From: Komagataeibacter intermedius TF2
Lineage (GTDB): Bacteria; Pseudomonadota; Alphaproteobacteria; Acetobacterales; Acetobacteraceae
Reading direction: 5' to 3'
Assembly: GCF_000964425.1 (NCBI RefSeq)
Contig: NZ_BANF01000010.1
Span: 124,001 to 188,000, forward strand
DNA: 64,000 nt
The translations under genes and the position numbers were made by a program. The notes under the pieces were generated by a model, which saw nothing but the letters and a program-made list of their open reading frames with translations, did not search any database and had not been told where the DNA came from. Position 1 is the first letter of the stretch. Every line of letters starts with the position of its first letter. This document shows positions 1-64,000 of this stretch, piece by piece.

Positions 1-1032
1 CCGTTCACGGGTGATGTCGCGCACGCCGCCGCATGGGGGGTCACCGCATCGGGCGTGGTGCAGTTCGGCATCCTGCTGTACGCCGCCCGCCATGCGGGCA
101 TGCGCCTGCGCCTCATGACGCCGCGCCTTACGCCGCGCATCCGCACGCTGCTGGCGCGCATGGGCGTGGGGCTGGTGGGCAGCGGGATCACGCAGATCAA
201 CTTCCTGGTCGATACCATCATCGCCACCCTGCTGCCCGCGGGCAGCGTATCGCTCATGTATTTTGCCGACCGGGTGAACCAGCTGCCGCTGGGGGTTCTG
301 GGGGCGGCGGCGGGCACCACGCTGCTGCCCGTGCTGACGCGGCATCTGGCGGCGGGCGAGGTAAAGGCGGCCCACCACACCCAGAACCGCGCCATTTCCT
401 ACGCGCTGATCCTGACGCTGCCGGCTGCGGCGGGGCTACTGGTTATCGCGGCCCCGGTCATGATGGCGCTGTTCGGGCATGGGCATTTTTCCGCGCATGA
501 CGCGGTGCTGTCCGCGCAGTCGCTGCGGGCCTACGCGCTGGGGCTGCCGGCCTTCGTGCTGGTCAAGGTTCTCTCGCCGGGGTTCTTCGCACGCGGGGAT
601 ACGCGCACGCCGGTGCTGGTGGGCATGGGCACGCTGGCGCTGAACTTCATCCTGAACATAAGCTTCATGCACTGGCTGGCCCATATCGGCCCGCCACTGG
701 CCAGCAGCCTTGCAGCCATGGTCAATGCGGGCGTGCTGGCGTTCGTGCTGCGGCGACGCGGCGCGCTGGTTCCCGACCCGGCCCTTGTGCGGCAGCTGAT
801 GGGCATGATGGTGTGCGCAGGCGTCATGGCGACGGGTCTGGTCGTGCTGGGCCATACCCCGCTGGGCCACGCGATGGAGGCCGGGCCGATCATGCGGATC
901 GTGGATGTCGGGGCGCTGGTGACACTGGGCGTTGGCATCTACCTGCTGGCGCTGCAGCTGCTTGGGGTGGCGGACATGCGCCAGGCCATGGACGCAATCA
1001 ATCGCCGCCTGCGCCGCGGGCGCAGGGCATAG
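1..1032 (+). CDS. murJ: Lipid II flippase MurJ, C-terminal part (cut by window edge)
   Basis: This is the 3' part of a MurJ/MviN gene; the frame is open from base 1, so the start lies outside the window. About 343 codons remain of a family normally near 510 residues. MurJ moves lipid II, the peptidoglycan precursor, across the inner membrane. The visible part alternates hydrophobic helices with short loops and holds family stretches such as MYFADRVNQLPLGVLG and SPGFFARGDTRTPV. The tail GRRA is basic and cytosolic. The gene ends about 60 bases before mutS, in the same direction. Identity rests on these family motifs and is secure; only the N-terminus is unseen. Confidence 0.95.
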   Translation, partial: PFTGDVAHAAAWGVTASGVVQFGILLYAARHAGMRLRLMTPRLTPRIRTLLARMGVGLVGSGITQINFLVDTIIATLLPAGSVSLMYFADRVNQLPLGVLGAAAGTTLLPVLTRHLAAGEVKAAHHTQNRAISYALILTLPAAAGLLVIAAPVMMALFGHGHFSAHDAVLSAQSLRAYALGLPAFVLVKVLSPGFFARGDTRTPVLVGMGTLALNFILNISFMHWLAHIGPPLASSLAAMVNAGVLAFVLRRRGALVPDPALVRQLMGMMVCAGVMATGLVVLGHTPLGHAMEAGPIMRIVDVGALVTLGVGIYLLALQLLGVADMRQAMDAINRRLRRGRRA

Positions 1033-1092
1033 GGAACAGGAACCATGAAATCCGCACTGGCGAATCCCCTACCCCACCGCTAGACACCGGAC

Positions 1093-3705
1093 ATGACATT
1101 CCCATCGCCCGAGGGCGCTACACCCGCCATGGCGCAGTGGTTTGCGCTGAAAGCCGAACACCCCGACGCCCTGCTGTTTTTCAGGATGGGGGATTTCTAC
1201 GAACTGTTTTTCAATGATGCTGAAGCAGCGGCGGCGGCGCTGGACATTTCGCTGACCGCACGTGGCACCCACGGGGGCGAACCCATTGCCATGTGCGGGG
1301 TGCCGGTGCATGCGGCGCAGGCCTATCTGGCCCGCCTGATCCGGCGCGGGTTCCGTGTGTCGGTGGCCGAACAGACCGAACAGCCCCGCAAGGGACGTCC
1401 CGCTTCCAAGGGACCGCTGCGGCGCGAGGTCGTACGCCTGATCACGCCGGGCACGCTGACGGAAGATGAACTGCTGGAGGCAGGACGGCAGAACCTTCTG
1501 GCCGCCATCATCTGCTCTACCGGGCGCGACGCCAGCAACCCCGGCCTTGCATGGATCGATATTTCCACCGGCCTGTTTGAAACCGCCACTGTCCCCGCGC
1601 GTGACCTGAACGACCTGCTGGGCCGTCTGGACCCGGCGGAAATCCTGTGCGCCGATACCGTGGAACTGGGTGATTTCGCGGGCCGCCGCACCCCCATCGT
1701 CCCGCCCGCCAGCGCCGACGCCGCACGCCAGCGCATGGCCGAGGCCTTCGGCGTCGCCAGCCTTGATGCCTTTGGCACCTTCAGCGATGCGGAAGCCATG
1801 GCGGCCGCGGCGGCCATCGACTACATCCGCCGCAGCCAGGCGGGCCAGCTGCCCCGCCTGTCGCATCCACGTCCCAGCGACAGCAGCGACATCCTTGGCC
1901 TTGATCCCGCCACCCGCGCCAGTCTCGACCTGCTGCGCACGCGCGATGGCGAGACCGAACACACCCTGTTCGCCGCCGTATCGCGCACCGTGACCGCAGC
2001 GGGCAGCCGGATGCTGGCGGACTGGATCGCAGCCCCGCTGACCGATCCCGAACGCATCGGCCGCAGGCAGGCGGGGTGGACATGGCTGCTGGACAAGCCG
2101 GGCATACGCGACGACCTGCGCGCCAGCCTGCGCGCGGCCCCCGACATGGCCCGCGCGCTGGGCCGGCTATCGCTGGGACGTGGACAGCCGCGCGACGCCG
2201 TGGCCATCCGCCTTGGCCTGGGTGTCGCGCGCGAAATCGGGACAATCCTGAACCGGCATGAAAACCTGCCCGCCATTCTGGAACAGGCCGCACGCCACCT
2301 TGATCGCGCGCATGATCTGGAGGACCTGCTGGCCCGCGCCCTGAGCGAGAACCCGCCCGCGCGCATGGATGACGGCGGCATCATCGCCAGCGGGTATGAT
2401 GCGGAACTGGATGCGCAGCGCGAACTGCGCGATGGCAGCAGGCGCGTCATCGCGGCGCTGCAGCAGGAATATGCCGCGGAATTCGGCATTTCCAACCTCA
2501 AGATCCGTCACCATGCCCAGCTTGGCTACGTGATCGAGGTGCCCGCGGCCGCCAGCGCGCGCCTGCGCGGGCGCGAGGACCTGATCATGCGGCAGGGCAC
2601 CGCCAGCGCCAGCCGTTTTTCCACCGAACGTCTGGTCAGCCTTGACCAGCAGATCGCGCAGGCCGCCGAAAACGCGGGCATGCGCGAACGCCACCTGTTT
2701 ACGCAGGTGGTGGGAAAAATACTGGACGAAGCCGCCCTGCCGGACATGGCAGCCGCCCTGTCATGCATCGACATCGCGCAGTCCTGCGCGATACTGGCCG
2801 GTGGCGGCATGTGGTGCTGCCCCGCCGTTGGCACGGATACGTCCTTTGTCATTCGCGCGGGGCGCCACCCGGTTGTGGAAGCGGCCCTGCCCCGGAACGC
2901 GCGTTTCACCCCCAATGACTGTGACCTTGATCCCGATCACCGCGTCATGCTGCTGACCGGCCCCAACATGGCGGGCAAGTCCACCTTCCTGCGGCAGACG
3001 GCGCTGGCGGTCATACTGGCGCAGGCAGGCCTGCCGGTCGCGGCGCAGGCCATGCGCCTTGGCGTGGTGGACCGGCTGTTTTCACGCGTTGGCGCGTCGG
3101 ATGACCTTGCGCGCGGACGATCCACCTTCATGGTGGAAATGACCGAAACCGCCGCCATCCTGAACCAGTCCGGACCGCGATCGCTGGTGGTGGTGGATGA
3201 AATCGGGCGCGGCACCTCCACGCTCGACGGGCTGGCCATTGCGTGGGCGGTGCTGGAAACCCTGCATTCCACGCTGCGCTGCCGCGCGATATTTGCAACG
3301 CATTTCCATGAACTGGCCGAACTGGCGGACACCATGCCCCGCCTGTCCCCCCACACCATGAGCGTGCGGGAATGGAAGGGACAGGTCATTTTCCAGCACG
3401 AGGTCATACCCGGTTCCGCCCGGCGCAGCTGGGGCGTGCATGTCGCACGCCTTGCCGGGGTGCCTGACCCTGTGGTGCGCCGCGCGGGCCGTCTGCTGTC
3501 CACGCTGGAAAAGGAACGCGGGCGGCAGGCCCCGCCCCTGCCGCTGTTTGAACAGGCCGCGGCGGATGAGACGCCACCACCACCGCCCGCCCCCGCGCTA
3601 CCGCCTGCCGCACTCGACATGATCGAGGATCTGGACCCCGATACGCTCAGCCCGCGCGCGGCGCTGGAAATGTTGTATAAACTCAAAAAACTGCTGAAAC
3701 CCTGA
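1093..3705 (+). CDS. mutS: DNA mismatch repair protein MutS
   Basis: Full-length MutS of 870 residues, the usual size. It binds mismatches and loops, then recruits MutL using ATP. The mismatch-contact motif F-Y-E is at residues 35-37 in the N-terminal domain. The ATPase domain has the Walker A GPNMAGKST at about 623-631, DEIGRGTSTLDG starting at about 702, and the ATHFHEL motif. The C-terminus has a proline-rich linker (ETPPPPPAPALPP) before the helical dimerisation tail. The ATG follows the murJ stop by about 60 bases, so co-transcription is possible. All catalytic motifs are intact. No mutL lies in the window. Confidence 0.98.
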   Translation: MTFPSPEGATPAMAQWFALKAEHPDALLFFRMGDFYELFFNDAEAAAAALDISLTARGTHGGEPIAMCGVPVHAAQAYLARLIRRGFRVSVAEQTEQPRKGRPASKGPLRREVVRLITPGTLTEDELLEAGRQNLLAAIICSTGRDASNPGLAWIDISTGLFETATVPARDLNDLLGRLDPAEILCADTVELGDFAGRRTPIVPPASADAARQRMAEAFGVASLDAFGTFSDAEAMAAAAAIDYIRRSQAGQLPRLSHPRPSDSSDILGLDPATRASLDLLRTRDGETEHTLFAAVSRTVTAAGSRMLADWIAAPLTDPERIGRRQAGWTWLLDKPGIRDDLRASLRAAPDMARALGRLSLGRGQPRDAVAIRLGLGVAREIGTILNRHENLPAILEQAARHLDRAHDLEDLLARALSENPPARMDDGGIIASGYDAELDAQRELRDGSRRVIAALQQEYAAEFGISNLKIRHHAQLGYVIEVPAAASARLRGREDLIMRQGTASASRFSTERLVSLDQQIAQAAENAGMRERHLFTQVVGKILDEAALPDMAAALSCIDIAQSCAILAGGGMWCCPAVGTDTSFVIRAGRHPVVEAALPRNARFTPNDCDLDPDHRVMLLTGPNMAGKSTFLRQTALAVILAQAGLPVAAQAMRLGVVDRLFSRVGASDDLARGRSTFMVEMTETAAILNQSGPRSLVVVDEIGRGTSTLDGLAIAWAVLETLHSTLRCRAIFATHFHELAELADTMPRLSPHTMSVREWKGQVIFQHEVIPGSARRSWGVHVARLAGVPDPVVRRAGRLLSTLEKERGRQAPPLPLFEQAAADETPPPPPAPALPPAALDMIEDLDPDTLSPRAALEMLYKLKKLLKP

Positions 3706-3789
3706 TACGGCTCTGGACCTGACCCCATCAGGGGCGGCACACTCGACCCCGGATCTTTATCGCCATTTACAGGACGCCATCTGACGACG

Positions 3790-6699
3790 ATGTCGAACGC
3801 TGCCCCCCCTTCCGCCTCCGCTTCGGTCGAGGCCATGACGAACGCCCTTCATTCCGCCCTGTTCCCCGCCGGGGAAGGCGGTGGCGATGCATGCGCCCTG
3901 CCGCGCGAAGACGCCATCGGGCTGGTGCGCCGCCACCTGTCGCGCTACCAGGCCCATGTGCGCGAGGAATTCGAGCATCACCGCCTGGGCGGGGCCGAGG
4001 CGGGCAAGCTGCTGGCCGCCTATACCGATGGCATGATCCGTGTGCTGGCGGCCTTCGCCATGCAGCAGACAGGTGTCGATTCGCATCCCGAAGCCCCCTT
4101 CGCCATTGCCGCCACCGGCGGGTACGGGCGCGGGCTGCTGGCGCCATTCAGCGATATCGACCTGCTGTTCCTGGTGCCCGACATACAGGACGGGCAGGGC
4201 GAGGACGTACGGGCCTGCGTGGAATACATCCTGTATTTCCTGTGGGATCTCGGGCTGAAGGTCGGGCATGCCACGCGCACCATCAATGAATGCATTGCCG
4301 AAGCCGAGGCCGACACCACGGTGCGGACCACGCTGCTGGACGCCCGTGCCCTGACAGGCAGCGAATCGCTGTTTTCCATGTTTCAGGCCCGCTACATCGT
4401 GGCCTGCGTGCGGGCAGGTGCCGACCGGTTCATTACCGACAAGCGCAAGGAACGCGCCGCCCGCCACCACCGCTTTGGCGACAGCCCCTATCTGGTGGAA
4501 CCCAACATAAAGGAAGGCCGGGGCGGCCTGCGCGACCTGCAGACGCTGTACTGGATGTGCCGCTACACCTTCGGCACGCGCCATGTATCCGACCTGCTGG
4601 CGCCCGGTTTCAGTGAACTGGGGCTGCTGACCGAACAGGAAGCCAAGCGCGCGCGCCGGGCGTGGGACTTCCTGTGGCGGGTGCGCTTCCACCTGCATTA
4701 CGTGTCGGGCCGGGCGGAAGAACGCCTGACCTTTGACGTGCAGCCGGTTGTAGGCGGCCGCATGGGCTACACCCGCCATGGCCGGCAGGTGGGCGTGGAA
4801 CGCTTCATGCGCCATTACTTCCTGACCGTGCGCGAGGTGATGCGCCTGACACTGGTGCTGGAACCCGCCGTGCTGCGCCAGGCGCTTGGCCCCGTGGCCA
4901 ACGCGCCCGAAGCCGACAGCCAGATGCGTGACGCGGGCTTTACCGTGCTGGACGGTCGCATCCTGCCCCAGCGCGGCACGTCGTTCGAAGATGAACCCAT
5001 CCAGATGATGCGCCTGCTGGACTGGGCCAAGAAGCGCAAGCTGCCCATCCACCCCATGGCCATGCACCAGCTGATCCGCTGGGAACGCCGGGCCGCCAGC
5101 CTGCGCGGCGACCCGGAAACCGCGCGCATCTTCCTTGACCTGATGTGCGGCGACCCGCCCGAACGCCCGCAACGCGCACCGCGTGGCGACGCCACCGAAC
5201 AGGCGGACGCCACCCCCAGCTTTCACCTGATGGATGAGGGGCGGCGCAAGGGAAATGCCTACTGGCTGCATATCCTTAACGAAACGGGGCTGATGGGCCG
5301 CCTGCTGCCCGACTGGTCGCGCGTCGTGGGGCAGATGCAGTTCGACACCTATCATGTGTTCACGGTTGATGAGCATATCATCGACGCGCTGCGCATCCTT
5401 GGCCGGGTGGAACATGGGCAGATGGCCGATGAAATCCCCATCGCCTATGACCTTGCACGCAACCTGCATTCGCGCCGCGCGCTGTATGTCGCGGTCATGC
5501 TGCATGACATCGCCAAGGGCCGCGGCGGCGACCATTCGGAAATCGGGTCGCAGATCGCACTGTATGTCTGTCCCGAACTGGGCATGGACAGCGAGGAGAC
5601 GGAAACCGTTTCATGGCTGGTGCTGCATCACCTGCTGCTCAGCCACACCGCATTCCAGCGCGATATTGACGACCCGAAGACCATTCTTGACCTGGCCGAC
5701 ATCATCCAGTCGCCTGAACGCCTGCGGCTGCTGCTGCTGCTGACGATCGTGGACATGCGCGCGGTGGGGCCGCGCGTCTGGAATGCGTGGAAGGCGACGC
5801 TGCTGAATGAACTGTACATGCGCGTGGCCGAGGTTCTGGAAGGCAGCCTTGCCACCACCGAGCGCGACGTGCGCGTGGAACGCGCCAAGGACGCCACATC
5901 CCGATGGCTGGTGGAAGACGGCATGAACGAAGCCGATGTCCGCCACTTCATGGGGCTGGGTTATGGCAGCTACTGGCTGTCCTTCGACCATGACACCCAT
6001 GCCCGCCATGCCCGGCTGATCAGCGAATCGGAACGCGTGCATTCCCCCCTGACGGTAGAAACCCAGCCCCTGCCTGCGCGCGGGGTGACGGAGGTCACGA
6101 TTTACGCCGCCGACCATCCGGGCCTGTTTTCCAAGATCGCGGGGGCGGTGGCCATTGCCGGGGCCTCGATCGTGGATGCCCGCATCCACACCATGACCAA
6201 TGGCATGGCGCTGGACACGCTGTGGATTCAGGATGCGGGCGGTGCGGCGTTCGAAGAACCGCAGCAGCTTGCCCGCCTGTCGCTGCTGGTGGAACAGGCG
6301 CTGACGGGGCACCTGAACATCAACCGTGAAATTGCCCAGTGTGGCCGCAGGGTAAGTGGCCGCCGCATGCGCGCCATCCACGTACCGCCACGCGTGGTAA
6401 TCGACAACCGCGCATCGAACACCTGCACGGTGGTAGAAATCAACGGGCGCGACCGTCCCGGCCTGCTGCATGACGTCACGGCGGCACTAAGCGAACAGAA
6501 GCTGCAGATCGCATCCGCCCATATCACCACCTATGGCGTGCGGGCGGTGGACGTATTTTACGTCAAGGACCTGTTCGGGCTGAAAATTACTGACAAGGGA
6601 CGTCTGGACCGGATTCGCACGACCCTGCTGGCGGGCCTGCAGGAAGCGGAAGCCGCAGCCCAGCGCCGGTCATCCGAACTGGAATCCATCACGATCTGA
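3790..6699 (+). CDS. glnD: [Protein-PII] uridylyltransferase / uridylyl-removing enzyme GlnD
   Basis: GlnD of 969 residues is the glutamine sensor that adds UMP to PII proteins or removes it. The nucleotidyltransferase signature is GGYGRG at about 110-115, followed by SDIDLL at about 121-126. The HD hydrolase motif LHDIAKGRGGDHSE has its His-Asp pair at about 572-573. Two ACT domains close the protein, starting near residues 767 and 878, each with a (H/R)PGL turn (ADHPGLF and RDRPGLL). The domain order and length match the family. A second in-frame ATG lies 15 codons in, so the exact start is open. A repeat hairpin follows the stop and may end transcription. Confidence 0.97.
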   Translation: MSNAAPPSASASVEAMTNALHSALFPAGEGGGDACALPREDAIGLVRRHLSRYQAHVREEFEHHRLGGAEAGKLLAAYTDGMIRVLAAFAMQQTGVDSHPEAPFAIAATGGYGRGLLAPFSDIDLLFLVPDIQDGQGEDVRACVEYILYFLWDLGLKVGHATRTINECIAEAEADTTVRTTLLDARALTGSESLFSMFQARYIVACVRAGADRFITDKRKERAARHHRFGDSPYLVEPNIKEGRGGLRDLQTLYWMCRYTFGTRHVSDLLAPGFSELGLLTEQEAKRARRAWDFLWRVRFHLHYVSGRAEERLTFDVQPVVGGRMGYTRHGRQVGVERFMRHYFLTVREVMRLTLVLEPAVLRQALGPVANAPEADSQMRDAGFTVLDGRILPQRGTSFEDEPIQMMRLLDWAKKRKLPIHPMAMHQLIRWERRAASLRGDPETARIFLDLMCGDPPERPQRAPRGDATEQADATPSFHLMDEGRRKGNAYWLHILNETGLMGRLLPDWSRVVGQMQFDTYHVFTVDEHIIDALRILGRVEHGQMADEIPIAYDLARNLHSRRALYVAVMLHDIAKGRGGDHSEIGSQIALYVCPELGMDSEETETVSWLVLHHLLLSHTAFQRDIDDPKTILDLADIIQSPERLRLLLLLTIVDMRAVGPRVWNAWKATLLNELYMRVAEVLEGSLATTERDVRVERAKDATSRWLVEDGMNEADVRHFMGLGYGSYWLSFDHDTHARHARLISESERVHSPLTVETQPLPARGVTEVTIYAADHPGLFSKIAGAVAIAGASIVDARIHTMTNGMALDTLWIQDAGGAAFEEPQQLARLSLLVEQALTGHLNINREIAQCGRRVSGRRMRAIHVPPRVVIDNRASNTCTVVEINGRDRPGLLHDVTAALSEQKLQIASAHITTYGVRAVDVFYVKDLFGLKITDKGRLDRIRTTLLAGLQEAEAAAQRRSSELESITI

Positions 6700-6704
6700 A
6701 AGGG

Positions 6705-6775
6705 TCCGGAAGCCTCCTTTTTCAAAAAGGCGGCTCCGGAACTTTCTGAAAAACTTCACCAAAATCATGATTCCC
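6705..6775 (+). repeat. Intergenic hairpin repeat, copy A; likely terminator between converging genes
   Basis: An imperfect inverted repeat (6705-6740) has an outer arm TCCGGA on both sides and an inner arm GCCTCCTTTTT pairing with AAAAAGGCGGC, with one mismatch. It is followed by an A-rich tail ending ACCAAAATCATGATT. A second element with the same plan lies near 15962. It sits between convergent genes (glnD on plus, the TPR gene on minus), so it can serve as a terminator for both. Calling it a dispersed repeat rests on the similarity of the two copies here. Confidence 0.6.
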
Positions 6776-6783
6776 ACGGCATT

Positions 6784-8763
6784 TCAGGGATGAATGTCCG
6801 GCAACTGCCCTGCCACCCATGCATGCAGGGCGCAGGACAGGGTGGCCATGACCTGCGTCCATGCCTGCTGCGGGGGCAGAAGACGCTCCTGACGGAACAG
6901 CCGCAGGGTCGGGTACCACTGGCTCGTCGGTCGCGACAGGATGGACTGCCCGCCATTTTCCCCCTGTGACGTGCCGGCTGTCGGCGCAGGCAGGTCAAAA
7001 GCCGCCGACCACCGCCAGTCTCCCCCGAAACGACACGCCAGCCAGACCGGACAGCCCATGGCCCCGGCCAGGTGGGCCACCAGCGTATCCACGCTGATCA
7101 CCAGATCCAGTGTCGCGATCAGGCGCGCCGTATCCAGCAGGTCCGCATCGGGCGGCAGTTCATGCCGGACAAAGGATGGGTCCACCATTCCCTCCGCCTG
7201 TGGCCGCAGGGAAATGAATTCGACACCCGCGATTTCCTTCAGTGCCGATACGGCGTCCACCGGAAGGGAACGCCGCGCGTCAAAGCGATAGGCGGCATTC
7301 CCCGCATGGCACAGGCCAATGCGCAGCAATCCCCTGTGTCCTGCCGGTCGCTGCCATGGGCGTTCCCCCAGATACGGCATGAATGGCGGCACGCTGTCCG
7401 CGCCCAGCAGATGCGGCAGACTGAACAGGTCGCATTGCGCTGCGATGTCAGGATTTCCATTTATATTGCGTGTGATAATCTCTATGGGATGGACCATGCC
7501 TCCTCCCAGCGTGGCCGCAAGCCGACGCAGGGGGGCTGGAACCTCCAGCACCACCGGAACCCGCCGGGCTGCAAGCCGTACATAGCGCAGGAAATGGACG
7601 GCATCCCCCAGTCCCTGCCCCTGCATATGCACCAGCAGTTTCCTGCCCGCAGGCAATGCCTCCCCGTCCCATCGTGGCAGATGGCCTGCCGATGGATGCG
7701 GCGGCAGGAATTCCAGCCGGGCGTCCCACAGCGCCCATCCCTGCCCCAGCTTTCCCTGCGCCAGACGGGCAATACCAAGGTTGAACCGCGCCCGGGCCTG
7801 CGTATCACGATCGGGCGGCGGCACATGGGCCAGTATGGTTTCATGAATGGCGGCGGCCTGCGCCACACTACCGCCCTCGAACAGGCCGGTCGCATGGTTC
7901 AGCTGAATGCGCATGTCATCGGGGCGCAGGCGCATCGCAATGGCGAAAGCAGCCCGCGCGCCCGACATATGCCCCAGTGCCATACGGGCAAGGCCAAGGT
8001 TACTGGCGGTTTCGGCCTGCGGATCATGCGCCATGGCGCGTTCCAGCATGTCGGCCGCCGGTCCCATCCGCCCGCGCGCAAACAGCAGCGCACCCAGCAG
8101 GGACAGGGCCGCGCCATCATCGGGAGCATGATCCAGCCCCGCCCGCAGAACGGCCTCGGCCTGTTCGCGCTGGTGATGCGCCATCAGCATTTCGGCCAGT
8201 TCACGGACATGGGCGCTGCCCCCCGGCGCACGCCGCACGACATGGCGCATCTGCTGTATGGCGGCATCACGCTGCCCCCGGCGCCACAGGAAACGGGCAT
8301 GCAGCGTCCGGGCCTGCATATCATGCGGAGCGGACAGGCTGACCGCCCGCCCATAGGCCTGTACTGCCGCCCATGTGTCGCCTGTCGCCTCCATGATCTC
8401 GGCGCAGGCCAGCAGAACAGGCACATCATCTGGCTGACAGAGGCAGGCAGCCCGGATCGCGGCCTGCGCCGCCACATGATGCCCCTGCGCCAGCAGCGCA
8501 CGGGCCAGCACTTCATGAAAAGGCCCATCGGGCGCGCGCCGCACCGCCTGTCCCGCAAGGCTGATGGCCAGATCCCCCCGTCCCGCCGCCAGCGCCACGC
8601 AGGCCAGACCATGCAGGGCAGCGGGATCGTCCGGCCCCTGCCCTCGCAGGGTTACGAAACACGTCCGCGCGGTGGCGAGATCCCCCCTGCGCAGGGCCGC
8701 ATGGCCCCGCGCCATGACGTGCTGCCTGTCCATATCGTGTCCATGCGCGCTGGTCGCGTTCAT
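6784..8763 (-). CDS. TPR-repeat protein with C-terminal glycosyltransferase-like domain
   Basis: A protein of about 659 residues. The first half is a run of helix-turn-helix units with TPR spacing, rich in small residues and phrases such as DDPAALHGLACVALAAGR and ETASNLGLARMALGH. The last third resembles the glycosyltransferase-9-like domain found in many TPR-glycosyltransferase fusions: LRIGLCHAGN, then ISVDTLVAHLAGAMG, then a tryptophan-rich strand and SQWYP..RLFRQ. The donor and acceptor are unknown. I chose the ATG at 8763 because GGGAGG lies 10 bases upstream; an ATG further out at 8823 is possible. It is divergent from the M32 peptidase. Its role is unproven; protein or surface-glycan glycosylation is an inference. 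Confidence 0.75.
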   Translation of the reverse strand: MNATSAHGHDMDRQHVMARGHAALRRGDLATARTCFVTLRGQGPDDPAALHGLACVALAAGRGDLAISLAGQAVRRAPDGPFHEVLARALLAQGHHVAAQAAIRAACLCQPDDVPVLLACAEIMEATGDTWAAVQAYGRAVSLSAPHDMQARTLHARFLWRRGQRDAAIQQMRHVVRRAPGGSAHVRELAEMLMAHHQREQAEAVLRAGLDHAPDDGAALSLLGALLFARGRMGPAADMLERAMAHDPQAETASNLGLARMALGHMSGARAAFAIAMRLRPDDMRIQLNHATGLFEGGSVAQAAAIHETILAHVPPPDRDTQARARFNLGIARLAQGKLGQGWALWDARLEFLPPHPSAGHLPRWDGEALPAGRKLLVHMQGQGLGDAVHFLRYVRLAARRVPVVLEVPAPLRRLAATLGGGMVHPIEIITRNINGNPDIAAQCDLFSLPHLLGADSVPPFMPYLGERPWQRPAGHRGLLRIGLCHAGNAAYRFDARRSLPVDAVSALKEIAGVEFISLRPQAEGMVDPSFVRHELPPDADLLDTARLIATLDLVISVDTLVAHLAGAMGCPVWLACRFGGDWRWSAAFDLPAPTAGTSQGENGGQSILSRPTSQWYPTLRLFRQERLLPPQQAWTQVMATLSCALHAWVAGQLPDIHP

Positions 8764-8861
8764 CTCGGCCGGCCCTCCCTTGCGTGGCGGGGGCTGGTCC
8801 CGCACACTCCCAACACTATCCATACGCGACAGAGCGTTAAGAATTTCGATCAGGAACCCAC

Positions 8862-10382
8862 ATGAACATCACCTCCGCCACGGTCGGCCAGCAGGCCTAT
8901 GACACGCTGCGGCAGCGTTTTGCCCGCATGGGGCATATCCGCAACGCAATGGGAATTCTGGGCTGGGACAAGGACACCATGATGCCGGCAGGGGCGAGCG
9001 ACAGCCGCGCCGAAAGCATCGCCGCCCTTGCCGTCCTGTCGCACGACCTCATGACCGCGCCGGACATGGCCGACCTGCTGGCCCGCGCACAGGCCCCAGA
9101 TGACGCCATGGCGCGCGCCAACCTGCATGAAATGCGCCGCCAGCACGCCCATGCCGCCGCCGTGCCGTCGGATCTGGTCGAAGCGATGTCACGCGCGTCC
9201 TCGCGGTGTGAAATGGCATGGCGTACCGCACGGCAGGACAGTGATTTCGCCGGCCTGCTGCCCGAACTGGAAACCGTGCTGGCCCGCACCCGCGACATTG
9301 CCGCCGCCAAGGCGCAGGCGCTTGGGCTTTCCCCTTACGACGCGCTGCTGGACCAGTATGACGCAGGCACGCGGCAGGCGGATATCGACCCGGTCTTTGC
9401 CGAACTGGCCAGTGAACTGCCCGATCTGATCCGCACGGCGCTCGACCATCAGGCCACGCTGCCTGCCCCCGTGCCGCTTGCGGGACCGTTTGACGTGCCC
9501 GCACAGGCACGACTGGGCCACGGGACCATGCGCGCGCTGGGCTTTGACATGCAGCGCGGGCGGCTGGATGTCAGCCTGCACCCCTTCTGCGGCGGGGCGG
9601 AGGACGATGTCCGCATCACCACCCGGTATGAGGAGGATGACTGCATCAACGCACTTATGGGCATCATACATGAAACCGGGCACGCGCTGTATGAACAGGG
9701 TCTGCCCGGGGCATGGCGCGCCCAGCCCGTGGGCGAGGCACGCGGCATGAGCCTGCATGAAAGCCAGTCCCTGCTTATGGAAATGCAGGTCGCGCGGTCG
9801 CAGCCCTTCATGGACTGGATGGCGCCCCGTCTGCGCGCGGCCTTTGGTGGCGCGGATACCGACCCGGCATGGCAGGCGGACAACCTGCACCGCCTTGTCA
9901 CGCGTGTGCGCCCCGGCTTCATCCGCGTGGATGCCGATGAGGTCACATATCCCGCGCATATCCTCGTACGTTATGAAATGGAAACCGCGCTGATCGCGGG
10001 AAAAATGAAGCTGTCCGACCTGCCGGAAGCCTTCAATACCCGGATCCATGACCTGCTGGGATTGAACGTGCCCGAGGACCGGCTGGGCTGCCTGCAGGAT
10101 ATTCACTGGCCATCTGGCGCATGGGGGTATTTCCCCACCTACACGCTGGGCGCGATTATCGCGGCACAGCTGCGCGAAGCAGCGGAACGCAGCGACCCCA
10201 CCATCATGCCCAGCATAGGCAATGGCGATTTCGCGCCCCTGCTGGCGTGGCTGCGCCCGCATATCCATGCACACGGCAGCGGGGCATCCACCCGTGACAT
10301 CGTGCGCGACGCCACGGGGGCGGTGCCCAATACGGGCCCCTACCTGCGCCACCTGCGCCTGCGGTACTGCGCGCAGGTCTGA
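8862..10382 (+). CDS. M32-family metallocarboxypeptidase
   Basis: A protein of 506 residues matching carboxypeptidase Taq-type enzymes, zinc enzymes that trim C-terminal residues from peptides in the cytoplasm. The zinc motif HETGH (HExxH type) is at about residues 270-274, preceded by MGIIH and followed by the family stretch GEARGMSLHESQS. Other family signatures are DVSLHPFCGG, DVRITTRY and the late IHWPSGAWGYFPTYTLG. Length is normal and no signal peptide is present. It is divergent from the TPR gene with a short shared upstream region. Confidence 0.95.
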   Translation: MNITSATVGQQAYDTLRQRFARMGHIRNAMGILGWDKDTMMPAGASDSRAESIAALAVLSHDLMTAPDMADLLARAQAPDDAMARANLHEMRRQHAHAAAVPSDLVEAMSRASSRCEMAWRTARQDSDFAGLLPELETVLARTRDIAAAKAQALGLSPYDALLDQYDAGTRQADIDPVFAELASELPDLIRTALDHQATLPAPVPLAGPFDVPAQARLGHGTMRALGFDMQRGRLDVSLHPFCGGAEDDVRITTRYEEDDCINALMGIIHETGHALYEQGLPGAWRAQPVGEARGMSLHESQSLLMEMQVARSQPFMDWMAPRLRAAFGGADTDPAWQADNLHRLVTRVRPGFIRVDADEVTYPAHILVRYEMETALIAGKMKLSDLPEAFNTRIHDLLGLNVPEDRLGCLQDIHWPSGAWGYFPTYTLGAIIAAQLREAAERSDPTIMPSIGNGDFAPLLAWLRPHIHAHGSGASTRDIVRDATGAVPNTGPYLRHLRLRYCAQV

Positions 10383-10415
10383 TCGGGCCACGACGTCCGG
10401 CGGCGGTTCGAAATG

Positions 10416-10460
10416 GCCGGTTGATCAGGGGACTTCCTGAAAAACCGGCTTGTAAAACAC
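10416..10460 (+). terminator. Possible terminator after the M32 peptidase
   Basis: An inverted repeat GCCGGTT (10416-10422) and AACCGGC (10443-10449) lies 34 bases past the M32 stop. The loop is 20 bases and there is no clear T-run, so termination strength is doubtful. Confidence 0.35.
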
Positions 10461-10576
10461 CCTGCAAACCTGACGAAAGTCATAAACCGCCTCCTGAAAA
10501 CACTCTTTTACGGCAGGGCGGACATGCCGCATGTTCCCCTTGCCATTCGCCGCGGTTCGTGACGAGATAACGCGCG

Positions 10577-11728
10577 ATGTACGCGAAATCTCCATCTGCC
10601 ATCCGTCGCCTGCGTTCAGCGGGTTTCCTTCTTGCCTGCGGCACCTGCCTGCTGGGGGCGGGCCATGCCGCCCATGCCGCCAAGCCCGCGCCGCCGCTCA
10701 ATCCGGCCGCGACGCTGGAGGACGTTGCCTCCTCCTCTACCGCCGCATGGGACCGGGTGCTCGTGCTGCCCGACGGGCGGCTGCTGGTGGAACTGCCGCG
10801 CTGGGCAGGCAATACCGGCCCGGGGCTGGCGCTGCTGGATGGGGACAACACGCCCCATCCCTATCCCGACAATGCATGGAACGATCCCGCCACGCCTGCG
10901 GCAAAGCGGCTGGTTGCGCCTTCGGATGTACAGCTCCAGCCCGATGGCACGCTGTGGGTGCTGGACAGCGGACAACCCGACCCGGCGGGAAAACCGGAAG
11001 AAGGTGGCCCCAAGATCGTGAAGATCGACAGCCATACCGGCCAGGTCATGCAGACATGGCCGCTTGATCCCGGCATGCTGCGCGCGGGCAGTTACGCCGC
11101 CACCATGCGCATCGCACGCGGGCATGCCTTCATCGGGGATTCCGGCATCCCGGCCATGATCGTGGTCAAGCTGGACACCAATACCCAGCGGCGGCTTATG
11201 GAACATACCCCGGCGCTGACCGCGCACCAGCCCATTACGGTTTACGGCAGGGTGGCGACCAACCCGGCAGGCCACACCGCCATTATCAATATCAGCCAGA
11301 TGGACATAAGCGCCGATGGGCAATGGCTGTATTTCGAACCCCTGTGCGGCCCCGTGTACAAGCTGGATACCGACCTGCTGGTTGACCCCAAGGTCACCCC
11401 CATCGAACTGGAGGAAGGCCCCACCCTGTGGTACAAGACACCACCGCTGGGCGGTATCACGGTCGGGCCGGATGGCACGCTGTATTTCAATGATGTGTCC
11501 ACCGGCAGCATCTTCCGCCTGATGCCCGACCGGGTTTACCAGAAAATCGTGACCGATCCCCGCCTGCACTGGCCCGGCGGGTCGTTCGCGACGAAAGACG
11601 GGCAGCTTTATGTGCCGGCGGCCCAGCTTGACCGCACCGCGCCACTGAATGGCGGACACAACGCCATTGAATGGCCGGTGCATATCTACCGCATCAATAT
11701 CGGCAGCCTGCCGCCACCGAAATTCTGA
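10577..11728 (+). CDS. Secreted major royal jelly / yellow-family beta-propeller protein
   Basis: A protein of 383 residues with an N-terminal signal peptide: basic RRLRSAG, a hydrophobic core, and a likely cut after GHAAHA. The rest is strand-rich with repeated propeller phrases: WDRVLVLPDGRLLVELPRW, LQPDGTLWVLDSG, ADGQWLYFEPLCG and VGPDGTLYFNDVSTG. This is the pattern of the MRJP/yellow family, which also occurs in bacteria, where its substrate is mostly unknown. It could be a periplasmic lactonase-like or binding protein. It stands alone on plus between the M32 gene and thrC. The family call is fairly firm; no function is claimed. Confidence 0.75.
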   Translation: MYAKSPSAIRRLRSAGFLLACGTCLLGAGHAAHAAKPAPPLNPAATLEDVASSSTAAWDRVLVLPDGRLLVELPRWAGNTGPGLALLDGDNTPHPYPDNAWNDPATPAAKRLVAPSDVQLQPDGTLWVLDSGQPDPAGKPEEGGPKIVKIDSHTGQVMQTWPLDPGMLRAGSYAATMRIARGHAFIGDSGIPAMIVVKLDTNTQRRLMEHTPALTAHQPITVYGRVATNPAGHTAIINISQMDISADGQWLYFEPLCGPVYKLDTDLLVDPKVTPIELEEGPTLWYKTPPLGGITVGPDGTLYFNDVSTGSIFRLMPDRVYQKIVTDPRLHWPGGSFATKDGQLYVPAAQLDRTAPLNGGHNAIEWPVHIYRINIGSLPPPKF

Positions 11729-11805
11729 CACACCACGCGCGGAATTGCGTCCCGCGCCGCATGCGCCCCCTTCGCGCGGGGGGCGGTTGGGATTATGGTG
11801 GCGCC

Positions 11806-13209
11806 ATGCGCTATATTTCTACCCGGGGGAACGCCCCCGTCCGCGATTTTTCGTCCGTTCTGCTGGCGGGGCTGGCAGAGGACGGTGGCCTGTACCTGCC
11901 CGAAAGCTGGCCCGAACTGTCGGTGGCCCAGTGGCGTGACCTGCGGGGCCTGCCCTACCCCGAGCTTGCAGCCCGCATCATCGCCCCCTTTGCCGAAGGG
12001 TCGATCACGCATGATGTGCTGCTGACGCTGTGCCGCGACGCCTACAGCCGATTCGACCATCCGGCCATCGTGCCGCTGACGCAGGTGGAAGACGGGCTGT
12101 TCGTGCAGGAACTGTTCCACGGCCCGACGCTGGCGTTCAAGGACATGGCCATGCAGCTGCTTGGCCGCCTGTTCGACCATGTGCTGAACGAACGTGACGA
12201 GAAGGTCACCATCGTTGGCGCCACGTCAGGCGATACCGGGTCGGCGGCGATCGAGGCATGCCGGGGGCGCAAGCGTCTGAACGTGGTGATCCTGCACCCC
12301 GAGGGCCGCACGTCGGAAGTGCAGCGCAGGCAGATGACCACCGTGCTGGAACCCAACGTGACCAACCTTGCGGTGCAGGGCACGTTTGACGACTGCCAGG
12401 ATCTGGTCAAGGCGATGTTCGCCGACCAGCCGTTCCGCACCGACATGCGCCTGTCGGCGGTCAATTCCATCAACTGGGCGCGTATCGCAGCCCAGGTGCC
12501 GTATTATGTCTACGCCGCCCTTGCACTGGGTGCGCCGGACCGTGAGGTTTCGTTCGCCGTGCCCACGGGCAATTTCGGCAATGTACTGGCGGCATGGGTC
12601 GCCCGCCGCATGGGCCTGCCCATCCGCGCGCTGTGCGTGGGGTCCAACCGCAATGACATCCTCTCGCGCTTCCTGAACGAAAACGACATGAGCATCCATG
12701 GCGTGGTGCCCAGCCTGTCGCCGTCGATGGATATTCAGGTATCGTCCAACTTCGAACGCCTGCTGTTTGAACTGCTGGACCGCAACGCCGCCGAATGCGC
12801 GCGCATCATGACCGATTTCCGCAAGACCGGCGTGATGAAGGTATCCACCCCGGTGTGGGATCGCGCCAATGCGCTGTTCCACGGCATTTCGCTGGATGAT
12901 GCGGCGACGGAGGAAGAAATCCGCACGCTGAACACCCGCAGCCACTACCTTGCCGACCCGCATACCGCAATCGGCATCGCCGCTGGCCGCACCTTCCGTG
13001 AGGCCGGGATCCCCATGGTGGCCATGTCCACCGCACACCCCGCCAAGTTCCCCGATGCAATCGCGCAGGCAACCGGCATCCGCCCCGCCCTGCCCGTGTC
13101 GCTGGCCGACCTGTATGACCGGCCCGAACGGTACACCGTGGTGCCGGCCGACCTGACCGTGATCGAGGACAGGGTGCGCGCGGCGGTCCTGTCCAACACG
13201 GCGGCCTGA
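11806..13209 (+). CDS. thrC: Threonine synthase
   Basis: A protein of 467 residues that converts O-phosphohomoserine to threonine using PLP. The PLP lysine is K112 in HGPTLAFKDMAMQ, and the phosphate-binding loop is VGATSGDTGSAAIEA. Later family segments are VNSINWARIAAQ and VPTGNFGNVLAAW. I set the start at the ATG giving MRYISTRGN, the usual N-terminus of this family. An in-frame extension back to 11671 overlaps the previous gene and is not supported. It is followed 83 bases later by an M16 peptidase gene, a pairing common in alphaproteobacteria. Confidence 0.96.
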   Translation: MRYISTRGNAPVRDFSSVLLAGLAEDGGLYLPESWPELSVAQWRDLRGLPYPELAARIIAPFAEGSITHDVLLTLCRDAYSRFDHPAIVPLTQVEDGLFVQELFHGPTLAFKDMAMQLLGRLFDHVLNERDEKVTIVGATSGDTGSAAIEACRGRKRLNVVILHPEGRTSEVQRRQMTTVLEPNVTNLAVQGTFDDCQDLVKAMFADQPFRTDMRLSAVNSINWARIAAQVPYYVYAALALGAPDREVSFAVPTGNFGNVLAAWVARRMGLPIRALCVGSNRNDILSRFLNENDMSIHGVVPSLSPSMDIQVSSNFERLLFELLDRNAAECARIMTDFRKTGVMKVSTPVWDRANALFHGISLDDAATEEEIRTLNTRSHYLADPHTAIGIAAGRTFREAGIPMVAMSTAHPAKFPDAIAQATGIRPALPVSLADLYDRPERYTVVPADLTVIEDRVRAAVLSNTAA

Positions 13210-13292
13210 TCGCCTTCCCTTCCCCTTTTTCCATCTTACGCAAGCAAGGGGCGGCTGGGGCCATGATGCACCATGCCGCCCGCAGGACCAGC

Positions 13293-14558
13293 ATGACCGA
13301 CCTGATCAATGTGACCCGACTGGATTCCGGCCTGACCATCGTGACCGAACGGATGGACCGGGTGGAGACCGTGTCCCTCGGGGCGTATGTCGCCGCGGGC
13401 ACCTGCAATGAGACCGCGCCCGAAAACGGGGTATCCCATTTCCTGGAGCACATGGCGTTCAAGGGCACCGGCACCCGCACCGCCGTGGGCATTGCCGAGG
13501 AAATCGAGAACGTGGGCGGCCATATCAACGCCTATACCGCGCGTGAACACACGGCGTATTATGTCAAGCTGCTGAAGGAAAACCTGTCGCTGGGTGCGGA
13601 CATCATCGGTGACATCCTGACCCACAGCAGCCTTGCGCCGGATGAGCTGGAGCGTGAACGCGGCGTGATCCTGCAGGAAATCGGGCAGGCAAACGACACG
13701 CCCGATGACATCGTGTTCGACCATTTTCAGGAAACCGCCTTTCCCGACCAGCCGATGGGCCGCCCCACGCTGGGCACGGAAACAGGCATCCAGACCATGT
13801 CGCGCGCAACGCTGGTCAATTACATGAACACCCATTACCGGGCGGGCAACACCATCATCGCGGCGGCGGGCAATCTGGAACATGCCCGCGTGGTGGATCT
13901 TGTGCAGCAGCATTTCGCCGACCTGCCCACTGGCACCGTCCCGCCGCAGCCTGCCGTCAATTACGTGGGCGGCGCATTTACCCGCGAACGTGAACTGGAT
14001 CAGGCCCATATCGTGCTGGGCTTTCCGTCCATGCCGTATGGCGACCCGGACTATTACCCGGCCCTGCTGCTGTCCACGCTGCTGGGCGGGGGCATGTCGT
14101 CACGGCTGTTCCAGGAAATCCGTGAAAAGCGGGGGCTGGTCTATTCCGTCTATTCCTTCAACGCGCCATTCCGTCAGGGCGGGCTGTTCGGCATTTATGC
14201 CGGCACGGGAGAGGCACAGGTGGCCGATCTGGTGCCGGTCACGCTGGAGGAGCTGCGCAAGGTGCGCCATACGGTGACGGACGCGGAACTGGCGCGCGCG
14301 CGCGCGCAGCTTAAATCCTCCCTGCTCATGTCACTGGAAAGCACGGGCAGCCGGTGCGAACAGCTGGCCCGGCAGCTACAGGTCTTTGGCCGCCTGATCC
14401 CCACCGCCGAGACCGTGCGCCGGATCGACGCCGTCACCATTGCGGACGTGCAGCGCGTCGCGACCCGCATTTTCAGCGGCAGGCCGACCCTCGCCTCCCT
14501 CGGGCCGGTCAGTCATATTCCTTCCCTCGACAGCATCACGGGCGCGCTGGCAGCATGA
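13293..14558 (+). CDS. M16-family zinc metallopeptidase (mitochondrial-processing-peptidase-like)
   Basis: A protein of about 421 residues. The inverted zinc motif HFLEH (HxxEH) is at about residues 49-53, followed by the third-ligand region EIENVGGHINAYTAREHTAYY. The C-terminal half has the family pattern GGGMSSRLFQEIREKRGLVYSVYSF. These are soluble clam-shell peptidases related to the mitochondrial processing peptidase beta subunit. I chose the ATG at 13293 (MTDLINVTRL), since most homologues begin close to this strand; an ATG at 13263 adds ten residues. Its stop overlaps the pmbA start (ATGA), so the two are translationally coupled. An alternating GC tract lies at 14292-14307. Confidence 0.93.
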   Translation: MTDLINVTRLDSGLTIVTERMDRVETVSLGAYVAAGTCNETAPENGVSHFLEHMAFKGTGTRTAVGIAEEIENVGGHINAYTAREHTAYYVKLLKENLSLGADIIGDILTHSSLAPDELERERGVILQEIGQANDTPDDIVFDHFQETAFPDQPMGRPTLGTETGIQTMSRATLVNYMNTHYRAGNTIIAAAGNLEHARVVDLVQQHFADLPTGTVPPQPAVNYVGGAFTRERELDQAHIVLGFPSMPYGDPDYYPALLLSTLLGGGMSSRLFQEIREKRGLVYSVYSFNAPFRQGGLFGIYAGTGEAQVADLVPVTLEELRKVRHTVTDAELARARAQLKSSLLMSLESTGSRCEQLARQLQVFGRLIPTAETVRRIDAVTIADVQRVATRIFSGRPTLASLGPVSHIPSLDSITGALAA

Positions 14559-15895
14559 ATACCGATCCGCTTGACCTGATCTCCACCCTCATCACCCGTG
14601 CCCGTGCGGCAGGGGCGGATGCGGCGGATGCGATCTACGCCACCCGCGTCGCCCATGGCGCGCAGGTGCGCAATGGGCAGACCGAGGATCTTGAACGCTC
14701 CGAAACCTGTGATCTCGGGCTGCGGGTGTTCGTGGGGCAGCGCTCGGCCATTGTCTCGGCCACGGCGCTGGACCCGGAACGTTTCGACGCGCTGGCCGAA
14801 CGCGCGGTCGCCATGGCCCGCGTCGTGCCGGAGGACCGCTTTGCCGGACTGTGCGCCGAGGCCGCGACCACCTTTACAGACGCGACGGGGCTGGACCTGT
14901 CCGACCCGACCGAAGTCGCCACCACCGATCTTGTAGCCCGCGCGCGCGCGGCAGAAGACGCGGCGCTGGCGGTTACGGGCATTACCAACAGCAACGGCGC
15001 ATCGGCCAGTTTCGGCCTGTCGGACATCATCCTCATGACATCCGCCGGGTTTTCGGGGCGGTATGCCCGGACCAGCCATTCCGTGTCCGCCAGCGCGGTG
15101 GCAGGCAGCGGCACGAAGATGGAGCGCGATTACGACTACCACGCGGCCGTCCACCTGTCCGACCTTGAGGATGCTGGCCTGATCGGCCGCCGCGCGGGGG
15201 AACGCACGGTTGCGCGCCTGAACCCGGTGCGCCCGCGCACCGGGCGCATGCCGATCGTGCTGGACCCGCGTGTATCCACCAGCCTGCTGGGTCACCTGTC
15301 GGGGGCGATCAACGGCATTGCCATCGCGCGTGGCACGTCCTTCCTCAAGGAAAAGATGGACTGCCGCATCATGCCCGCGGGCATCACCATCATTGATGAC
15401 CCCCGCCGCGTCCGTGGCCCCGGCGCGCGCCCCTTCGATGGCGAGGGCATGCTGACATCCACCCGCACGCTGGTGGAAGATGGCGTGCTGAAGACATGGG
15501 CGCTCGACTCCCGCTCTGCCCGCCAACTGGGGCTCAGGCCCAATGGCTGCGCCAGCCGGGGCACGTCGGGGCCGCCCGCGCCCTCGCTTGGCAACATGTT
15601 CATGCAGCCCGGTGACCTGACGCCTGCGGCCCTGATGGCGGACATAAAGGAAGGGATTTACATTACCGAACTGATGGGGTCCGCCATCAACGGCATTACC
15701 GGCGATTACAGCCGGGGGGCCGCGGGCTTCATGATCCGCGATGGCGTGCTGGCGGAACCGGTGTCCGAACTGACGGTCGCGGGCAACCTGAATGACATGT
15801 TTGCCCGTCTGGTGCCGGCCAGTGACCTGGTCTTCCGCCAGTCCACCAATGCGCCGACCATCCGTATCGACGATATGGTTATTGCGGGTTCGTAA
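14555..15895 (+). CDS. pmbA: PmbA/TldE-type metalloprotease-like protein
   Basis: A protein of 446 residues in the TldD/PmbA (TldE) family. The TldD-TldE pair is a cytosolic zinc protease that processes small modified peptides and degrades CcdA-type antitoxins; the PmbA partner lacks the zinc site. The sequence fits: N-terminal RNGQTEDLERSE, central GTKMERDYDYH, then the hallmark PNGCASRGTSGPPAPSLGN and ITELMGSAINGITGDYSRGAAGF. The start is the ATG inside the M16 stop overlap; an in-frame reading back to 14354 would run through the M16 gene and is rejected. No tldD is present in the window. Confidence 0.93.
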   Translation: MNTDPLDLISTLITRARAAGADAADAIYATRVAHGAQVRNGQTEDLERSETCDLGLRVFVGQRSAIVSATALDPERFDALAERAVAMARVVPEDRFAGLCAEAATTFTDATGLDLSDPTEVATTDLVARARAAEDAALAVTGITNSNGASASFGLSDIILMTSAGFSGRYARTSHSVSASAVAGSGTKMERDYDYHAAVHLSDLEDAGLIGRRAGERTVARLNPVRPRTGRMPIVLDPRVSTSLLGHLSGAINGIAIARGTSFLKEKMDCRIMPAGITIIDDPRRVRGPGARPFDGEGMLTSTRTLVEDGVLKTWALDSRSARQLGLRPNGCASRGTSGPPAPSLGNMFMQPGDLTPAALMADIKEGIYITELMGSAINGITGDYSRGAAGFMIRDGVLAEPVSELTVAGNLNDMFARLVPASDLVFRQSTNAPTIRIDDMVIAGS

Positions 15896-16224
15896 GCTGA
15901 AAACTGCATGGACACTATTTGAAAACAACGCATTTATAAAAAAACACTAAAAATTTCCGGGCGCTGCCTTTTTTCAGAAAGGCAGCGGTCCTCGATGCTT
16001 TTTGAAACAAGCTTTACCAAAAGCTTTCTTATGATTGCAGGATGCTTTGCGGGACTGACTGTTCCAGCAGTCTCCCACCCTTTCCGTGATTTCATGTGTC
16101 TGTAAGCCCGTTGCCCCTGTTACCGGGGCGCGGGTTTACCTATATCTGTAACAAGCGGCCCGGAATAATGCAGGCCGCAGGATAATGATGGTTCCGACAC
16201 AGGATTGCAGATACCCTGACCCAG
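15896..16224. other. 329-base gene-free stretch with a hairpin repeat
   Basis: This gap between pmbA and the Tim44-like gene holds an AT-rich leader (CATTTATAAAAAAACACTAAA), repeat copy B at 15962-16035, and a GC-rich segment before the next start. I see no open reading frame with coding character on either strand and no tRNA-like fold. Confidence 0.6.
15962..16035 (+). repeat. Intergenic hairpin repeat, copy B; likely pmbA terminator
   Basis: A perfect 10-base stem CGCTGCCTTT (15962-15971) and AAAGGCAGCG (15978-15987) closes a 6-base loop. The tail holds CTTTTTGAAAC, a small AAGCTTT/AAAGCTT inverted repeat, ACCAAAA and ATGATT. The order hairpin, GAAA, CTT-ACCAAAA, ATGATT matches copy A at 6705. 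It lies 67 bases after the pmbA stop. Confidence 0.6.
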
Positions 16225-17196
16225 ATGAAACAGAATTCTTCGCGCCAGATGCCGCGTAAAAGCATCGTCCTTGCTGCCAGCGCGGCCCTGACCATGCTGC
16301 CGCTGCTGGCCCATCCTGATGTAGCCGACGCCCGTGCGGGCGGTGGCTTCTCCATGGGGAGCAGGGGGTCACGCACCTACAGCGCGCCCGCACCATCGCA
16401 GACCGCACCCTTTGGCGCGACCCCGTTCCAGCGCACCATGACGCCACGCCCACAGCCAACGCCCGGCTATGGCGCACGTGCGCCGTTTGGTGGGGGCGCG
16501 ATGGCCATGGCCCAGCCGCGCCGTCCGTTCATGAGCGGCTTTATGGGCGGCCTGATCGGCGCCGGTCTGTTCGGCATGATGTTTGGACATGGCATGTTCG
16601 GCTCCGGCATGGGAGGCAGTGGCTTTCTGGGCCTGCTGATCCAGCTGGCGCTGGTCTTCTTCATCGTGCGCTGGGCCATCCGCCGTTTTGCCGGAAACCG
16701 CGCCAATGGTGGCAATGCCGCGCCTTTCGGCATGCAGGGACCGGCGGGCGGGTCCGTGCCGCAGGGTGGCCAGCAGCCGGTTGGCGTTGCCATTACCGCA
16801 GCCGATTACCAGGCCTTCCAGCAGGCGCTGATCAATATCCAGACGGCATGGAGCCAGCAGAATGTCGTGGCCATGCAGCACATGGCCACGCCGGAAATGG
16901 TGTCCTACTTCAGCAGCCAGCTGAACGATCTGGCCAGCCGTGGCGCGCGCAACGTGGTATCGGATATCCGGTTTGAGCGCGGCGACCTGGTGGAAAGCTG
17001 GCGTGAAAACGGGTTCGATTACGCCACTGTCGCCATGCAGTATTCCATGATCGACATCACCACCGACATGACGGGCCGCGTGATCGAAGGCGATCCCGCC
17101 AACCGCACCACCGTGACCGAACTGTGGACCTTCGTCCGCTCGGCCGGGACCGGCACGTGGCTGCTGTCAGCCATCCAGCAGACACCGCGCCGCTGA
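16225..17196 (+). CDS. Tim44-like domain membrane protein
   Basis: A protein of 323 residues. A basic N-terminus and hydrophobic stretch (IVLAASAALTMLPLLAHP) act as a signal or anchor, followed by a low-complexity Ser/Pro/Gly segment and a Gly/Met-rich hydrophobic hairpin (GLIGAGLFGMMFGHGM and LLIQLALVFFIVRWAI). The C-terminal 120 residues fit the Tim44-like fold: FQQALINIQTAWSQQNVVAMQHMATPEM, then DLVESWRENGFDYATVAMQYSM, ending WLLSAIQQT. Bacterial homologues are inner-membrane proteins of poorly known role. It is alone in its unit, with a strong terminator just after the stop. Confidence 0.85.
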   Translation: MKQNSSRQMPRKSIVLAASAALTMLPLLAHPDVADARAGGGFSMGSRGSRTYSAPAPSQTAPFGATPFQRTMTPRPQPTPGYGARAPFGGGAMAMAQPRRPFMSGFMGGLIGAGLFGMMFGHGMFGSGMGGSGFLGLLIQLALVFFIVRWAIRRFAGNRANGGNAAPFGMQGPAGGSVPQGGQQPVGVAITAADYQAFQQALINIQTAWSQQNVVAMQHMATPEMVSYFSSQLNDLASRGARNVVSDIRFERGDLVESWRENGFDYATVAMQYSMIDITTDMTGRVIEGDPANRTTVTELWTFVRSAGTGTWLLSAIQQTPRR

Positions 17197-17220
17197 TCAT
17201 CGGTTTCAATCTGGAACACG

Positions 17221-17254
17221 AAAGGCCCGCATCGCCTGATGCGGGCCTTTTTTC
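17221..17254 (+). terminator. Strong intrinsic terminator after the Tim44-like gene
   Basis: A perfect 12-base stem, AAAGGCCCGCAT (17221-17232) with ATGCGGGCCTTT (17239-17250), closes a 6-base loop and runs straight into TTTT. It starts 24 bases past the stop. The A-run on the 5' side would make it partly bidirectional. Confidence 0.92.
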
Positions 17255-17386
17255 ATGATTGCGCCATGGTGCTGCCATCCCCGTAATCGTCTCGTCAGCG
17301 TGGTCCAGTTCCGGCTTCCTGGCCTGTATTCCCACAGCCTGCATGATGGCGGGCGCACGCGCCATTGCGGGGGCAATGCGCAGGTT

Positions 17387-17563
17387 TTATGGACTGCTGA
17401 CTGGCCGTTCCATCCTCCCGACGGTGCCCGTCAGGGCGTTTACGCTTATTCTGTTGGCATCGTTATCATCGGGAACATGCCAGTACGCTTCGTCCCATCC
17501 GGCAATGACCCGGTGACCGTTACGTATGGTCAGGTGCCATGTTTCGTTCCAGCGCGCCACGCG
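17387..17563 (-). pseudogene. Orphan coding-like fragment (58 codons), unrecognised
   Basis: A frame of 58 sense codons bounded by stops. It carries WHLTIRNGHRVIAGWDEAYW and ISVNALTGTVGRM, compositionally unlike the shadow frames around it and loosely like the end of a PepSY-type domain. It has no ATG; a GTG sits at 17560 without a clear ribosome site. It may be a decayed gene end or a small protein. The match is from memory and weak. Confidence 0.25.
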
Positions 17564-17777
17564 CTACCAGCATAATTCTCCACCACAACAGCGCCGTGGC
17601 GAAGGACAGGGCCCTGAAACGGGTCGCCCATAATGCCATCATCAGATAGTCCCGACGCAATGGCATCACTGGACGTGACCTACCTTCCGCCCACGAAGAT
17701 ACGCAGGCGGCGCGGCCCATCATCCTGTCCGCGCAATACGCCAATGCAGGCCAATATGGATCCGGGGAATGATCCGG

Positions 17778-17924
17778 CTATATATGCGTAAGGCTGAGCG
17801 CATACAGGATGGCCGCCAGCGCCGAAAGCGTAATCGCCACGGCGCGGATGCGGCCCTTGTGCCGACGCGCCGCCTCCTGCGCTTCCATGTGCGGCGTCAC
17901 CTGAACCGTTGTCGCCTGATCCAT
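17778..17924 (-). CDS. Small CoxF-like single-pass membrane protein
   Basis: A 48-residue protein starting MDQATTVQ. A polar, charged N-terminal half (EAQEAARRHKGRIR) is followed by one membrane segment, AVAITLSALAAILYALSL. This layout and its place directly after ctaB match the small CoxF-type protein found between ctaB and ctaG in many alphaproteobacterial cytochrome c oxidase operons. It begins 34 bases past the ctaB stop on the same strand. ctaG and subunit III, which would normally follow, are missing. The function of CoxF is not well known; sequence alone cannot prove this assignment. Confidence 0.6.
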   Translation of the reverse strand: MDQATTVQVTPHMEAQEAARRHKGRIRAVAITLSALAAILYALSLTHI

Positions 17925-17958
17925 CTGCCTGAACTCCCCTATGGATAAAACTGCCCGA

Positions 17959-18918
17959 TCAGTGGGCGATAAAGGCATGGTCAGCCAGCAGGCCAAGGAA
18001 CAGGAAAAACAGGTAAGCCAGCGAATAGCGGAAGGACCGACGTGCCGGCCCGTCACCCGTCAGACTGACACCATTGGCGTCCTGCCGGTCACGCAGCACC
18101 CCGATGGCGCAGTAAATGAACCCTGCCCCCAGAACGGTCGCCACCACCGTGTACAGCCAGCCCGCCAGGTGCATGAAGGATGGCACCAGCGACACAGCGG
18201 TCAGGATGATCGTGTACCACAGGATCTGCCACCGCGTATGCCGTGCCCCACGCACCACCGGCAGCATGGGAATCCCGGCACGTCCGTAATCCTTGCAGGC
18301 ATATAGCGACAGCGACCAGAAATGCGGTGGTGTCCACAGGAAGATGATGCCGAACATCACCACCGGCATCACCGCCATGGACCCTGTCGCCGCCGCCCAT
18401 CCGATCATGGGCGGGAATGCACCCGCCGCACCACCGATCACGATGTTCTGCGGTGTCGAACGCTTGAGCCACATGGTGTAGATGACGGCATAGAAGAAAA
18501 TGGAAAACGCAAGGATACCCGCCGCAAGGGCATTGGTGGCCAGCCACATCAGGATGACGGACGCAACCGACAGGCCAATCCCATACCCCAGCGCCGCATC
18601 CGGGCTGACACGCCCGTTGGGAATGGGCCGTGTCACCGTGCGCTTCATCACCGCGTCGATATCGCGGTCATACCACATGTTGATCGCACCCGCCGCACCA
18701 GACGCCATGCACACGCACAGGATGCTGACAGCCGCCACCAGCGGGTTCAGCGGCCCCGGCGCCATGTACAGGCCCGCAGCCCCTGTGAACACCACCAGCG
18801 AGATGACGCGCGGCTTGAGCAGCAGCAGCCAGTCCCGCGCTTCCGTCCCGACGCGGGTGGCGTCATAGGCAATGGGGGTAGGTTGCGCCGCATCGGGCGT
18901 TGTGACTGCGCCGCTCAT
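17959..18918 (-). CDS. ctaB: Protoheme IX farnesyltransferase (heme O synthase) CtaB/CyoE
   Basis: A protein of 319 residues in the UbiA prenyltransferase fold. It adds a farnesyl group to protoheme to make heme O, needed by bo3-type oxidases and as precursor of heme A. The first aspartate motif is NMWYDRDIDAVMKRT, followed by RPIPNGRVSP; the second polar region includes WSLSLYACKDYGRAGIPMLP. Eight to nine hydrophobic helices are visible. The start lies 3 bases after the stop of the degenerate subunit I gene, so the two are tightly coupled. In an acetic acid bacterium the likely customer is the quinol oxidase encoded elsewhere. All key motifs look intact. Confidence 0.95.
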   Translation of the reverse strand: MSGAVTTPDAAQPTPIAYDATRVGTEARDWLLLLKPRVISLVVFTGAAGLYMAPGPLNPLVAAVSILCVCMASGAAGAINMWYDRDIDAVMKRTVTRPIPNGRVSPDAALGYGIGLSVASVILMWLATNALAAGILAFSIFFYAVIYTMWLKRSTPQNIVIGGAAGAFPPMIGWAAATGSMAVMPVVMFGIIFLWTPPHFWSLSLYACKDYGRAGIPMLPVVRGARHTRWQILWYTIILTAVSLVPSFMHLAGWLYTVVATVLGAGFIYCAIGVLRDRQDANGVSLTGDGPARRSFRYSLAYLFFLFLGLLADHAFIAH

Positions 18919-18921
18919 GCT

Positions 18922-20286
18922 TCATGCCTCTCCACGCGTGGGGGATGCAGACTGCCATTCAGGCGTCCGCGCCCCCGGTCCCCAGTAATTGGCAGGCAGC
19001 GAGGTGCCGGGCTGCATGCCAACACGCACGACGATCCCGGCAAACACGATTACGGACAGTCCCATCAGCACCGCGCCCATAACACCCGGCAGGCCATGGA
19101 ACGCCATAAGCGACAGGACCGTTCCCCCCACCGTCAACCCGAAATGGACGCGGCTGGCGCCAACCGGGGCCACATGGCCCATCATCTTGCCAATCCAGTA
19201 ATAGAAACCGCCGAACAGCGCGAACATGGCGGCATACAGCGTGGCCGCATGCACGTCGGCCATGCCGCCGGGCAGCAGCGACATGCCGGACCCCGCCAGC
19301 AGCAGCGCCACGAACCCCGCCGCCCATTCCATGGGGACCGAGGCACGGACATGCCCCACCCGCACCGTGCGCGCCCAGGCCACAAGGACCGCCAGCACCG
19401 GCAGGACAATCAGCCCAAGCTGGACAATGGCCGCAGGTGCCGCCATGCGGGCCAGACCGCCATGCAGCAGATCATGCACCCACACCGAACCGCCACCGAC
19501 CGACATGACGACCAGCGCACCCAGCACCAGGCGCGGCATCTGCAATGGCGCACCGGAAAATGTCTCGATGATCTGGGAAACGATCCCGATGGATGGCAGC
19601 AGCAGCAGCGCGATCTCGGGCCCGGCGAAAACATGCAGCAGGCCATCGACCTGCCCTGACATGTCGCCCCCCGCCAGTATGATCCGCGTCAGGCCACCGG
19701 CCAGAACGGGCATGACCATGACAACCATCATGGCCGTCAGCCCCTGCGCCCAGACGAATATGGGCATGTCACGCAGGCGCTGCTCCATCGGTCCCATGTT
19801 CAGGACGGTCGCGACCATATTGATGGCCTGCAGCAGCATGCCAAGGCTCCACCCCATCAGGGCGAACAGGGAAACCTGCGCGGGCACGGTTGGGGACAGC
19901 CCCACCAGCACGGCCACGAAACTGGCGGCGACCAGTCCCCACCCCACCAGCGCCATGCGCGGGAACGCCAGCGCGCGCGCGCGCAGCAGCAGGGGCACGA
20001 ACCAGTTGCCAAATCCGCCGAACAGGGCGGGCAGCGCACAGAAGAACACCATCATCATGCCATGGCGGCGGCCAATGCGCCCGGCGGCACCGGCGATATC
20101 GCCCCCGGCCCATGCATCGGTCAGCGCCTGGGGCAGCAGGCCGACCTGAAGGCCCACGGCCAGCAGGCCACCGACCATTCCCGCCACAATCGCCATGACA
20201 AGGTACAGCATGCCAATCGTCCTGTAGCCACAGGACCCGTCAGCCTTGCGCGCCTCACCTGCCCCGAACCGTGTGCCTGTGGGCAT
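18922..20286 (-). CDS. Degenerate cytochrome c oxidase subunit I homologue, predicted catalytically dead
   Basis: A protein of 454 residues, open throughout, about 12 hydrophobic helices. The heme-copper oxidase subunit I fold is clear: PALFGGFGNWFVP, LAFPRM, MPVLAGGLTRI, FYYWIGKMMG and the tail NYW...EW..SP. By recalled alignment to Paracoccus subunit I, the low-spin heme pair is kept (H75 in RRHGMMM; H346 in ADVHA). Of the copper-B histidines, one is G222 (AGPEIA replaces GHPEVY), one is kept (H271), one is D272. The heme a3 histidine is D344, the cross-link tyrosine A226, the K-channel lysine V300 and the D-channel aspartate A105. The MPRRY segment near the C-terminus is deleted. E224 remains. 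I chose the ATG at 20286 for its AGGGAG site; TTG 20331 and ATG 20325 are alternatives. Role unknown. Confidence 0.85.
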   Translation of the reverse strand: MPTGTRFGAGEARKADGSCGYRTIGMLYLVMAIVAGMVGGLLAVGLQVGLLPQALTDAWAGGDIAGAAGRIGRRHGMMMVFFCALPALFGGFGNWFVPLLLRARALAFPRMALVGWGLVAASFVAVLVGLSPTVPAQVSLFALMGWSLGMLLQAINMVATVLNMGPMEQRLRDMPIFVWAQGLTAMMVVMVMPVLAGGLTRIILAGGDMSGQVDGLLHVFAGPEIALLLLPSIGIVSQIIETFSGAPLQMPRLVLGALVVMSVGGGSVWVHDLLHGGLARMAAPAAIVQLGLIVLPVLAVLVAWARTVRVGHVRASVPMEWAAGFVALLLAGSGMSLLPGGMADVHAATLYAAMFALFGGFYYWIGKMMGHVAPVGASRVHFGLTVGGTVLSLMAFHGLPGVMGAVLMGLSVIVFAGIVVRVGMQPGTSLPANYWGPGARTPEWQSASPTRGEA

Positions 20287-20339
20287 ACGATGTACTCCCT
20301 GCTGCCATGCGCCGGTGTCTGGCATGGCCAATCGTTACC

Positions 20340-20353
20340 ATGATTTCATCATA
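20340..20353 (-). promoter_or_regulatory. Possible promoter -10 with overlapping small palindrome, upstream of the oxidase-like operon
   Basis: On the minus strand TATGAT (20348-20353) resembles a -10 box, but no good -35 hexamer is found at 16-18 bases. It overlaps the inverted repeat ATGAT-TTC-ATCAT (20340-20352), which could be an operator half-site pair or chance. Confidence 0.25.
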
Positions 20354-20459
20354 TACCGCGCCTTGTACACAAAAACGACCCTGTGGGCCGGTCCTGTGGT
20401 CGCGCAATCGTCATTTCAGCCCTGCCACAGGGACAGGGCTGGGCCACGTCCGCGCTGGC

Positions 20460-21173
20460 TTACGCCACCATGGGGCTGGCGGAACTGTCGGCCTCACGCG
20501 GCAGCGTGACCAGCGTGAACAGCCCGGCAGGGGGCACCGGCTGCAGCGTCGCGCGCCGCAGGTCAGTAGGCGGCAGCAGGGATTCGATGGCGAAATCCGG
20601 ATGCCAGCCCAGCGAATGCGACGCGCGCGCCATGCCGCGCTCAACCGCCAGCCGCACGCCACCCTGCGCCAGGAAGTGATTGACGAACAGGATATGCCCG
20701 CCCGGCCTGACCACGCGCTTGAGTTCCGACAGCAGCGCACGCGGATGCGGCACGACGGAGGCAACAAACATCGCCACCGCGATGTCGAACGTGCCATCGG
20801 CAAACTTCGTTGCCTCGGCATCCATTTCCAGCAGGTCGTCCACATTGGACAGGCGCAGCCGCCTTACGCGCTGGCGCGCACGTTCCAGCATGTCACCCGA
20901 CAGGTCGATGCCGGTAATATGCTTGTCCTTGCGGTAATAAGGCAGCGCAAGGCCCGTGCCCACGCCCACTTCCAGCACACGCGTGCCCGGCAGGCCGTTG
21001 ACGGCTTCGACCGCCCGCTTGCGCCCGAAGGCGGAAATGCTGCCGAATACGGCGTCATACACGCTGGCCCAGCGACGATACGCCGCCTTGACCGCCGCCG
21101 CGTCCAGCGCGGATTTGGGAGAAGGTATTTCCACGACTTTTTCAGCGGCCTCATCGTGCAGAACGTCACTCAT
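20460..21173 (-). CDS. pmtA: Phosphatidylethanolamine N-methyltransferase, PmtA type
   Basis: A SAM-dependent methyltransferase of 237 residues. The N-terminal AYRRWASVYDAVFG is characteristic of the Rhodobacter-type PmtA family, followed by SAM motif I VLEVGVGTGLALPYY, the acidic TGIDLSGDML, and post-motif KRVVRPGGHILFVNH. The enzyme methylates phosphatidylethanolamine to phosphatidylcholine at the inner membrane; a phospholipid methyltransferase gene of this kind is known from Acetobacter. I set the start at the ATG giving MSDVLHDEA; the frame extends upstream but that part looks non-coding. A related menaquinone/ubiquinone methyltransferase is the main alternative. Confidence 0.8.
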   Translation of the reverse strand: MSDVLHDEAAEKVVEIPSPKSALDAAAVKAAYRRWASVYDAVFGSISAFGRKRAVEAVNGLPGTRVLEVGVGTGLALPYYRKDKHITGIDLSGDMLERARQRVRRLRLSNVDDLLEMDAEATKFADGTFDIAVAMFVASVVPHPRALLSELKRVVRPGGHILFVNHFLAQGGVRLAVERGMARASHSLGWHPDFAIESLLPPTDLRRATLQPVPPAGLFTLVTLPREADSSASPMVA

Positions 21174-21331
21174 CAGGCTGCTCCCATGCCAAGGCCAAGG
21201 AAGACGGCGCATCCGGCCCGCTTCCGTGCTGCATCCGCCATGATCAAATCCGTCCCGTTCTGCTGCATTACAATTCCACCTGACCTGCCCACGCGCCATC
21301 CGGCCCGTGCAACCGTCTGCCATCCCTGTCC

Positions 21332-21352
21332 CATGCCATGCCACATGGCATG
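21332..21352. repeat. Perfect 9-base inverted repeat between gshB and pmtA
   Basis: CATGCCATG (21332-21340) and CATGGCATG (21344-21352) flank a 3-base loop, 47 bases past the gshB stop and 159 bases before pmtA. No T-run follows on the minus strand, so it is either a weak terminator or an operator/RNA hairpin. Confidence 0.4.
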
Positions 21353-21398
21353 ACAGCCACGACCATCGTGCCCGCCATGGACATCGTCTGCCAATTCC

Positions 21399-22409
21399 CT
21401 ATGCGCCCGCGCCGCCTGTGGCCAGGCGGGACACGATCGCATCCCATATCAGGCCTGCGGTATTGATACCGTCAAAACGGTCGATTTCCTGCAGGCCGGT
21501 GGGGGACGTGACATTGATTTCGGTCAACCATTCACCAATCACGTCGATTCCCACGAAAATAAGTCCCTGTTCACGCAGCATCGGCCCGATCGTGTCACAG
21601 ATCTCCCGGTCCCGCGCGGTCAGTTCCGCGCGGACCGGCCGACCACCCACATGCATGTTGGACCGTGTTTCCCCTTCCGCCGGAATCCGGTCGATCGCCC
21701 CCACCGGCACGCCATCGACCAGGATGATCCGCTTGTCCCCCCTGCGCACGGCGGGTTCATAACGCTGGATCATCAGCGGTTCGCGCGAACGGGCGAAATG
21801 CATTTCCAGCAGGGCGTTCAGGTTGGGATCATCCTCGCGGATGCGGAACACGCCCGCGCCCCCGTTGCCAAACAGCGGCTTGATGATGATGTCGCGCCAT
21901 TTCGCGCGGAATTCCAGTATCGCCCTGACATCCCATGTCACCAGCGTGGGCGGCATGAGGTCGGGATAATGCGTGACCAGTATCTTTTCGGGCGCATTGC
22001 GTACGGCGGCAGGGTTGTTGACAACCAGCGCACGGCCCGGGCCAACGCCATGAATATGTTCAAGAATATGGGTCGCGGTAATATAGGCCATGTCAAATGG
22101 CGGATCCTGGCGCATCAGCACCACATCCATGTCCGCAAGGTTGATGACCTGTTCCGGCCCGAACGTGGCGTGGTCGCCCGCCTGGCGCCGCACCGTGACC
22201 GGGCGGGCGCGGGCGGTCACGCGGTCGGTGCGCTGGCCGCCCTGTGGCGTGGTCCGTCCCTCGTTCAGGCTCAGGGCCTCGACCTGATAGACAAACAGTT
22301 CATATCCCCGGGCCTGCGCCTCCAGCATCATGGCGAAAGTGGAATCACCATTGATGTCGATACCGCCAAGCGGGTCCATCTGGACAGCAACCTTCAGGGG
22401 GCGTGACAT
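21399..22409 (-). CDS. gshB: Glutathione synthetase
   Basis: A protein of 336 residues that joins gamma-glutamylcysteine and glycine with ATP. It begins [20 protein letters not shown], typical of bacterial GshB. ATP-grasp motifs follow: [39 protein letters not shown], and the metal-binding end [18 protein letters not shown]. Length and order are normal. No gshA is in the window. Glutathione supply fits the glyoxalase gene near 54 kb, but the two are not linked. Confidence 0.96.
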
Positions 22410-22520
22410 AGGCGGGCTTTCTCCACGCGGAACGGGACGGGTTCATGCCGGTGGCCATGGGACGGGACCACCTGGGAACAAACGTCTTAATATGCCTTTG
22501 CGCCCACGGCCAGCCCCTTG

Positions 22521-23057
22521 TTACGGCGCGGATGGATAGGAAATGGCAAGGACCTCGATCATTTCCTCGCCGCGCGGGGTCAGCAGGCGGACCTCATCGC
22601 CCACGCCCGCGCGCATGAGCGCCCTTGCAACAGGGGAAACAAGGCTGACCTGCCCTGCCGCCATGTCCGCTTCATCCACGCCAAGGATGGTAACAGTCCG
22701 TTCTTCATCGCGTTCATTTACATAGGTGACCGTCGCGCCAAAAAATACCCGGTCGCGCTGTGGCTGGACCGCCGGGTCGACAATGACCGCGTTATCAATG
22801 CGTTTCGTCAGGAACCGGATGCGGCGATCAATTTCGCGCAGGCGGCGCTTGCCATACTGGTAATCGCCATTTTCCGAACGGTCGCCATTGCCAGCCGCCC
22901 ATGACACGATTTCCACGATTTTCGGGCGTTCGTCACGCAGCAGGGCCGTCAGTTCGGCACGCATCGCCCCCACCCCGGCGGGCGTGATATAATGTGACAG
23001 CCCGCCCTTGGCCGGCGTGCCGGCCCCTTCTGCGGAATGCGGTCGGGCCTTCAGCAT
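22521..23057 (-). CDS. greB: Transcription elongation factor GreB
   Basis: A protein of 178 residues that rescues backtracked RNA polymerase by stimulating transcript cleavage. The GreB signature GDRSENGDYQYGKRRLREIDRRI lies in the coiled-coil N-terminal part and carries the acidic tip residues; the C-terminal FKBP-like part has ILGVDEADMAAGQVSLVSPVARALM. YGKRRLREID rather than the GreA form favours GreB. There is an extra 25-residue basic/alanine-rich N-terminus. Its start overlaps the end of the aldose epimerase gene by 7 bases, so they are co-translated. Confidence 0.92.
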   Translation of the reverse strand: MLKARPHSAEGAGTPAKGGLSHYITPAGVGAMRAELTALLRDERPKIVEIVSWAAGNGDRSENGDYQYGKRRLREIDRRIRFLTKRIDNAVIVDPAVQPQRDRVFFGATVTYVNERDEERTVTILGVDEADMAAGQVSLVSPVARALMRAGVGDEVRLLTPRGEEMIEVLAISYPSAP

Positions 23058-23947
23058 CGTGCCACCGTCATGCGGATATGTCCCTCCATCACCTGTCCGG
23101 GCGCAAGCACGCGCACGCCACTATCGGCAATGGTGGTCCGGTTGAAGCCATCATTCATGTTGCTGACCGGTTCAAGGCCGATATAGGGCCGCGCCGGGGG
23201 CGTAAACAGCACAAGGTGGGACAGGTCGGGGCTGCCCTCGACCGTCAGGGCGTAACCCTCACGTGGCCAGCGCAGGAAGGCGCTGCCCGACCATCCGGCG
23301 TAACAGTTGTCAATGGCGGCGTCCCCCGCGTCGCGCATGCGGGCAAAGGACCACTCCCCCTCCGCCGGAATACGCAGCAGCGGCAGGTGGTCCGGCCCGT
23401 TGGTCCACACGCTGCTGGCCACAAACCCCAGCTTCAGGCCCGAATGACGGGGAAAGTAGGGATGAAAGCCCATGCCCACCGGCTGATCGCGCGTGTCCGT
23501 GTTTTCCAGCAGGATCCCGATCGACAGTCCCGCTTCATGCAGGTCATAGCGCAGCTGGGCGCGATAGCTGAACGGCCATTGCCCGGCATAGGCCCCGACC
23601 GGGGTATGATCGAGGGCAAGCGTCGCGCTGCTGTCCGACAGCAGCGCGATTCGCCACCGCCGCTGCCATCCGTTGCCATGGATGGCGCAGTCTTCCCCTG
23701 CGAAGCTGGGAGCAAGGTGGTGGTCCACGCCCTCAAAACGGAAATGGTCACCCGCGACCCGGTTGGAAAACGGCACCAGCGGATACCCCGCCACCGCGCG
23801 CCCGTGCTGGGCCACAAGGTGCGGGTCACTGACGGGACGGAGGAATTCCATGCCCGCCGCATTCCGCCAGAATACGATACTGCCACCAAGGTCGGGCAGC
23901 AGGCCAAGGCTTGCGCCACCCGCACGCAGTTCCAGCGTAGCGGACAT
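23051..23947 (-). CDS. Aldose 1-epimerase (galactose mutarotase family)
   Basis: A protein of 298 residues of the all-beta mutarotase family, which interconverts alpha and beta anomers of sugars. Family features: GGSIVFWRNAAGMEFLRP near the N-terminus, the substrate histidine regions CAIHGNGWQRRW and GMGFHPYFPR, and the catalytic glutamate region YIGLEPVSNMNDGFN. The ATG at 23947 gives MSATLELRAG; the open frame continues upstream into uvrB and is not credible. The gene follows uvrB and overlaps greB. Substrate (glucose, galactose or other) cannot be told from sequence. Confidence 0.88.
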   Translation of the reverse strand: MSATLELRAGGASLGLLPDLGGSIVFWRNAAGMEFLRPVSDPHLVAQHGRAVAGYPLVPFSNRVAGDHFRFEGVDHHLAPSFAGEDCAIHGNGWQRRWRIALLSDSSATLALDHTPVGAYAGQWPFSYRAQLRYDLHEAGLSIGILLENTDTRDQPVGMGFHPYFPRHSGLKLGFVASSVWTNGPDHLPLLRIPAEGEWSFARMRDAGDAAIDNCYAGWSGSAFLRWPREGYALTVEGSPDLSHLVLFTPPARPYIGLEPVSNMNDGFNRTTIADSGVRVLAPGQVMEGHIRMTVARC

Positions 23948-23999
23948 GCTCCGTTCCCGCTGTCCGGCGCAGGGCTGGGGCTGTCCGCCGCCCGTCCTG

Positions 24000-26243
24000 T
24001 CATCCACGCCGCTTTCCCCTTCCCTTCACCTGATCGGGATCATAACCGCCGCCACCCGGCCCCAGCGGGACTGGGCCACGGTTGCGCCGCGCAATGGCTT
24101 TCGGGCTGGTGCCCGGCCGCCCCGCGCTTGATTGCGGCAGGGGCGGTGGCTCCATGCCCAGTTCCAGTGCTTCCAGCCTGCGGATTTCATCGCGCAGGCG
24201 GGCCGCGGTCTCGAATTCCAGATCCGCCGAGGCCGCGCGCATCTTCTTTTCCAGATCGGCAATGGCGGCCTTGTAATCCTTGCCCACCATTTCCTGCACG
24301 CTGCCATCCGCCGTGGGGGTGACGGTAACGTAATCCTGCTCGAATACCGAAGATATGGCCTCCCCGATATGCTTGCGCACGGACTGCGGGGTAATGCCGT
24401 GTTCTTCGTTCCACAGGCTCTGCTTTTCGCGCCTGCGGGCAGTTTCCTCAATGGCGTAGCGCAGGCTGTCGGTCATCTTGTCGGCATACAGCAGCACCCG
24501 GCCATCCACGTTGCGCGCGGCGCGGCCGATGGTCTGGATCAGCGATGTGCGCGAACGCAGGAAGCCTTCCTTGTCCGCATCAAGAATGGCGACCAGCGAG
24601 CATTCGGGAATATCCAGTCCCTCGCGAAGCAGGTTGATGCCGATCAGCACGTCGAACGCACCCAGCCGCAGGTCGCGGATGATTTCGATACGTTCCAGCG
24701 TATCCACGTCCGAATGCAGGTAGCGTACGCGGATACCCGCCTCGTTCATGTATTCGGTCAGGTCTTCGGCCATGCGCTTGGTCAGCGTCGTGACCAGCAC
24801 GCGCCCGCCATCGGCAATGGTCTGGCGACATTCAGCCAGCAGGTCATCCACCTGATGTTCGACAGGACGCACGATGGTGACGGGGTCGATCAGGCCGGTC
24901 GGGCGGATCACCTGTTCGGCGAACACGCCGTCCACACGCCGCATTTCCCACGGGCCGGGGGTCGCGCTGACAAATACCGTCTGCGGGCGGTAGGAATCCC
25001 ATTCGGCAAAGGTCAGCGGGCGGTTGTCGAGACAGGACGGCAGGCGGAAGCCGAATTCCGCCAGAACGGACTTCCGCGCATGGTCACCCCGCTCCATCCC
25101 GCCAATCTGCGGCACCGTCACGTGGCTTTCATCCACGATCAGCAGCGCGTCCTCGGGCAGGTATTCAAACAGGGTTGGCGGCGGCTCGCCCGGCGCGCGG
25201 CCGGACAGGTAGCGCGAATAGTTCTCGATCCCCTTGCATACGCCCGTGGTCTCGATCATCTCCAGGTCGAAGGTGGTGCGCTGCTGCAGGCGTTCGGCTT
25301 CCAGCAGCTTGCCGTCCGCGGTGAAGCGGGCCAGCGTTTCACGCAGTTCCTGCTTGATGCCGGTCATTGCCTGCGTCAGCGTCGGGCGCGGGGTGACATA
25401 ATGGCTGTTGGCGTAGATGCTGATGGCTTCAAGGTCGCCGGTCTTTTCGCCCGTCAGGGGATCGAATTCCGTGATTTCGTCAATCTCGTCGCCAAACAGG
25501 CTGATGCGCCATGCGCGGTCCTCGTTCTGGACGGGAAAGACGTCGATCGTCTCGCCACGCACGCGGAAGGTGCCGCGCTGGAACGCCGCATCATTGCGGC
25601 GGTACTGCAGTTCCACCAGTCCCTTGATCAGCCTGTCGCGGTCGATCTCGCCGCCGACCTCCAGCTTGACCACCATGCGCGAATAGGTTTCGACCGAACC
25701 GATACCGTAAATGCACGACACCGAAGCGACGATGATGACATCGTTCCGCTCCAGCAGCGCCTGCGTCGCGGCATGACGCATGCGGTCGATCTGTTCGTTA
25801 ATCTGGCTGTCTTTTTCGATATACGTATCCGACCGTGGCACGTAGGCCTCCGGCTGATAGTAATCGTAGTAGCTGACAAAATACTCGACCGCGTTATCGG
25901 GAAAGAACTGCTTCATTTCCGCATAAAGCTGGGCGGCGAGCGTCTTGTTGGGGGCCAGCACCAGAGTGGGCTTCTGCGTCGCCTCGATGATCTTGGCCAT
26001 GGTGAAGGTCTTGCCCGACCCGGTCACACCCAGCAGGACCTGATCGCGCTCCCCCCCTTCCACGCCGCTGACCAGTTCGGCAATGGCCGTAGGCTGGTCG
26101 CCTGCGGGTTCATAGGGGGAATGGACCGTAAATTTATTGGTCTTGGGTTTTGCGGGCTGACGTTCTGGCTGGAACAGGACAGGCATGTCCGCCGGATCGA
26201 TGTCAGTCGTCTTTTTCTTCTTGCTGCGCGATGCTGTTGCCAT
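24000..26243 (-). CDS. uvrB: Excinuclease ABC subunit B
   Basis: A protein of 747 residues, the damage-verifying helicase-like subunit of nucleotide excision repair. Walker A is [14 protein letters not shown]; the beta-hairpin region includes [12 protein letters not shown]; helicase motifs include [30 protein letters not shown] and QTIGRAARN. The C-terminal UVR domain ([21 protein letters not shown]), which contacts UvrC, is present. The first 35 residues are lysine-rich (SKKKK) and extend beyond the family core, as often in alphaproteobacteria. No LexA box was searched for in detail. Confidence 0.98.
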
Positions 26244-26313
26244 GGCTACAGACAGTGGGGACGCAACCGCTGCGGCGCAAGAGGCCGGCGCGGCTGGATC
26301 GTCCCCATTTCCT

Positions 26314-27705
26314 TCAGTTCCGTGACCCGAGCGGCGCCGGCACCCGGGCGGCGCGCAGGGCTTCGGCCTGCCTGCGGGCCAGTGCGGCTTCGTTGAAATC
26401 GCCCGCCAGTTCCTGAAACAGTTCGTGCCAGTTCACCTTTGCCTTCAGCCGCAGGAATACGCTGCCCAGCCCCACGGCGGAACGGTCCACCAGCACGAAT
26501 TCACGCGGGGGCTGCACGCCACCCGTGCGTTTCAGGCCGTTATAGACGCGTTCAGCTACGGCGCGGCCATATTGCGGATCGTTGTCTTCCTGAATGAAGC
26601 GCTCACGGTCATCCAGCAGCGGACCATAGATGAAGCGCGCCCATTCGTTGAGCACCCGCATCGTATCGCGCGACAGGTTGGCGAAGCCCCATGCCTCATA
26701 CGCATGCATCGCCAGATCCTCGTCATCCGTCTCGATCGCTTTATGCAGGTCAATGATGCCCTGCACGAATCGCGAGGGGAAAATCCGGATGGCGCCGAAA
26801 TCCAGCAGGTTGATGCCGTAATCATCGCGCACGGTGAAGTTGCCCATGTGCGGGTCGCCATGAATGACACCGTACCGGTAAAGCGGCGCGTACCACGCGC
26901 GGAACAGCGCGCGCGCCATGCGGTTGCGCTCCTCCTGCGTGGGATTGGTGTCCAGCACCTTCTGGATGCCCTGCCCATTGACCCATTCCATGGTCAGCAG
27001 GCGCTGGGTGCACAGCGCATCCACCGGCCGGGGAATGGTGACATCCCCGAATTCCGCCAGCATCAGGTGGTACAGCCGCATGTTCGCGGCTTCCCGCAGG
27101 TAATCCAGTTCCTCATACAGCCGGTCCTGCAGTTCCTCCAGCACATCATCCTGACAGATGGTGCTGTCGAGTCTGTAGAACAGGTTGACCGCCATGCGGA
27201 ACTGCTTGAGGTCGGATTCGACCGTCGATTTCATGTCCGGGTACTGCAGCTTGCACGCGACCTGCCGCCCGTCGGGCAGCACCGCGCGATGCACCTGCCC
27301 CAGACTTGCGGCCGCCGAGGCCTCGCGGCTGAAGGAGCGGAAATTGCGTTCCCAGTTCGGGCCAAGCTCGGCCGACATGCGGCGACGGACGAAGTTCCAG
27401 CCCATGGGCGGCGCATTGGCCTGAAGCTGCGCCAGTTCCTTGGCATATTCCTCCGGCAGTGCGCCGGGAATGGTGGACAGAAGCTGCGCGCCCTTCATGA
27501 GCGGCCCCTTCAGCCCGCCAAGGACGCTTTTCAGGTCTTCGGCATGGATGGTCTGGTTGGAGCGGAAGCCCATCTTGTGCCCGGCGATACGCGCGGCAAT
27601 GCCGCCGACCGTGCCGGACGTGCGCACCATGCGGCGGAATTCACCAAACAGGCCGGTATTATCGATATTCCGTTCATCCGCCACGTCAGACACGCTCCAG
27701 TTCAT
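26314..27705 (-). CDS. ABC1/AarF/UbiB-family atypical kinase
   Basis: A protein of about 463 residues in the ABC1 (UbiB/COQ8) family, atypical kinase-like proteins linked to ubiquinone synthesis. Seen are the N-terminal [19 protein letters not shown] (a K-x-A-Q form of the usual KxGQ motif), the alanine-rich loop [19 protein letters not shown] with the conserved lysine, [13 protein letters not shown], the catalytic-like [12 protein letters not shown], and the metal-binding LLDFGA. No C-terminal membrane helices are seen, unlike E. coli UbiB. The ATG at 27705 overlaps pepF by 20 bases; a GTG at 27684 with a GGAG site is a good alternative. Confidence 0.88.
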
Positions 27706-29539
27706 CAATAAATCCGGCGATCACATCCAGCCCCTTCTGCCAGAAGCCGGGGTCCGCCGCATCCAGCCCGAAGGGGGCCAGCAGTTCACGGTGCCGCTTC
27801 GTCCCGCCAGCCTTCAGCATGTCGAGGTACTTGTCCTGGAACCCCGGATGACCGGACCGGAACACCCCGTATAGCGCGTTTACCAGACAATCGCCAAAGG
27901 CATAGGCATACACGTAGAACGGTGAATGGATGAAATGGGGAATGTAGGTCCAGTACACATCATAATCTGGCGTGAAGTTGAAGGCCGGGCCAAGACTTTC
28001 GACCTGTGTCTGGCGCCAGATTTCCCCAATGCGCGCGGGCAGCAGTTCGCCCTTCCGACGTTCCTCATGCACCAGCATCTCGAAACGGTAGAAGGCGATC
28101 TGGCGCACGACGGTGTTGAGCATGTCCTCCACCTTGGCCGCCAGCATGAGCCTGCGGCGCGCGGGATCGTCCTGGGCATCCAGCAGGGCGCGGAAGGTCA
28201 GCATCTCGCCAAACACGCTGGCGGTTTCCGCCAGTGTCAGCGGCGTGCTGGACATAAGGTAGCCCTGCTTTCCTGCCAGAACCTGATGCACGCCATGACC
28301 CAGTTCATGCGCCAGCGTCATCACGTCGCGCGTGCGCCCACGGTAATTGAGCAGCAGGTAAGGGTGGACCGACGGCACGGTGGGATGGGCGAACGCGCCC
28401 GACGCCTTGCCCGGCACGGGGGGCGCATCGATCCATGCATGGTCGAAAAACTGCTTCGCCACGGTACCCATGCGCGGGTCGAAGCCTTCATAGGCGGCCA
28501 TGACCTGCTTCGTCGCGTCCGCCCACGGGATCAGCGGTTCATCCTGCGTGGTCAGCGGCGCGTTGCGGTCCCAGTATTCCAGTTTTTCCAGCCCCAGCCA
28601 CTTTGCCTTCAGCGCATAATAACGGTGCGACAGGCGGGGATAGGCCTCGGTCACGGCCTGCACCAGCGCATCGACCACTTCGTCCTCGACCATGTTGGCG
28701 CAGTTGCGCGCCGAGGTCGGGCGCGGGTAATGGCGCAACCCGTCCACAATGGCCTTGTCCTTGGCCAGCGTGTTCGTGATCAGCGAAAACAGCTTCACGT
28801 TGCGGCCCAGTTCATCGCCAATGGCATGGGCGGCGTGTTCGCGCACCTTGCGGTCGGGGCTGGACATGGTGTCCAGCGCATTGCCCAGCGTGGTCTCCGC
28901 CCCTCCGACGCGCACCCGCAGGCCGGCCATCGTCTCATCAAACAGGCGGTTCCATGCGGCCGCCCCCGTGACGGATTTTTCGTGCAGGACCGCCTCGACC
29001 TCATCGGACAGCTGGTACGGGCGGAACACCCGCAGGTCGCGCAGGAAAGGCGCCCAGTGCGCAAGGGCCGGGTCACTCATCTGTGCCGCCAGCGCGTCAT
29101 CGGAAATCCGGTTGAGTTCCAGCGTGAAGAACAGCAGATGCGTGGAAATGGCGGTCAGGCGTTCATTGATCGACTGCGCGAACCGCGCCACGTCGGAATC
29201 CGACGTATTGGCCGCGAACAGAAGCTGGGCATAGGAGCCAGCACGGCCCAGCACCTCATCAATCCGCTGGTATTCGGCAATGGCCTGCGCCAGTTCGCCC
29301 CCCGGCACGGCCGCCAGCCGCCCCTGCCATACGCGCGAAAAGGCCTGCGCGTCCTCATCCGCCTGATCAAGGTCGGTTGCCAGCCGCGCCGAATCCGGCC
29401 CGTCATACAGGTCCGACAGGTCCCAGCGCGGCAGGCCGGCCAGTGCGGATGCGCCGCCTGAAGGCTGGCCTGCATCCCCATGCACGGGGGAAATGCCGGC
29501 AGCACCGGCCTGGGGGGCGGAAAAATACGCTTTGGACAT
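27686..29539 (-). CDS. pepF: Oligoendopeptidase F (M3 family)
   Basis: A protein of 617 residues. The zinc motif HELGHGVHQ follows RDVMTLA; downstream are the family stretches GYLMSSTPLTLAETASVFGE and YPLxYAYAFGD-like YVYAYAFGDCLVNAL. The N-terminal part has WDLSDLYDGPDSARL, the PepF entry motif. These cytosolic enzymes cleave short peptides. I chose the ATG giving MSKAYFSAPQ; the frame is open further upstream but is not supported. The end overlaps the ABC1-kinase start region. Length and motifs are standard. Confidence 0.95.
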   Translation of the reverse strand: MSKAYFSAPQAGAAGISPVHGDAGQPSGGASALAGLPRWDLSDLYDGPDSARLATDLDQADEDAQAFSRVWQGRLAAVPGGELAQAIAEYQRIDEVLGRAGSYAQLLFAANTSDSDVARFAQSINERLTAISTHLLFFTLELNRISDDALAAQMSDPALAHWAPFLRDLRVFRPYQLSDEVEAVLHEKSVTGAAAWNRLFDETMAGLRVRVGGAETTLGNALDTMSSPDRKVREHAAHAIGDELGRNVKLFSLITNTLAKDKAIVDGLRHYPRPTSARNCANMVEDEVVDALVQAVTEAYPRLSHRYYALKAKWLGLEKLEYWDRNAPLTTQDEPLIPWADATKQVMAAYEGFDPRMGTVAKQFFDHAWIDAPPVPGKASGAFAHPTVPSVHPYLLLNYRGRTRDVMTLAHELGHGVHQVLAGKQGYLMSSTPLTLAETASVFGEMLTFRALLDAQDDPARRRLMLAAKVEDMLNTVVRQIAFYRFEMLVHEERRKGELLPARIGEIWRQTQVESLGPAFNFTPDYDVYWTYIPHFIHSPFYVYAYAFGDCLVNALYGVFRSGHPGFQDKYLDMLKAGGTKRHRELLAPFGLDAADPGFWQKGLDVIAGFIDELERV

Positions 29540-29672
29540 AGATCGAGCACCAACCATCAGATCGGGCGAAGCCTGCGCACCTGCGCCTGCCCCGCGATTC
29601 CCATGTGGTGAATCTAGTGCGTCCCGACGCGCTGTGCGACCCCGCCCATCGATATTCTGCCCTGAATACAGA

Positions 29673-29700
29673 TGGAGCCGGACAATCCTGCCCGGCTCCA
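29673..29700 (-). terminator. Hairpin downstream of gltB
   Basis: A perfect 9-base inverted repeat TGGAGCCGG (29673-29681) and CCGGCTCCA (29692-29700) with a 10-base loop lies 34 bases past the gltB stop, before pepF. The T-run on the minus strand is poor (TCTGTATTC), so efficiency is uncertain. Confidence 0.55.
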
Positions 29701-29734
29701 TCACGCACATATAATAGGGAAATCAGCCCCGCAT

Positions 29735-34267
<4,533 letters not shown>

Positions 34268-34269
34268 GC

Positions 34270-35724
34270 TTACTCCGCCACCTCGGCCCGTGCGGCCGTC
34301 ATTTCCTCAAGCCATGCATGCATCTGCGCTGCCGCGTCGCGCCCGTCGCGGATGGCCCATACCACCAGGCTGGCCCCGCGCACGATGTCACCCGCCGCAA
34401 AGACGCCCGGCAGGCTGGTCATGAACGTTTTCCGATCCACCATGAGCGTGCCCCAGCGCGAGACTTCCAGCTCCGGCTGGCCCCACAGCGTGGGCAGCGG
34501 TTCGGGATCGAAGCCCAGCGCCTTGACCACCAGATCCGCCTCCAGCGTGAACGCGCTGTTTTCCACCGGTTCGACCGACTGGCGGCCGCTGGCGTCGGGC
34601 AGGCCCAGCTTCATGCGGCTGGCGCGCACGCCGCTCACACTGCCTTCGCCCTCGAACGCCTGGGGGGCGGCGAGCCAGACGAACTCGACACCCTCTTCCT
34701 CGGCGTTCTTCACTTCACGCACCGAGCCGGGCATGTTGGCGCGGTCGCGGCGGTACAGGCACTTCACCGACTTCGCACCCTGCCGGATGGCGGTACGCAC
34801 GCAGTCCATGGCCGTGTCGCCACCGCCAATCACCACGACCGAGCGGCCTGCCGCGTTCAGCTCGCCACTGTCATATTCCGCAACCGTATCGCCCAGCGAG
34901 ACGCGGTTGGACGCTGTCAGGTAATCCAGCGCGCGCACGATGCCACCCAGCCCCGCACCGGGACCGCCAATATCGCGCGACTTGTACACACCCGTTGCGA
35001 TCAGCACGCCATCATGGCGCGCGCGCAGGGTGGAAAACGCAATGCTGTCCGCGCCATCCGCATCACCAACGCCCTTGCCCAGATGGAACTGGATGCCGGA
35101 GTCCAGCAGCAGCCTGTGGCGGCGCAGGACAATGTCCTTTTCCAGCTTGAAACCGGGGATGCCATACATAAGCAGGCCGCCGATGCGGTCGTAGCGGTCA
35201 TAGACATGGACCTGATAGCCCTGCTCGCGCAGCTGGACCGCAGCGGCGAGGCCACCGGGACCGGCGCCGATGATGGCAACGCTTTCATCGCGCTCGGCCA
35301 CCGGCTTCACCGGCTTCACCCAGCCATTATCGAAGGCGGTATCGGTAATGTAGCGTTCGACCGCGCCGATGGTGACGCTTTCGAATCCTTCCTCGATCAC
35401 GCAGTTGCCTTCGCACAGGCGGTCCTGCGGGCAGATGCGGCCACAGATTTCGGGGAAGGTGTTGGTGGCGGACGACAGTTCGTATGCCTCCTCCATCCGT
35501 CCCGCCGCCGTCATCATCAGCCAGTCAGGGATGTTGTTGCCCAGCGGGCAGTGCACCGAACAGAACGGCACCCCGCACTGCGAACAGCGCGAAGCCTGCG
35601 TTTCGGCCTTTGCAGGCACGAATTCGTCATAAATCTCGTTGAAGTCCCTGCGGCGCGCCTCGGCAGGCCGTTTGTCCGGCTGCTCCTGCGCCACAGAGAC
35701 GAATTTCAGCATGCGCTCGGCCAT
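34270..35724 (-). CDS. gltD: Glutamate synthase small subunit
   Basis: A protein of 484 residues carrying FAD and NADPH sites and feeding electrons to GltB. N-terminal iron-sulfur cysteines: CSQCGVPFCSVHCPLGNNIPDW and CGRICPQDRLCEGNC. The FAD loop is VAIIGAGPGGLAAAVQL and the NADPH loop VVVIGGGDTAMDC. The C-terminus has GVFAAGDIVRGASLVVWAI. I set the start at the ATG giving MAERMLKFV because AGGGG lies a good distance upstream; an ATG at 35745 adds seven residues. gltD precedes gltB here, the reverse of E. coli. Confidence 0.97.
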   Translation of the reverse strand: MAERMLKFVSVAQEQPDKRPAEARRRDFNEIYDEFVPAKAETQASRCSQCGVPFCSVHCPLGNNIPDWLMMTAAGRMEEAYELSSATNTFPEICGRICPQDRLCEGNCVIEEGFESVTIGAVERYITDTAFDNGWVKPVKPVAERDESVAIIGAGPGGLAAAVQLREQGYQVHVYDRYDRIGGLLMYGIPGFKLEKDIVLRRHRLLLDSGIQFHLGKGVGDADGADSIAFSTLRARHDGVLIATGVYKSRDIGGPGAGLGGIVRALDYLTASNRVSLGDTVAEYDSGELNAAGRSVVVIGGGDTAMDCVRTAIRQGAKSVKCLYRRDRANMPGSVREVKNAEEEGVEFVWLAAPQAFEGEGSVSGVRASRMKLGLPDASGRQSVEPVENSAFTLEADLVVKALGFDPEPLPTLWGQPELEVSRWGTLMVDRKTFMTSLPGVFAAGDIVRGASLVVWAIRDGRDAAAQMHAWLEEMTAARAEVAE

Positions 35725-35889
35725 CGGTCTGCCCCTGGTCTGCATAATGGAAGGACGCCGTGGGCACGCGACACATACCCGCAGCGAGGGACAGACCTAC
35801 GCAACCCCCCGCATGAATAAAAGACAGTAGTACTGACCTTATTCAAAGAAAACGCCAGAAATTCCCGAAAATCCGAAGTTCGGGGACCA

Positions 35890-36783
35890 TCACCCCATAA
35901 CCAGCCCCATGGGGGACGGGGTAATGCCCAGCATATCCAGCGTGCGCGCGCCGGGAGCCACGACGTTATCGACATACAGCAGCCGGACCTGGTCGCGCGT
36001 CAGCACATGGCCGGGCAGGCGCTCCAGCACAGCCCCCTGAAGGGTGGCAAGCCAGCGCGGCACTGCGAATAACGGGCGCGGATGGCCGCCCCACCGCGCC
36101 GCCCACGCCACGATGTCGCGCATGGTCAGGACCTTCGGGCCGCCGAATTCAAAAATGGCCCCCGCCATGTCCGCCCCTGTTGCGATGCGGACCAGACCTT
36201 CGGCCACATCCCCCACCCAGACCGGCTGGAACCGTGTCGCCGCCCCGAAGACCGGCACGATGGGCATGAACCGCGCCATGCGCGCGAACATGGCCGGGAT
36301 GGGGCCGTCCACGCCAAAGATCAGCGATGGCCGCACGATCACGGCTTCGGGCATGGCGCGGCTGACCGCGCATTCCCCCTCCGCCTTGCTGCGGGCGTAG
36401 GCGGAGGGGCTGCTGACCTGCGCCCCCAGCGCCGAGACATGGATCAGGCGCTCCACCCCCGATGCCGCGGCCAGTCGCGCCACGCGCCCGGCCCCTTCCA
36501 CATGGATGGCCTCGAACGTCCCGGCACCATGGGGGGAGAGGATTCCCACAAGGTTGATGACCACCTCGCTCCCCTCGATCGCGGCAACGCAGGCCGCCTC
36601 GTCCATGATGGAGGCGACGACAGGCACCACCTGTCCCACATCGCCCATCATCCGCAGCGTTGCCGCCTTCCCCGCCGTGCGCCCGACCACGCGCACCACA
36701 TAGCCCACGCGCGCCAGACGCCCCACCACGGACCGCCCCACAAATCCGGCCCCGCCAAATACCGTCGCCACCTTACGCGTCAT
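35890..36783 (-). CDS. NDUFA9-like atypical SDR NAD(P)-binding protein
   Basis: A protein of 297 residues in the atypical short-chain dehydrogenase family related to complex I subunit NDUFA9. The N-terminal nucleotide loop is VFGGAGFVGRSVVGRL; next are VVINLVGIL, HVSALGAQVSSPSAYARSKAEGE (with the YxxxK pair) and IVRPSLIFG. The start ATG gives MTRKVATVFG; the frame reads further upstream into AT-rich non-coding DNA. In alphaproteobacteria this protein is often annotated as a complex I assembly or accessory factor; bound NADPH is structural. It is a single gene with its own upstream region. Confidence 0.85.
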   Translation of the reverse strand: MTRKVATVFGGAGFVGRSVVGRLARVGYVVRVVGRTAGKAATLRMMGDVGQVVPVVASIMDEAACVAAIEGSEVVINLVGILSPHGAGTFEAIHVEGAGRVARLAAASGVERLIHVSALGAQVSSPSAYARSKAEGECAVSRAMPEAVIVRPSLIFGVDGPIPAMFARMARFMPIVPVFGAATRFQPVWVGDVAEGLVRIATGADMAGAIFEFGGPKVLTMRDIVAWAARWGGHPRPLFAVPRWLATLQGAVLERLPGHVLTRDQVRLLYVDNVVAPGARTLDMLGITPSPMGLVMG

Positions 36784-36936
36784 AGCCTGCCCCCATCTGT
36801 GGCGCATGATTGCGCTGCCTGCCGTTTTCCCATTTTCCAGCCACGCCAGACAGTCAATTCTTCCCCTGCTGCCGGGACGCGCCGGGCGGAAAAAAGAAAA
36901 AAATGCGCCTGATTTCAAAAAAATGCATTTCCCCTG

Positions 36937-36965
36937 TTGACCGTACCGCCGGGCCGGACTAAACA
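36937..36965 (+). promoter_or_regulatory. Candidate sigma-70 promoter for tRNA-Leu
   Basis: TTGACC (36937-36942), a 17-base spacer, and TAAACA (36960-36965) lie 42 bases upstream of the tRNA. The -35 matches 5 of 6 consensus bases; the -10 is weak. Confidence 0.45.
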
Positions 36966-37007
36966 CCCCTCACACCACCCCGGCGGCCTCCGCTGGGGAG
37001 CCTCTGA

Positions 37008-37094
37008 GCCCAGATGGCGGAATTGGTAGACGCGCAGGTTTCAGGTACCTGTGGCCGCAAGGTCGTGGAAGTTCGAGTCTTCTTCTGGGCACCA
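37008..37094 (+). tRNA. tRNA-Leu (anticodon CAG)
   Basis: An 87-base class II tRNA. The acceptor arms GCCCAGA (37008-37014) and TCTGGGC (37084-37090) pair fully and CCA (ending 37094) is encoded. The D-arm holds GGCGGAATTGGTAGACGC, the anticodon stem CAGGT/ACCTG closes a TTCAGGT loop with anticodon CAG, and a long variable arm (GTGGCCGCAAGGTCGT) marks leucine. The T-loop is GTTCGAGTC. It decodes CUG, the dominant leucine codon in these GC-rich genes. Confidence 0.97.
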
Positions 37095-37137
37095 TCTCTT
37101 TATAAAAAATGATAACACTCCCCTCCGGGGACGGACA

Positions 37138-37170
37138 GGACAGCCCATTCGGGACTGTCCCGTTATCTTT
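37138..37170 (+). terminator. Likely terminator after tRNA-Leu
   Basis: GGACAGCCC (37138-37146) pairs with GGGACTGTCC (37151-37160) with one bulged base around an ATTC loop, followed by a loose T-rich run (CGTTATCTTTTTG). It lies 43 bases past the tRNA. Confidence 0.55.
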
Positions 37171-37349
37171 TTGTCTGTCTCCCCGCGCAAATTGGTGTAA
37201 ACCGCCCACGACGACCTGAACTTCACGGGCAGGCCAGCATCCCCCGTCCGGGATACGGATGGGACTGCGACACAACGGATCGCCTTCCTTGCGGTTGCGT
37301 TCCAGACCTGCCACCGTGATGCCGACCATCGTGACGGAGCATTTTTTAT

Positions 37350-37997
37350 ATGGCTGCAAGCCCGGCCCCCGACGCCATCCACTTCCATCGCGGCGACCTG
37401 CCGGCCGGGGTCACGTTTCCCGGCGCCGTAGCCGTTGATACGGAAACAATGGGCCTGAACCCGCACCGGGACCGGCTGTGCCTGGTGCAGCTTTCCGCCG
37501 GGGACGGCCATGCCCACCTGGTACAGATGCCGCGCGGCGTCACGGCGACGGACTGCCCCAACCTCGTGCGCGTACTGACCGATCCCCAGCGGCCCAAGCT
37601 CATGCATTTCGCCCGTTTCGATGTTGCGATCCTGCAGCATACCCTTGGCATTACGGTTGCGCCGAACATCTGCACCAAGATCGCCTCCAAGCTGGTGCGG
37701 ACCTATACCGACCGTCACGGGCTGGCACATCTGTGCCGCGAACTGCTGGGCGTGGAACTGAGCAAGCAGCAGCAGACATCCGACTGGGGGGCACCTGATC
37801 TGACGCCCGAACAGCTGGCCTATGCCGCGTCCGACGTGCTGTACCTGCATGCGCTGTGGGAAAAGCTGGAAGCACTGCTGCACCGTGAAAACCGCCGTGA
37901 ACTGGCGCAGGCCTGTTACGATTTCCTTCCAACCCGCGCGCGTCTGGATATTCTGGGATACGAGGATCCGGATATTTTCGCGCATCGCGCAGCCTGA
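37350..37997 (+). CDS. rnd: Ribonuclease D-like 3'-5' exoribonuclease (short form)
   Basis: A protein of 215 residues, only the DEDDy exonuclease domain without the HRDC domains of E. coli RNase D (about 375 residues). Catalytic motifs: Exo I AVDTETMGL (D, E), Exo II HFARFDVAIL (D) and Exo III YAASDVLYL (Y and D). It trims RNA 3' ends. The short form is common in alphaproteobacteria. The ATG has a GGAG site 11 bases upstream. It lies just before kdsD and the lpt genes on the same strand; the same order is seen in related genomes. Confidence 0.9.
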   Translation: MAASPAPDAIHFHRGDLPAGVTFPGAVAVDTETMGLNPHRDRLCLVQLSAGDGHAHLVQMPRGVTATDCPNLVRVLTDPQRPKLMHFARFDVAILQHTLGITVAPNICTKIASKLVRTYTDRHGLAHLCRELLGVELSKQQQTSDWGAPDLTPEQLAYAASDVLYLHALWEKLEALLHRENRRELAQACYDFLPTRARLDILGYEDPDIFAHRAA

Positions 37998-38049
37998 TAA
38001 TGGTTCCCGCGTTTGACCGGGACCCATTTCACGACAATACAGACCCGGC

Positions 38050-39102
38050 ATGAACAGCAGCCTTTCCCCCTCCCTCCCCGCCATTGCAGAAAGCATGTCG
38101 CAGGCCCATGCCCGCATGCTGAGCGAGGCATGCAGCGTGCTGCGCACCGAATCCGCCGGCCTGCAGGCCATGATCGCGGCGATGGAAGACTCCGGCCCCG
38201 ATGGGCGAACGGGACTGGGGACGGCCTTTGTCCAGGTGGTCGACCGCATCCTGGCGGACAACATGCGCGTGGTGGTGACCGGCATTGGCAAATCGGGGCA
38301 TATCGGGCGCAAGATCCAGGCGACCCTTGCCTCCACCGGCACGCCTTCCATTTTCGTGCATCCGGCCGAAGCATCGCACGGGGACCTGGGCATGCTGCAG
38401 CGCGGGGATGCGGTGCTTGCCATTTCCAATTCCGGCGAAACGAAGGAAATGGCCGACATCATTTCCCATACCCGCCGGTTTGGCATGCTGCTGATCGCCA
38501 TGACGTCGGTCCCGGGGTCCACGCTGGCGCGCACGGCCGATATCGTGCTGCCGCTGCCGCATACGCCTGAAGCCTGCCCCAACGGGCTGGCCCCTACCAC
38601 CAGTTCCACCATGCAGCTTGCGCTGGGCGATGCGCTGGCCGTCGTGCTGCTGCAGCGCCGCAGGTTCAGCGCCAGCGATTTCGGCATCTTTCACCCCGGC
38701 GGCCGGCTGGGGCCGCAGCTGCGCCGGGTCAGTGAACTTATGCATACCGGCGACGCCATGCCGCTGGGCCCGGCCGGCATGCCGCTGCGGCAGGTCATCA
38801 TGGAAATCACCCGCAAGGCCTTTGGCTGCATGGGGGTGGTCGACGCGGGCAACCGCCTGACCGGCCTGATTACGGACCGCGACCTGCGTCTTGCGCTGGA
38901 ACAGGACCTGGACCACACCTGTGCCATCGACATCATGAATGCCAAGCCGCAGACCATTGGCCCCGACGTGCTGGCGGCGGAAGCACTGCGCATCATGAAC
39001 GACCGGCCCCGTCCCATTTCCAGCATTTTCGTGCTGGACGGCAACGACCATCCCGTCGGCATCCTCCACCTTCATGACCTGCTTCGTGCTGGCGTTGCAT
39101 GA
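38050..39102 (+). CDS. kdsD: D-arabinose-5-phosphate isomerase KdsD (KpsF/GutQ family)
   Basis: A protein of 350 residues. It turns ribulose-5-phosphate into arabinose-5-phosphate, the first step toward Kdo of LPS. The N-terminal SIS domain has VVVTGIGKSGHIGRKIQATLASTGTP and FVHPAEASHGDLGM and the SNSGET sugar-binding turn. Two CBS domains follow (LMHTGDAMPLGP onward, and the C-terminal IDIMNAKPQTI), ending IGILHLHDLLRAG-like VGILHLHDLLRAG. It overlaps lptC by ATGA, forming a tight LPS operon. Confidence 0.95.
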   Translation: MNSSLSPSLPAIAESMSQAHARMLSEACSVLRTESAGLQAMIAAMEDSGPDGRTGLGTAFVQVVDRILADNMRVVVTGIGKSGHIGRKIQATLASTGTPSIFVHPAEASHGDLGMLQRGDAVLAISNSGETKEMADIISHTRRFGMLLIAMTSVPGSTLARTADIVLPLPHTPEACPNGLAPTTSSTMQLALGDALAVVLLQRRRFSASDFGIFHPGGRLGPQLRRVSELMHTGDAMPLGPAGMPLRQVIMEITRKAFGCMGVVDAGNRLTGLITDRDLRLALEQDLDHTCAIDIMNAKPQTIGPDVLAAEALRIMNDRPRPISSIFVLDGNDHPVGILHLHDLLRAGVA

Positions 39103-39839
39103 CCGATCAGCCGGACGATAACAGGGACGACGGGACCGATCCCAACCAGATCCAGCGTGAGGACTACGCCCGCAGCGCGGCCGACATCGAACGCCAGCGC
39201 AGCATATTCGACCAGTCAACCCGTACGCGCCTGCTGCCCAACGCCGCCGACCTCGCACGGCGGCAGGCGATCATGCGGTCCGCCAAATGGATGCTGCCGC
39301 TTCTGGCGCTTATCCTGCTGGGGTCCATCGCGGCATGGCCCGCGGTGCAGCGCGCGGTCATCATGCATACCGGCACAATGGCGCAGATGAGCCATGTGCG
39401 CGTGAAAAGCGGCAGCATGCTCAACCCCACCTATCGCGGGCTGGACGATCATGGCCGTCCCTACATGGTCACGGCGGACGAGGCGCGCCAGATTTCATCC
39501 GAACGGATTGACCTGAGCAACCCCGCCGCCGATACATTGATGGATAATGGAAACTGGATGTATGTCACCGCGCGCGATGGCGTCTATATCCAGCATGCGC
39601 AGATTCTGGACCTGACGCATGATGTCACGGTTTACCGCAATGACGGGACCCTCATGCTCAGCCCCTCGGCCGATGTGGACATGCGCCACAACATCATCGT
39701 CACCGACAGCTGGATCCATGGCGAAGGCCCGATTGGCGAAATTGACGTACAGGGCGGCATGCTGGACACACGCGGCGGTATCATGCTGTTTCGCGGGCCG
39801 GGCCGCATGATCCTCAACGCAGCGGAAAGATCGAACTGA
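39099..39839 (+). CDS. lptC: LPS export protein LptC
   Basis: A bitopic inner-membrane protein of 246 residues, longer than E. coli LptC (191). An N-terminal cytoplasmic tail of about 65 polar residues precedes one membrane helix (WMLPLLALILLGSIAAWPAV). The periplasmic part has the LptC beta-fold: MLNPTYRGLDDHGRPYMVTADEARQ, DGVYIQHAQILDLTHDVTVYRNDG, ending GIMLFRGPGRMILN. It passes LPS from the LptBFG transporter to LptA. The start overlaps kdsD (ATGA) and the stop overlaps the lptA start by one base. Confidence 0.9.
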   Translation: MTDQPDDNRDDGTDPNQIQREDYARSAADIERQRSIFDQSTRTRLLPNAADLARRQAIMRSAKWMLPLLALILLGSIAAWPAVQRAVIMHTGTMAQMSHVRVKSGSMLNPTYRGLDDHGRPYMVTADEARQISSERIDLSNPAADTLMDNGNWMYVTARDGVYIQHAQILDLTHDVTVYRNDGTLMLSPSADVDMRHNIIVTDSWIHGEGPIGEIDVQGGMLDTRGGIMLFRGPGRMILNAAERSN

Positions 39840-41131
39840 TGGCGCGCGTAACATTCCGCCTGTCGCTTGGCGGCGTCCTTGTTGGGCTGGTGGCGGCACA
39901 TCCCGTCATGGCGCAGGGGCTGGACATGTCCCATGGGCAGCAGATCAATGTCACCGCCGCCGGTGGCTTCGACTGGGACCAGAACGCGCAGACCGTCACG
40001 GCCTATGACCGCGCGCAGGCCATCCGTGGCGACATGACCGTGCGGGCGGACCGGCTGATCGCCTTCTACCGCAGGAAGGCCGCAACCGCCCCGGCCGGGC
40101 AGGGCGCACCCGCCACGCCGCAGGCCACGGACCCAAGGCCGCCGGGGGCCGATGCGCCACTGGCGGCCCATCTGGGGGTCGCCCCGCCGCCGGAAACGCG
40201 CCGCCCCCACATAACGGATGACGGATCGCAGGCCACGGACAGCACGACCGCAACGGCCAGACCACCCGCGCCACCAACAACACCTGCCACCCCCACCGGC
40301 GCCGACCCTGATGTGGATACCAGCCTGACCACCACATCCGACACGCTGCCACAGGACATGCCCACGCCCGATGCGCCGGCACCCGCGGGCGCGCCCGGCG
40401 GGCCTGCAGCCACCGGAACGGGCACCGCTGCAGGCGGTGGGGACGCCAACGGTGCCGGTGGCGGCGCGAGCGAGGTCTACCGCCTGGAAGCCATTGGCCA
40501 TGTCCATGCCTTCAACATGAATGACCAGGCATGGGGGGACCATGCGGTGTATGACGTAGACCAGGCCATTCTGGTCATGACCGGCCAGCATCTGAAGATG
40601 ACCACGCCGCAGGACATCCTGACCGCGCGCGACGTGCTGGAATACCATTCGCACGACCACATGTCGGTCGCCCGTGGCAACGCCACCATGACCACGAATG
40701 ACGGGCGGCAGCTGCGCGCGGACGTACTGGTCGGATATGACAGGCCAAAGGCGCAGCGCAGCCATCCGCGCCACGAATGGGATGCAACCCATCCCGATGG
40801 AAAAAGCCCGTCGGACAACGCCGATGTTGATGACCGTCCCGCGCCCGGCGCGGGAACGATCGACCATGTCGACGCCTTCGGCCATATCGTGATCCGCACC
40901 CGCACCGAGACCATAACCGGCGACCGGGGCGTGTACGTGCCCGATACAGGCATTGCCCGGCTGGTTGGCAACGTGCATATCACCCGTGGGGAAAATCAGG
41001 TCAGCGGCACATCCGCCATCGTGAACATGCATACCGACATCGCGACACTGACCGACAACCCCGGATCACGGGTGAGCGGCCTGGTCATTCCGAACCAGGC
41101 GGGCAAAGGTGACAAGGGATCTGCACGATGA
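39839..41131 (+). CDS. lptA: LPS transport periplasmic protein LptA with large low-complexity inserts
   Basis: A protein of 430 residues, against about 185 in E. coli. A signal peptide ends near AHPVMAQG. The LptA/OstA strands are split: residues 27-78 (INVTAAGGFDWDQNAQTVTAYDRAQA), then a Pro/Ala/Thr/Gly-rich insert at about 80-211, then 212-300 (YRLEAIGHVHAF, LEYHSHDHMSVARGNATM), a second polar insert at about 301-337, and a last block (VDAFGHIVIRTRTETITGDRGVYVPD and ARLVGNVHITRGENQ). It forms the periplasmic bridge for LPS. The position between lptC and lptB confirms the identity. Why the inserts exist is unknown. Confidence 0.88.
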   Translation: MARVTFRLSLGGVLVGLVAAHPVMAQGLDMSHGQQINVTAAGGFDWDQNAQTVTAYDRAQAIRGDMTVRADRLIAFYRRKAATAPAGQGAPATPQATDPRPPGADAPLAAHLGVAPPPETRRPHITDDGSQATDSTTATARPPAPPTTPATPTGADPDVDTSLTTTSDTLPQDMPTPDAPAPAGAPGGPAATGTGTAAGGGDANGAGGGASEVYRLEAIGHVHAFNMNDQAWGDHAVYDVDQAILVMTGQHLKMTTPQDILTARDVLEYHSHDHMSVARGNATMTTNDGRQLRADVLVGYDRPKAQRSHPRHEWDATHPDGKSPSDNADVDDRPAPGAGTIDHVDAFGHIVIRTRTETITGDRGVYVPDTGIARLVGNVHITRGENQVSGTSAIVNMHTDIATLTDNPGSRVSGLVIPNQAGKGDKGSAR

Positions 41132-41907
41132 ACACGACATCCCCGGTGGAACAGTCCACCACCGAACAGCCGGTTCCCCCACCGGAAACGGGGCTGATCG
41201 CCAGTGGCATCGGCAAGAGCTACAAGAAACGGCAGGTCGTGCGCGATGTTTCGCTACAGGTCCAGCGTGGCGAGGCCGTGGCCCTGCTGGGGCCGAATGG
41301 CGCGGGCAAGACCACCAGCTTCTACATGATCGTGGGACTGGTGCGCCCGGACATGGGCACCATCACGCTGGATGGCGCGGACATCACGCAGCTGCCGATG
41401 TACCGCCGCGCCCGGATGGGCATTGGCTACCTGCCACAGGAATCAAGCATTTTCCGTGGCCTGAATGTTGAACAGAACATCATGGCGGCCCTGGAGATCG
41501 TTGAACCCGACCGCGACCGGCGGCAGACGATGCTTGATGGCCTGCTGGGGGAATTCGGCATTACGCGGCTGCGGCATTCCTCATCCCTCGCCCTGTCGGG
41601 GGGGGAACGGCGGCGGCTGGAAATCGCCCGCGCGCTGGCCAGCCAGCCGCACTACATCCTGCTGGACGAACCGCTGGCCGGGATCGACCCCATCGCGGTG
41701 GGCGAAATCCGTGACCTTGTGGCCCACCTGAAGGATCGTGGCATCGGCGTGCTGATTACCGACCATAACGTGCGCGAGACGCTGGAAGTGATCGACCGGG
41801 CCTACATCATGCACAGCGGGCAGGTGCTGACAGAAGGCAGGCCCGAGGAAATCGTGGCGAACGAAGACGTGCGCCGCGTCTATCTGGGTGAAAAATTCAC
41901 GCTATAG
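41128..41907 (+). CDS. lptB: LPS export ABC transporter ATP-binding protein LptB
   Basis: A cytosolic ATPase of 259 residues that powers LPS extraction with LptF and LptG. Walker A is LLGPNGAGKTTSFYMI, the Q-loop YLPQESSIFRGL, the signature LSGGERRRLEIARAL, Walker B YILLDEPLAGIDPIA and the H-loop VLITDHNVRETL. The C-terminus LGEKFTL is typical of LptB. The start overlaps lptA by ATGA. lptF and lptG are not in the window. Confidence 0.97.
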   Translation: MNTTSPVEQSTTEQPVPPPETGLIASGIGKSYKKRQVVRDVSLQVQRGEAVALLGPNGAGKTTSFYMIVGLVRPDMGTITLDGADITQLPMYRRARMGIGYLPQESSIFRGLNVEQNIMAALEIVEPDRDRRQTMLDGLLGEFGITRLRHSSSLALSGGERRRLEIARALASQPHYILLDEPLAGIDPIAVGEIRDLVAHLKDRGIGVLITDHNVRETLEVIDRAYIMHSGQVLTEGRPEEIVANEDVRRVYLGEKFTL

Positions 41908-42189
41908 ACCCTTATGCGCGCACCCTGTGCGGCGGGACGTGCATGCAAGGGGCTGATCATCGGAAAAGCTGTGGGCTTTCATGCAACGAAGGCATGGACA
42001 GCGGCACTGCAACCATGCCCAAATACACCCGTTCGGGACCATGTGCCCGACTGGTACAACGCAACCGCCACCAGAACGCAGCCCGCATGGGAGCAGGATC
42101 GTCCCCAAGGATTCATGACAACTGACTGAACGACGGTATCCCGTCTCCCGCATGCGACTGCGTTGTGATCATGTAAGGAGTTACCCCTT

Positions 42190-42816
42190 ATGCACATCAG
42201 TGTTGCCGGAAAGCAGATCGACCTGTCCGATGCCCTGAAACACCGGGTAAGCGCCCATCTGGACCGCATTTCGGAAAAATATTTCGGGCAGGCCATGGAG
42301 GCCCGCGTTACCTTCAGCCGCGCGCGTTCGTTCTTTACCTGTGACATCAACCTGCATGCCACGCGCGGCCTGACCCTGCGCGGCGAAGGCGAGGCGGCGG
42401 ACGCCCATTCCGCCTTTGACGATGCAGCCGAACACATTGCCCGGCGCCTGCGCCGCTATCACCGCAAGGCCACCAATCACGGCCACCTCAAGGTCCGCCA
42501 GCAGGTGCCCGAAATGGGCCGCGGTTACGTCCTGCGTCCCGGCATGGCCGACCCCCTTGCCGCAGACAGCGAAGACAGCGCCGCCGAGGATGAGGATGCA
42601 TCGCTGCCTCCCGCAGGCCCTTACGCCACCATCATTGCCGAACACCCGACCGAAATCCCGGCCCTGAGCGTAAGCGAGGCCGTCATGCGCCTTGACCTTG
42701 CAGACAGCCAGATCCAGCTTTTCCGCAACATCAAGACCGATACCATCAACGTGCTGTACCGCCGACCCGACGGCAATATCGGCTGGCTTGACCCGTCCAT
42801 GCGTCAGGCGGGCTGA
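42190..42816 (+). CDS. hpf: Ribosome hibernation promoting factor, long form
   Basis: A protein of 208 residues. The N-terminal S30AE domain starts MHISVAGKQIDLSDALKHRV and binds the 30S decoding centre; the C-terminal domain (AVMRLDLADSQIQLFRNIKTDTINVLYRRPDGNIGWLDP) drives dimerisation into 100S ribosomes. A flexible acidic linker joins them. The ribosome site AAGGAG lies 9 bases before the ATG. In many relatives rpoN sits between lptB and this gene; here 282 bases of non-coding DNA take its place. Confidence 0.94.
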   Translation: MHISVAGKQIDLSDALKHRVSAHLDRISEKYFGQAMEARVTFSRARSFFTCDINLHATRGLTLRGEGEAADAHSAFDDAAEHIARRLRRYHRKATNHGHLKVRQQVPEMGRGYVLRPGMADPLAADSEDSAAEDEDASLPPAGPYATIIAEHPTEIPALSVSEAVMRLDLADSQIQLFRNIKTDTINVLYRRPDGNIGWLDPSMRQAG

Positions 42817-42870
42817 CACGACAGGCCGGTTCGCGCCCCGCCGCGCGAACTGGCGACACCCAGCAACGCA

Positions 42871-42905
42871 AATGGCCCTGCCCCGCAAACCGGGACAGGG
42901 CCATT
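42871..42905. terminator. Bidirectional terminator-like hairpin between hpf and the DUF1150 gene
   Basis: A perfect 10-base stem AATGGCCCTG (42871-42880) with CAGGGCCATT (42896-42905), extended inside by CCC/GGG, lies between convergent genes. T-runs on either side are short. Confidence 0.7.
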
Positions 42906-42930
42906 GCCTTATGGACTGTAATGAAAGGCG

Positions 42931-43185
42931 TTAGTGCAGCGGTACCGGCATCATTTCGTGCTGGAGGATGGCGTTGATGGCGGTTTCCCGGTCTTCCGTC
43001 ACCGCCATGGGGGTTCCGTCGGCCGCGTGAATGGCGAATGCGTCCTCGCCCTCGACTTCCACCTCACGGATGTAGGCCACCGATTCCATGCCCAGACCGC
43101 GCAGTTCCGACGTACTGATGACCGGGGCCACATTCACCGCATCATTCTGCAGCAGCACCCGACCATTCTGTGTTGTGACTCTCAT
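42931..43185 (-). CDS. DUF1150 family small protein
   Basis: A protein of 84 residues, the DUF1150 family of alphaproteobacteria. Core features are STSELRGLGMESVAYIREV and FAIHAADGTPMAVTEDRETA. A clear CAGGAGA site precedes the ATG. It lies 84 bases after hsp20 on the same strand, the pairing usual for this family, suggesting a joint heat-shock role. The biochemical role is unknown. Confidence 0.88.
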   Translation of the reverse strand: MRVTTQNGRVLLQNDAVNVAPVISTSELRGLGMESVAYIREVEVEGEDAFAIHAADGTPMAVTEDRETAINAILQHEMMPVPLH

Positions 43186-43269
43186 CGCGTTATCTCCTGC
43201 ATCATCAAGGGACGACCGTCCCTTTCCATCTGCATCGCAATACAGGCCGTTCCATTACGGCGTACGCTG

Positions 43270-43770
43270 TTATTCCTCGTCAATCACCCTCACCATACGT
43301 TGCTTGCGTCCGGCGGGTACGTCCACCACGGGCGCGACACGATCGCGCGATGGGGACGCCGGCGCACGCCCGATCTCGATCTTGCGCACGCGCACTTCAG
43401 GCTGCGGGCGGGCCAATTCGATATGCAGCAGGCCGTTATCCATCCACGCGCCGCCGACCTCGATTCCCTCGGCCAGAACAAACGCCTTCTGGAACTGGCG
43501 GGCGGCAATGCCACGGTGCAGGAATATCCGTCCCTGACCGTCGTCACTCTGCCGGCCGCGAATGACAAGCTGGTTGTCTTCCTGTGTAATGTGCAGGTCT
43601 TCCATGACAAACCCCGCCACCGCCAGCGTAATGCGCAGGGTCGTGGGACTGACCTGTTCTATATTATAGGGCGGATACCCGTCCGACGCATTTTTCGATG
43701 CGCGTTCAAGCATCTGCTCCAGATGGTCAAACCCGAGGAACATGGGTGACCCGAAAACTCTACCCGACAA
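43270..43770 (-). CDS. Small heat shock protein Hsp20, TTG start
   Basis: A protein of 166 residues, an ATP-independent chaperone that holds unfolding proteins. The N-terminal region GFDHLEQMLERAS and PPYNIEQVSPTTLRITLAVAGF leads into the alpha-crystallin domain (LVIRGRQ..., IFLHRGIAARQFQKAFVLAEGIEV, LLHIELARP). I set the start at a TTG because AGAGGAGG sits 5 bases before it, and this adds SGRVFGSP before the internal ATG at 43743, which has no ribosome site. A sigma-32-type promoter lies upstream. DUF1150 follows in the operon. Confidence 0.9.
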   Translation of the reverse strand: MSGRVFGSPMFLGFDHLEQMLERASKNASDGYPPYNIEQVSPTTLRITLAVAGFVMEDLHITQEDNQLVIRGRQSDDGQGRIFLHRGIAARQFQKAFVLAEGIEVGGAWMDNGLLHIELARPQPEVRVRKIEIGRAPASPSRDRVAPVVDVPAGRKQRMVRVIDEE

Positions 43771-43851
43771 ATCGGCCTCCTCTGCTGCGAGCGAGACAAG
43801 AAACGGAAAAAAAACGGACCCGAAACAGCATCCGCTCCCCGTCCCTTCACG

Positions 43852-43879
43852 ATATGGGAGAATAATAGCCATGCGCAAG
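43852..43879 (-). promoter_or_regulatory. Heat-shock (RpoH/sigma-32) promoter of hsp20
   Basis: On the minus strand the -35 box CTTGCG (43874-43879) and the -10 box CCCATAT (43852-43858) are 15 bases apart. Both closely match the RpoH consensus (CTTGAA / CCCCATNT). Transcription would start near 43845, giving a 75-base leader with a long U-tract before the TTG start. Confidence 0.8.
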
Positions 43880-43961
43880 GGGAGGACTTCGTGCCCGCGC
43901 CATGGCATTTTGGCCGCCTCCCCTCTGGCATCGCGTGTGGGGACACGCTAAATGGCAGTCT

Positions 43962-44504
43962 ATGATTGATCATGATGTCATCGCTCAGGCGACCCCCATG
44001 CCGATCCTGGTCGCACCCCAGGCGGTCCTGCGCCAGAAAACCCGCCTTGTCCGCCCCGAGGACATGGACGAACTGCGCACCATCATCCCCCGCATGTTCG
44101 CCGCCATGTACCAGGCGCCCGGCATTGGCCTTGCCGCCCCGCAGGTGGGCCTTGGCATGCGGTTCGCCATTGTGGACGTGGCCGACAAGGATGAGGCGCG
44201 CAACCCGCTGGTGCTGATCAACCCCGAAGTGATCGCCGAGACGGACAGCATGGCCGTGCGCGAGGAAGGTTGCCTGTCGCTGCCCAACCAGTATGCCGAA
44301 GTCATCCGCCCCGAAGCCGTGCGCGTGCGCTATCAGGACATGGATGGCAAGGCGCAGGAAATCGAAGCCGATGACCTGCTGGCCACCTGCCTGCAGCACG
44401 AGATCGACCATCTGGAAGGCATCCTGTTCGTCGATCACCTGTCCGCGCTCAAGCGCAACATGATCATGCGTCGTCTGGCGAAGGAACAGCGCCAGAAGCA
44501 CTGA
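43962..44504 (+). CDS. def: Peptide deformylase
   Basis: A protein of 180 residues that removes the formyl group from new proteins. The three family motifs are present: PGIGLAAPQVG, EEGCLSLP (metal-binding cysteine) and QHEIDHLEG (HExxH). The ATG at 43962 gives MIDHDVIAQ; a later in-frame ATG at 43998 (MPILVAP) resembles the start of many family members and may be the true one. Followed by fmt and truA on the same strand, a standard set. Confidence 0.95.
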   Translation: MIDHDVIAQATPMPILVAPQAVLRQKTRLVRPEDMDELRTIIPRMFAAMYQAPGIGLAAPQVGLGMRFAIVDVADKDEARNPLVLINPEVIAETDSMAVREEGCLSLPNQYAEVIRPEAVRVRYQDMDGKAQEIEADDLLATCLQHEIDHLEGILFVDHLSALKRNMIMRRLAKEQRQKH

Positions 44505-44581
44505 TCGCCCACCGCGATCACCCCGCCGGACCCCACGCGCGCCAGACGGGTTCCGGCCCAGCCTGAACGGACTCCACCAAC

Positions 44582-45517
44582 ATGCGACTGGCCTTCATGG
44601 GCACGCCCGATTTCGCGGTGCCCGCCCTGCGTGCCCTGCATCAGGCCGGGCATGACATCGTAACCGTCTACAGCCAGCCGCCCCGTCCTGCCGGACGCGG
44701 GAAAAAGCTGCGCCCTTCCCCCGTGCAGGTCGCGGCGGAAGAACTGGGCATACCCGTGCGCACGCCCCGGTCGCTGCGGCGCGACATGGCGGAACAGGCG
44801 TATTTCCGTGACCTGAAGCTGGATGCGGCCGTAGTGGCGGCCTATGGGCTGATTCTGCCTGTGGAGATGCTTGACGCCCCCACCCGTGGCTGCCTGAACA
44901 TCCATGCCAGCCTGCTGCCGCGCTGGCGCGGTGCCGCCCCCATACAGGCCGCCATTCTGGCTGGTGACAGCGAAAGTGGCGTCACCATCATGCAGATGGA
45001 TGCGGGGCTGGATACCGGCTCCATGCTGCTGCGTGACCATGTGGCGCTGACCGGTCACACCACCGCCACCACCCTGCATGACGACCTTGCCGCCATGGGC
45101 GGGCGGCTGATTGTTGATGTCCTGAGCCGACCCGCCTTTCCCGGCACGCCGCAGCCTGATACCGGCGTGACCTATGTCCAGCGGCTGAGCCGTGAAGACG
45201 GGCGCATCGACTGGACCCGCCCCGCCACCGACATTGACCGGCAGGTCCGCGCCCTGACGCCATGGCCAGGCACGTTCACCATGCTGGAAGGGCAGGTCAT
45301 CAAGATCGGGGCCGTCAGTCCCGCGCCGGACATGACACGGGCCACAGCCGGCACGGTAGTTGATGACCGCCTGCTGGTGGCCTGTGGCGGGGGCACGACG
45401 CTGCGCATCACACGCCTGCAGCGCCCCGGACGCGGCATGATGGACGCCGCCGATTTCCTGCGTGGGCAGGCCATAATCCCCAACACGCGCTTCGGGGTGG
45501 AGACGCCCGGTGACTGA
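44582..45517 (+). CDS. fmt: Methionyl-tRNA formyltransferase
   Basis: A protein of 311 residues that formylates initiator Met-tRNA. The N-terminus LAFMGTPDFAVPALRAL is diagnostic; the active-site stretch is CLNIHASLLPRWRGAAPIQAAI, followed by GVTIMQMDAGLDTG. The C-terminal OB-like domain binds tRNA. Its stop overlaps the GTG start of truA. It pairs functionally with def just upstream. Confidence 0.97.
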   Translation: MRLAFMGTPDFAVPALRALHQAGHDIVTVYSQPPRPAGRGKKLRPSPVQVAAEELGIPVRTPRSLRRDMAEQAYFRDLKLDAAVVAAYGLILPVEMLDAPTRGCLNIHASLLPRWRGAAPIQAAILAGDSESGVTIMQMDAGLDTGSMLLRDHVALTGHTTATTLHDDLAAMGGRLIVDVLSRPAFPGTPQPDTGVTYVQRLSREDGRIDWTRPATDIDRQVRALTPWPGTFTMLEGQVIKIGAVSPAPDMTRATAGTVVDDRLLVACGGGTTLRITRLQRPGRGMMDAADFLRGQAIIPNTRFGVETPGD

Positions 45518-46331
45518 AACCCCGCCCGCGCGTCCTGGTGATGCCGCCCCGCCATCGGTCTGCCGGTGGGCGGTGCTGATGGAATATGACGGGCGCGGCT
45601 TTGTCGGCTGGCAGCGCCAGCAGGGGGATCACCTGATCTCGATACAGGGCCTGCTGGAAGATGCCGCAAGCAACCTGACAGCCGGGCGCACCGTTCGCAG
45701 CATCACCGCAGGCCGCACGGATGCGGGCGTGCATGCCAGCGGGCAGGTCGCGCATCTGGATTTCCCGGCCGATGTCACGCTGTCCAGCGCCACGGTGCGG
45801 GATGGGCTGAATTTCTATATGAAGCCGCACCCGGTTGTCGTGCTTATGGCGCGCCCGGTCCTGCCGCACTGGAATGCGCGTTTTTCAGCCTGCTCACGCG
45901 CGTATCGCTACCGTATTCTCAACCGCCCGGCCCGTCCGGCACTGGAAGAAGGCCATGTGTGGCATGTCCGCGCGCCGCTGGATGCGGATGTGATGCACAG
46001 CGCCGCCCAGTCGCTGGTGGGACGGCATGACTTCACGTCCTTCCGTGCCTCGGCCTGTCAGGCCCGCAGTCCGGTGCGCTCGCTCGACCGTCTGGATGTC
46101 CGGCGCGAGGGCGCATATGTCGTGATCGAAGCCGAAGCCCGGTCCTTCCTGCATCATCAGGTGCGCAACATGGCCGGGACACTGAAACTGGTGGGGGAAG
46201 GCCGCTGGGCGCCCGAACGGGTCGAGCAGGCCCTTGCGGCCCGCGACCGCCGCGCGGGCGGTCCGACCGCACCGCCGGAAGGGCTGTGCCTGACTGGCGT
46301 AGGCTACCAGGAAAATCCCTTCAGCCGCTGA
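45510..46331 (+). CDS. truA: tRNA pseudouridine synthase A
   Basis: A protein of 273 residues that makes pseudouridine at tRNA positions 38-40. Catalytic aspartate motif AGRTDAGVHASGQVAH; other family features are LMEYDGRGFVGWQRQ, YRYRILNRPARP and FLHHQVRNMAGTL. It starts with GTG overlapping the fmt stop. In relatives truA is commonly next to dapE; here the two blocks converge. Confidence 0.96.
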   Translation: MTETPPARPGDAAPPSVCRWAVLMEYDGRGFVGWQRQQGDHLISIQGLLEDAASNLTAGRTVRSITAGRTDAGVHASGQVAHLDFPADVTLSSATVRDGLNFYMKPHPVVVLMARPVLPHWNARFSACSRAYRYRILNRPARPALEEGHVWHVRAPLDADVMHSAAQSLVGRHDFTSFRASACQARSPVRSLDRLDVRREGAYVVIEAEARSFLHHQVRNMAGTLKLVGEGRWAPERVEQALAARDRRAGGPTAPPEGLCLTGVGYQENPFSR

Positions 46332-46351
46332 CCTGTGCAGCCGTCAGGGCA

Positions 46352-46405
46352 TAACCGGCAAACGTTTTTGAAAACAAGGCGGCACCCGACAACTTTCATG
46401 TTTAA
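46352..46405. repeat. Possible degenerate third copy of the intergenic repeat
   Basis: The segment TTTTTGAAAACAAGGCGGCACC followed by GACAACTTTCATG resembles the right arm and tail of copies A and B but lacks a matching left arm. It lies between convergent truA and an unknown membrane-protein gene. Confidence 0.35.
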
Positions 46406-47053
46406 TCAGTGGGCAGCGCCCTGCCCCTGCTGCATCAGCAGGGGATAGAGGAATTCATGCCACGCGCGCTGGTTGGGAGACATTACCCCGACCACTGCTG
46501 ACAGCAGCCCAAGACTGCCCAGCACCGCCAGTACCAGCACCACTGCCTGCCCCCGCCGCAGCAGCAGCCCGACGCGGGCGACATACCATGTCAGCCACAG
46601 GCTGTAACCGAACTCCACTCCGTTCAGGATCATCGCCCCCGTGCTGGATTCCAGCAGCCTGGGCGACGCAAGCGCCATGAGCAGCGCCACCACCAGCCCT
46701 ACGAACAGCGTGACCCAGTCCGTCCACCATGCGGCCGTGATGTAGCGCAGCCACAACCCTTCGCGCTTCCACCGTCGCGCCAGCGCATGGGTGACAATGG
46801 CGGGCAGCAGGATCAGGCATAGCGCGAACAGCACCTTCACCCCACTGATCGCCTGCGGCGCGGTACCAATGGTCAGTCCGCCACCCACCAGCCACAGTGC
46901 AAGGCGGGGCGCCAGCGCCGACAGCACGGAATCACGCGTATTGCCAAAATAGGCGATCCCTTCCGGGCGGCCCCGTCCCAGCAGCAGCATCCCCTTGAGG
47001 ATCATGCCCAGTCCGGGTGAATTCGGCTCGGGCGATGTGCTGCGATCAGACAT
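46406..47053 (-). CDS. Unknown multi-pass membrane protein
   Basis: A protein of 215 residues I do not recognise. A polar 15-residue N-terminus precedes ILKGMLLLGRGRPEGIAYFGNT. About five hydrophobic helices follow, including VKVLFALCLILLPAIVTHAL, LFVGLVVALLMALASP and AVVLVLAVLGSLGLLSAVVGVM; the loop RRWKREGLWLRYITAAWW is basic and aromatic, and a tryptophan-rich WLTWYVARVG occurs. The start overlaps the dapE stop by one base (TAATG), so it is translated with the dap genes. It may be a Yip1-like small membrane protein, but this is a guess. Confidence 0.7.
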   Translation of the reverse strand: MSDRSTSPEPNSPGLGMILKGMLLLGRGRPEGIAYFGNTRDSVLSALAPRLALWLVGGGLTIGTAPQAISGVKVLFALCLILLPAIVTHALARRWKREGLWLRYITAAWWTDWVTLFVGLVVALLMALASPRLLESSTGAMILNGVEFGYSLWLTWYVARVGLLLRRGQAVVLVLAVLGSLGLLSAVVGVMSPNQRAWHEFLYPLLMQQGQGAAH

Positions 47054-48225
47054 TAACGCATTACCTTTTCAAGAAAGCCGGTATAGATCGCTGTCAGCTG
47101 CTTCAGGTCCGACAGGCTGACATGCTCGTCCGTCTTGTGCATGCTTGCCCCAACCAGCCCGAATTCCGCCACCGGGCAGTACCGGCTGATAAAGCGGGCA
47201 TCCGACGTGCCGCCACCGGTATCCAGCCTGGGCACGTGGCCGGTTACCGCCCGCACGCTCGCACGCAGGGCTTCCACCGGGGCGCCGGGCTCGGTCAGGA
47301 AGGATTCACCGCTGATGGATATGCCGATTTCAGCCTTCGGCGCATGCCGCGCGGCCACGGTCCGGATCCAGCCGGCAAGGTCGGCACCGCTATGCAGGTC
47401 ATTGAAGCGGATGTTCAGCCGGGCCGCGGCGCTTGCGGGAATGACATTGGTGGCCGTATTGCCCACGTCAAGGCTGGTGACCTGCAGGCTTGACGCCTCG
47501 AACCATTCGCTGCCGACATCCAGCGGGGCCGCCGTCAGTTCCCCCAGCAGCGCCAGCAGGCGGTGAACCGGGTTGTCCGCCCGATGGGGATAGGCCACAT
47601 GCCCCTGCGTGCCATGCACGACAATATGGGCGTTCAGGCTGCCACGACGGCCGATCTTGATGACTTCGCCCATCTCGCCGGGATTGGTGGGTTCCCCCAC
47701 AAGGCAGAAATCGGGAATCTGGCCCTCGGCTTCCATCCATTCCAGCACACGCACCGTGCCGTTGGTGGCGGGGCCTTCCTCATCACCCGTGATCAGCAGG
47801 CTGATCGATCCCTGCGGATGCGCCGTCCTGTCCAGATACAGCCGGACGGCGGCGACAAAGGCGGCGATGCCCCCCTTCATGTCGCACGCGCCCCGACCGA
47901 ACAGGACGCCATCATGGATGTCCCCGCCAAAGGGATCATGCGCCCATGACGCCACATCCCCCACCGGCACGACATCCGTATGCCCGGCGAAACACAGATG
48001 CGGGCGCCCGGTACCCAGGCGGGCGAACAGGTTGGGGGTCCGCGCCGCCCCGTCACCAAACGGCAGCAGCTTTACGCTGAAACCGATCTGTTCCAGCACG
48101 CGGGCCAGCGCGGTAATGCCGCAGCCATCATCGGGGGTTATGGAAGGACAGCGGATCAGGTCACGCGCAAGGGCGACAACGCCGCCGGGGTCCTGTTCCG
48201 TATCCGCGATTCCGCCATTCCCCAT
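47053..48225 (-). CDS. dapE: Succinyl-diaminopimelate desuccinylase
   Basis: A zinc peptidase-fold enzyme of 390 residues that frees LL-diaminopimelate in lysine and peptidoglycan synthesis. Metal-binding motifs: CFAGHTDVVPVGD and RGACDMKGG, the catalytic glutamates in ITGDEEGPATNGT, and late histidine in SMHKTDEHV. Substrate-specific DapE features (GRRGSLNAHIVVHGTQGHVAYPHRADNP) are present. Its start is 8 bases after the dapD stop. Confidence 0.97.
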   Translation of the reverse strand: MGNGGIADTEQDPGGVVALARDLIRCPSITPDDGCGITALARVLEQIGFSVKLLPFGDGAARTPNLFARLGTGRPHLCFAGHTDVVPVGDVASWAHDPFGGDIHDGVLFGRGACDMKGGIAAFVAAVRLYLDRTAHPQGSISLLITGDEEGPATNGTVRVLEWMEAEGQIPDFCLVGEPTNPGEMGEVIKIGRRGSLNAHIVVHGTQGHVAYPHRADNPVHRLLALLGELTAAPLDVGSEWFEASSLQVTSLDVGNTATNVIPASAAARLNIRFNDLHSGADLAGWIRTVAARHAPKAEIGISISGESFLTEPGAPVEALRASVRAVTGHVPRLDTGGGTSDARFISRYCPVAEFGLVGASMHKTDEHVSLSDLKQLTAIYTGFLEKVMR

Positions 48226-48233
48226 GATGCCGC

Positions 48234-49082
48234 TCAGCCGCGCAGCAGGTCGTTGATCGAGGTCTTGGAGCGCGTGCGTTCATCAACGCGCTTGACGATC
48301 ACCGCGCAGTCCAGCGACGGCAGCGGCCTGCCATCGGCGCTGGTGGCCTGACGCGGCGGCAGCGTGCCGGGCACGACCACGGAATAGGCCGGAACACGGC
48401 CCATGAAGACCTCACCCGTGTTGCGGTCGACAATCTTGGTCGATGCGCCAAGGAACACGCCCATGGACAGCACGCTGCCGCGTTCGACCACGACACCTTC
48501 GGCCACTTCCGAACGCGCGCCGATGAAGCAGCCGTCCTCGATGATGACAGGGGCCGCCTGCAGCGGCTCCAGCACGCCACCAATGCCCACGCCGCCGCTG
48601 ATGTGGCAGTTCTTGCCGATCTGCGCGCAGCTGCCGATCGTGACCCACGTGTCGACCATCGTGCCGCTATCGACATACGCACCAGCGTTGACGAAGCTGG
48701 GCATCAGCACGACACCCGGCGCGATGAACGCGGAACGGCGCACGATGGAGCCCGGCACCGCACGGAAGCCCGCAGCGGCGAACGCCGCCTGGTCCCAGCC
48801 CGCGAATTTCAGCGGCACCTTGTCATAGCTGGGCGCACCCGCGCCGCCGCCTTCAACAATCCGGTTGTCATTGAAACGGAAGGACAGCAGCACGGCCTTC
48901 TTCAGCCATTCATTGACAGTCCAGCCATCCGCGCCCGGGGTCGCGACGCGCAGCTTGCCTGAATCCAGCGCCAGCAGCGCCGCCTCGACGGCATCACGGT
49001 CCGCGCCGGTTGTCGCGGTGGACAGCGTCTCGCGACGCTCCCACAGGGCCTCGATCTGGCTCTGGAGGGATGTATCGGTCAT
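48234..49082 (-). CDS. dapD: Tetrahydrodipicolinate N-succinyltransferase
   Basis: A protein of 282 residues with an N-terminal helical domain and a left-handed beta-helix built of hexapeptide repeats ([41 protein letters not shown]). It transfers succinyl from succinyl-CoA in the succinylase branch of lysine synthesis, feeding DapE directly downstream. Length and the C-terminal [17 protein letters not shown] are typical. Confidence 0.97.
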
Positions 49083-49224
49083 ATTTGCAAAATCCTGTCT
49101 TGGGCTGACTGTCCCGGCGGGTCATGCCGGGGGCCTTCGGTATTGAATCGCCTGCGGACCATGCGGAGGATCAGGGGCAATGTCAACGCAATGCCCCTGC
49201 CCACATTACCCGATCCGGCGCGGT

Positions 49225-50130
49225 TTACCCACCCCGGATCAGCGTGCCCGGTCCGGCTTCCGTAAACAGTTCCAGCAGGCAGGAATGCCGCACCCGGCCA
49301 TCAAGGATGACGGCAGCCTTCGCACCGGCACGCACGGCCTCGAGGCAGGTTTCGACCTTGGGGATCATGCCGCCCGAAATCATGCCGCTGGCAATGCCGC
49401 GACGGGCATCTTCCGCCGTCAGTTCCGGGATCAGCCTGCCATCGCCATCCAGCACGCCGGGCACGTCCGTCAGCATGAGCAGGCGGCTGGCATTGACCGC
49501 GCCCGCAATGGCGCCGGCCGCCGTATCGGCATTGATGTTGTAGGTTTCACCCTGCTCGCCCGCGCCAATGGGGGCGATCACCGGGATCAGCCCCGAACCG
49601 GACAACGCATAGATCACGCGCGGGTCGATGCGGGTGGGTTCCCCCACGAAACCAAGGTCCAGCAGGCGGTCGGTCTCGATACCGGCTTCACGCGCGCGGC
49701 GCTGGAGCCTGCGGGCGGAAATCAGGCCGCCATCCAGCCCCGAAATGCCAACCGCCAGCGCACCGGCCCGGTTGATCAGGCCCGCGACCTGCTTGTTCAC
49801 CTTGCCACCCAGCACCATCTCGATCACATCGATCATGGCGGCGTCGGTCACGCGCAGGCCGTCGATGAAGGTCGACTCAATCTGCAGCCGCCTGAGCATC
49901 GCGCTGATCTGCGGGCCACCGCCATGCACCACGACCGGGTTGACACCCACCTGCTTGAGCAGCGCGATATCATGGCCAAACGCCGTGGACAGCGATGTAT
50001 CGACCATCGCGCTGCCGCCATATTTGACGACAACCGTGTCCCCCGCATACCGACGCAGGTAAGGCAGCGCCCTGGCCAGAACCTCGGCCCGTACCTGCGC
50101 CTCCTGGTCGCCCGATTGCGTTCCTGTCAT
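49225..50130 (-). CDS. argB: Acetylglutamate kinase
   Basis: A protein of 301 residues that phosphorylates N-acetylglutamate in arginine synthesis. The motifs VVKYGGSAM, VVVHGGGPQISAMLRR, and NINADTAAGAIAGAVNASRLLMLTDVPGVLD are diagnostic. The N-terminal helix ALPYLRRYAGDTVV precedes the core and resembles the arginine-sensitive class. A gap of 142 bases separates it from dapD; engB lies upstream. Confidence 0.96.
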   Translation of the reverse strand: MTGTQSGDQEAQVRAEVLARALPYLRRYAGDTVVVKYGGSAMVDTSLSTAFGHDIALLKQVGVNPVVVHGGGPQISAMLRRLQIESTFIDGLRVTDAAMIDVIEMVLGGKVNKQVAGLINRAGALAVGISGLDGGLISARRLQRRAREAGIETDRLLDLGFVGEPTRIDPRVIYALSGSGLIPVIAPIGAGEQGETYNINADTAAGAIAGAVNASRLLMLTDVPGVLDGDGRLIPELTAEDARRGIASGMISGGMIPKVETCLEAVRAGAKAAVILDGRVRHSCLLELFTEAGPGTLIRGG

Positions 50131-50199
50131 CCGAACGTTCCCTTCGCTCCTGACTGCTGAATACCATGGCCCATGGGTGGGGCCAGACGTATGGCCGCC

Positions 50200-50868
50200 T
50201 TATACCGGATTGGCCAGCCGTGCGAGTTCCGCACGCAGGTCCTCGATCCCCATTCCGGTTTCGCTGCTGGTCGCCAGTACGTGCGGATACGCCGCCGCAT
50301 GCGTGGCCACGATGCCCGTGACTTCGCGCAGCTTGGCCTCCAGCACGGCAGGCTTGGGCACGTCGCACTTGGTCAGCACGACCTGAAAGGTCACGGCAGC
50401 CCGGTCCAGCAGCTTCATGATTTCCTGGTCGGTCGCCTTGACTTCCACCCGGCTGTCCAGCAGCAGCACCACGCGGCGCAGCGTCGGCCTGCCACGCAGG
50501 TAGGAAAACATCATGCCCTGCCAGTCTTCCTTGACCGCCTTGGCCGCCTTGGCAAAACCATAGCCGGGCATGTCCACCAGCGTCAGCCGGTCAGCCAGTT
50601 CAAAGAAATTGAGCTGCTTGGTCCGTCCCGGTTCGGACGATGCCCGCGCCAGCGCCCGCCGCCCGGTCAGGGCATTGATCAGGCTGGACTTGCCGACATT
50701 GGACCGCCCCGCGAACGCGATTTCCGGCAGCACGGGATCGGGTAGCTGACCAAGCTTCTGCGCGCCGAACACGAAGTTGAATTCGCCAGCGAACAGCACG
50801 CGACCGATTTCACGGTCGCGTTCCATTTCTTCCGGTGTCGGCGCAGAGGAGGAAAATTCCACCATCAT
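50200..50868 (-). CDS. engB: Ribosome biogenesis GTPase EngB (YsxC/YihA)
   Basis: A GTPase of 222 residues for large-subunit assembly. G1 AFAGRSNVGKSSLINALTG, G3 LVDMPGYGFAK, G4 VLTKCD and G5-like ATSSETGMG are intact. The N-terminus is about 15 residues longer than E. coli YihA. It sits between yidC and argB, the normal alphaproteobacterial order. Confidence 0.95.
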   Translation of the reverse strand: MMVEFSSSAPTPEEMERDREIGRVLFAGEFNFVFGAQKLGQLPDPVLPEIAFAGRSNVGKSSLINALTGRRALARASSEPGRTKQLNFFELADRLTLVDMPGYGFAKAAKAVKEDWQGMMFSYLRGRPTLRRVVLLLDSRVEVKATDQEIMKLLDRAAVTFQVVLTKCDVPKPAVLEAKLREVTGIVATHAAAYPHVLATSSETGMGIEDLRAELARLANPV

Positions 50869-50880
50869 GGTCCCCGTAAG

Positions 50881-52644
50881 TTATTTCTTCCCGGCCGGAA
50901 GCTTCGGCTTCGCCGGTGCCTTGGCGGCGGGCGTACCCCTGTTCATCCGGCGCTGGATCAACGTCTGCTGCGCCATGGTCAGCAGGTTGTTCCAGCAGTA
51001 GTAGATCACCAGTCCCGATGGCTGGCGCGCCATGAAGAACGTGAAGATGATCGGCATGAACTGGAACATCTTCTGCTGTGCGGGGTCCGCCGCCGGTGCC
51101 GGATTCAGGCGCATCTGGGCGAACATGGTCAGCCCGAACGCGATCGGCCACAGGCCAAGCTGGAGCATGGGGGAGATGACCGACGGATTCCACGGGATCA
51201 GCCCGAACAGGGTGAACAGGTTTGTCGGGTCAAAGGACGACAGGTCATGAATCCAGCCGAAGAAGGGCGCGTGCCGCATCTCGATGGTAACGTACAGGTC
51301 CTTGTACAGACACCAGAACACCGGGATCTGCAGCAGCATGGGCAGGCAGCCGCTAGCCGGGTTGACCTTTTCCTGCTTGTACAGTGCGATCATCTGCTGG
51401 TTCAGCGCCATCTGGTCGTCTTTATACCGCTCACGCAGGGCTTTGATCTTGGGCTGGAGCTGCCGCATCTTGCCCATGGAATGGAACTGCTTGGTCGCCA
51501 GCGGGAAGAACAGCGCCTTGACCAGCAGGGTGAACGCCATCAGCGCCAGACCGAAATTGCCCAGCATGGTGTTCAGCCAGTCCAGCACCGTAAAGATCGG
51601 ACGGGTCAGAAAGGCGAACCAGCCGAAATCGACCGCTTTCCAGAAATCGGGGATATGCAGGCTGGATTCATATTTTTCCAGCAGCGGCACTTCCTTCGCC
51701 CCGGCAAAGACGTGGCTGGCGGTCGTCGCATCGCCCCCGGCAGCAACGACCAGCGGCGCGCGCGCGGTGAAACCGACATCATAAATGCCCCTGTCCCCGC
51801 CCGTGGGCTGATAGGCATAGGTGCCCGCTACATCGCTATCCTGCTGCGGAATGACGGCGGACAGCCAGTATTTGTCGGTAATCCCGGCCCAGCCGCCCTG
51901 ACCTGCCTTGGTCCAGGCGATATTGCCCGGCGGCACAGCACCCTTGCGCAGGGATTTGTAGGAACTTTCATCCAGCTTGTGATCAATGACGGAAATCGGC
52001 CCTTCATGCACAAGGTAGCCGCCGGTCTCAACCGGGGTATAGGCCCGTTCCACACGGGAGAACGGATACAGCGAAACCGCTTCCCCCCCGTGGTTGATCA
52101 CCTTCTGCGTGACCGAGAACATGTAGTTCTGGTCAATCGCGATGTTGATCTGGAACACCTGCCCCTGTCCGTTATCCCATGACAGGGTAACAGGCTGTGC
52201 CCGGGTCAGGGTATCATGGTCGGCGGTCCAGACGGTATTCGCGTCCGGCACGCTGACATGGCCGCCGCTGACATTGGTCCAGCCCACCTCAACCAGGTTG
52301 GGTTCCGCCTGCCCGCGCGGTTCCAGCACACGCACCAGCGGGCTGCCGTCCTTTACGGTCTCATGATAGTTCTTGAGCACGAGGTCATCGAGGCGCGCGC
52401 CACGCAGGTCAAGCGAACCATGCACGCGGTCGGCATCAATCGTGACACGCGGATCGGGCTGGCCCGTATCCGCCGGGGCCGCAGCAGCCGTGCTGCTGTC
52501 GCCTGCCGCTGGCGCGGGGGCCGGTGCGGGCGTGGGGGCCTGCTGCTCGACCGTTTTATGGCTCTGCTGTGGCAGGAAATACTCAAAACCAACCAGCACC
52601 ACGGCAGACAGTGCTGTTGCCACCATAAAACGCTTGATATCCAT
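50881..52644 (-). CDS. yidC: Membrane protein insertase YidC
   Basis: A protein of 587 residues. TM1 (FMVATALSAVVLVGFEYFL) is followed by a Pro/Ala linker and a large periplasmic beta domain. The insertase core begins DFGWFAFLTRPIFTVLDWLN and continues with FHSMGKMRQLQPKIKALRERYKDD, NPASGCLPMLLQIPVFWCLYKDLYV and a last helix IIFTFFMARQPSGLVIYYCWNNLLT. The tail is lysine-rich. It inserts proteins alone or with SecYEG. Its start overlaps the yidD stop by one base. Confidence 0.97.
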   Translation of the reverse strand: MDIKRFMVATALSAVVLVGFEYFLPQQSHKTVEQQAPTPAPAPAPAAGDSSTAAAAPADTGQPDPRVTIDADRVHGSLDLRGARLDDLVLKNYHETVKDGSPLVRVLEPRGQAEPNLVEVGWTNVSGGHVSVPDANTVWTADHDTLTRAQPVTLSWDNGQGQVFQINIAIDQNYMFSVTQKVINHGGEAVSLYPFSRVERAYTPVETGGYLVHEGPISVIDHKLDESSYKSLRKGAVPPGNIAWTKAGQGGWAGITDKYWLSAVIPQQDSDVAGTYAYQPTGGDRGIYDVGFTARAPLVVAAGGDATTASHVFAGAKEVPLLEKYESSLHIPDFWKAVDFGWFAFLTRPIFTVLDWLNTMLGNFGLALMAFTLLVKALFFPLATKQFHSMGKMRQLQPKIKALRERYKDDQMALNQQMIALYKQEKVNPASGCLPMLLQIPVFWCLYKDLYVTIEMRHAPFFGWIHDLSSFDPTNLFTLFGLIPWNPSVISPMLQLGLWPIAFGLTMFAQMRLNPAPAADPAQQKMFQFMPIIFTFFMARQPSGLVIYYCWNNLLTMAQQTLIQRRMNRGTPAAKAPAKPKLPAGKK

Positions 52645-52940
52645 CAGCGACCCGCCAGACTTTTCGTGTTTTTCATGGAGTCATGCATGTCACAGCCGCA
52701 GGCCGTGGCGGGAACGGGGTCATGGCCACCCGCATTCCAGGGGTTGCAGCGCAGGATGCGCCAACCCGCCAGCACACTGCCGCGCATGGCCCCATGGCGG
52801 GCGATGGCGTCACGTGCGTAATGACTGCATGAAGGAGTGAAACGGCAATGCGCGCCCCATACGGGACGGATCACCAGCTGATACGCGCGAATGACCGCGC
52901 GCAGCATATGGGCAGGCAGGCTGATGGAAGACGTACTCAC
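52644..52940 (-). CDS. yidD: Membrane protein insertion efficiency factor YidD
   Basis: A protein of 98 residues. Family signature: AYQLVIRPVWGAHCRFTPSCSHYARDAI, then GWRILRCNPWNAGGHDPVP, with the conserved cysteines. It has an amphipathic N-terminus. It starts with GTG overlapping the rnpA stop (GTGA). It helps YidC-dependent insertion. Confidence 0.95.
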   Translation of the reverse strand: MSTSSISLPAHMLRAVIRAYQLVIRPVWGAHCRFTPSCSHYARDAIARHGAMRGSVLAGWRILRCNPWNAGGHDPVPATACGCDMHDSMKNTKSLAGR

Positions 52941-53287
52941 GATTCTTCCTTCACTCCCGCCTTGCGCAGGGCCTTGCGGTAATCGCCCAGCAGGGCATCA
53001 AACCGCCGCCCGCATGTGCCAGACCGGCCAATCACCACGATATCGACACCCGTAAGCGCCTGTTCGCGGTCCAGCAGCCGGACCACCTCACGCAGGCGCC
53101 GCCGCGCCCGGTTGCGCACGACGGAATTGCCTACTTTCTTGGTTACGGTAAAACCGTACCGGGCAGCCTGCGTGTCACCGCGTTCAAGCGCCTGCAGCAC
53201 CAGTCCCGGAACGGGGGCCTTGCGGCCCTTGGCCGCAACCCGCAGGAACTCAGCGCGTTTCTTAAGGCGCGTGGACTTATCGGCCAC
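52937..53287 (-). CDS. rnpA: Ribonuclease P protein component
   Basis: The protein cofactor of RNase P, about 116 residues from a GTG at 53287 (with AGGGG about 9 bases upstream); an ATG at 53314 adds nine residues but has no ribosome site. RLKKRAEFLRVA near the start is the alphaproteobacterial form. The RNA-binding motif RNRARRRLREVVRL (RNR box) and FTVTKKVGNSVVRN are present. It lies between rpmH and yidD, the universal order. Confidence 0.94.
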   Translation of the reverse strand: MADKSTRLKKRAEFLRVAAKGRKAPVPGLVLQALERGDTQAARYGFTVTKKVGNSVVRNRARRRLREVVRLLDREQALTGVDIVVIGRSGTCGRRFDALLGDYRKALRKAGVKEES

Positions 53288-53365
53288 TTTCAGCCGCCCC
53301 TTTTGTAGAGACATTCATGGTTCCGGACACACACTGGCACCCGAAACGTACAGACGTCACCTGCC

Positions 53366-53500
53366 TCAGGCAGAAAGACGCTTGCGGCCCTTGGTACGAC
53401 GGTTTGCAACAACCTTGCGGCCACCAACGGTTTCCATACGCGAACGGAAGCCGTGGCGACGCTTGCGGACCAGCTTCGAGGGTTGATACGTGCGCTTCAC
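53366..53500 (-). CDS. rpmH: Large ribosomal subunit protein bL34
   Basis: A 44-residue basic protein starting with [23 protein letters not shown], later [19 protein letters not shown]. This is a classic bL34 sequence. A GGAG lies 7 bases before the start. It opens the rpmH-rnpA-yidD-yidC-engB operon and is preceded by a near-consensus promoter. Confidence 0.98.
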
Positions 53501-53586
53501 AACGGCACTCCCAGATTGACAATGACAGACAGGTTACGGAATAAATTCCAACAGGCCCCGTACGCTACGGAAACCCTGAGCCGCGC

Positions 53587-53615
53587 CTTATACTGATGCT
53601 TTCGGGCAACGTCAA
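53587..53615 (-). promoter_or_regulatory. rpmH: Sigma-70 promoter of the rpmH operon
   Basis: On the minus strand TTGACG (53610-53615), a 17-base spacer and TATAAG (53587-53592) lie 87 bases before the rpmH start. Both hexamers match 5 of 6 consensus bases with ideal spacing, as expected for a ribosomal protein operon. Confidence 0.85.
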
Positions 53616-53643
53616 TGCTGCTCCCCTCCCGCACCATAACCGG

Positions 53644-53880
53644 ATGATTTCCATGACCTGCCCTGCACGCGACTCTGCCGCCGCGACCGACGAAACGCTG
53701 CGACAGCACATTCACGACATCCGTGGCCACCTGTCCCCCGCCATGCTGCGGGCGGATTCGCTGGCCCTCAGCAAGGACGCACATACGCGGCAGGCGGCAC
53801 AGGACATCCTGGCCGCACTGGACGCGGCGACCAGGGAACTCAGCGCCATGCGCCGCCTGCTTTCCGCGCGCACGCCATAA
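53644..53880 (+). CDS. Small free-standing histidine-kinase H-box-like protein
   Basis: A protein of 78 residues, all helical by composition. The central HIHDIRGHLSPAMLRADSL resembles the phospho-acceptor H-box of histidine kinases, with H24 as the candidate site, and is followed by a second helix (QDILAALDAATRELSAMRRLL) like the dimerisation hairpin. No ATPase domain follows; the gene ends 7 bases after ARTP coding. The start at 53644 (or 53653) is preferred over 53596, which falls inside the divergent rpmH promoter. It may be a phosphotransfer or anti-kinase peptide; the function is not known. Confidence 0.6.
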   Translation: MISMTCPARDSAAATDETLRQHIHDIRGHLSPAMLRADSLALSKDAHTRQAAQDILAALDAATRELSAMRRLLSARTP

Positions 53881-53898
53881 GGGACGGCACGCCCGGCC

Positions 53899-54288
53899 TT
53901 AGGGTTTCTGGATCAGTTCGATCTTGTAGCCGTCCGGATCTTCGACAAAGGCGATGAAGGTGGTACCGAATTTGACCGGCCCCGGTTCGCGCGTGACCTT
54001 GCCGCCACCTGCGCGGACCTTTTCCACCAGGGCGGTCACATCGGGCACGCCAAGGGCAAAGTGGCCGAATCCGGTACCGACATCATATCCATCATCCTGA
54101 CCCCAATTATAGGTCAGTTCGATTTCCGCCTGCCCTGCCGCGTTATCGGCATACCCGATGAAGACAAGGGTGTATTTCCCTTCCGGCACGTCCCTGCGGC
54201 GCAGTTCACGCATGCCCAGCAACTGGTAGAAATCAAGGCTGGCTTCCAGATTGCGCACGCGCACCATTGTATGCAGGTAGGTTCCCAT
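53899..54288 (-). CDS. gloA: Lactoylglutathione lyase (glyoxalase I)
   Basis: A protein of 129 residues that turns the methylglyoxal-glutathione adduct into lactoylglutathione. It starts YLHTMVRVRNLEASLDFY with the metal histidine, then LVFIGYADN, IELTYNWGQDDGYDVGTGFGHFALGV and FVEDPDGYKIELIQ with the later His and Glu ligands. The ATG giving MGTYLHT is chosen. It lies 13 bases after the lpxI stop in the envelope operon, at the place lpxB takes in many relatives. Confidence 0.95.
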   Translation of the reverse strand: MGTYLHTMVRVRNLEASLDFYQLLGMRELRRRDVPEGKYTLVFIGYADNAAGQAEIELTYNWGQDDGYDVGTGFGHFALGVPDVTALVEKVRAGGGKVTREPGPVKFGTTFIAFVEDPDGYKIELIQKP

Positions 54289-54301
54289 CTGACATTTCCC
54301 T

Positions 54302-55168
54302 TCAGTCCGTTTTTTTATCTTCGCCACCAATCCCGGTCAGGAACAGCCCGGCCTCATCCGCCATGGCAATGCAGGCGGCAGGATCGGTTATCAGCGTCGC
54401 ACCGGCTTCAATCGCGATTCCACGCAGGCCGGCAGCCAGGGCGCCCGCAACCGTCCGCGGGCCGATTGTTGGCAGGTCGGCACGACGTTCCTGTTCCGGC
54501 TTGGCCATTTTGACCAGAACGCCACCAGGACGGTCGGGTTGCCGCAACCCACCCACGCGTTCCAGCATGCGGTCCGTGCCCTCAAGCGCCTCGACCGCCA
54601 GCACGAGCCCGCCCTGCGCCACGCACCCCTGCCCGATATCCAGCCGGCCCAGTTCGCGCACCACCCGACGGCCCAGCATAATATCGGCCCACGCCGCGTC
54701 ATCAGGGCCGACCGCCCCCATCACGCCGCGACGCGCCAGTGAACCGGACAGGTATTCATGTGCGCCACGGATGATGAAGCCTTCTTCGCCCAGTACGCGC
54801 ACGATGGCGCCAAGCAGGCCGTCATCGCCAGCAAACAGCGCCTTGCCGATACGGGCCAGAATCCGCGCGCCCGTTGCATCAGGCCGCAGGTTGACAAGGG
54901 AGGGCCGCCGCACCGGGCCAATCAGCACAAGGTCACGACAGTGATGTTCATGTAACGCGGACAGGATTTCACCCGCTGCCGCAAGCCGGATCATGCGGTG
55001 GGGCCAGTGGCCGATCACCTCGGGCTGGGCAAATCCCTGGAATCCGACAATGAAGACCCGGCCACCGGCCTGTTCCACAGCGCGGGCCACCTGACCGGGC
55101 AGCGGGCCACCACCGGCAAGGATACCGACGCATGGCCCCTGCCGGTCGGGTGCCTGTTCAGGCGCCAT
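54302..55168 (-). CDS. lpxI: UDP-2,3-diacylglucosamine pyrophosphatase LpxI
   Basis: A protein of 288 residues of the LpxI (DUF1009) family, which hydrolyses UDP-diacylglucosamine to lipid X in alphaproteobacteria in place of LpxH. It begins GILAGGGPLPGQVARAV; the conserved core has GPVRRPSLVNLRPD, DDGLLGAIVRVLGEEGF, VAQGGLVLAVEALEGTDRM and LPTIGPRTV. Its start overlaps the lpxA end by 11 bases. This places lipid A steps 1 to 4 together. Confidence 0.94.
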   Translation of the reverse strand: MAPEQAPDRQGPCVGILAGGGPLPGQVARAVEQAGGRVFIVGFQGFAQPEVIGHWPHRMIRLAAAGEILSALHEHHCRDLVLIGPVRRPSLVNLRPDATGARILARIGKALFAGDDGLLGAIVRVLGEEGFIIRGAHEYLSGSLARRGVMGAVGPDDAAWADIMLGRRVVRELGRLDIGQGCVAQGGLVLAVEALEGTDRMLERVGGLRQPDRPGGVLVKMAKPEQERRADLPTIGPRTVAGALAAGLRGIAIEAGATLITDPAACIAMADEAGLFLTGIGGEDKKTD

Positions 55169-56051
55169 CGCTCTCGATCATGTCCCCATTCTGGACACGC
55201 ACAAGGCCACGATGGCTGGGGGCGGCAATGAAATCGAGGATTTCAACCACCCGGGCATCATCGGCATAGGTCTGGCGCACATGCTCCAGCCGGTCCTGAA
55301 ATACCGCGCTGGTCGCGTGGGCAGCCTTGGGATACAGCGCACGGAACGCCTGACGCATGCGCCGGATCTCGTCTGGCTGCACCCCATTGCGGCGAAGCCA
55401 GATCCAGTGCAGCCCCACCAGCCGCGCCCGGTTCCCCAGAACGCTGCCGTACGGAATCACATCAGCTTCCACGCCACAGACACCACCGACCAGCGCCGCA
55501 TGGCCAATGCGCACGAACTGGTGCAGCGCAGCCGCCCCCATGATGCGGGCGTCATCGCCAATCACCACATGGCCACCCATGACCACGTTATTGACGATAA
55601 TGACCCCACGTCCCAGCGTGCAGTCATGCGCCACATGGGAATTCGCCATGATCAGGCAGTCCGGACCGATACGGGTCACACCCGTTCCGGTGGCGGTGCC
55701 CCGGTGGATGGTCACGTTTTCACGGATAATGGTGCGGGCCCCCACAATACAGGAGGTGGGTTCACCCCTGTATTTCAGGTCCTGTGGCGCCATGCCGACA
55801 GTGGTGAAGGGATAGCACACCACCCCTTCGCCCAGGGTAGTGCGTTCATCAACCACCACATGGGAAATCAGTTCGGCATTATCCCCGATTTCGACATCCG
55901 GCCCGATCGAACACCAGGGCCCGATACGCACACCGTTCCCGATACGCGCACGGCTGGACACAATGGATGACGGATGGATTTCAGGCGCTTTTCCACGCCG
56001 TTCATCCATTTGGGTACCGTTAGATGAACTTCCTGCCAGAATAGCCTCCAT
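55158..56051 (-). CDS. lpxA: UDP-N-acetylglucosamine acyltransferase LpxA
   Basis: A protein of up to 297 residues that starts lipid A synthesis by acylating UDP-GlcNAc. Hexapeptide repeats form the beta-helix (RIGNGVRIGPWCSIGPDVEIGD); catalytic histidine region is SHVAHDCTLGRGVIIVNNVVMGGHVVIGD. The C-terminal helical part includes LVGLHWIWLRRNGVQPDEI, typical of LpxA. The N-terminus is long; a start at 56009 (MDERRGKA) would be nearer the family length. No clear ribosome site decides it. Confidence 0.95.
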   Translation of the reverse strand: MEAILAGSSSNGTQMDERRGKAPEIHPSSIVSSRARIGNGVRIGPWCSIGPDVEIGDNAELISHVVVDERTTLGEGVVCYPFTTVGMAPQDLKYRGEPTSCIVGARTIIRENVTIHRGTATGTGVTRIGPDCLIMANSHVAHDCTLGRGVIIVNNVVMGGHVVIGDDARIMGAAALHQFVRIGHAALVGGVCGVEADVIPYGSVLGNRARLVGLHWIWLRRNGVQPDEIRRMRQAFRALYPKAAHATSAVFQDRLEHVRQTYADDARVVEILDFIAAPSHRGLVRVQNGDMIESDGA

Positions 56052-56142
56052 CCCCGCAAGTAACTGTGGCCCAAAGACCCGGAAGCAGATGCCAGCGGTC
56101 CCGCCGGAACAGGACCCGCGCCGCCACCCGTTTCCCGCGGGA

Positions 56143-56637
56143 TTACCCCATTATCATGGCGCTGAACGTTGCTTCCGCAACGGAAACGCCATCAACCCGC
56201 GCAATGCCCTTGAACTTCCAGACATTCGCACGGCTACGTTCTTTTTCGACATGAATGCGCAGCTGATCGCCGGGACCAACGGGACGGCGGAATTTCGCGC
56301 CATCGATCGTCATGAAGTAAACCAGCTTGCCCTCGAATGCCGGGCCAAGCGTCAGGACCACCAGGGTCGCGGCCGTCTGGGCCATCGCCTCGATGATCAG
56401 CACGCCGGGCATGACGGGGCGCGCGGGGAAATGCCCCTGGAAATGCGGCTCATTGACCGTGACATTCTTGATGCCGACCGCCGACTGCCCCAGCACGATA
56501 TCAACCATGCGATCAATCAGCAGGAAGGGATAGCGATGGGGAATCGCTTCCATGATCCGCATGATGTCAATCGATTCCAGCGTCGCGGGTGCCGCGTCTG
56601 CCGGGAGTGCCTCTACTTCTTTATCCACGTCGTCCAA
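56143..56637 (-). CDS. fabZ: 3-hydroxyacyl-[ACP] dehydratase FabZ
   Basis: A hot-dog-fold dehydratase of about 164 residues in fatty acid synthesis. Motifs: [43 protein letters not shown] with the catalytic His and Glu, and [12 protein letters not shown]. The frame opens with TTG at 56637; a GTG at 56628 is also possible, and neither has a strong ribosome site. It lies between lpxD and lpxA, the usual arrangement. Confidence 0.95.
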
Positions 56638-56718
56638 CCACTTGTTCGGCCCGGAAGCCCCCCGTACCAGACGGAACAGCGGCTTCCTGCCGGTTGAATA
56701 TGCGATGGCACCGGGCGA

Positions 56719-57804
56719 TCAGGCCTTGTCCGCCTTTTCCCCGCCTCCATCCTGCGTCGTTTTTTTGGCCATCCGACGCAGAAAGGCCACGTTCCGGAAA
56801 AACTCCCGGAATGGCATGGCCGGGCTGCCGATCACGTCGGCCCCGGCCTCCACATCGGACATGACACCACACTGTGCGCCGATCCGGGCCTTGGTCCCGA
56901 TCTTGATATGCCCGATCAGCCCTGCCTGGGCCGCGACCGTCACGAAATCACCAAGTTCGGTCGAGCCCGAAATGCCAGCCTGCGAGACGACAATACAGCA
57001 CCGTCCCAGCCGTGCATTATGGCCAATCTGCACCAGATTGTCGAGGCGTGAGCCAGCCCCGATCACCGTATCACGAATGGACCCGCGGTCCACCGTGGAA
57101 TTGGCTCCGATCTCCACTCCGTCTTCCAGAATGACCCGGCCAAGCTGGGGCACGCTTTCAAACCCTTCGGGTGTCACGGCAAAGCCGAACCCGTCCTGCC
57201 CGATGCGCGCGCCAGGCAGCAACGTAACACGTTCGCCCAGCAGGGCATGGGAAATGGCGACATGCGCGCCAATCCGGCACCGCGCACCGATTTCCACCCC
57301 ACCGCCAATACTGACATGACTGCCGATATCGGCACCCGCACCAATCCGCGCCCTGTCACCCACAACGGTGAAGGCGCCGATCGCGGCGGTCGGGTCAATG
57401 TCGCACCCGGTTCCGATGATGGCGGACGGATGAATACCCGGGCGGACCGGCGGCGGCGGGTAGAACAGGGACGCAATGCGCGCCCATGCCTGGTACGGCG
57501 CCTTCGACACCAGCACCGCCGCATGGGGGGGCACCTTGTCCGCGAAGGCCGGGGCCACGATCACGGCACCCGCGCCCGTCCCCTCAAGCAGGGGCAGGTA
57601 GCGCCGGTTATCCAGAAAGCTGACCTGATCCCGGGTTGCGGACTGCAACGGCGCGATGCCGGTGAACGCATGCCCGTCCCCCGCGCCATCGGCCGCGCCG
57701 CGCAGTTCGGCGCCACTGCACTGCGCCAGCTGGTCCAGCCCGAACGGCCCCTGCGTGACGAAAAACCGTGGATCGCCCGGTACATTATCCGGCGTCACTG
57801 TCAT
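56719..57804 (-). CDS. lpxD: UDP-3-O-acyl-glucosamine N-acyltransferase LpxD
   Basis: A protein of 361 residues, third lipid A step. The N-terminal uridine-binding domain has DQVSFLDNRRYLPLL, followed by the beta-helix (PSAIIGTGCDIDPTAAIGAFTVVGD and so on) with the catalytic region LDNLVQIGHNARLGRCCIV. The start ATG (MTVTPDNVP) has AAGG 8 bases upstream. It lies 10 bases after ompH. Confidence 0.96.
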   Translation of the reverse strand: MTVTPDNVPGDPRFFVTQGPFGLDQLAQCSGAELRGAADGAGDGHAFTGIAPLQSATRDQVSFLDNRRYLPLLEGTGAGAVIVAPAFADKVPPHAAVLVSKAPYQAWARIASLFYPPPPVRPGIHPSAIIGTGCDIDPTAAIGAFTVVGDRARIGAGADIGSHVSIGGGVEIGARCRIGAHVAISHALLGERVTLLPGARIGQDGFGFAVTPEGFESVPQLGRVILEDGVEIGANSTVDRGSIRDTVIGAGSRLDNLVQIGHNARLGRCCIVVSQAGISGSTELGDFVTVAAQAGLIGHIKIGTKARIGAQCGVMSDVEAGADVIGSPAMPFREFFRNVAFLRRMAKKTTQDGGGEKADKA

Positions 57805-57814
57805 GAAACCAGCC

Positions 57815-58657
57815 TTAATGCTTGGCAGGCGGGGTGGACGCCGCGCGGTCGGCATCCGCCGTGGTCGGCATCGTACCCGACTTGGCCAACACTTCGGGAT
57901 CTACATCCGCCGCAGGAATAAAGACCGTCGGCAGCACGCCATTCAGCTGTGTCGCCACCTGCTGGGTAATATCAAGTCCTTCCTGACTGAGGGCGACCTG
58001 TTCACGATGCAGCACCAGATTCATGCCGCGGCTGCTGGCAACCGCGCGGATGATCTGGACCAGTTCGCGTTCGATCTGCCCCAGTGCCACCTGGGCGGCT
58101 TCCTGGATTACGCGGTTGCGGTTGCGGAAGTTCTTCTGCGCCGCCAGCACGCGTTCCTGCAGCTTGCGCTCGCTGCTCTGGATCTGGTCGGAGGACATGG
58201 TCTTGGCCTGCCCCTGCAGCTTCTGCTGCTCGTCACGCCAGCCAGCCTGTTCCTTCTGGGCGTCGCGGGCCAGATCGTCGCGGCGCGCGCCCAGCACGCG
58301 TTCGGCCTGCTGTGCCGCTGATGACATGCGCATGACATCCGGCACGCTGATCACCCCGATGACGGGGGCTGGCGGCGGGGCGCTCTTGGGCACGTCCGGC
58401 GCCTTGGGCACGGGCGGCTGCGGCAGGATGGGCGGGGTCTGTGACTGCGCTTCCTCGCTGTCGGATGACGGCGCGGGCAACTGCACGGGGGCAGGTGCCT
58501 CATGTTGTGCGGGGCGGGCCGCAGGCTGGGCCGCCTTGGGCACGAACCAGCCCGCATTTCCGCCGGAGCCCTGCGCATGCGCGCCCGATACGGCCTGATA
58601 TCCCCACCCGAGCAGAGCGGTTGCGGCAAGCAGACGAATGCCGGATTTACGCAACAT
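57815..58657 (-). CDS. OmpH/Skp-family periplasmic chaperone with long Pro-rich linker
   Basis: A protein of 280 residues, against about 160 for E. coli Skp. A signal peptide ends at GAHAQ (near residue 29). Residues about 40-98 form a proline/alanine-rich linker. The Skp domain then begins VIGVISVPDVMRMSSAAQQAERVL and holds a long charged coiled coil (RRDDLARDAQKEQAGW, SSERKLQERVLAAQKNFRNRN). It delivers unfolded outer-membrane proteins to BamA, whose gene is directly upstream. A clear TGAGGT site precedes the ATG. Confidence 0.9.
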   Translation of the reverse strand: MLRKSGIRLLAATALLGWGYQAVSGAHAQGSGGNAGWFVPKAAQPAARPAQHEAPAPVQLPAPSSDSEEAQSQTPPILPQPPVPKAPDVPKSAPPPAPVIGVISVPDVMRMSSAAQQAERVLGARRDDLARDAQKEQAGWRDEQQKLQGQAKTMSSDQIQSSERKLQERVLAAQKNFRNRNRVIQEAAQVALGQIERELVQIIRAVASSRGMNLVLHREQVALSQEGLDITQQVATQLNGVLPTVFIPAADVDPEVLAKSGTMPTTADADRAASTPPAKH

Positions 58658-58664
58658 TATCACC

Positions 58665-61130
58665 TCAGAATTGTTGGCCGAAGCCGAAGCGGAGCAGCTG
58701 GGTCCTGTCGTTCGTTCCCTTATGCAGGGGAACACCCAGATCAATATTCACAAGCCCGAACGGACTCTTCCACGCGATACCCACACCGGTCGAGACAACA
58801 GGCGTCAGCGTATCATCATAGACCGGCGTATATTTGGGCCAGTCCTTCATGGAGGTATAGCGCCGGCGGACACGCAGCCCGTCCAGTCCGCCCATATCCA
58901 CAAAGTACCGTCCCTTGATTCCCATGGCCGATGCAAACGGAATGGGGAAATCCACCTGCGCAGAGGCCGTGTACATGAACCGGCCACCAAGGAAATCCTG
59001 CTGCGAATGCATCGGGTTCCCGTCACGCGCGGGGATGGCGTAGCTTCGCGGACCGACGCCACCATCCATGAAGCCGCGCAGCGAATTACCACCAAGGTAG
59101 AAGTTATCGATGATGTCGCTGCGCCCGCCACCCCAGTTCATGATGTCGCCTGCACCCGCGCGGAAGCTGACGGTCCAGTCATGGTTGCCCATGATACTGT
59201 CAAGCGGGATGTAATAGGCGGCATCCACCTTGCCACGCAGGTAACGTTCATTCCCGCCGATACCGGCGAAGTCACCGCCCACACGTACCACGAAACCTTT
59301 ATGCGGCTGCTGCCTGCGGTCACGTGTATCGTATGTCAGTGTGGTGCTCAGCTGCGACAGCAGCGACCAGCCGTTCTGATCCTGCACGTAATAGGACGAA
59401 TCGGACCATGTATCCCCGATCTGACGGTCGGTCAGCGTATAGCTCCACGACTGCGACAGATGGTTGTTGTACGAATACCCCATGCGCAGCGTGATGCCGT
59501 ACCGCCCTTCCGAATAGCTCTGATAGGTCATGTAGCGGTTCTGGATACCAAAAATGTCGATACCCGCCACCAGGTTGCGGTTCAGGAAATACGGGTCGGT
59601 CAGCGAAATGTCGGCCTGATCTTCGTAATAAGCGGCCGTGCCGGTGAAGCCGGCGTCAATGCCGGTGCCCAGCAGGTTATGCTGCTTCAGCCCGAGATTG
59701 CCCAGCACGCCGGCATCGGTCGAGTACCCGCCACCCAGCGAGAATTCGCCCGTCGGCTTTTCCACCACGTCGGCCGAGATATTGACCTTGTCCGGCGCGG
59801 ACCCCGGGGTCTGGTCGATCGAGACGGTCTTGAAGAAGCCAAGATCTTCCAGGATCAGCTTGGAATACTTGCGGTCCAGCGGCGTGTACGGGTCGCCTTC
59901 GGCCATGGGCAGCTGCCGCCGGATGACCTTGTCCTCGGTAATGGTGTTGCCGTTGATGTCGATCCGCTCAACATACATCCGCGGGCCTTCGCTTATGTCA
60001 AACAGCAGGTTGACGGTGCGCTTTTCCGGGTTACGGGCAATTTCAGGATGAACCATGGCGAAGGGATAGCCCTTGCCCTGCAGCATTTCCTGCATATCCG
60101 TCGCGTTATGCTGGATCGCGCTGCCGTCATACCACTGCCCATGAAACAGCGAGATGTACTTGCGCATGGACTCCGCGCTGACATGGCGCAGGGACGAGCG
60201 TACATCCATCTTGTTCAGCCGGTAACGCGGGCCTTCTTCCATCGTATAGGTGATGTAGAAGCTCTTGCGGTCGGCCGACAGTTCACCCGTGGCGTTCTTG
60301 ATCTGGAAATCGACAAAGCCGTTTTTCAGGTAAAACCGATGCAGCAATTCGGCATCATACTTGATGCGTTCGGGATTATACTGGTCACTGGAAGCAAAGA
60401 ACCGGTACCACGCCGTCTCCTTGGATGACACGACCCCCGCCAGCCGCGCGCTGCTGAAGGCGCGGTTCCCTACGAACGTCACCTTCTTGATCAGCGTCTT
60501 CTGCGCTTCGTTGATGTGGAAGATCACATCGACGCGGTTATGCGCGAGGCGGATGATCTGCGGCGTAACGGTGGCCGCGTAACGGGCCTTTTCGGCATAG
60601 ACGCCAAGAATTTTCTGCCGGTCGGCGGAAATGCCCTGCGGGGAATAGACCGCGCGCGGACGGAGCGAGATGACCTTGGTCAGGTCCTCGTCCTTGGCCG
60701 AATGATTGCCTTCGAACACGATACGGTTGACGATCGGGTTCTCGACCACGTGCACTTCCAGCACGTTGCCCACGCGCTTGAGCGTGACATCATGGAACAG
60801 GCCCGTGGCGTACAGGGTCTTGAGCGAACGGTCGAGCAGGTCCTGATTGAACCGGTCGCCAGGCTGGACAACCATGTATGACAGGATGGTGCTCGTCTCG
60901 ATCCGGCTGTTGCCCTTGATGTCCACGGCTTCGATCGGATCTTCAAGCGGGGGTGGCTTGATCGCCTCCACCTGCGGTTCCTGGGGCTGCTGCTCCATGC
61001 CGCCTGCAGGTGCCATATCTCCGCCGAATGGCGTGTTCTGTGCTGCTTCATCCTGTGCATGCGCGCCCGCTGTCCAGAACAGCGGCATAACGCAGGCAGA
61101 CGCAAGCAGCGCTGAACGTTTACTCGACAA
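58665..61130 (-). CDS. bamA: Outer membrane protein assembly factor BamA
   Basis: A protein of 821 residues that folds beta-barrels into the outer membrane. A signal peptide ends at GAHAQ, followed by a short Pro/Gln/Met-rich stretch and five POTRA domains beginning IEAVDIKGNSRIETSTIL. The 16-strand barrel follows, with YLGGNSLRGFMDGGVGPR (the VRGF-like lid motif) and terminal phenylalanine in RFGFGQQF. The frame opens with TTG, supported by TGAGGA 9 bases upstream. Positioned between rseP and ompH. Confidence 0.96.
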   Translation of the reverse strand: MSSKRSALLASACVMPLFWTAGAHAQDEAAQNTPFGGDMAPAGGMEQQPQEPQVEAIKPPPLEDPIEAVDIKGNSRIETSTILSYMVVQPGDRFNQDLLDRSLKTLYATGLFHDVTLKRVGNVLEVHVVENPIVNRIVFEGNHSAKDEDLTKVISLRPRAVYSPQGISADRQKILGVYAEKARYAATVTPQIIRLAHNRVDVIFHINEAQKTLIKKVTFVGNRAFSSARLAGVVSSKETAWYRFFASSDQYNPERIKYDAELLHRFYLKNGFVDFQIKNATGELSADRKSFYITYTMEEGPRYRLNKMDVRSSLRHVSAESMRKYISLFHGQWYDGSAIQHNATDMQEMLQGKGYPFAMVHPEIARNPEKRTVNLLFDISEGPRMYVERIDINGNTITEDKVIRRQLPMAEGDPYTPLDRKYSKLILEDLGFFKTVSIDQTPGSAPDKVNISADVVEKPTGEFSLGGGYSTDAGVLGNLGLKQHNLLGTGIDAGFTGTAAYYEDQADISLTDPYFLNRNLVAGIDIFGIQNRYMTYQSYSEGRYGITLRMGYSYNNHLSQSWSYTLTDRQIGDTWSDSSYYVQDQNGWSLLSQLSTTLTYDTRDRRQQPHKGFVVRVGGDFAGIGGNERYLRGKVDAAYYIPLDSIMGNHDWTVSFRAGAGDIMNWGGGRSDIIDNFYLGGNSLRGFMDGGVGPRSYAIPARDGNPMHSQQDFLGGRFMYTASAQVDFPIPFASAMGIKGRYFVDMGGLDGLRVRRRYTSMKDWPKYTPVYDDTLTPVVSTGVGIAWKSPFGLVNIDLGVPLHKGTNDRTQLLRFGFGQQF

Positions 61131-61280
61131 AATCGCTATTCCTCACCATTCGGCATGCGGATCAGCCATGCATTATGACCGGATGGAGGGCCGGCTCCCT
61201 TCCTGTCATGTATCAGTCTTCGTGGCGGACCTATCCGATATACGCCACACTGTGCAAGCACTTGTGTCACCCGCTGCACC

Positions 61281-62390
61281 TTAGCCCTGTCCGGCGCGCG
61301 AGGCGAGCCATTGGAACAGGCCGAAATGTGACAGATCGTTAAAGGTTGAAAATAGAAATAATCCGGCAATCAGTGCGAAGCCTGCCTGAAAGCTGATTTC
61401 CTGAACCCGGCGTGAAACCGGTCGCCCCAGAATAGCCTCAAATACGTAAAATACCAGCCGTCCCCCATCAAGAATCGGCACCGGAAACAGGTTGATCAGC
61501 CCGAGGTTGATCGACAGCAGCGCCATGAAGGACACAAGGCTGGGCAGACCGTACTGCGCCACCTGTCCCGACATCTGGGCAATGCGCAGCGGACCGCCAA
61601 GGTCCTTTGTGCTGTGCTGGCCCGTAATCATCTGCCAAAGCCCTTCCAGCGTCTGGACGGACACGTGCCATGTTTCTTTGATGGCGGAAACAAACGCATG
61701 CGGCAGGGATTGCGGCTTGCCCATCTCGGCAGCGAAGGACACGCCGATCTGCCCGTGGCGGTCCCCACCCTTTTCCTGTACGACGCCGATATGGACCGGC
61801 AGCGTCTGGTCCGCGCCGTTGCGCCGCACCGTCAGCGTGGTCTGGGCATCCGCCTGACCACTGACAAAGGATTGCAGGTCGGTCACGTCGCGCACCGTGT
61901 GGTCGCCCACGCGCACGATCACGTCGCCCTTTTCCACCCCGGCGCTGGCGGCGGCACTGCCGGGCACGATCTGGGCGACCTGATTGAGGATATGCGGCTG
62001 CCCTGACGTTGCGAACAGGCCGGTAAACAGCACGATGGCCAGAAGGAAATTGAAGACCGGCCCGGCCACGATCACGATGGCCCGCGACAGGACCGGCTTG
62101 TCATGAAACGTCCGTCCGGGCTGCCAGGCGGCTTTCTGTTCCTCGGTTGCGTCTTCCGGCCCTTCGAATCCGTGGGGGCGGACATATCCGCCCAACGGCA
62201 CCGGGCACAGCCGCCATTCCGTGCCCACGCTGTCATGCCAGCGCAGGAGCGGACGGCCGAAACCGATCGAAAAGACCTCGACATGTACCCCGCGCCAGCG
62301 CGCGGCAAGGTAGTGACCAAGTTCGTGAATGAAAACCAGCACCCCCAGCACGAGGGAGAAAGCCAGAACAGTCCGGATCAGATCATGCAT
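61281..62390 (-). CDS. rseP: Site-2 membrane metalloprotease RseP
   Basis: An M50 protease of 369 residues. The zinc motif HELGHYLAARW lies in TM1, and the second motif NLFPVPILDGGRLVFY in a later helix. One PDZ domain is visible in the middle (GSAAASAGVEKGDVIVRVGDHTV), where E. coli RseP has two. It cuts anti-sigma factors or signal-peptide remnants inside the membrane. It lies between dxr and bamA. Confidence 0.95.
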   Translation of the reverse strand: MHDLIRTVLAFSLVLGVLVFIHELGHYLAARWRGVHVEVFSIGFGRPLLRWHDSVGTEWRLCPVPLGGYVRPHGFEGPEDATEEQKAAWQPGRTFHDKPVLSRAIVIVAGPVFNFLLAIVLFTGLFATSGQPHILNQVAQIVPGSAAASAGVEKGDVIVRVGDHTVRDVTDLQSFVSGQADAQTTLTVRRNGADQTLPVHIGVVQEKGGDRHGQIGVSFAAEMGKPQSLPHAFVSAIKETWHVSVQTLEGLWQMITGQHSTKDLGGPLRIAQMSGQVAQYGLPSLVSFMALLSINLGLINLFPVPILDGGRLVFYVFEAILGRPVSRRVQEISFQAGFALIAGLFLFSTFNDLSHFGLFQWLASRAGQG

Positions 62391-62438
62391 GAACGCTACG
62401 CTATCTCCCGATGGCCCGAAAGGCCATCCAGAATCATG

Positions 62439-63596
62439 TCAGGCTGCGCGGGCAACCGTACGCTGGCGGGCCACACGGCGGGATTCGTTATCCCAGTGCA
62501 GCACCTCCTCCAGCGTATCCGCGCGCTGCGGCCCGATGGATTGCATCACATCCTCGACGATCCGTGCAATATCCAGAAAACCGATTTCGCGCTTCAGGAA
62601 CGCCTCGACCGCAATTTCATTCGCCCCGGACAGGATGGCAGGCATCGCACCACCCACGCGCAGGGATTCGCGCGCAAGGCGCAGGGCGGGGAAGCGGACC
62701 TCATCCGGGGCCTCGAAATCAAGGCGCGCCAGGGCCGCAAGGTCCAGCCGGGGGGAATTGGTGGGCATGCGCGCAGGCCATGCCAGCGTATGGGCGATGG
62801 GAATGCGCATGTCGGCCGAACCAAGCTGCGCCACGATGGAACCATCGGTGTACTGCACCATGCCATGCACCACCGACTGCGGATGCACGACCACGCCCAG
62901 CTTGTCCTCGGTCACGTTGAACAGGCGTGCCGCCTCGATCAGTTCCAGCCCCTTGTTGAACATGGTTGCGGAATCGATGGTGATCTTGGCCCCCATGGTC
63001 CATGTGGGGTGCTTCAGCGCGGCCTCCAGCGGGGCTTTTTCCATTTCCTCAAGGCTGGCGCGACGGAACGGGCCACCCGATGCGGTCAGGATGATCTGTT
63101 CGACCTCATCCGCCTGCTTGTCGGCCATGGACTGGAATACGGCATTATGCTCGGAATCGACCGGCAGCAGGGTCGCCCCGGCATCCGCCACCGCCTTGAG
63201 CATGACATCACCGGCACAGACCAGCGCTTCCTTGTTGGCGAGTGCCACGGACCTGCCGTTGCGCACGGCCGCCAGCGTCGGCTCCAGCCCGGTCGCGCCC
63301 GTAATTGCCGCCATGGTCCAGTCCACCGGCAGGGCCGCCGCCTCGATCACCGCGGCGCGGCCACCTGCGGTTTCAACCCCGCTTCCGGCCAGCAGGCGTT
63401 CCAGTTCCGGCAGCAGGCTTTCATCGGCGATCACAGCGCGCCGCGCGCCCAGTGCACGGGCCTGTTCCGCCAGCCTGGCGACATTGCGGCCACCAACCAG
63501 CGCGCCGGTGCGGAACTGGTCAGGCGCCTGCAGCAGCAGGTCCACCGTGGAACAGCCAATGCTGCCCGTACTGCCCAGAACGGAAACTGTTTTCAT
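62439..63596 (-). CDS. dxr: 1-deoxy-D-xylulose-5-phosphate reductoisomerase
   Basis: A protein of 385 residues, second step of the MEP isoprenoid pathway. The NADPH loop is VSVLGSTGSIGCSTVDLL; metal and substrate motifs are LLPVDSEHNAVFQ, LTASGGPFR and KHPTWTMGAKITIDSATMFNKGLELIEAARLF. The ATG at 63596 gives MKTVSVLGS. It lies 44 bases after cdsA on the same strand. Confidence 0.97.
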   Translation of the reverse strand: MKTVSVLGSTGSIGCSTVDLLLQAPDQFRTGALVGGRNVARLAEQARALGARRAVIADESLLPELERLLAGSGVETAGGRAAVIEAAALPVDWTMAAITGATGLEPTLAAVRNGRSVALANKEALVCAGDVMLKAVADAGATLLPVDSEHNAVFQSMADKQADEVEQIILTASGGPFRRASLEEMEKAPLEAALKHPTWTMGAKITIDSATMFNKGLELIEAARLFNVTEDKLGVVVHPQSVVHGMVQYTDGSIVAQLGSADMRIPIAHTLAWPARMPTNSPRLDLAALARLDFEAPDEVRFPALRLARESLRVGGAMPAILSGANEIAVEAFLKREIGFLDIARIVEDVMQSIGPQRADTLEEVLHWDNESRRVARQRTVARAA

Positions 63597-63640
63597 TGTA
63601 ACGTCATTCCCCAAAACTTTTCGTGGCCCCGGCCATCGCT

Positions 63641-64000
63641 TCAGTGCAGACCCACATACCAGAAAGCAATGCCGCCAGCAGCGCCCAGCGACAGCAGGGC
63701 CGCCATGGGGGCGGCAACCAGCAGGCCGTCAAAACGGTCCAGCAGCCCCCCGTGCCCGGGCAGGATCGTGCCCGAATCCTTGACATTGCGAGCCCGCTTG
63801 AGGGCACTTTCCCCCAGATCCCCGATCTGGGCCGCAATCGCCACCAGACCACCGAACAGCGCCCCGCGCCACACGGCCCCCGGCAGCGCACCGGGCAACA
63901 TCGCTGCAATCAGCATGCCACCCAGCACCGCGCAGCACATCCCCCCGATGGAACCCGACCATGTCTTGGCCGGGGAAATGCGCGGCGCCAGCTTCGGACC
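63641..64000 (-). CDS. cdsA: Phosphatidate cytidylyltransferase CdsA, C-terminal part (cut by window edge)
   Basis: The last 119 codons of CdsA, which makes CDP-diacylglycerol for all phospholipids. Diagnostic pieces are LAPRISPAKTWSGSIGG just inside the edge, and the CdsA signature IGDLGESALKRARNVKDSGTILPGHGGLLDRFD. A final membrane helix (APMAALLSLGAAGGIAFW) ends the protein. The frame runs off the right edge, where uppS, frr and pyrH are usual. Confidence 0.95.
   Translation of the reverse strand, partial: GPKLAPRISPAKTWSGSIGGMCCAVLGGMLIAAMLPGALPGAVWRGALFGGLVAIAAQIGDLGESALKRARNVKDSGTILPGHGGLLDRFDGLLVAAPMAALLSLGAAGGIAFWYVGLH

What the first reader, a model, noticed from the sequence alone, without database searches (positions are those of the whole stretch)
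18922..20286. Intact but apparently dead heme-copper oxidase subunit I that keeps only the low-spin heme site
The frame is full-length, with the family fold and conserved tail NYW..EW..SP. By recalled alignment to aa3 subunit I, both low-spin heme histidines are kept (H75, H346). The binuclear centre is dismantled: one copper-B histidine replaced by glycine (G222), another by D272, the heme a3 histidine by D344, and the cross-link tyrosine by A226. Channel residues D and K are lost and the MPRRY segment is deleted. An unselected relic should have collected stops or frameshifts over 1.3 kb, and the losses would not spare the low-spin pair. This suggests a re-purposed membrane protein holding one b- or o-type heme: an electron carrier, a heme chaperone for CtaB next door, or a redox sensor.
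Basis: partly seen in the sequence, partly recalled or inferred. Interest (0 to 1): 0.75.

Follow-up and report, generated by a model that had tools for sequence, protein, structure and literature searches.

The report
One-heme ex-oxidase of vinegar bacteria
Acetic acid bacteria keep a former respiratory-enzyme subunit that has lost the parts needed to use oxygen but still has the seat for one heme, and it sits beside the gene that makes heme O, which suggests it now helps handle that heme.

Summary
Aligned to solved aa3 subunits I, both low-spin heme histidines are kept (H75, H346); two CuB histidines, the heme a3 histidine, the cross-link Tyr and the K-channel Lys are lost. It is no decaying relic: all 19 genomes of its genus hold one intact copy, omega about 0.09. 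In 144 genomes whose copies I read, H75 is His in 144 and H346 in all 143 complete copies; H284 is kept in 0, H419 in 2, Tyr288 and Lys362 in 0. Of 209 columns invariant in 34 aa3 proteins, only these two His and two Trp survive in all complete copies. Median periplasmic loop lengths sum to 26 residues against 102 in aa3; cytoplasmic loops are unchanged. ctaB lies directly downstream in 136 of 137 loci tested. Five acetous genomes without ctaB and bo3 lack it too; one genome (G001) has ctaB and bo3 without it. A 'deranged COX1' beside ctaB is in print, described as lacking all metal ligands; the kept bis-His site contradicts that. Best reading: a one-heme pseudo-subunit I working with CtaB in heme O handling. 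Heme binding is untested.

The parts
18922..20286 (-). pseudo-subunit I (ctaD-like), 454 aa, 12 TM helices; catalytic ligands lost, low-spin heme ligands kept
20062..20064 (-). codon of H75 (low-spin heme ligand, R. sphaeroides H102), TM II
   Evidence: His in 144 of 144 homologues; CAT/CAC only in 19 Komagataeibacter
19249..19251 (-). codon of H346 (low-spin heme ligand, R. sphaeroides H421), TM X
   Evidence: His in 143 of 143 complete homologues; CAT/CAC only in 19 Komagataeibacter
19750..19752 (-). codon of W179, invariant
   Evidence: 143 of 143 complete homologues
19480..19482 (-). codon of W269, invariant
   Evidence: 143 of 143 complete homologues
19621..19623 (-). codon of G222 at the place of CuB ligand H284
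   Evidence: His in 0 of 144 homologues
19471..19473 (-). codon of D272 at the place of CuB ligand H334
   Evidence: His in 10 of 144
19255..19257 (-). codon of D344 at the place of heme a3 ligand H419
   Evidence: His in 2 of 144
17959..18918 (-). ctaB, heme O synthase, 3 bp behind the stop of the pseudo-subunit; the genome's only match over the heme O synthase cut-off
17778..17924 (-). 48-aa single-TM protein behind ctaB, like the short protein behind ctaB in intact aa3 operons
   Evidence: motif scans, loose
20460..21344 (-). methyltransferase (PmtA-like) upstream; in two intact aa3 loci ctaC lies between it and ctaD

Best explanation
It is a vertically inherited remnant of aa3 cytochrome oxidase subunit I that ceased to be an oxidase in acetic acid bacteria, which use the bo3 quinol oxidase, but stayed under selection as a membrane protein with one bis-His low-spin heme site. 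It works as the partner of the adjoining heme O synthase CtaB. Proposed mechanism: CtaB's product (heme O; heme B is possible) docks between H75 and H346 and is held there until it passes to CyoB. Axial ligation is kept, but loss of the segment with the propionate-clamping arginines and the shortened periplasmic loops would leave the heme more exchangeable than in an oxidase. Shown: intact frame, selection, selective retention of the two ligands, loss of the catalytic site, linkage to ctaB, co-loss with ctaB and bo3 in five genomes, no SURF1 or Cox11 match in the carriers searched. Inferred: heme binding, the kind of heme, contact with CtaB, hand-off.
For: 144 homologues: H75 144/144, H346 143/143, H284 0/144, H419 2/144, Y288 0/144, K362 0/144. 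Of 209 aa3-invariant columns only H75, H346, W179, W269 survive in all complete copies; median retention 0.20. On the tree of 78 complete copies these columns change 0 times, against a median of 15 and 21-24 for H284, H334, H419, K362. omega 0.092-0.094, ctaB 0.034-0.035. ctaB directly downstream on the same strand in 52 of 53, 20 of 20 and 64 of 64 loci (the miss, L184, ends at a contig edge). Five acetous genomes (G029, G116, G066, G070, G210) lack CyoB, a CtaB over cut-off and this gene together (tree). CtaA is missing from 32 of 57 carriers, so heme A is not required. SURF1 and Cox11 found in 0 of 46 carriers searched. Summed median loop lengths: periplasmic 26 against 102 in aa3, cytoplasmic 38 against 38.
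Against: No spectroscopy or structure with heme; conserved histidines are not proof of heme. G001 keeps ctaB beside the same neighbours and two CyoB but has no pseudo-subunit, so it is dispensable there. SURF1 and Cox11 are also missing from G001, G077 and G210, which lack the gene, so their absence is not specific. I recall that A. pasteurianus CtaB works when expressed in E. coli (Matsutani 2014, abstract recalled, paper not held), so the partner is not needed for CtaB catalysis. Co-inheritance with ctaB could partly reflect operon linkage. It evolves fast: omega is about 2.7 times that of ctaB, and 6 of 10 distant homologues tested fall below Pfam COX1's cut-off.
Confidence: 0.5

Rival explanations
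1. Structural stabiliser of CtaB (the published suggestion): the protein is kept only as a membrane scaffold for CtaB, and any heme is structural or absent.
For: Proposed in PMC10715153 section 16 (passage seen). Linkage to ctaB in 136 of 137 loci; co-loss in five genomes; cytoplasmic loops keep their length.
Against: A bare scaffold does not explain why, of 209 aa3-invariant positions, the two axial ligands and two Trp are the only ones that never change. A scaffold that itself needs a structural heme remains possible.
Confidence: 0.25
2. Electron-transfer or redox/heme-sensing cytochrome: the single heme passes electrons to or from quinol or CtaB, or reports redox or heme state.
For: Bis-His low-spin hemes are typical electron-transfer sites (general knowledge); the ligand pair is invariant.
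Against: Periplasmic loops, which in aa3 face subunit II and the electron donor (recalled), are shortened; no ctaC beside it in the 17 dead loci compared. Loss together with ctaB and bo3 is unexpected for an independent carrier or sensor.
Confidence: 0.12
3. It still assembles with other oxidase subunits, for example as an alternative or regulatory subunit of bo3.
For: COX1 fold kept; absent from the five acetous genomes without CyoB.
Against: About 58 kb from cyoB in this genome; periplasmic loops, which contact partner subunits in aa3 (recalled), are shortened.
Confidence: 0.07
4. Neutral relic carried along by translational coupling to ctaB.
For: Stop and start lie 3 bp apart here and overlap (ATGA) in several other genera; selection is weaker than on ctaB.
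Against: omega about 0.09; no in-frame stop in 19 of 19 congeners; both ligands kept in every copy read.
Confidence: 0.03

Closest known systems
Cytochrome aa3 subunit I (CtaD/COX1, type A heme-copper oxidase)
   Same: Fold, 12 helices, low-spin heme ligands, position before ctaB, C-terminal NYW..EW
   Different: CuB site and heme a3 ligand gone, no cross-link Tyr, no K-channel Lys, periplasmic loops cut, no ctaC beside it in the 17 dead loci compared, no Cox11 match in 46 carriers
'Deranged COX1-like protein' of Acetobacter beside ctaB (Matsutani 2014, not held; PMC10715153, passages seen)
   Same: Judging by its place before ctaB in Acetobacter, the same gene; A. pasteurianus ctaB and ctaD have neighbouring locus tags (PMC5158111, passage seen)
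   Different: Printed as lacking all metal-binding residues; here both low-spin ligands are present in every complete copy read, including Acetobacter ascendens (G169) and the five other genomes of its genus code
SURF1/Shy1 (heme handling for COX subunit I)
   Same: Proposed function only: membrane protein between heme synthase and oxidase
   Different: Other architecture (two TM segments around an extracytoplasmic domain; PMC9145763, passage seen); 0 of 46 carriers have it

Membership tests
Heme-copper oxidase subunit I (enzyme) | COX1 fold and sequence | tested here: met
Heme-copper oxidase subunit I (enzyme) | bis-His low-spin heme ligands | tested here: met
   H75, H346
Heme-copper oxidase subunit I (enzyme) | three CuB histidines | tested here: not met
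   H284 and H334 replaced, H333 kept in the window protein; H284 in 0, H333 in 51, H334 in 10 of 144
Heme-copper oxidase subunit I (enzyme) | heme a3 proximal histidine | tested here: not met
   D344; His in 2 of 144
Heme-copper oxidase subunit I (enzyme) | partner subunit II gene in the operon | tested here: not met
   ctaC lies between methyltransferase and ctaD in L049 and L050 and was not found in the 17 dead loci compared
NCBIfam CtaD equivalog TIGR02891 | score over 670.75 bits | tested here: not met
   143 bits
Pseudogene / decaying relic | stops or frameshifts, dN/dS near 1 | tested here: not met
   19 of 19 congeners intact, omega 0.092-0.094
Published 'deranged COX1' beside ctaB | position directly before ctaB | tested here: met
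   136 of 137 loci
Published 'deranged COX1' beside ctaB | lacks all conserved metal-binding residues | tested here: not met
   H102 144/144 and H421 143/143
Heme-binding cytochrome | bound heme | not testable with these tools
   needs protein and spectra
Heme chaperone / insertion factor | transfers heme to an oxidase | not testable with these tools
   needs biochemistry

The most novel reading that the evidence does not exclude
Acetic acid bacteria turned a whole oxidase subunit I into a dedicated heme O relay: a 12-helix, single-heme pseudo-oxidase that accepts heme O from CtaB at the former low-spin site and delivers it to the bo3 oxidase, in lineages without SURF1. I know of no other heme insertion factor made from an oxidase core; it would be a living snapshot of the hand-off from synthase to subunit I.
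Probability: 0.35. Interest if true: 0.87.

Novelty: new variant of a known kind. Interest (0 to 1): 0.72.

Why it matters
How heme is inserted into subunit I, and by which players, is described as unresolved (PMC5249081, introduction passage seen). This gene is a natural separation-of-function case: catalysis gone, low-spin site kept in every complete copy read, tied to the heme O synthase. Two point mutations in a culturable acetic acid bacterium would test whether a subunit I can have a second role in heme handling. It also contradicts a printed statement that the protein lacks all metal ligands.

Tried and rejected
Decay: rejected by intact frames and dN/dS. Shifted catalytic ligands: none seen in the alignments. 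Heme A as the necessary ligand: not supported, CtaA is missing from 32 of 57 carriers. Strict need of ctaB or bo3 for the protein: contradicted by G001. Four more genomes have ctaB but not the gene: G007 and G031 hold aa3-operon genes behind a ctaB cut at a contig edge; G077 has a ctaB next to a second oxidase operon; G050 has a distant ctaB (38% identity) with no aa3-type neighbour recognised. Flags of in-frame stops: G251 (one TGA), G079 (one TGA) and G214 (one TAA). I take them as matches running past the frame ends, because the frames themselves are open over 445, 453 and 439 codons; not examined further. Coordinates of the AlphaFold model are not available to scripts, so the His-His distance was not measured. 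The tree was built with the ligand columns included. The small gene behind ctaB was sought by loose motif scans without a control (74 of 91 loci, several of them plainly unrelated ORFs; 62 of 78). Literature: nine searches listed no paper that I recognised as describing the retained bis-His site; only listings and the passages cited were seen, most subscription papers are not held, and Matsutani 2014 is not.

Dropped rows: L184 (G009, contig edge) counts for H102 but cannot be scored for H421. L048 was dropped as a duplicate of L144, and L364 as a repeat of L061. Of the 143 genomes over the threshold, G006 and G453 have frames of 541 and 521 aa; G006 is an intact aa3 locus, G453 was set aside by frame length alone, its ligands unread. 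The other 141, with G009, G056 and G251, make the 144.

Full report

SETTING. Behind it, 3 bp away, lies ctaB, heme O synthase, then a 48-aa single-TM protein. A similar short protein follows ctaB in intact aa3 operons and, by loose motif scans, in many dead loci. Upstream is a PmtA-like methyltransferase. In two intact aa3 loci (L049, L050) the order is methyltransferase-ctaC-ctaD-ctaB; in the 17 dead loci compared with them (the window, L034-L048, L051) ctaC was not found. So the gene is the positional orthologue of aa3 subunit I. The window's genome has one more COX1-family gene, CyoB of the bo3 oxidase, one match over the heme O synthase cut-off, a CtaA, and no SURF1 or Cox11 match.

DISTRIBUTION. 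A family-wide search (299 genomes), a genus search (19 genomes) and an order-level profile search (395 genomes) show short homologues (mostly 400-480 codons). In one search, 143 of 395 genomes pass E 1e-78. Two of these (G006, G453) have frames of 541 and 521 aa; the other 141 are the short form. Named examples: Komagataeibacter xylinus and K. nataicola, Novacetimonas hansenii and N. cocois, and four Gluconacetobacter species; Acetobacter ascendens (G169: a contig of 49380 bases whose first 8000 are identical to a plasmid record of the same length); Swingsia samuiensis (G250, likewise). The other genera carry codes only, and 'acetous' is my label for the clade of carriers. Of ten distant homologues tested, six fall below Pfam COX1's cut-off and two of these show no COX1 match at all.

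THE KEY COUNT. I read the ligand positions in 144 genomes, of which 143 copies are complete (L184 ends at a contig edge). H102: His in 144 of 144. H421: His in 143 of 143. H284 (CuB): 0 of 144. H333: 51. H334: 10. H419 (heme a3): 2. Y288: 0. K362: 0. R481 and R482: 0, a gap in 143. E286 still Glu: 79. Of 209 columns invariant in 34 aa3 controls, four are kept in all complete copies: H75, H346, W179, W269; median retention is 0.20. If any four of the 209 were equally likely to be the survivors, both low-spin ligands would be among them with probability about 3e-4 (my arithmetic, ignoring relatedness). On a FastTree of 78 complete copies from 19 genus codes, which form one clade apart from aa3 (support 1.0), the two ligand columns change 0 times; the median for the 209 columns is 15, and H284, H334, H419 and K362 change 21 to 24 times. 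The other ten zero-change columns are gaps in all 78 copies.

SELECTION. In 19 Komagataeibacter genomes the frame has no stop. Codon-model omega is 0.092-0.094, against 0.034-0.035 for ctaB of the same genomes; Nei-Gojobori medians are 0.175 and 0.079 over 171 pairs. The two ligand codons vary only between CAT and CAC. The gene is constrained, though less than its neighbour.

SHAPE CHANGE. Summed median loop lengths over 78 copies: periplasmic side 26 residues against 102 in 34 aa3 proteins, cytoplasmic side 38 against 38 (sides are recalled from aa3 topology). The shortened loops include the segment of the Mg-site histidine and the MPRRY segment whose arginines hold heme propionates (recalled). 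A site with both axial ligands but without that clamp would hold heme more loosely; this is inference.

LINKAGE AND CO-LOSS. ctaB lies directly downstream on the same strand in 52 of 53 loci (duplicate and aa3 rows left out; the miss, L184, is cut at a contig end), 20 of 20 and 64 of 64. Of 70 genomes that I chose, mostly acetous, 57 carry the gene. Eight lack a CtaB over cut-off (G002, G029, G034, G066, G070, G076, G116, G210); all eight lack the gene and none shows CyoB. G034 is only 82% complete. A UvrB tree places five of them among the carriers: G210 beside Acetobacter (99/98), and G070, G066, G029 and G116 with small-genome relatives, so two or three separate losses. Against the reading: G001 has ctaB beside the same methyltransferase and two CyoB but no pseudo-subunit. 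It groups with genus g57 in the UvrB tree (88/77) and just outside all 78 carrier CtaBs in a CtaB tree, so it is either a later loss or an early split. G007, G031, G050 and G077 also have ctaB without the gene, in other settings. CtaA is missing from 32 of 57 carriers, that is from 12 of 20 carrier genera, so the site does not depend on heme A. SURF1 and Cox11 each occur in 4 of 53 genomes searched and in 0 of the 46 carriers among them; the four (G006, G007, G111, G143) have aa3-operon genes. G001, G077 and G210, non-carriers, lack both as well.

WHAT IT MOST LIKELY DOES. Selection for both ligands, inheritance with the heme O synthase, loss together with bo3, and lack of SURF1 fit a one-heme membrane protein that serves heme O handling: holding the product of CtaB and passing it on. 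In an ordinary oxidase, subunit I is the end acceptor of CtaB's pathway; here the acceptor role would have outlived the catalytic one. That the bo3 operon of acetic acid bacteria was acquired horizontally and lacks its own heme O synthase is recalled from Matsutani 2014 and fits one CtaB over cut-off in each of 62 genomes. I give about 0.5 to a heme-binding partner of CtaB, 0.25 to a scaffold without a heme hand-off role, and less to electron carrier, sensor or bo3 subunit.

WHAT WAS KNOWN. [quoted passage not shown] it cites Matsutani 2014 (not held). PMC5158111 (passage seen) lists ctaB and ctaD, with neighbouring locus tags, as conserved in three A. pasteurianus genomes. So the gene is known. 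The invariant bis-His site, the selection, the loop asymmetry and the co-loss pattern I did not find in print in nine searches (listings and cited passages only). Hence: new variant of a known kind.

Six (not five) of ten homologues fall below the Pfam cut-off; loop shortening in the window protein itself concerns four, not five, of six periplasmic loops; the small-gene claim was toned down; the numbers for CtaA, SURF1 and Cox11 are now given per carrier.

Noticed in passing
window 17778-17924 (minus): A 48-aa single-TM protein behind ctaB resembles the short protein behind ctaB in intact aa3 operons and recurs in many acetous loci (loose motif scans), so three genes of the old operon may survive together.
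   Followed up: partly
L257 (G001:C7:146000-153500): Methyltransferase and ctaB are neighbours with the pseudo-subunit missing, while two CyoB are in the genome.
   Followed up: partly
G029, G116, G066, G070, G210: Acetous genomes of 1.7-2.1 Mb that lack CyoB, a heme O synthase over cut-off and the pseudo-subunit together; which oxidase they use was not looked at.
   Followed up: partly
L181, L233, L234, L236, L237, L243, L244 (genus g33); L045, L239: Stray catalytic histidines: all seven g33 copies have His at H334; L045 and L239 have His at H419.
   Followed up: no
L020/L040 (G042) and L350 (G405): The open frame of the pseudo-subunit runs on upstream to 751 and 686 codons; a fusion or only an open frame.
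   Followed up: no
G060:C1:2924882, G073:C23:171830, G142:C77:9726: Some relatives have a further COX1-family gene (frames of 551-577 aa) besides CyoB and the pseudo-subunit; the window's genome showed none.
   Followed up: no
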